Positions 1-20,994 of a stretch of 20,994 bases of DNA are shown piece by piece. The translations under genes and the position numbers were made by a program. The notes beneath the pieces are model-generated. The model saw nothing but the letters and a program-made list of their open reading frames with translations, did no database searches and was not told where the DNA came from. The DNA comes from a virus, in IMG/VR virus record IMGVR_UViG_3300030389_002306, positions 43,749 to 64,742 of that record. One strand, written 5' to 3'. The stretch's first letter is position 1; every line of letters starts with the position of its first letter.

Positions 1-628
1 CAAATGCAGTATAATTTGCTACTGATTGTCTCCATCCTATCAATCTTTTTCCATCTAAATCATGTTGTCCGTCAATATCAAAGTCATAATTAGGCATTAT
101 AGATATAACGGCATCTTTAAGAATGTATTTTGGATTTTCAGTTGTTGGCTTGTTGAATGGATCATTGTTTTGATGATAGTATTGATAATTAAATTCATTT
201 GATTTAGCCGCTTCACATTCCACCCATTTATTAATAAGTCCTCCTTCTACTGTAGAGTACTTAACAGATACGCTTAATAATTTTGCTACTGGATAATTTG
301 GACCTCTCAATGTATTTAAAGGTATTCCAAAATCAGTTTGTAGACCAAGACTTGTTGTATCATTATAAGGAACTCTGTGTCCTGATTTTGCTGTTTTTAT
401 ATTAACAAGTATTCGCCCGTCAAATTCAAAATACCCATGTGATCGCCTAACTAATGGATGCAAAATTTTTGCTATACGAGGATCTTTATCGTACTTCTCT
501 ATAGCTGAATTAAACCAATTGAAGTATGCAATGTTTAAGAACTTGTCTTTTTCTTGTGTAGTAAAATATGGTTGGTCTGCTTTATCTAAAAGCAAGTCCA
601 TTAAATCATGCGCTTGTCCAAATGTCAT
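1..628 (-). CDS. Putative head-tail connector/stabilisation-type virion protein (partial)
   Basis: The frame is open from an ATG at 628 to the left edge, giving 209 codons with no stop, so the C-terminus lies outside the window. The protein begins MTFGQAHDLMDLLLDKADQP and continues with mixed helices and strands. It contains NDPFNKPT followed by NPKY about 160 residues in, a pattern I associate with small head-completion or adaptor proteins that sit below the portal in tailed phages. No membrane segment or signal peptide is seen. The start lies 2 bp after the stop of the 225-aa gene, so the two are very likely co-transcribed and translationally coupled. Its place in the late operon downstream of the capsid genes supports a connector role; the exact function is inference. 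It could also be a tail-tube or ring protein. Confidence 0.7.
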   Translation of the reverse strand, partial: MTFGQAHDLMDLLLDKADQPYFTTQEKDKFLNIAYFNWFNSAIEKYDKDPRIAKILHPLVRRSHGYFEFDGRILVNIKTAKSGHRVPYNDTTSLGLQTDFGIPLNTLRGPNYPVAKLLSVSVKYSTVEGGLINKWVECEAAKSNEFNYQYYHQNNDPFNKPTTENPKYILKDAVISIMPNYDFDIDGQHDLDGKRLIGWRQSVANYTAF

Positions 629-630
629 TA

Positions 631-1308
631 TTAAACTTTATCTTTTAATTCAACTTTTTGTTTTGTACGTGGCTTAGGTCCTCTAAGTTCGTTTTTAAGT
701 AATGCATGTATATCAGCATTATCTTTTACCCACTGTACTGTTTGATCTTCGGTTAGTCCAATAGTTGTAGTTCCATATTTGTATACGCCATTAACTCTTG
801 TAAATAAGTCTTTAGCCATGCATTTTTTTATAAAGATTTTAATAGGTGCATCATTATCTGCTCTTACCTCTAAGAATCTTTTAGGATTATCATTAGCATA
901 AGCAATAACTTTAGCTTTGCGAATGTTATCATCCCAATCGCCATTTAATCCAATAAGATGACATAAGTCTTCTATTTCTTTTTTAGATAACATAGCAGCA
1001 GCTGTAACTGCATCAGCCTTAGCTAATGACTCTTCAGCTTTTTCATTTTCTGCAGCAGATAAATCTTCTAATACAAATCCACCACTATTTACTAATGGAT
1101 GATTTTGTAAAAATTTATATACTCTATTATCATACTCATCGTTAATATCTAATGCAACAATTGCACTAAACATTTCATAACCTGAAGATGGTTCACCATC
1201 CATATTCATTAGTGAAATTTTCTGTCCACCTCTGCCAGTGTAAGTTCCAAACTTTGCATAGTTAAACTTACCTGCATTCTTTGCTTTAATTAATACCGTG
1301 TGTTTCAT
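631..1308 (-). CDS. Hypothetical late protein, 225 aa
   Basis: I do not recognise this family. The protein starts MKHTVLIKAKNAGKFNYAKF with a basic, strand-like N-terminus, has an Ala/Glu-rich helical middle (about residues 84-112, likely a short coiled segment), and ends in a Lys/Arg-rich tail. No signal peptide, membrane segment or catalytic motif is visible. The ATG at 1308 follows an A/T-rich leader with no Shine-Dalgarno site, as is normal in Bacteroidota. It sits between a 67-aa ORF and a connector-like protein, with only 2 bp to the latter. That placement suggests a virion or head-completion component, but this is inference from position only. Confidence 0.75.
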   Translation of the reverse strand: MKHTVLIKAKNAGKFNYAKFGTYTGRGGQKISLMNMDGEPSSGYEMFSAIVALDINDEYDNRVYKFLQNHPLVNSGGFVLEDLSAAENEKAEESLAKADAVTAAAMLSKKEIEDLCHLIGLNGDWDDNIRKAKVIAYANDNPKRFLEVRADNDAPIKIFIKKCMAKDLFTRVNGVYKYGTTTIGLTEDQTVQWVKDNADIHALLKNELRGPKPRTKQKVELKDKV

Positions 1309-1334
1309 TTTTATAAAATTTAAATTAATACTCC

Positions 1335-1538
1335 CTATTGCGGTGGTAACTTCTTGCCTTTCTTTTCTTTAACAATCTTACCATTTTCTATCCAAGTTTT
1401 ATTACCTGAATGTGTATTCCATTTGAAGCCGCTTTGTCCTCCAATATAGAAATTTTCTTTATCTCTTTTTTTTGCTCTTTCTACCTGCTTTTCCCAACCT
1501 TCTGGATCGATAGATTTATAATAATCAAATAAATTCAT
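1335..1538 (-). CDS. Small hypothetical late protein, 67 aa
   Basis: A short Lys-rich protein starting MNLFDYYKSIDPEGWEKQVE and ending in a basic GKKLPPQ tail. A helical N-terminal half is followed by a Gly/Trp/Asn segment. No known domain is recognised. Its reality is supported by its setting: a GC-rich terminator-like hairpin (1556-1581) lies just upstream, and a perfect TAnnTTTG element (TATATTTG) ends 4 nt before the ATG, so it seems to be the first gene of a new, probably leaderless, transcript that continues into the 225-aa and connector-like genes. It could be a small regulator or virion component. Confidence 0.6.
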   Translation of the reverse strand: MNLFDYYKSIDPEGWEKQVERAKKRDKENFYIGGQSGFKWNTHSGNKTWIENGKIVKEKKGKKLPPQ

Positions 1539-1542
1539 ATTG

Positions 1543-1550
1543 CAAATATA
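1543..1550 (-). promoter_or_regulatory. Bacteroidota-type -7 promoter element (TATATTTG)
   Basis: Read on the minus strand the site is TATATTTG, matching the Bacteroidota -7 consensus TAnnTTTG. It ends 4 nt before the ATG at 1538, so transcription would begin at or next to the start codon. No clear -33 TTTG lies at the expected distance; the nearest TTTG (1585-1588) is 34 nt away, which is too far. Confidence 0.55.
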
Positions 1551-1555
1551 AGAAT

Positions 1556-1581
1556 AATGGAGGGGACTAAGCCCCTCCGTT
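1556..1581 (-). terminator. GC-rich hairpin, probable terminator of the capsid operon
   Basis: A 10-bp stem (one G-T pair) with a 6-nt loop: the core arms GGAGGGG and CCCCTCC occupy 1559-1565 and 1572-1578. On the minus strand it follows the stop of the 186-aa gene by about 13 nt and is followed by a T-rich stretch (ATTATTCTTATATTT). It is the most stable intergenic hairpin in the window. The T-run is interrupted, so termination may be partial. Confidence 0.65.
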
Positions 1582-1594
1582 ACTCAAATTGTTA

Positions 1595-2155
1595 TTATGC
1601 AGAAGCACTTTCTACTAATAGAACAGTACCTATAGCAACTTGCGTATATCCGCTTAAGTGCCAGTTTACACCATCACATAAAAGTGACATTCTTAAACCT
1701 TCAGTATTTTGATCTACTGAGCCATCTACAGTAATTTTAGACAATCCATCAAAATCATCTACAGTACTATTAGCACCACCAGTTACAATATATCCGTAGA
1801 TATCAGTTGCATCTAAACCAGTTGTAATTATGAAATCAGCATCATCATCGCAGTTAGCTGTAATAATAAAATCATAATATACACCAGCTGAACTAGCAGC
1901 GGCAGGTAAAGTTAAAGTCACATTGTTATCAACAGCAGACATATCAATGGTAAATAAGTTACCAGACTCTACAGTTGTTAATTGTCTAGTTACAGCAGCA
2001 ACATTATTAATTGCTTCTACTGGTCTAGCCAATCTCATGTGTGGCGTAAATTTCGCCTCTTCGCCAGCAGCTAAAGATCCATTTGATACATCTGTACCAA
2101 CTGTAAAATTCTTAACTGCTGTACGCAATTTATTAAAATCAAATTTCAAAGCCAT
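1595..2155 (-). CDS. Putative capsid decoration or head-fibre protein, 186 aa
   Basis: The protein starts MALKFDFNKLRTAVKNFTVG and has a short helical, basic N-terminus followed by a beta-rich, Thr/Val/Asp-rich body. The stretch around residues 65-90 (FTIDMSAVDNNVTLTLPAA) and the late CDGVNWHLSGY match a pattern common in phage head-fibre, decoration and fibre-tip proteins, where a short beta domain ends with a DGxxWhxsG motif. No signal peptide or membrane segment. It lies two genes downstream of the major capsid protein, with a hairpin (2185-2219) upstream and a strong hairpin downstream, so it appears to be the last gene of the capsid transcript. Surface location is inference from sequence style and position. 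Confidence 0.7.
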   Translation of the reverse strand: MALKFDFNKLRTAVKNFTVGTDVSNGSLAAGEEAKFTPHMRLARPVEAINNVAAVTRQLTTVESGNLFTIDMSAVDNNVTLTLPAAASSAGVYYDFIITANCDDDADFIITTGLDATDIYGYIVTGGANSTVDDFDGLSKITVDGSVDQNTEGLRMSLLCDGVNWHLSGYTQVAIGTVLLVESASA

Positions 2156-2184
2156 TTCTATTTATTTTAAAAGTTAATAATTAA

Positions 2185-2219
2185 GGTATTACCGTTTAAG
2201 CTTCTCTTCCGTTAATACC
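2185..2219 (-). promoter_or_regulatory. Intergenic inverted repeat upstream of the decoration-like gene
   Basis: Arms GGTATTA (2185-2191) and TAATACC (2213-2219) form a perfect 7-bp stem with a 21-nt spacer. It lies between the 101-aa gene and the 186-aa gene, and on the minus strand is followed by TTAATTATTAAC. It could act as a leaky terminator, a processing site or an mRNA-stability element. Confidence 0.4.
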
Positions 2220-2234
2220 AGTTAAATTCAGTTA

Positions 2235-2540
2235 TTAAGAGTGAGTGATAGCATCTATACCATCAATTCCGTCAACACCAAACACGCTGTTAACATCATC
2301 TGCTACGGTGATAACACCTACGCCTGATAGTACAAGTCTACTTAACTCCTTAACCACATTAGCTTGTTTTGCAACAGCAACACTTAATGTTACTTTTTTA
2401 AAACCGCCAGCAGCATCAACAAAGTCTACAACTACAGTAGATGTATCAGTTTCACTTCTAATAGCATTAATTCTATCTGAATCTACAGAAAGCTGATCAT
2501 TTGCAGCATCCTGAAAATATAAAAAACATCTATTTGCCAT
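2235..2540 (-). CDS. Small capsid-adjacent protein, 101 aa
   Basis: I chose the ATG at 2540 (MANRCFLYFQDAANDQLSVD) rather than the upstream TTG at 2582, because the longer form overlaps the end of the capsid gene while the ATG leaves a normal 17-nt gap. The protein is Val/Ala/Asp-rich, likely an alpha/beta fold, and ends in a Gly-Ile/Val-Asp repeat (GVDGIDGIDAI) before ITHS. It directly follows the major capsid protein and is probably made in similar amounts, as expected for a minor capsid, cement or decoration protein. No family is recognised, so the role is inferred from position. Confidence 0.7.
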   Translation of the reverse strand: MANRCFLYFQDAANDQLSVDSDRINAIRSETDTSTVVVDFVDAAGGFKKVTLSVAVAKQANVVKELSRLVLSGVGVITVADDVNSVFGVDGIDGIDAITHS

Positions 2541-2557
2541 AATATAAAAGTATTGTA

Positions 2558-4123
2558 TTATGCTGCGGAAAGGATTCCACAAGATAATGGGTTACGAACT
2601 ATAATTCCAGACTCAGATAAAACGTGAGCTTCAAACTTATCATCAGCATTTGCAGCCATCATAGATGATTGATCGTATGGATTAATCATACCAGCTACAT
2701 ACTTTTTGATAAATGAACGGTTAGATCCTTCAGCTCCTTTAGTAACAAGCTCGATGTTAGAAACACCACTTGTTCTACCGAAATCAAGGAATACCATTTT
2801 AGCAGACTCTTTTAATCTGTTGTCACCAAATGCATTTGAACCAGCTGCAGTTGAGTGCAAGTTCTGATCATCAAATACAGGACAGTAAGCAATAGTAATT
2901 TTGTTTCCTAAAGCCATGTAAGATGTGAAGTTAGCACCAAGCTGAACATCACCATTTACACCAACCATAGAACCACCAGTAAATGATCCAGAAGGAGCAA
3001 TTACTAATTCTTTCATTGCTTTGTGGAAAGCCAAACGACCTTCAGTTCCAGTAAATACAACGAACTCATTCCCTTCAGACTGAGTAGTATTTAAAGATAA
3101 CTTAGCCAAGAACTCAGTAATGATGTCTTCAGTTAAAGCACCTAATGTATAAGTAGCTTGGTTAGAAGAATCTATTTGAGCTAATAGACCATCACCTGTT
3201 ACAATTGAAGAACTTTGTACGCCAGACAAACCTGAAAGCGAAGAAGTTATAGCGCCTGGTCTTTGAACAGTAGTATCTGTAATAGATGTTCTACCATACC
3301 AACGCTGTAATTCTTGCTGATACATAAATTCGTCCATCATCATTTGTTCTTTAGTAAAGTACCATAAACGATGTCCATTATTTTCAATCCACATAATGTC
3401 AGTAATATCTTTACCAGTTACAGAAATCTTCTTACGAGAAGTCGTAAGGTAGTTTTTGTAAGTAGAAGGATATACATAATTTTCACCTACATCAGCTCCA
3501 TTAGAACCGTTAGGGAAAGCAGAACCAATAGAAGCAAAGATAGCATCTGCGTGCACATCTGTTAATTGTAGTGGGTTTGCAGTAGCATCAATCAATTCGA
3601 TTTTGACATCGTAAGATGCAGCAGTTACAGCAATACCACCATTAGCAGCAGCTTGTGCAGCTGAAGGAGTTGGATCTTCTAATACAAGACCAACAGCTCC
3701 AGATTGGAATCTGATCATATCAAATTTGTTCAAGAAGTTTGGTGTACGACCTGAAGTGTCACCATCACCTCTTAAATAGATAACGTCTCCGTCAGCGTCA
3801 GCAGCAGCTACCGCAGTACCTGATACAGATGCAGCACCTGATCCAGCAGTTGATCCTACAAATGTAACACCATCTGTAGAAATCCAACCAGCTGAGAATG
3901 TTGGAGCGTTATAACGTCCCATAACTTTCCACTCAAAAGAGTTATCGCCTAGGACTTTTTCACTTGCAAAACGACCTGTTCTTTCCATAAGATAAGTCGC
4001 TGAGTAACGAGGATACTGTTGAATCAACGTTCTTGCAATCTCTGGGTATTGCAATAGTGCTGTGTTCAAGGCATTCTCGGGAGTAGTTCCAGAACCATAA
4101 GTTCCAGTATACAATTTAGCCAT
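2558..4123 (-). CDS. Major capsid protein, 521 aa
   Basis: The shell protein of the phage head, presumably of the HK97 fold. The call rests on its size (typical for larger phage capsid proteins), soluble Ala/Gly/Thr/Ser-rich composition, absence of catalytic motifs, and position immediately after a portal gene and an acidic scaffold-like gene. It starts MAKLYTGTYGSGTTPENALN; a helical, aromatic segment around residues 260-275 (EFMYQQELQRWYGR) is conserved-looking. The ATG at 4123 has an A-rich leader. Hairpins flank the gene and its small follower (4177-4215 and 2185-2219), suggesting separate control of its level. No protease gene is visible nearby, so maturation by cleavage cannot be judged. 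Confidence 0.88.
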   Translation of the reverse strand: MAKLYTGTYGSGTTPENALNTALLQYPEIARTLIQQYPRYSATYLMERTGRFASEKVLGDNSFEWKVMGRYNAPTFSAGWISTDGVTFVGSTAGSGAASVSGTAVAAADADGDVIYLRGDGDTSGRTPNFLNKFDMIRFQSGAVGLVLEDPTPSAAQAAANGGIAVTAASYDVKIELIDATANPLQLTDVHADAIFASIGSAFPNGSNGADVGENYVYPSTYKNYLTTSRKKISVTGKDITDIMWIENNGHRLWYFTKEQMMMDEFMYQQELQRWYGRTSITDTTVQRPGAITSSLSGLSGVQSSSIVTGDGLLAQIDSSNQATYTLGALTEDIITEFLAKLSLNTTQSEGNEFVVFTGTEGRLAFHKAMKELVIAPSGSFTGGSMVGVNGDVQLGANFTSYMALGNKITIAYCPVFDDQNLHSTAAGSNAFGDNRLKESAKMVFLDFGRTSGVSNIELVTKGAEGSNRSFIKKYVAGMINPYDQSSMMAANADDKFEAHVLSESGIIVRNPLSCGILSAA

Positions 4124-4176
4124 TTTTTTAAAAATTTAATTATTAAACACTATTTTAAATCCAGAGTAATTTTCAC

Positions 4177-4215
4177 GTAACTTTGGGCATCGCCCGATTG
4201 TATTTGTAAAGTTAC
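4177..4215 (-). promoter_or_regulatory. Two-tier hairpin between scaffold and capsid genes
   Basis: Outer arms GTAACTTT (4177-4184) and AAAGTTAC (4208-4215) make a perfect 8-bp stem. Inside, GGGC and GCCC (4185-4188 and 4192-4195) form a second 4-bp stem with a 3-nt loop, leaving a one-sided 12-nt bulge. The element covers the scaffold stop codon and leads into the capsid leader. On the minus strand no T-run follows, so a simple terminator is unlikely; mRNA processing, stability or attenuation is more plausible. Confidence 0.5.
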
Positions 4216-5246
4216 TCTCTCATAAACGCAGCAGGATCAAATCCACTCGACTTTGTACGAGTCGTTGGTCTTGTCTTGCTACTAAGACTAGGTGAGGTAA
4301 TTTCATTTAATATTTTAGCCTTACCATCTTCTAGTCCTTGGGAGCGCAAAATCTTAGCAAACTTGTCTTTAAATAACATAAACATCGCTACCTCCGAAGC
4401 ATTGTCGTGAGACTTCCAGATGTCTTCTGCCATTTTACCAGACGTTATATACTTATAAGCATCTTGCGCTTGACTTTTAGTCACTGTACCACCCATAAAT
4501 GTTTGTAGTGATTTTAAGTGACTTTGTAATTCTTTTTTATTTCTCTCTACTTTTTCTTTATTAGTCAACTCTTCTTGTTGCTTTTCTTTCAAGAATTTTT
4601 GTTTCTCTTGTTCAATAGCATTATTAAGTTGTCTTCTAATTCTATAAGCTTCTCTTTTTAAAACACCAGAATCTTCCATCTTATCAATAGCTTCTTCTAT
4701 TTCAAAGTCTTCCATTCCATCTGTTTTCATTTCAGCACCAATAAGTTCTCTATCGTTAAGATTTAGATAAGTATTTAACTTACTTATCATTTCACTTTTT
4801 GGTTGATCTATGAATGGTGAGTTAAGAGCTTTAATTATTTCATCTTTACCATTTGCACTAATACCTAATTCTTTAGATACTCTTGCCCAATCTATCTCTC
4901 CAGATTCTTCAACGCTTTCATTCTTCGTATCAGGCTGTGCTTCAGCAGGGGCATCCCAATCTTCGTCAGCTTCTTGGACTGCCTCTTCTTGTTTCTCAAC
5001 TTCAATGTTGTCCCAAGAAAAATTATCAGCATTTTCAGTTTCTTCAACTTCTTCCGTAGTTGCTTCTGCTTTGTCTGCTGCTTCTTCATTGTACTTGCCT
5101 TGAAATTGTTCCATCATTTGATCTGTAGCAAATGCTAATGGATCAAACTTTTTTTCTTCAGTTGATTCAACTGTAGTTTCTGTTTGTGTTTCTTGAGATG
5201 TTTCTTGTGTTGTCTCTTCTACTAAGTTTGTTTGTTCTTCTGCCAT
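4212..5246 (-). CDS. Putative capsid scaffold protein, 344 aa
   Basis: Scaffold proteins guide assembly of the procapsid and are lost before DNA fills the head. This protein is very acidic and low-complexity in its first third (runs of Glu, Thr and Gln), then has long charged helices (about residues 160-250, Lys/Glu/Gln-rich, likely coiled coil) and a basic Ser/Thr/Lys-rich tail. Its length, charge pattern and position between portal and major capsid protein fit a scaffold. A short motif, FDPLAF at residues 34-39, recurs as FDPAAF at 336-341, three residues from the C-terminus; the C-terminal copy is where many scaffolds contact the coat. No protease motif is seen. A TATATTTG promoter element lies upstream at 5273-5280. 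Confidence 0.75.
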   Translation of the reverse strand: MAEEQTNLVEETTQETSQETQTETTVESTEEKKFDPLAFATDQMMEQFQGKYNEEAADKAEATTEEVEETENADNFSWDNIEVEKQEEAVQEADEDWDAPAEAQPDTKNESVEESGEIDWARVSKELGISANGKDEIIKALNSPFIDQPKSEMISKLNTYLNLNDRELIGAEMKTDGMEDFEIEEAIDKMEDSGVLKREAYRIRRQLNNAIEQEKQKFLKEKQQEELTNKEKVERNKKELQSHLKSLQTFMGGTVTKSQAQDAYKYITSGKMAEDIWKSHDNASEVAMFMLFKDKFAKILRSQGLEDGKAKILNEITSPSLSSKTRPTTRTKSSGFDPAAFMRE

Positions 5247-5272
5247 AATTTAAAATTTTTGTCCCTAATTTG

Positions 5273-5280
5273 CAAATATA
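5273..5280 (-). promoter_or_regulatory. Bacteroidota-type -7 promoter element upstream of the scaffold gene
   Basis: TATATTTG on the minus strand, immediately after the portal stop codon (5281-5283) and 26 nt before the scaffold ATG at 5246. Unlike the other copies it would give a short A/T-rich leader. It could boost scaffold and capsid expression relative to portal and terminase. Confidence 0.5.
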
Positions 5281-7581
5281 CTAAGAATTTTTAATAATAT
5301 CTTGTATCCTTTTTTTACGCTGAGGTGATACTTCTCTTGCCTCTGCTTCAGATTGTGCTTTGGATAAGTTAGCCTTTGCATCATTCTGTGCTTTTTCCTT
5401 CAAAAAGATTTGTTTGTTTTTAACAACATGCGCAACATCTGATGTATCTCGTGCAAGATCATCTTTCATATCAGCAATCTTCATATCAGCTTCAGCTTGA
5501 ATTGTAGCAACTTGTACTTTACCTTGATTTTTCATTTCTTCAATCTGTAGGTTTCTTTGATGTTCAGCTTCGCTAGCTTGCGCTTGAGCTTCCATCATCG
5601 CTTGTTGTTGCTGTGCTTGTTCAGCTTGTTGTTTCTTAACTTCATCCATAGCTCTTTCAAGTATGTGTTCAGCTTCTGTAAATGTATCAGCTTTCAATAC
5701 TTTAATAATGTCAAGTAGCGTAGCTTGTCCACCTTGTAATGCGGCTTGTGCAATACCTTGCAACTGCTGACGCATAGCATCGTCTTTACCTGCATCACCA
5801 ACATAAATACCAAAGTCATTTAGTCTGATGTCTGGAAATATAGATAGAAACTTAAACGCACCATCTCCTAATATGTAAGATGCTTTCTTACCATTAGCCC
5901 AGCATACCTTCATTAAATCACACACTCTTTCAAACACTCGTTTCTTAACCATAGCGTGTGAGTAGAATAAACTTTCTGTTATAGTAGCAGATTGTACAAC
6001 ACTACGCTGCACATTACCTACATATTCGTATTGTCCTACTGCACCTTCACGCTGAGGTGATACACCAGATATTTGTCCTGCAGTTTGCTCTAACATCAAT
6101 TTAAGATTGATAAGCTGTTGTACAGAATTAGAAAGTGTAAAATCAATTTGTTGGAATTGATTGAATGATGCTAGCTGATTACCTTCTTCTTTAGAATTGA
6201 TAGGTATAATACCATCTGTTTTTAAATGATACAATACAGTTTGCATATCCATACCAAGATTAGTAGGTAGTTGTGATACATCATACACCACAGCTTTACC
6301 ACCTGAACGAGCCATAGCAAGTTCTATTTGATACATAACTATATTGTAAAGCATCTGTATATTCTTAAGCAAATCTACCATAGATATAGATCTACCAGTA
6401 GTATTATTTCTAACACAACCTACATATGATAGTGATGTAGAACCAGCATCATCTACTGAACGAACTTGATTAGGTCTTCGTCTAGCTTGTACTAATATCT
6501 TACCACCAATTTTAGTAGCCTCCCATATATCATCCACATATCTTGTAACTATTTCTTCATTACGTCTAGGTGAATAATCATCAGGCACTTGTTTCATAAA
6601 TGGTCTTTCAGGATTAAATTTATTTTCTGATACTTTAAATTTAAGAGCCTTAATAGATTTCCATTCTACTGATACTACGCGTATCTTTACCTCTTGTCCT
6701 TCTTGATAGTCAATCCAATCAAATGGATCGTTGTATCTAGCTAAATCATCATAGCCACCTATTTGATACATAGCTGACAACTCTTCAAGTTGCTCTCTAT
6801 CCAACTCATCTCTAAACTCATCTAGTATTTCACTATACGATAAGTAGCGTTCTTCGCCTACCCAAGATGAATCATCCAAGTAATCTGATGATGCATTTAT
6901 TTCATATACTATATTTCTAGGATCTACTCGTCTAACAAATGGATCACCATTGCGATCGTATACCCTAAAAAATTCTTTACCAGTTACAAGCATATCTCTA
7001 AAGCCTTCTTTGAATAAATCTCTATAGTTATACTTTTGTATTAAATACTCTAAACCATCTTGTGCAGTTTCTTCTACCATCTCACGATAGTTATATCGCA
7101 TGTACAAGTCTATATCTTCTGGTACTTCCATTTCTGTAATCTCAGGTAACTCGATGCCAACAGAATCTTTGAACTCTTGATGTATCTCTTCGGTAAGTTT
7201 TTTCATTATAAGATTTACCTTAACATCTTCTTTTCTTAGTACAGCTTCTTTGTTAGTAGTTGATACCTTTACATCTAACGGTCTTCTTAAATCTTCACCT
7301 ACAAGCAAGTCAATCTTTGGTGATATAATTGGATAGTTAACTAGTCGAGCTGGATATGCCATCCCATACTGCTCTGTTATATATTTAAAATCTTCTAAAT
7401 CTAAAGTGCCGTTGTATATGTTGTAGTTTTGTATATCGTTTAGTCTTGAATTTTTATAAGGCGATTCTACATACGACATGTAGGCTACTACTGCATTTAC
7501 CCATTGATTTGCCCACTCTTCTGTTTTTTCTGACTCCAACACAAACTGTGGTGGAAATGATGATTGACTTGAATTGTACAT
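5281..7581 (-). CDS. Portal protein, 766 aa
   Basis: Forms the dodecameric ring at one capsid vertex through which DNA is packaged and ejected, and to which the terminase docks. The size is normal for large portals. The body is alpha/beta with many conserved-looking aromatic and acidic segments. The segment GISGVSPQREGAVGQYE (about residues 500-520) followed by a long helix resembles the stem region of portals that follow the SGxxP-type pattern. The C-terminal third (about residues 645-735) is Gln/Ala/Glu-rich coiled coil, a tail seen in many portals of podovirus-like phages. The ATG at 7581 overlaps the terminase stop by one base, so the two are translationally coupled. The stop is followed directly by a promoter element for the scaffold gene. 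Confidence 0.92.
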   Translation of the reverse strand: MYNSSQSSFPPQFVLESEKTEEWANQWVNAVVAYMSYVESPYKNSRLNDIQNYNIYNGTLDLEDFKYITEQYGMAYPARLVNYPIISPKIDLLVGEDLRRPLDVKVSTTNKEAVLRKEDVKVNLIMKKLTEEIHQEFKDSVGIELPEITEMEVPEDIDLYMRYNYREMVEETAQDGLEYLIQKYNYRDLFKEGFRDMLVTGKEFFRVYDRNGDPFVRRVDPRNIVYEINASSDYLDDSSWVGEERYLSYSEILDEFRDELDREQLEELSAMYQIGGYDDLARYNDPFDWIDYQEGQEVKIRVVSVEWKSIKALKFKVSENKFNPERPFMKQVPDDYSPRRNEEIVTRYVDDIWEATKIGGKILVQARRRPNQVRSVDDAGSTSLSYVGCVRNNTTGRSISMVDLLKNIQMLYNIVMYQIELAMARSGGKAVVYDVSQLPTNLGMDMQTVLYHLKTDGIIPINSKEEGNQLASFNQFQQIDFTLSNSVQQLINLKLMLEQTAGQISGVSPQREGAVGQYEYVGNVQRSVVQSATITESLFYSHAMVKKRVFERVCDLMKVCWANGKKASYILGDGAFKFLSIFPDIRLNDFGIYVGDAGKDDAMRQQLQGIAQAALQGGQATLLDIIKVLKADTFTEAEHILERAMDEVKKQQAEQAQQQQAMMEAQAQASEAEHQRNLQIEEMKNQGKVQVATIQAEADMKIADMKDDLARDTSDVAHVVKNKQIFLKEKAQNDAKANLSKAQSEAEAREVSPQRKKRIQDIIKNS

Positions 7582-9401
7582 TATCTAATTAATTTTGGTA
7601 CTCCGTTTCTGTCTAACTTATAATACTTAAAACCTATGTCCGCTTCTTCTGCCTGCACCTCTTTTGCTTGTATTCTATAATTATCTACATTATGAATCAA
7701 ACATAAACCAAACGCAATAGCTCGGTCTGTGTTTCTGGTTCCATAATTTGCTAGTTCATCTATCAAATCTAAAAACCAAATATCCTCAGCATTCTCTCTA
7801 ATGTAATCATCCATTAAATCCTCCATTAAAGATTTTACCTGTTTATTCATATGCACCCCATACCTGTTCCTAGTTTTAGTTCCAGGATTATGCGCAGACT
7901 CAGGTTTTTCTTTTAAATACTTCAAAGCATTCATTCTTTTAAAATAATCAAGAATGCCTATTTTAGTATATTCCACTAACATTTTAGCATTATAATACAT
8001 AGCTAATTTCAAACAACCATCCCAAAAATCTTCTTTTTTTTCTGGTCTATCTGTGTATTCCGCTACGACATAATCACTAGCATATTCCGTGTTTACAAAT
8101 CTACGATAAATTATTGCACTTCCCAAAGAGTCTGATGCACCTGCTTTATCTTGATCATATGAGTCAATACCACCTATATCTAAATCTTTATATTCTGGTG
8201 CTGGATGTTCTAAAATTTTATATGGACCATCAGGATGTGGTCGCCATCTTACCATAAAGTTTTCTTCATTATCAAAATCCCAATCCAAGTATCCTGACTG
8301 CACTTGACTTCTATAATCTTTGCTAGCTAGTATTCTAGATCTTTGTGCATTTAATAAAGAGTTATTAAATCTAGCTGTCTTAGTGTTTAAAAATGCTTCT
8401 TGTATAGTTAACGGATAGTTTTGTATATGCAGGTTATATGCATCTCTATCACCTGAGTTTGTTATTGTTTCTCTTTCTTCTAACAATACTGACTCTGCTT
8501 CTTTAACTTTTTCTTCGCCTGTGCTAATATCAAAGTATCCGTAATATGCTCTTGAAGCTGGAATAAACATAGGTATAAGATTATAAGCTTCTGCTTCATA
8601 ATACATATCCATAAAGTCTTTTGATGCTTTACTTATATCACCACCTGTACCACCTACAACAGGAACTCCAAATTGTAAGTTACCATCCATAAAACATGCT
8701 TTGGATGACATATATGCATTTTTTAAATGTTTAAACTCACCAGCCTCTTCAAATACCATAAGCGACACACGCTCACCTTTAAATACTTCTGGATTATCCA
8801 TTGTTCTGCATATTACTGTAGATTGATATCCACCAACCTCCCACTTACCATCTTTGTTCTTTTGTTTATATCCAGAACGAAGTATACCATCTGTATCTTT
8901 TAGTATAGAATGTTTAAAGTTAGGATGCAATCCATTCAATCCTTTTTTGGTTTTGTCAAAAAATGCATCAGCTGTAGCTTGTAAACCTGCAGCTATACCT
9001 ACATCATTAAACGGAAAGAATGTATATTCGTGTGCTATCATACCAGAGTTCATGTAACTAAACCCTTTGTCCCTAGCTTTAATAACAATCATACCCTTAC
9101 CTTCATCTTTGCAAGTTTGAAACAAATCAAAGTATTCATGGTCCATCTGTCTATACCAAGGACTAATTAAAGTTTTACGAGATCCTTTAGTACCATCATT
9201 ACCAAGTATTTTATAGTAGTTAAGATAAAAGTAATACTTGCCAGAAATTTTTTTCATTCCCTTTGGCTTGAATCCATTAATGCATCTATGAAGCTCTTGC
9301 TCCCAATATTCTTGATAAGCTACTGACTCAGGATTTAAATCAGGATGTCCATTGTTTACAACAGGTCTATATCTTTGTGGATCTTGTTTTGCTTTTGGCA
9401 T
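7581..9401 (-). CDS. terL: Terminase large subunit, 606 aa
   Basis: The ATPase-nuclease motor that pumps DNA into the procapsid and cuts the concatemer. The ATPase domain shows a Walker A-like KARDKGFS (residues 108-115, the terminase variant form), a Walker B LMVFEE with its catalytic Glu pair (214-219), and a coupling-type GTGG (251-254). The RNase H-like nuclease domain carries acidic residues at expected spacing: D413 in IGGIDSYDQ, E477 in LVEYTK, and D559 in NTDRAIAFGL. The N-terminal YW.E..RC (32-40) plus ISGKYYFYLNYY (52-63) is reminiscent of terminases of Bacteroidota phages, including crAss-like ones. It abuts the fibre-like gene with no gap and overlaps the portal start by one base. 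No separate small terminase is clearly recognisable. Confidence 0.95.
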   Translation of the reverse strand: MPKAKQDPQRYRPVVNNGHPDLNPESVAYQEYWEQELHRCINGFKPKGMKKISGKYYFYLNYYKILGNDGTKGSRKTLISPWYRQMDHEYFDLFQTCKDEGKGMIVIKARDKGFSYMNSGMIAHEYTFFPFNDVGIAAGLQATADAFFDKTKKGLNGLHPNFKHSILKDTDGILRSGYKQKNKDGKWEVGGYQSTVICRTMDNPEVFKGERVSLMVFEEAGEFKHLKNAYMSSKACFMDGNLQFGVPVVGGTGGDISKASKDFMDMYYEAEAYNLIPMFIPASRAYYGYFDISTGEEKVKEAESVLLEERETITNSGDRDAYNLHIQNYPLTIQEAFLNTKTARFNNSLLNAQRSRILASKDYRSQVQSGYLDWDFDNEENFMVRWRPHPDGPYKILEHPAPEYKDLDIGGIDSYDQDKAGASDSLGSAIIYRRFVNTEYASDYVVAEYTDRPEKKEDFWDGCLKLAMYYNAKMLVEYTKIGILDYFKRMNALKYLKEKPESAHNPGTKTRNRYGVHMNKQVKSLMEDLMDDYIRENAEDIWFLDLIDELANYGTRNTDRAIAFGLCLIHNVDNYRIQAKEVQAEEADIGFKYYKLDRNGVPKLIR

Positions 9402-10121
9402 TTATCTTAATGTTAATGTTGCAGCTCTTGTTACGCCATCATTACATGTTACAAGAATATTTAAACTATAGCCAGTTTTTGGAGTGCCTTTGACATCAAA
9501 CACCATAGATGTGTTAGCTGTTATTAATCCTTGACTTACTTTAGCTGTATTAGCTGTTATGGCATTAGCCTGTGCTGTTGTTATGGTTGTAGTATCACCT
9601 TCTAATGCTTTGCCTGAAGTTGTTCCAAAACCAGGGAATGTAGCTTTAGCTGTATTAGCACTTATAGCGCTAGCTTGTGAACTCGATATTGTTGTTGTGT
9701 TACCTCTTAAGGCAGTATTAGAGCTATTTCCAAAGCCAGGAAAAGATTGAAAATTTCCTATCGCATTATCTAATCTTTGTAGTTCAATTATTAAAGCTGC
9801 TATATTTGTAGCATTAGTATTGATAGCATTTACTTGAGATTGACTAGCTCCTACTGTATCATCAGAGCTATTAGTAGCAGATAGCACAAGCATAGTAAGT
9901 ATAGATCTAAGATTTTCTAAATCTATTTCCTTATCATATGATTGTCTTCTACCTGAATAAAAAGTAGTTTGAAATAAGTCTTCAATAGCGTCTAAAAGCT
10001 CTGCTCTAGTTCTTTTATCGTCATCACCTGGCTCAACTTTAGTAAGGGTAACTCTAGGGACTTTAATTCTATGCGCACTTCTTACTGTGCTACTTTTATA
10101 ATCTTTTTTGAAATTAGCCAT
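9402..10121 (-). CDS. Repeat-containing virion/fibre-like protein, 239 aa
   Basis: The N-terminal 60 residues are basic and helical (MANFKKDYKSSTVRSAHRIK). Residues 127-161 and 162-196 are two tandem copies of a 35-residue unit beginning FPGFG and containing TTTIxxxQAxAIxANTAK; a weaker third trace (SQVNAINTNATNI) lies near residue 94. This Thr/Ala/Asn heptad-like unit is common in trimeric fibre or baseplate proteins of aquatic phages. The C-terminal 40 residues form a small beta segment. The ATG overlaps the end of the 75-aa gene by 8 bp, and the stop touches the terminase start. A fibre or tip role is inference; location before terL rather than in a tail-fibre cluster is odd. Confidence 0.75.
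   Translation of the reverse strand: MANFKKDYKSSTVRSAHRIKVPRVTLTKVEPGDDDKRTRAELLDAIEDLFQTTFYSGRRQSYDKEIDLENLRSILTMLVLSATNSSDDTVGASQSQVNAINTNATNIAALIIELQRLDNAIGNFQSFPGFGNSSNTALRGNTTTISSSQASAISANTAKATFPGFGTTSGKALEGDTTTITTAQANAITANTAKVSQGLITANTSMVFDVKGTPKTGYSLNILVTCNDGVTRAATLTLR
9534..9743 (-). repeat. Two tandem 105-bp coding repeats
   Basis: Units 9639-9743 and 9534-9638 encode the two 35-residue repeats of the fibre-like protein. Both begin with codons for FPGFG and end with NTAK plus two residues. The similarity is also visible at the DNA level (for example the block encoding SAISANTAKA against NAITANTAKV), so the array could expand or contract by recombination or slippage. Confidence 0.75.
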
Positions 10122-10341
10122 ACTTCTGCTTTTTATACCCTGCTATTTTACCTAAGCCAAAAGGATCGCGTGGATCTTCTTTGGCTTCTAACTTAGCATG
10201 ATACTCTTCGTCTAAGTTCACACCGTGAATAGACTGAGAGTACCTGCTTAGTTCCTTTGCCTTTTTAAAGTCACCTTCTTTATATAATTTATTAAATCTA
10301 TATCGAAGGTTTTGTAACTTTGGTGGCTGTTTTTTAGCCAT
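10114..10341 (-). CDS. Small basic hypothetical protein, 75 aa
   Basis: A Lys/Arg/Tyr-rich, mainly helical protein starting MAKKQPPKLQNLRYRFNKLY and ending in GYKKQKYG. No known domain is recognised. It overlaps the preceding Met-rich gene by one base and the following fibre-like gene by 8 bp, which suggests translational coupling in the terminase operon. A small DNA-binding or terminase-accessory role is possible from charge and position but is not shown by any motif. Confidence 0.7.
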   Translation of the reverse strand: MAKKQPPKLQNLRYRFNKLYKEGDFKKAKELSRYSQSIHGVNLDEEYHAKLEAKEDPRDPFGLGKIAGYKKQKYG

Positions 10342-10706
10342 TAGTCATGCTGCATTCTGCCGCCTCCAGGATACATAGATCCTTTCTTCATCTTCATGCC
10401 ATGTCCAGCTTTCTTCATTTTACCACCGTACATCATGGAATCTTTCATCTTACCGCCTTTCATCATCTTCTTCATCATTTTTCCACCGTACATAAAATCT
10501 TCGTCAGCTTTCATCATACCACCCATAGCCATAAAGCCCATTTTATTTCGTACATCTGTAGGCAATTTAGCTAGACCAGGATTGTCTTTTTTGTTTACTG
10601 GCTTTAGCTTTCCACCCATAGCCATTTGTTGCTTAGGCATGTTAGCGTTAGGCTTCTTTTTGAAGTGACCACCGCCAGGATACATTGATTTTTTTTTCTT
10701 TTTCAT
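10341..10706 (-). CDS. Met/Lys/Gly-rich low-complexity protein, 121 aa
   Basis: By direct count 23 of 121 residues are Met and 28 are Lys; Gly is also very common. The motif MYPGGG occurs near both ends (residues 8-13 and 111-116), and shorter MGGK/MYGGKM units fill the middle. Both strands are open over part of the region, but the minus frame fits the tightly overlapping operon (1-bp overlap with the next gene) and matches a type of repeated MGGK protein seen in marine phages near head genes. Such a protein is probably disordered and positively charged; it may bind DNA or metal. No function is known to me. Confidence 0.7.
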   Translation of the reverse strand: MKKKKKSMYPGGGHFKKKPNANMPKQQMAMGGKLKPVNKKDNPGLAKLPTDVRNKMGFMAMGGMMKADEDFMYGGKMMKKMMKGGKMKDSMMYGGKMKKAGHGMKMKKGSMYPGGGRMQHD

Positions 10707-10723
10707 TTTAATTAAAATTATTA

Positions 10724-11260
10724 TTACGTAATATTTTCTTGAATATCTTTTTTGTTTTCAAGAAATGATAACTTTTTATTCCCAACTATTTTCTGACGCT
10801 CTCCGCGTCTTTCGATTGCATCAACAAGAGTTTGTCTTGTCTTATATATTTTTTCGATCCCTATCATTATCTTTTGCAGTCCTTCTGCAGTATCTTCGTT
10901 TATGTGCATATTGTTCATATACTCAGTAAACTGACTGATCTTAGTATTAAAAGCAATTAGCTGCTCATCCAACGGATCAAACTGTAATTGCTTATACTTA
11001 TCTATAGCAGCTAAAATCTCTGGTCTTTTTTCACCATACCATTCATACTTGCCGTATAAGTCTCTACTAACAGCCTTTTTTCTTTCTGATTCAGTAAAAT
11101 GTCTGTAAGGACTATCGTAATCACAGACTAGGGCTACCCACTTTAGTGCAACAGCCCCTAACTTATCAGCTTTTAATACGCTTACAAACTCAGGTACCCC
11201 CGTTACTCCATCATCCTGTTTGTATACGTCCCCCTGTCTATCTAACTTTAATAGATACAT
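10724..11260 (-). CDS. Conserved hypothetical protein upstream of terminase, 178 aa
   Basis: Begins MYLLKLDRQGDVYKQDDGVT; an alpha/beta N-terminal half includes LKWVALVCDYDSPYRHFTESERKKAVSR (described from residues about 40-67), and the C-terminal half is charged helices likely to form a coiled coil (about 95-170). Similar proteins with the WVALVCDYxSPYRH pattern sit near packaging genes in Bacteroidota phages as I recall them, but with no known role. A TATTTTTG promoter element ends 4 nt before the ATG at 11260. A small-terminase-like function is conceivable from position but unsupported. Confidence 0.75.
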   Translation of the reverse strand: MYLLKLDRQGDVYKQDDGVTGVPEFVSVLKADKLGAVALKWVALVCDYDSPYRHFTESERKKAVSRDLYGKYEWYGEKRPEILAAIDKYKQLQFDPLDEQLIAFNTKISQFTEYMNNMHINEDTAEGLQKIMIGIEKIYKTRQTLVDAIERRGERQKIVGNKKLSFLENKKDIQENIT

Positions 11261-11264
11261 TGTA

Positions 11265-11272
11265 CAAAAATA
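11265..11272 (-). promoter_or_regulatory. -7 promoter element (TATTTTTG)
   Basis: Matches TAnnTTTG on the minus strand and ends 4 nt before the ATG at 11260, as in three other late genes. This again implies a leaderless or near-leaderless message. Confidence 0.45.
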
Positions 11273-11274
11273 TA

Positions 11275-11556
11275 CTAATCTCCCCTATATTCCAAATCGT
11301 ACTTAACCATCCAAATATATTCTGGACCATTAGGCTCTGTTATCCCTTTCCAATCAGCCATTCTTAAGTATCTATCGTTTTTCATATTGTATATTTTTCT
11401 CTCTACAATAACAAAGTCCATATTAAATATTTCATTTATTAAATAAGACTCATCATCAAACAATAGATCTAATCCATTGTAATATTTTTCTAATACAAAG
11501 CTGTTTTCTGCAACAACAAACACCTTTCCAAATTCGTTTGAAAACTCTCCAATCAT
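11275..11556 (-). CDS. Small hypothetical protein, 93 aa
   Basis: Starts MIGEFSNEFGKVFVVAENSF; a compact acidic alpha/beta protein rich in aromatic residues, with YIWMVKYDLEYRGD at the C-terminus. No signal peptide or membrane segment and no family recognised. A TATATTTG element ends 5 nt before its ATG. Only 14 nt separate its stop from the next start, and the promoter of that next gene overlaps this interval and ends near its stop codon, so the two genes may have independent starts of transcription. Confidence 0.7.
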   Translation of the reverse strand: MIGEFSNEFGKVFVVAENSFVLEKYYNGLDLLFDDESYLINEIFNMDFVIVERKIYNMKNDRYLRMADWKGITEPNGPEYIWMVKYDLEYRGD

Positions 11557-11561
11557 AGTTA

Positions 11562-11569
11562 CAAATATA
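11562..11569 (-). promoter_or_regulatory. -7 promoter element (TATATTTG)
   Basis: Perfect TAnnTTTG on the minus strand, ending 5 nt before the ATG at 11556. No clear -33 TTTG upstream; instead a GC-rich segment (GGAGCGAAGCGACC on the plus strand, 11591-11604) precedes it. Confidence 0.5.
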
Positions 11570-11636
11570 TGGGGATAATAATTAATAAAGGGAGCGAAGC
11601 GACCGTTTTTTTTATACTAAAATCAAAAAGATTTTA

Positions 11637-12215
11637 TTATTTTATAAACATATCGTAGCCAGTCATAAATCTTCTCCTAGCCTTGTCTACAGATCCATAC
11701 TTTTTCGCTCCACCTTTATTATATTCTTTCATATAGTATTGAAATAAAGCTTCTGGATTGTTAGCAGGTAGAGCCTTAGGGGATAAGCCATATATCTGTC
11801 TAGCTACAGCTACAGAAGCTAATGGATCGTCAGATTGTAATAAGCCGCTTAGACCAAGCATGTCTGACGGAAGCCCCATCTCTCTATATCTATCAGCATA
11901 TTTCTGTCTAGTGTCTGTATCTCTTTCAAATATAGTATTAAAGGCATCATCATCTATAGACATAAAAGAACGAGTGTAATCTCTACCAAAAGCTGTAGTA
12001 TCAGCCCCCATACTATTCTCCATATAGGAAGTCATAGTAAGTAAGTTTCTTAATGTTTGTTGAGATTCTGGAGCTTCATAAGATACCACTTCTTCTATAG
12101 CATCAAATATCTCATTTTGTGTGCTTCCTGGTCCGCTAAGCATACCCTGAACCATTTCAGACATGTACTTTCCTGCATCTTCTGGTGAATCTATATGATA
12201 TGGATTATGTGGCAT
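11637..12215 (-). CDS. Hypothetical late protein, first gene of the minus arm, 192 aa
   Basis: I chose the ATG at 12215 (MPHNPYHIDSPEDAGKYMSE) over the TTG at 12230 because a TACATTTG promoter element would lie inside the longer form. The protein is acidic and Met-rich, mostly helical. The C-terminal 70 residues (DPLASVAVARQIYGLSP ... YYMKEYNKGGAKKYG) contain a Y(M/W)KxYN-type segment that I have seen at the C-terminus of phage virion proteins annotated as internal or structural. No catalytic residues of a lysozyme are evident. It stands alone: 80 nt separate it from the next gene, which has its own promoter. Confidence 0.7.
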   Translation of the reverse strand: MPHNPYHIDSPEDAGKYMSEMVQGMLSGPGSTQNEIFDAIEEVVSYEAPESQQTLRNLLTMTSYMENSMGADTTAFGRDYTRSFMSIDDDAFNTIFERDTDTRQKYADRYREMGLPSDMLGLSGLLQSDDPLASVAVARQIYGLSPKALPANNPEALFQYYMKEYNKGGAKKYGSVDKARRRFMTGYDMFIK

Positions 12216-12219
12216 AGTG

Positions 12220-12227
12220 CAAATGTA
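12220..12227 (-). promoter_or_regulatory. -7 promoter element of the first minus-strand gene (TACATTTG)
   Basis: Matches TAnnTTTG and ends 4 nt before the ATG at 12215. A TTTTTTG stretch adjoins it upstream. It marks the minus-strand side of the divergent control region. Confidence 0.5.
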
Positions 12228-12248
12228 CAAAAAATATGTGTAGTTGTA

Positions 12249-12265
12249 AGAAAGGGATACTTTCT
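12249..12265. promoter_or_regulatory. Operator-like inverted repeat in the divergent region
   Basis: Arms AGAAAG and CTTTCT with a 5-nt centre form a perfect 6-bp inverted repeat. It lies 22 bp upstream of the minus-strand -7 element, where a -33 box or an activator/repressor site would sit. It could bind a dimeric regulator; no regulator gene is identified in the window. Confidence 0.35.
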
Positions 12266-12305
12266 GCTAATATACCCCCTGCCCTGTCCATATTTTTTAT
12301 ACCCC

Positions 12306-12321
12306 ACTAACCTATATTGGA
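12306..12321 (+). repeat. 16-bp direct repeat, copy A (ACTAACCTATATTGGA)
   Basis: Identical to positions 13033-13048. It ends 83 nt upstream of the plus-strand gene at 12405; the second copy ends 88 nt upstream of the gene at 13137. It may be a phage early promoter (TATATTGG is one base from TATATTTG) or the 5' arm of an RNA structure, since AACCT at 12309-12313 can pair with AGGTT at 12385-12389. Confidence 0.65.
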
Positions 12322-12329
12322 CTATACGT

Positions 12330-12366
12330 CAGCATTTTTGCGTAATACCTGCACGCAAGCGTGCTG
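12330..12366 (+). promoter_or_regulatory. Nested hairpin in the 5' leader of the first plus-strand gene
   Basis: CAGCA (12330-12334) pairs with TGCTG (12362-12366), and inside it TTGCGT (12338-12343) pairs with ACGCAA (12353-12358) around a 9-nt loop, leaving a 3x3 internal loop. Competing stems exist: GCACG/CGTGC around CAAG, CTGCT (12364-12368) with AGCAG (12382-12386), and ACCTGC (12347-12352) with GCAGGT (12383-12388). Mutually exclusive pairings suggest a switchable leader, or an origin-like or regulator-binding site. Confidence 0.45.
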
Positions 12367-12404
12367 CTAACAACTAATCAAAGCAGGTTAATACTTATAT
12401 TATT

Positions 12405-12731
12405 ATGTCATTATTAAAATCATTAACAGGTTTAGCTAAAGCAACAGTACAATTAGCTAAAGAAGACAAGGAGTTCCGTAAAGAAGCTGCTATTGCTGTA
12501 GCAACATTCCCTATTTTTACTGCTCAAGTTACAATAAGTGCTATAGATGTAGCAGTAGGCGCTACTAAAAACGTAGCAAGAGCTGCTGGTAAAATAGATG
12601 ATATGTATAAAGATAGGTTTGAAGTAAAAAGTAAGTTCGATACCTATGTTGATAAGCAAATGCGTAACAACGAAGCAATGTCAGAGAACGTAAAGGTAGC
12701 TGAAGAGCTACTTAAAACTATGTCTCTATAA
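12405..12731 (+). CDS. First plus-strand (early) hypothetical protein, 108 aa
   Basis: Starts MSLLKSLTGLAKATVQLAKE; the whole chain reads as helix, with an amphipathic N-terminus, a hydrophobic Ala/Val/Ile-rich middle (about residues 28-54) that might insert in or lie on a membrane, and a charged C-terminal helix. No known family. It is the first gene after the divergent region, preceded by a structured leader and the 16-bp repeat, and followed by a 204-nt stretch without a sizeable gene, so it is probably transcribed early and strongly. A host-takeover or membrane-associated role is speculation. Confidence 0.75.
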   Translation: MSLLKSLTGLAKATVQLAKEDKEFRKEAAIAVATFPIFTAQVTISAIDVAVGATKNVARAAGKIDDMYKDRFEVKSKFDTYVDKQMRNNEAMSENVKVAEELLKTMSL

Positions 12732-12935
12732 TTTAATCTATTGATTATCAGTTACTTAAGCGGAAACACCTTGAAATTGTGCGCTATAGTGTTTAGATTA
12801 TTTATTTAAGTAACTAAGTAAGTTGGACTTGAAGTCAGGTTGGTTTGTTATTGTTTCCTTTATAATAGTAACATTCCAATTTGGCCTCAAAGTTCGGCTT
12901 TTTTTTTAACAAAGTCAAATCAAAAATTAGAAATT
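12732..12935 (+). ncRNA. Candidate structured RNA / long structured untranslated region
   Basis: No convincing ORF fills this stretch. Arms AGTTACTTAA (12750-12759) and TTAAGTAACT (12806-12815) give a perfect 10-bp stem; nested within it, AAACAC (12764-12769) pairs with GTGTTT (12789-12794). A short GACT/AGTC stem follows near 12826-12836. The stretch ends with a weak GCC/GGC hairpin and nine Ts at 12899-12907. It could be a small RNA or the leader of the 29-aa ORF. Confidence 0.4.
12884..12907 (+). terminator. Weak terminator-like element with T9
   Basis: GCC (12884-12886) and GGC (12896-12898) flank a 9-nt loop and are followed at once by nine Ts (12899-12907). The stem is only 3 bp, so termination would be inefficient unless helped by a wider fold; the T-run is the main evidence. 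Confidence 0.35.
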
Positions 12936-13025
12936 ATGTCAACTTTTAGAAATATTAAAGTAAAGCGTCAAGTAAAAAAACAAAAAGCTAACGCTTATAG
13001 AAATATCAATGGTAAAAAATACTAA
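12936..13025 (+). CDS. Tiny basic peptide, 29 aa
   Basis: Begins ATG at 12936 after an A-rich leader (a normal translation start context here) and ends at TAA 13023-13025. The sequence runs MSTFRNIKVKRQVKKQKANA and then nine more residues; 13 of the 29 are Lys or Arg and no residue is acidic. A longer in-frame form beginning at 12840 is unlikely because it crosses the T-run. Such a peptide could bind nucleic acid or an acidic host protein, but no family is recognised; it may be non-coding chance. Confidence 0.45.
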   Translation: MSTFRNIKVKRQVKKQKANAYRNINGKKY

Positions 13026-13032
13026 CACCATA

Positions 13033-13048
13033 ACTAACCTATATTGGA
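13033..13048 (+). repeat. 16-bp direct repeat, copy B (ACTAACCTATATTGGA)
   Basis: Identical to 12306-12321, both on the plus strand and both in the leader of a plus-strand gene. Here AACCTAT (13036-13042) is the 5' arm of a 7-bp stem with ATAGGTT at 13073-13079. A degenerate third match, CTAAGTAAGTTGGACT, lies at 12814-12829. Confidence 0.65.
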
Positions 13049-13079
13049 TTTAAGCAGGGTTCGATTCCCTGCATAGGTT
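13036..13079 (+). ncRNA. tRNA acceptor/T-arm-like mini-structure
   Basis: AACCTAT (13036-13042) pairs with ATAGGTT (13073-13079), directly stacked on a hairpin GCAGGG / CCCTGC (13054-13059, 13067-13072) whose loop and closing bases read GTTCGATTC, the canonical tRNA T-loop. An 11-nt single-stranded bulge replaces the D and anticodon arms, so this is not a full tRNA. It could be a tRNA remnant, a phage attachment core copied from the 3' end of a host tRNA, or a tRNA-mimicking leader of the gene at 13137. No integrase gene is seen. Confidence 0.5.
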
Positions 13080-13136
13080 CTAACCTCCCCAAACACGGTT
13101 CGGGCATCAACAATAGATGAATAGCGTGTAAATACT

Positions 13137-13589
13137 ATGAACTCAATGAAAGTTCGAAACTATTTGCTGAACGATAGAACAGCAATGGAAACTGAAGGTA
13201 TAACTCTTGAATACCTAAAAGCTGCTACCAACGATAAAGAGTGGCACGAATTATTATTATCTGACAAGTATGACAAGCTACTTGAAGTATTAAAGGTTAA
13301 TCCTTACGAAAGAGCCCATCAAGCATTTCGTAGAGAGTGGTCTCACGAAATTATCAAGCACGTTGATAAAGTAAACCTAAAGGTTACTATGCTTGACGGA
13401 CGAACTCATAACACTATATACTTTGGTGGTAGCTTTCTAAAAATGCAGAAGTGGGTAGATAAGCTCAATTCTACATATAACAAGCGTAAGCGTCAGTTTA
13501 TCAAAGAATATCTTGCACAGTTCAAGAAGAAACAAGTCAATAACTACCAGCTTGCTATGAACAAGCTTGGTGACTTTATCAAGAAGTAA
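13137..13589 (+). CDS. Hypothetical early protein, 150 aa
   Basis: Starts MNSMKVRNYLLNDRTAMETE; a second Met four codons in is an alternative start. The N-terminal two thirds are mixed helix and strand; the central KVTMLDGRTHNTIYFGGSFLK region looks like a small beta hairpin, and the last 45 residues are Lys/Arg-rich helix, which suggests contact with nucleic acid. No family is recognised. It has its own leader containing the 16-bp repeat and the tRNA-like element, and its stop is followed after 19 nt by a strong hairpin (13609-13637). Confidence 0.75.
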   Translation: MNSMKVRNYLLNDRTAMETEGITLEYLKAATNDKEWHELLLSDKYDKLLEVLKVNPYERAHQAFRREWSHEIIKHVDKVNLKVTMLDGRTHNTIYFGGSFLKMQKWVDKLNSTYNKRKRQFIKEYLAQFKKKQVNNYQLAMNKLGDFIKK

Positions 13590-13608
13590 TGTTTACTTAC
13601 ATCTGGTT

Positions 13609-13637
13609 GGGCATAGTGGTGTTTTACTGCTATGCCC
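13609..13637 (+). terminator. 11-bp hairpin after the 150-aa gene
   Basis: GGGCATAGTGG (13609-13619) pairs with CTGCTATGCCC (13627-13637), with two G-T pairs and a 7-nt loop TGTTTTA. Three Ts follow, so it is a partial terminator at best. It also contains the in-frame ATG at 13632, and may control read-through into, or translation of, the next gene. Confidence 0.5.
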
Positions 13638-13652
13638 TTTATGATTATCATT

Positions 13653-13961
13653 ATGGGAAAGACTGTAAAAGATAGAGTGTACAATATACTTGTAAACGAC
13701 ACGGATAATAAATACCGTGATGACGACCAACGATTAGTTGCTCGAATAATATGGGAATGTATAGAGAACAAGAACATGTCTGCACAACAGCTGCTAGAAA
13801 ATATGTTCTTGCATAAAATATATCCCAAACCCAAATCAATAGAACGCTGTTCGCGTGCATTGCAAAATGAATATCCTGGACTGCGTGGAAAAAAATGGGT
13901 AGACAGACAAGCTAAGTCTGAAATAATAAGAACTAATATTACTAAAGCATTTGAATTATGA
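13653..13961 (+). CDS. Conserved phage protein of unknown function, 102 aa
   Basis: I prefer the ATG at 13653 (MGKTVKDRVYNILVNDTDNK) because the upstream ATG at 13632 is buried in a hairpin and adds only seven residues, PFMIIIM in style. The sequence YRDDDQRLVARIIWECIENK, then MSAQQLLENM, then PKSIERCSRALQNEYPGLRG fits a small protein common in phages and prophages of Bacteroidota (typical pattern PESIRRCRxKLQExxPxLRG). It is all-helical and probably binds DNA or a replication or transcription protein, but no function is established to my knowledge. It overlaps the next gene by 4 bp (ATGA). Confidence 0.8.
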   Translation: MGKTVKDRVYNILVNDTDNKYRDDDQRLVARIIWECIENKNMSAQQLLENMFLHKIYPKPKSIERCSRALQNEYPGLRGKKWVDRQAKSEIIRTNITKAFEL

Positions 13962-14413
13962 ATAAAAAATCAGAAATATTTCCGTTAGGCGTTAGTTGGA
14001 AACAACACGTAGATAAACAACAATATTTATTCAGAAGGATAGAGTCACTTGAAACAAAAAATGTGGAATACCTTCAAGACTTGCGAGAATCTTATCGTAG
14101 CACAGATAAATATATATCTGAAAACATCAAATTAAAAGATGAAATAAATGAATTGTTATTACGTAATGAAAAATTACGAGAAATATGTACATCACTTGAG
14201 GTACAAATTGATGATATTAATACTATAGTAAAAAACGAGATGGGCTATCAAATAGACTCAGATGAGTTTAGTAAAGCTTTTGATAGACTACAAGAAAAAG
14301 GAGGGTTTCCATATGATGCTGCATCTAGACAAGCAGAGCTTGACAAAGAAAATGAACAAGCAGTTCGTAATGCAGAAGATCCTAATTATCCAACTAGAGA
14401 TGAACTTATATAA
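13958..14413 (+). CDS. Coiled-coil early protein, 151 aa
   Basis: Starts MNKKSEIFPLGVSWKQHVDK. Residues about 25-100 form a long charged coiled coil (FRRIESLETKNVEYLQDLRE and onward, with regular Leu/Ile spacing). The C-terminal 45 residues are acidic and less ordered, ending in PNYPTRDELI. No catalytic motif is visible. It overlaps the previous gene by 4 bp, so the two are translationally coupled. It may be a scaffold for protein contacts; function unknown. Confidence 0.75.
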   Translation: MNKKSEIFPLGVSWKQHVDKQQYLFRRIESLETKNVEYLQDLRESYRSTDKYISENIKLKDEINELLLRNEKLREICTSLEVQIDDINTIVKNEMGYQIDSDEFSKAFDRLQEKGGFPYDAASRQAELDKENEQAVRNAEDPNYPTRDELI

Positions 14414-14428
14414 CTAATAAATAAAATT

Positions 14429-14629
14429 ATGAAAAATAGAAGCTTAATAGACGAAGGTATCGATGCAATATTCGACCTCGATCAAATAGTTAAACACATA
14501 GATGAAAGGCTCGAAGAGCTACGCAAAGACATAGAAACCTATGTAGGCGACGTCTATGATCCTACGGTCATAGCTCGATATGACGAACTAACCCGAATCA
14601 AACATTTAATTAATAAACTAAATCAATAA
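14429..14629 (+). CDS. Small acidic helical protein, 66 aa
   Basis: Starts MKNRSLIDEGIDAIFDLDQI and consists of Glu/Asp/Leu-rich helices with heptad-like spacing (HIDERLEELRKDIETYVGDV). No family recognised. It is separated from its neighbours by 15 nt upstream and 3 nt downstream and has an A/T-rich leader. Possible dimer-forming small regulator; unproven. Confidence 0.65.
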   Translation: MKNRSLIDEGIDAIFDLDQIVKHIDERLEELRKDIETYVGDVYDPTVIARYDELTRIKHLINKLNQ

Positions 14630-14632
14630 ATT

Positions 14633-14857
14633 ATGAATATCATTTGGATGAGTGCAGCTAGCGCTGCTGGTTTTTACTTAATATTACGTAAAGTAATGTC
14701 AAGACAAACGTTTTTAAAAACAAACGTATTATGGGATGTGCTGCTTACGCTAGGACTACCACTATTATTCTTGGGTACATTCTCAGGTATGATTACAGCT
14801 ATCTTAACAGGGCTGATATTTACTATAGGCACAGGTTTGCTTAAAAAAATCCAATAA
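14633..14857 (+). CDS. Small membrane protein, 74 aa
   Basis: Starts MNIIWMSAASAAGFYLILRK. Hydrophobic segments at about residues 3-18, 33-51 and 52-69 are separated by a short basic region (KVMSRQTFLKTN); the C-terminus is GLLKKIQ. Two or three membrane passes are likely. Size and shape would suit a holin or a superinfection or host-membrane factor, but no lysis gene lies nearby and it sits in the early block, so a holin role is uncertain. It starts 3 nt after the previous stop. Confidence 0.7.
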   Translation: MNIIWMSAASAAGFYLILRKVMSRQTFLKTNVLWDVLLTLGLPLLFLGTFSGMITAILTGLIFTIGTGLLKKIQ

Positions 14858-14883
14858 TCTTTAATCAATAAAATTTTAATATT

Positions 14884-15246
14884 ATGAACTTAATCAGAGG
14901 TAAATTTCAATCGTTTCAAAACAACGGTAAAACTAAAATCAACTGTCTAGTATCTTTAAAAGAACTAGAAAAAATGGCTGGTGGAACTGGCTATGTAGCA
15001 TTTACTATCATTCCACAGAATGAAGAGTTTATGCAAAACGCTGAACACATTAAAAAGTATGGTAATCACTATGCAATTAAAAACACTCAGTATAATATTA
15101 AACTTGGATATGCTATGCAAAAAGCTAAAGAGCTTGCTGAGAAAACTATTATGGAGCCTGAGATTGCTGAAAAAGAAGCTGAAGCTACATTTTCGCAAGA
15201 ACAGTTAGAAGACATATATGTTAATAATAAATATGACCATAGATAA
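14884..15246 (+). CDS. Hypothetical early protein, 120 aa
   Basis: Starts MNLIRGKFQSFQNNGKTKIN. The first 80 residues look like a small beta-rich domain (INCLVSLKELEKMAGGTGYV, then AFTIIPQNE), followed by an Ala/Glu/Lys-rich helix and an acidic end. No family is recognised. It lies between a small membrane protein and a helical 74-aa protein, whose start is one base after this stop. Single-stranded nucleic acid binding is conceivable but not supported by a motif. Confidence 0.7.
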   Translation: MNLIRGKFQSFQNNGKTKINCLVSLKELEKMAGGTGYVAFTIIPQNEEFMQNAEHIKKYGNHYAIKNTQYNIKLGYAMQKAKELAEKTIMEPEIAEKEAEATFSQEQLEDIYVNNKYDHR

Positions 15247-15247
15247 T

Positions 15248-15472
15248 ATGATAGATAATATGAAAAAGCAAAACGGTAGTATACACTACAACTATTGCGA
15301 TAAAGTAATTAGATCTTGTAAAACACAAGAACAATTAAACGATGCAAGAAATTTAGTAGATAATTTCTTGAAACTACACGGTGAAAAAAGTATGCATGAA
15401 TGGATGCTTTTGATGAACCAACTACTTAACAGAGAAATGTTTTTGAACTATGCGTCAAAAGATTCTGAATAA
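15248..15472 (+). CDS. Small helical protein, 74 aa
   Basis: I chose ATG 15248 (MIDNMKKQNGSIHYNYCDKV), one base after the previous stop, over an upstream start inside the previous gene; the Met at 15260 is another option. The protein is helical with two Cys (YC and SC) in the first 25 residues and a KTQEQLNDARNLVDNFLKLH helix in the middle, which looks like a small helical bundle. Function unknown. It overlaps the following 49-aa ORF by 23 bp. Confidence 0.65.
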   Translation: MIDNMKKQNGSIHYNYCDKVIRSCKTQEQLNDARNLVDNFLKLHGEKSMHEWMLLMNQLLNREMFLNYASKDSE

Positions 15473-15599
15473 TCTTCGTAACATCCAACGTTCAGTAGAA
15501 CAGTTTGATGAAAATAGATTTAAGCGCAACCTTGGTCATGCCAGGGTTGAACTTAAATATAGATATAATAAATTTATAGAAAAATTAAAAATTAAATAA
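15450..15599 (+). CDS. Small basic protein, 49 aa
   Basis: An ATG at 15450 opens a 49-codon frame ending TAA at 15597-15599. The sequence starts MRQKILNNLRNIQRSVEQFD and ends EKLKIK; it is Arg/Lys/Asn-rich and helical. It overlaps the end of the previous gene by 23 bp in another frame and fills what would otherwise be a 159-nt gap in a closely packed block, which supports it being real. It may bind nucleic acid; no family known. Confidence 0.55.
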   Translation: MRQKILNNLRNIQRSVEQFDENRFKRNLGHARVELKYRYNKFIEKLKIK

Positions 15600-15631
15600 A
15601 ATTGTATAGAAAAAGAAGAAAATTAAATAAT

Positions 15632-16027
15632 ATGGGACTAGATCACGGATTGATTGCCTACAAAGGCAGAAATAAAAAACAGATAGATTTTAAATACAAT
15701 CCATCTGAAGAAATAACTATAGTAACTTGGCGTAAACATCCATACCTGCACGGCTGGTTTGATGATTTGTACGAAGAAAAAGGCGGTAACGCCTATGATA
15801 ACGATAGTTTTGGTGGATTTAATGCTGGGCATAACTTAGAAGTTACACATGAAGATTTACTTGAACTACAAACCAGAGTACTAACAGGCACTTTGCAACC
15901 CAGAAGTGGTTTCTTTTGGGGTGATGATGCCTGTGAATACTATAAAGAACAAGATTTGGATGCTATTTATGAAGCTATGAACTACATAAAAGATGGCTAC
16001 AAAATCAAATATTGGGCTTGGTGGTAA
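15632..16027 (+). CDS. MGLD-type conserved phage protein, 131 aa
   Basis: I chose ATG 15632 (MGLDHGLIAYKGRNKKQIDF) over a TTG at 15602. The MGLDxxL start, the WRKHPYLHGWFDDLYE segment (about residues 34-49), a central LELQTRVLTG helix and an aromatic FFWGDDACEYY match a small family common in phages and sometimes mislabelled phosphoglycerate kinase. That label is not supported: there is no nucleotide-binding domain and the size is a third of the enzyme. The role is unknown. The stop and the next start share a base (TAATG). Confidence 0.8.
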   Translation: MGLDHGLIAYKGRNKKQIDFKYNPSEEITIVTWRKHPYLHGWFDDLYEEKGGNAYDNDSFGGFNAGHNLEVTHEDLLELQTRVLTGTLQPRSGFFWGDDACEYYKEQDLDAIYEAMNYIKDGYKIKYWAWW

Positions 16028-16260
16028 TGAGTTACGATAGATGGAAACTTTCTAATCCACAAGATGACGGCTGGACCTCTGACGAGGTTACCAGCTGTTG
16101 TGGTGCAGAAGAACGCGTAAAAGAAAATTTATGCGATGATAGACAAATATTCTATTGCAACGAATGCGGTGAAGATAATAACTGGTATGAGTTAATAGAA
16201 AGATGGGAATATGATGAGCGCAAACGAGAGGACGCGCAAGAATATAATAAAGATGAATGA
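16027..16260 (+). CDS. Zinc-ribbon-like small protein, 77 aa
   Basis: Starts at ATG 16027 (MSYDRWKLSNPQDDGWTSDE), overlapping the previous stop by one base. It has CC at about residues 24-25 and CNEC about 25 residues later (FYCNECGEDNNWYEL), the shape of a zinc ribbon with one unusual CC knuckle. The C-terminal third is a very charged helix. It may bind nucleic acid or protein. It overlaps the HNH-like gene by 4 bp (ATGA). Confidence 0.75.
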   Translation: MSYDRWKLSNPQDDGWTSDEVTSCCGAEERVKENLCDDRQIFYCNECGEDNNWYELIERWEYDERKREDAQEYNKDE

Positions 16261-16808
16261 AACCTGAATTATTACAACATCCCAACATTCCAAAACCTTT
16301 ACACGGTCTTGCCCCAAGAGTAATCAAGGGGCAGGATTGGTGGGATGATACAAGGCATAAAGCTTATGCGTCTACTAACTATCATTGTGCAGCTTGTGGT
16401 GTACATAAATCACAAGCAAAAGAACATCAATGGTTAGAAGCACACGAGGATTATGTAATAGATTGGGCTAAAGGTAGCGTAACTATTAATAAAATTGTAC
16501 CTCTTTGTCATTACTGTCATAACTTTATACACTCTGGTAGACTATGGATGGTTAATAAATACAATCCAGATAAAATTAAAAGAGTGTTAGAACATGGCAT
16601 TAAAATATGTGAAGACAATTTTATTAGCGTGCAACACTATACATTAGATTTAGCAGACGAATATGATGTAGAATATTACTGTGGTGTTTTAAAAGAAAAC
16701 ATAACAGAGTGTGCTGAATGGTCTGAATGGCATCTTATATTAGAAGGTGAAAAATATTATACACAATATAAAGATATTGAAGAATGGAAAACACATTATA
16801 ACAATTAA
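16257..16808 (+). CDS. HNH-like zinc protein, 183 aa
   Basis: Starts MKPELLQHPNIPKPLHGLAP. The motif PRVIKGQDWWDDTRHKAYAS precedes a treble-clef core: C44xxC47 (CAAC), an EAHE at 61-64 with the HNH-type His, KGSVTINKIVPL, then CHYCHNFIH at 84-92 with the second Cys pair and final His. These are the residues of an HNH endonuclease fold, in a form I have seen widely in phages. The C-terminal 80 residues are acidic and have no known match. It could nick DNA or aid packaging or replication; activity is not certain because the central Asn is not clearly placed. It overlaps the previous gene by 4 bp. Confidence 0.75.
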   Translation: MKPELLQHPNIPKPLHGLAPRVIKGQDWWDDTRHKAYASTNYHCAACGVHKSQAKEHQWLEAHEDYVIDWAKGSVTINKIVPLCHYCHNFIHSGRLWMVNKYNPDKIKRVLEHGIKICEDNFISVQHYTLDLADEYDVEYYCGVLKENITECAEWSEWHLILEGEKYYTQYKDIEEWKTHYNN

Positions 16809-16809
16809 T

Positions 16810-17070
16810 ATGAAAGTAATACAATTAAATGTAAACTGTTCTGAATCCGTAAATACGGGTAACTTCGAGTCAGTTAAATGGAACTATGGTGTAGCCATAG
16901 AATTAGAAGAAGGTGATAACTACGAGTCTGTAAAGCAGGAGTGGATAAACGAATGCGCTAAGACTATAAATAAGTTATCCAAACACACTCGTGGGTTAAA
17001 AAAGCTTGAAGCTATAGCCGTCAAAGGCAACCCACAAGTGAATACGTCAATAGAAATAATAGAAAAATAA
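16810..17070 (+). CDS. Small conserved phage protein, 86 aa
   Basis: I chose ATG 16810 (MKVIQLNVNCSESVNTGNFE) over an upstream in-frame start within the HNH-like gene. The pattern NxGNFESVKxxxGVAIELEEGDN is familiar from small proteins in many phages and mobile elements, where it precedes an alpha helix (YESVKQEWINECAKTI here). It looks like a compact beta-alpha domain. Function unknown to me; neighbours are replication or recombination genes. One base overlaps the DUF932 start (TAATG). Confidence 0.75.
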   Translation: MKVIQLNVNCSESVNTGNFESVKWNYGVAIELEEGDNYESVKQEWINECAKTINKLSKHTRGLKKLEAIAVKGNPQVNTSIEIIEK

Positions 17071-17939
17071 TGACATTAAAAGAAATCTTATCTGCCTCTC
17101 AGTTAGACTGGGAGGTGGAAAAGGTTCCATTGTTTTCACAATGTCCTGAGTCGCATTTTGATATGCATGGCAATTGGTCTGAAAGTGGATACTATGGAAT
17201 CAGAAGGAAAGATAACCTTGAAATACTTGGTGTATGTACCAAACAATACCAAGAAACACAGAATGAACAAATAGTAGAACGCGCTATGCAAATTGCTGAA
17301 GCTGTTGATAATAACTATACATTCCACAAAGCTTTAGCATTGAATGGTGGTAAAAAAATATTTGTTCAATTCAAAGTAAATCAATACGATGATGAATATG
17401 AAAAATACATTTTTGTTGTAGATTCTAATGATGGTAGTATTGGTTTATCTTATGGCATATCTAATACAGTTTTGTCTTGTGCAAATCAGCTGTATTTATT
17501 TGCTAGTAAAGGTAAATCAGTTAAACATACTAAAAGTATTAATATCAAAGCTGATGATATAGCTAGAGATATTTCTGGCAGATTAATACATACAGATAAC
17601 ACAATAAGTTATTTAAGAAATCAACGCATTAGTGATCAGGCAGTTAGAAACATTGTTAAAAATGTTATGAAACTACCTGTATATATTGATCAAGTTGAAT
17701 ATGATGACAATAAAGTTGTTTCTAAAAAGACAAAGAATAAAGTAGATAAACTACTTGATTGTATTGCAAAAGAAACAACTGAAAAAGGTGACACATTATG
17801 GGGTTTACTCAATGGTGTCACATACTATACTAATCACGTAGTTAAAAATATGGAGCGTGATCCAAATGGTATAGAAAAATTACTATTTAGTAATGCTAAT
17901 AAAATGAATCAAATAGCTTGGAACTATGTCAATAGTTAA
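17070..17939 (+). CDS. DUF932 phage/plasmid-like protein, 289 aa
   Basis: Matches the phage/plasmid-like family by its ordered motifs: LDWEVEKVPLF near the N-terminus (12-22), LGVCTKQYQETQNEQ (53-67), the central TVLSCANQLYLFASKG (about 133-148) followed by VKHTKSI, and LWGLLNGVTYYTNHV near the C-terminus. Its length is close to the usual 300 or so residues. Members occur widely in phages and plasmids, often near replication and recombination genes; the biochemical role is not established. It starts one base within the previous stop and overlaps the next gene by 14 bp. Confidence 0.9.
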   Translation: MTLKEILSASQLDWEVEKVPLFSQCPESHFDMHGNWSESGYYGIRRKDNLEILGVCTKQYQETQNEQIVERAMQIAEAVDNNYTFHKALALNGGKKIFVQFKVNQYDDEYEKYIFVVDSNDGSIGLSYGISNTVLSCANQLYLFASKGKSVKHTKSINIKADDIARDISGRLIHTDNTISYLRNQRISDQAVRNIVKNVMKLPVYIDQVEYDDNKVVSKKTKNKVDKLLDCIAKETTEKGDTLWGLLNGVTYYTNHVVKNMERDPNGIEKLLFSNANKMNQIAWNYVNS

Positions 17940-19224
17940 TTATAATGTCGTTGAACTGGTAGATTCACCAGTAATAAAAAAGATGAGGTACTACGGCAAG
18001 CATTTGCCTGTACCCACAGATACCGATTGCAGATTATTGGTTCTTGAACATTGTCTACAAAAAGGCGTAAGGGTTATACCTACGCCACTAGACGTGCAGA
18101 GAAACAAAATATCTTGGATTGGATTTCAAAATGAAACATACTATCCTGAATCCATGTTTCGATGGGTTGATCAGGAAGAACATCCTGAACTATGGGGATT
18201 AGTGTTTTTACATTTTGAACAAATGCAAGATTGGATAACTGCTGATTTACAACAAAAGGTAAGTCTTATGTCTGATAGTAACAGAATGAAATATTTCTTT
18301 AACAGACAACCATCTACTCGTTGCGTGTATTCAAATAAACATCCATTTGTATATGGTATAGCAGCATCAAATGCTGAAAAGATTAGTTATTTAACTATAC
18401 CTAAACTATCTAGTTTTGTGTTACATCAAGCACTAGCTGTTGATCACATACATGAAGGTAATATGAAAGAAGAACTACTAGATCCTACTTTACGTAGATC
18501 GTTATGTATGATGGCTTCACCATACAAGCTAGTAGAACTTGATGACTTTGCTGTGAGTAATCACGAAGTAGAATTATTTGCTAATATTCTTGCAATGGAT
18601 AGTGTAGCAGAATCTTACTATATAGAAATAGAAGATGATGTTAAAAAGTATATGCATGCTTCATCATATAGTGAAGAATGGGCTGAGCATGGCGGTAGTT
18701 ACACAGGCACTTTAGGTGCTGGTTGTATGCGCTATGATCGTTGTCAACCATTCCTAGACATATATGAAGACTGTGAACATTGCAAGATTCTTGTAATGAA
18801 AGATGAAGAAGGTGGTATAGTTGCCCGTGCGTTGCTATGGCAAAATGTCAGCGTACATCGTAGGGTACGAACTATAAACATTATGGATCGTGTATATACC
18901 TTGCGTAATGCTTACGAGCCACTAATGATTCAATGGGCTAAAGATAATGGTTACCATTATAAAAAGCAGCAATCGTATAACTCTGCTGTTTTGATAAATC
19001 CTACAACAGGAAAGGAAATGCGTGGTCAAGTGCGCATACCTATTGAATGGCCTGAAGATGGTTATGAAAAATTACCATACATAGACACCTATGCACACAT
19101 ATATCCTGACTTAGGGTTTATGAGTAACTCTGCAAGAGTTAGACCTATTGATACCTCATCAATAAGAAGAATTAACCCTAGATCCACAGATGGATACTAT
19201 AGAGAAGTAAGAAACTATGCGTAA
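17926..19224 (+). CDS. Large conserved phage protein of unknown function, 432 aa
   Basis: Starts MSIVNYNVVELVDSPVIKKM and overlaps the DUF932 gene by 14 bp and the peptidase gene by 8 bp. The first 220 residues are helical with no recognised domain. Residues about 257-306 hold GSYTGTLGAGCMRYD and ILVMKDEEGGIVARALLW, followed by INIMDRVYTLRNAYEPLMIQ and WAKDNGYHYKK (318-347), and PYIDTYAHIYPD near the end. I have seen this S/GCMRY ... GRALLW ... DRIYT series in uncharacterised phage proteins. The core looks like an acyltransferase-like or beta-barrel domain only in loose outline. Cysteines C267, C273, C283 and C286 could bind metal. Function unknown. Confidence 0.8.
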   Translation: MSIVNYNVVELVDSPVIKKMRYYGKHLPVPTDTDCRLLVLEHCLQKGVRVIPTPLDVQRNKISWIGFQNETYYPESMFRWVDQEEHPELWGLVFLHFEQMQDWITADLQQKVSLMSDSNRMKYFFNRQPSTRCVYSNKHPFVYGIAASNAEKISYLTIPKLSSFVLHQALAVDHIHEGNMKEELLDPTLRRSLCMMASPYKLVELDDFAVSNHEVELFANILAMDSVAESYYIEIEDDVKKYMHASSYSEEWAEHGGSYTGTLGAGCMRYDRCQPFLDIYEDCEHCKILVMKDEEGGIVARALLWQNVSVHRRVRTINIMDRVYTLRNAYEPLMIQWAKDNGYHYKKQQSYNSAVLINPTTGKEMRGQVRIPIEWPEDGYEKLPYIDTYAHIYPDLGFMSNSARVRPIDTSSIRRINPRSTDGYYREVRNYA

Positions 19225-20386
19225 AACTTGGAATATGTCTGAAGAAACTATGATAGACAATCTTGAACAAACTTTGGAAATACAAAGTGTTTCAGGAAAC
19301 GAAGATAAAATGAACACATTTATCATAGAACAAATTAAATATGTTAATGAACATATAAAAGATGTAACTATTGTTACAGAACAGCAAGCTGGAGGTACAA
19401 ACATATATGTTACCAAAGGCAAAGCTGATGTATATCCATGTGTGGTTGCACACACAGATACTGTGCATGATTTTGTAAAAGGCTACTGTGTTCGTAGACT
19501 TTATGGCAACTTTTATGCTATGGATTATAAGAAAATGGAACAAGTAGGTGTAGGTGGTGATGATAAAGTCGGCATCTGGGCAGCACTTGAATGTATTAAC
19601 AAGTTTGATAATATTAAAGCAGCATTCTTTCATTCAGAAGAAAGAGGTTGTGTTGGCTCTAAGGCTGCCACACCTGAGTTCTTTCAAGATGTAGGCTACA
19701 TATTGCAAACAGACAGACGTGGTAATGATGACTTTGTTACCAAGATAGGTGGTGTAAACCTTATGTCTAAGAAGTTCAAGAAGGCTGTAAAGCCACTACT
19801 TGATAAACACGGATTTAAGTTCCAAGATAATGGTGGTCTAACCGATGTTAAGGCACTTAAACCTATATCAAACGTATCTGTCACTAATATATCTAGTGGC
19901 TATTACAAACCACATAGCGATCAAGAATATGTAAACATTGAAGACGCTATGAATACATTAAGTTTAATGATGGGAATCATTGAAAAACTTGGTGAAACAA
20001 AGTATGAACATCAATACCAAGAACCTGTATATTCTTATGGTGATATAAGCTACGGAGGATACAATGTTTATGGACAGCGTTCGCTTTTTCCAAAAAGTTC
20101 CAACGATATTATCGAAGACGTTGGAACAAAACAAGAAAAAATCTTCGATGATATAACAGAACATTTGTCACATGTAGATTGGCATACTAATCTGTTGAAA
20201 GATGATTGGGGGTATATGTATCCTGTTTACAGTAGTACATTCCCTCATGATATTATAGGTGCATATAATCCCGAACTGGATTGTATAGATCCTATAGATG
20301 ATGTCATAGACGATTACGCATTTTCAAAAGATGAGCCATATTGGTCATCAGTTGCGAAAAATTTATTATCTTCACCAACTTTTTAA
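19217..20386 (+). CDS. Clan-MH zinc metallopeptidase (M20/M28/M42-like), 389 aa
   Basis: Predicted two-zinc aminopeptidase or amidohydrolase. Full ligand set is visible: H79 and D81 in VAHTDTVH, D115 or D116 in GGDDKVG, the E141-E142 pair in SEERGCVGS, D166 in QTDRRGND and H233 in KPHSDQEYV. The GGDDKVG and SEExGxxGS motifs resemble peptidase T. Only 67 residues separate D166 from H233, too few for the usual M20 dimerisation (lid) domain of about 110, and GGLTDVKAL before the last His recalls M28 or M42. About 125 C-terminal residues after 262 match nothing. An N-terminal alternative start is M7. It lies between the 432-aa gene and dnaB with overlaps or short gaps, so it belongs to the replication-side operon. 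Confidence 0.87.
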   Translation: MRKTWNMSEETMIDNLEQTLEIQSVSGNEDKMNTFIIEQIKYVNEHIKDVTIVTEQQAGGTNIYVTKGKADVYPCVVAHTDTVHDFVKGYCVRRLYGNFYAMDYKKMEQVGVGGDDKVGIWAALECINKFDNIKAAFFHSEERGCVGSKAATPEFFQDVGYILQTDRRGNDDFVTKIGGVNLMSKKFKKAVKPLLDKHGFKFQDNGGLTDVKALKPISNVSVTNISSGYYKPHSDQEYVNIEDAMNTLSLMMGIIEKLGETKYEHQYQEPVYSYGDISYGGYNVYGQRSLFPKSSNDIIEDVGTKQEKIFDDITEHLSHVDWHTNLLKDDWGYMYPVYSSTFPHDIIGAYNPELDCIDPIDDVIDDYAFSKDEPYWSSVAKNLLSSPTF

Positions 20387-20393
20387 CTATGTA

Positions 20394-20994
20394 ATGCACG
20401 ATGAATTAATGATGTATGAGCTTGAAACTAAGCTATTAGGTAAATTGCTCTTATATCCTGAATTATACTACGACAACGCAGAAAATTTGGAAAGTTACTT
20501 GTTTTCAAATCTGTTCCACAAGAACATATTTGATAAATTTTTGGTTATGCAATCAGAGCAAAAGGTTATAGACTTAGTTTCTATGGCCAATGCTCTTGAT
20601 TGTGATCACAACCAAAAGGTTAGACTATCTGAAATATTTTCTACACATACAGATTATATATCTGTAAAGTCATGCGTTGAACAACTACAACAGTTTTATA
20701 AAAGAAAGCATTTGCATGCTGGTATTAATGAAGCGTTGAATATGTTTATTAATGAAGAATCAGTAGATAAAATTATTGATCACATTAATAAAGTCAACTC
20801 TAAAGTTACTAATAGCACGCAAGTTGATGTAGCAAACATCAATACGCAAATTAGAGATTTTCTAATAGATGTTGAAAAAAGAATGAATACCGATGGTATA
20901 GTTGGTATTACAACAGGTTTTTCTAAGCTTGATGAGTTTACTGGTGGGTGGCAAGAAACAGATCTTGTCATTATCGGCGCTGCTTCATCAATGG
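20394..20994 (+). CDS. dnaB: Replicative DNA helicase, DnaB type (partial)
   Basis: Open from ATG 20394 to the right edge (200 codons), beginning MHDELMMYELETKLLGKLLL. The ATG at 20389 is followed at once by TAA and is not a start. The N-terminal domain (about residues 8-105) is the helical DnaB primase-interaction domain; a linker leads to TTGFSKLDEFTGGW (173-186), the signature before the RecA-like ATPase, and IIGAASSM at the edge is the start of the Walker A loop, whose Gly-Lys-Thr would lie just outside. It unwinds the replication fork. It follows the peptidase by 7 nt and anchors the plus arm as the replication module. Confidence 0.92.
   Translation, partial: MHDELMMYELETKLLGKLLLYPELYYDNAENLESYLFSNLFHKNIFDKFLVMQSEQKVIDLVSMANALDCDHNQKVRLSEIFSTHTDYISVKSCVEQLQQFYKRKHLHAGINEALNMFINEESVDKIIDHINKVNSKVTNSTQVDVANINTQIRDFLIDVEKRMNTDGIVGITTGFSKLDEFTGGWQETDLVIIGAASSM

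Follow-up and report, generated by a model that had tools for sequence, protein, structure and literature searches.

To our knowledge, Bacteroidota do without Shine-Dalgarno signals, and translation start in their phages is poorly understood. The housekeeping promoter of these bacteria (sigma-ABfr, TTTG / TAnnTTTG) comprises a -33 element and a -7 box. In Flavobacterium, where transcription starts 4–5 nt after the box, the consensus of the latter has been refined to TAHHTTTG, and RNA-seq of F. johnsoniae found the -33 motif to be much less evident (PMC6847099), a point repeated by authors working on B. thetaiotaomicron, who note that a -33 element could not be identified in F. johnsoniae. Leaderless mRNAs, in which the start codon lies at the transcription start, amount to 5.5% in F. 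psychrophilum, and about 3.7% of mRNAs have leaders shorter than 10 nt in B. thetaiotaomicron. In leaderless genes of Deinococcus-Thermus (PMC12340547) the promoter box likewise stands directly before the ORF, with a different sigma consensus and in cellular genes. In the published view of crAss-like phages, the host polymerase transcribes the late genes and a virion polymerase the early ones (PMC8375218, PMC10136315), and crAss001 and phi14:2 carry their late structural block, thought to be host-polymerase-read, on one strand. Neither leaderless late genes nor promoter positions were found described for crAss-like phages in a search of the open-access literature.

The late genes described here resemble these systems in several respects. 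Their -7 boxes are those of the Bacteroidota housekeeping promoter, with G excluded at both variable positions, and share with it a weak -33 and AT-rich upstream DNA, but a larger share of the near-start boxes (about 33–47%) lies at 4–5 nt from the start codon. As in the leaderless messages of Flavobacteriaceae and Bacteroides, the start codon would coincide with the transcription start behind this same box; unlike them, the present cases belong to a phage late block, occupy orthologous slots across a clade and are known here from sequence. The late structural block likewise lies on one strand, as in crAss001 and phi14:2, although in phi14:2 only 2 of 114 starts have a box at 4–5 nt. Predicted leaderless late genes conserved in a marine crAss-like clade would make transcription starts predictable to one base; the box spacing improves start-codon calls in such phages, and the loci offer natural short promoter–start modules for flavobacteria.

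The late block and its promoter boxes

The window, the whole stretch of 20,994 nt that was analysed, covers bases 43749–64742, i.e., the end of a 64,742-base (64.7 kb) viral contig. Judging by its genes this contig is a marine crAss-like phage, with the crAss-type portal, terminase and capsid genes of Crassvirales present in order; the best portal identity to named phages is ~30%, the nearest of these being distant. The late, structural block consists of the minus-strand genes up to 12215, and the other block of the plus-strand genes from 12405 on, among them those for a DnaB-like helicase and an HNH endonuclease. Genes referred to below are as follows (window coordinates except for the last).

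1335–1538, minus strand: 67-aa gene, probably with a leaderless mRNA (predicted from sequence)
2558–4123, minus strand: major capsid protein gene (phrog_11589)
4212–5246, minus strand: 344-aa gene, probable scaffold, assigned by its position between the capsid and portal genes; without a PHROGs match
5281–7581, minus strand: crAss-like portal protein gene (phrog_6547, E 5e-126)
7581–9401, minus strand: terminase large subunit gene (phrog_6681)
10724–11260, minus strand: 178-aa gene (MYLLKLD...), predicted as probably leaderless
11275–11556, minus strand: 93-aa gene, predicted as probably leaderless
11637–12215, minus strand: 192-aa gene that opens the minus-strand (late) block (phrog_3108)
contig 21009–27944, minus strand: 2311-aa protein, candidate virion RNA polymerase, with a DLDGD motif near its C-terminus

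The last of these matched the Pfam vRNAP_dom below threshold (E 0.05) and gave no match in comparisons with the PDB and with phi14:2. Short N runs lie around contig positions 12550 and 16950.

A preliminary description of this DNA had reported four TAnnTTTG elements 4–5 nt before minus-strand ATGs and a fifth copy 26 nt upstream of the gene in the scaffold position, and all five lie exactly where it placed them. They are listed here by window coordinates, together with one candidate -33 element.

1543–1550, minus strand: -7 element TATATTTG, 4 nt before ATG 1538
11265–11272, minus strand: -7 element TATTTTTG, 4 nt before ATG 11260
11562–11569, minus strand: -7 element TATATTTG, 5 nt before ATG 11556
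12220–12227, minus strand: -7 element TACATTTG, 4 nt before ATG 12215
5273–5280, minus strand: -7 element TATATTTG of a leadered promoter, 26 nt before ATG 5246
11293–11296, minus strand: TTTG, possible -33, 20 nt upstream of the -7 box of 11260 and within the codons of the upstream gene

Two further copies precede ATGs outside the window, at contig positions 15841 and 43253. Near contig position 34600 (minus strand) TATATTTG also stands 5 nt before an in-frame ATG within the 3' end of a 1921-aa gene; the product would be 9 codons long, or the site may be a chance occurrence.

Distance from box to start codon in related phages

Close relatives were drawn from IMG/VR contigs with the portal gene as query, and the distance from TAnnTTTG to ATG was counted at 636 distinct gene starts in 80 portal-bearing relatives and the window's own contig. 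The boxes fell at 4 nt (36 starts) and 5 nt (12 starts), with none at 0–3 nt or at 6 nt. The preliminary description had put forward a sharp peak of this kind among orthologs in related phages as its test, and the prediction held. A second, broad group of boxes, ~10–36 nt from the ATG, belongs to leadered genes, and controls with reversed and altered motifs gave flat spacing distributions. All 48 boxes of the peak match TAHHTTTG, with no G at both variable positions; these 48 sites are not independent but linked by shared descent, representing about 13 gene families, and a box at any other distance within 0–9 nt was found in only 4 of these. When all sites were counted independently of ORF calls, ATG was in excess at offset 4 (44 vs roughly 20 typical), and the same count for GTG or TTG gave no excess there. 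Two features of leaderless genes, a box at a fixed distance from the start codon and an AUG start codon (the excess being one of ATG only), are found here. At all 13 of the 5-nt sites a T precedes the ATG, as against 43% across all starts, which fits, and would favour, initiation at the A of AUG.

Leaderless late mRNAs, as had been proposed for this locus, are the best reading of this peak, since the Flavobacterium start site lies 4–5 nt after the box (PMC6847099). The boxes are very probably ordinary Bacteroidota housekeeping-sigma promoters (TAHHTTTG) from which transcription starts at the A of AUG or within ~1 base of it. This reading is well supported by computation, its start position being taken from a published distance, and so understood, the predicted leaderless late genes are a solid and conserved feature of these phages. 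Late in infection, host RNA polymerase would make mRNAs from the boxes near start codons, and the translation of these mRNAs would be leaderless. For other late genes, e.g., the one at 5246, the promoter would have the same box and the message a leader of roughly 20–30 nt.

The extent of conservation depends on the gene family. The 4-nt spacing is kept in 19 of 22 members of the 1538 family, and in the other three the gene call appears to begin at an upstream ATG or another start. A box at 4–5 nt is found in 13 of 28 members of the 11556 family and in 6 of 26 of the 11260 family, where it is kept in near relatives; a distant subgroup of the latter has no box, and its gene directly follows the upstream ORF. 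Among the 18 members of the family at contig 43253, six have the box at 4–5 nt, nine are leadered and three have it at 7–8 nt. The 5246 family has a leadered -7 element in all 33 of its 33 members, with a gap of mostly 26–35 nt. In some orthologs, then, the same start codon has its box at 7–8 nt or at about 24 nt, or has none, and therefore leaderlessness would not be essential to those genes. The leader of the 5246 gene (window 5246–5280, minus strand) is itself conserved across relatives (TATATTTGCAAATT.GGG...) and may be regulatory. At contig 43253, and in relatives, the predicted leaderless box is preceded by a conserved stretch, GATGTGAGGCCTATTGTTGTTTT, within an intergenic region of ~97 nt.

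The same layout occurs in bacteria, as seen from gene-anchored counts in host regions, which replaced a whole-genome pattern count that suffered from high background. Random Flavobacteriaceae regions (502 genes) had 9 boxes at 4 nt, 5 at 5 nt and none at 0–3 nt. The share of near-start boxes at 4–5 nt was 23% in pooled Flavobacteriaceae regions (10/30 in Flaviramulus alone), 7% (2/29) in a marine single-cell genome (SAG) and 3% (1/32) in a Bacteroides, and in phages it was 33% for a set of 13 contigs and 47% for a broader set. The phage share does not differ significantly from that of Flavobacteriaceae (P 0.26), and does differ significantly from all hosts pooled. The 4–5 nt spacing is a host layout rather than the phages' own, perhaps used more often by phages.

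Sigma usage, strand bias and start codons

Boxes at 4–5 nt are concentrated on the late strand, where they precede 33 of 501 genes in 13 phage contigs, compared with 1 of 216 on the opposite strand (P 8e-5); with leadered boxes included, the figures for the same contigs are about 91 and 11 (P 1e-6). The gap before a gene has a median of 61 nt where there is a box at 4–5 nt, versus 1 nt where there is no box at all. The late bias of the boxes fits the published division of labour between the host polymerase (late) and the virion polymerase (early).

From an apparent lack of any -33 TTTG at normal spacing, altered or phage-assisted sigma usage had been suspected. The premise is wrong at ATG 11260, where TTTG-N20 is present, though inside codons, the only such site among the four of the window. 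A factor encoded or modified by the phage, allowing host polymerase to use -7 boxes without a -33 as a late-gene switch, would be in keeping with the rarity of TTTG at 19–20 nt (3/21 non-redundant leaderless vs 3/46 leadered phage sites) and with the concentration of boxes on the late strand. It is nonetheless improbable, as the -33 is likewise lacking in host promoters that carry this box (TTTG at 19–21 nt in 1/61 Flavobacteriaceae and 2/29 marine SAG sites), F. johnsoniae is reported to have a weak -33 or none that could be identified, no sigma-like gene was present among the proteins scanned (a subset of all proteins), and a virion polymerase reading the early genes explains the strand bias equally well. 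The suspicion of altered sigma usage is not supported: the -33 is as scarce in leadered phage and in host promoters, hosts share the 4–5 nt peak, and the phage boxes have the host consensus TAHHTTTG. There is no evidence that a special sigma mechanism is needed, and the notion that one is required stands corrected. A generic sigma-70 scan gave fewer sites than shuffles and is unsuitable for Bacteroidota.

Housekeeping promoters could also serve leadered genes, if the true start codon lay further downstream or transcription started further upstream, and the spacing would then be incidental. The start codons are indeed predictions, and some orthologs are leadered. Such an arrangement is, however, very unlikely. 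N-termini are conserved from Met1, e.g., MA(S/T)LNEIAYNIKN and MYLLKL, whether or not the ortholog has the leaderless arrangement, which speaks against misassigned start codons, and the peak falls exactly at the published distance from box to transcription start, with its neighbours at 0–3 and 6 nt empty. Chance matches in AT-rich DNA would agree with the total of TAnnTTTG in the window, which is not enriched (32 vs 30.7 expected from shuffles), but are refuted by the spacing histogram, by conservation in relatives and by a position-specific excess, with 4 of 13 minus-strand starts having the motif at 4–5 nt as against a mean of 0.018 per dinucleotide-shuffle set (maximum 2 in 5000 sets; binomial P about 2e-9 for the window alone). 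The whole-window count is uninformative as a test because most copies fall inside coding sequence, position being what counts.

A stem-loop abutting the -7 box at 1538

Immediately upstream of the predicted leaderless promoter at 1538 lies one further element.

1552–1585, minus strand: two-part stem-loop, probable intrinsic terminator, ending 1 nt before the -7 element

Its outer stem is GAGTAA/TTATTC and its inner stem GGAGGGG/CCCCTCC, with a folding energy of -19.5 kcal/mol (z -4.5), and it was the top match in a terminator scan; as in intrinsic terminators, the G+C-rich stem is followed by a T-rich tract. In 15 of 15 distinct relatives that were folded, the stem shows compensatory changes and keeps a distance of 1–2 nt to the box. 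The outer stem varies as GAGTAA/TTATTC, GAATT/AATTC, GGAA/TTCC, AAGAA/TTCTT and GAGTTT/AAATTC, and the inner stem as GGAGGGG/CCCCTCC, GAAGGGG/CCCCTTC, GGGGGAGC/GCTCTCCC and others, pairing being kept in every case. The comparison was made sequence by sequence, as a MAFFT alignment misplaced the 3' arm. Hairpins stronger than -9 kcal/mol immediately in front of the box are significantly more frequent at leaderless than at leadered sites (8/21 vs 2/46).

The most natural reading of the fold is that it probably terminates the upstream unit and is joined to a leaderless promoter, and it is possible that the hairpin instead shields the upstream mRNA at its 3' end. Taken as a terminator, the stem-loop would bring the transcript end of the upstream unit, the promoter and the start codon of the next gene together, stem, -7 box and ATG forming a compact module of about 55 bp. 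More tentatively, and with somewhat more doubt than conviction, the three may be regarded as one expression module, in which the terminator stem would replace the -33 region, the downstream gene would be leaderless, and the phage would keep the unit to give adjacent late genes separate transcripts, each tuned on its own. In Tenacibaculum (L251, upstream of 3931), a terminator-like hairpin is followed by TACTTTTG and then by 5 nt to an ATG, a possible equivalent that hints at wider use of the device among marine Flavobacteriaceae and their phages.
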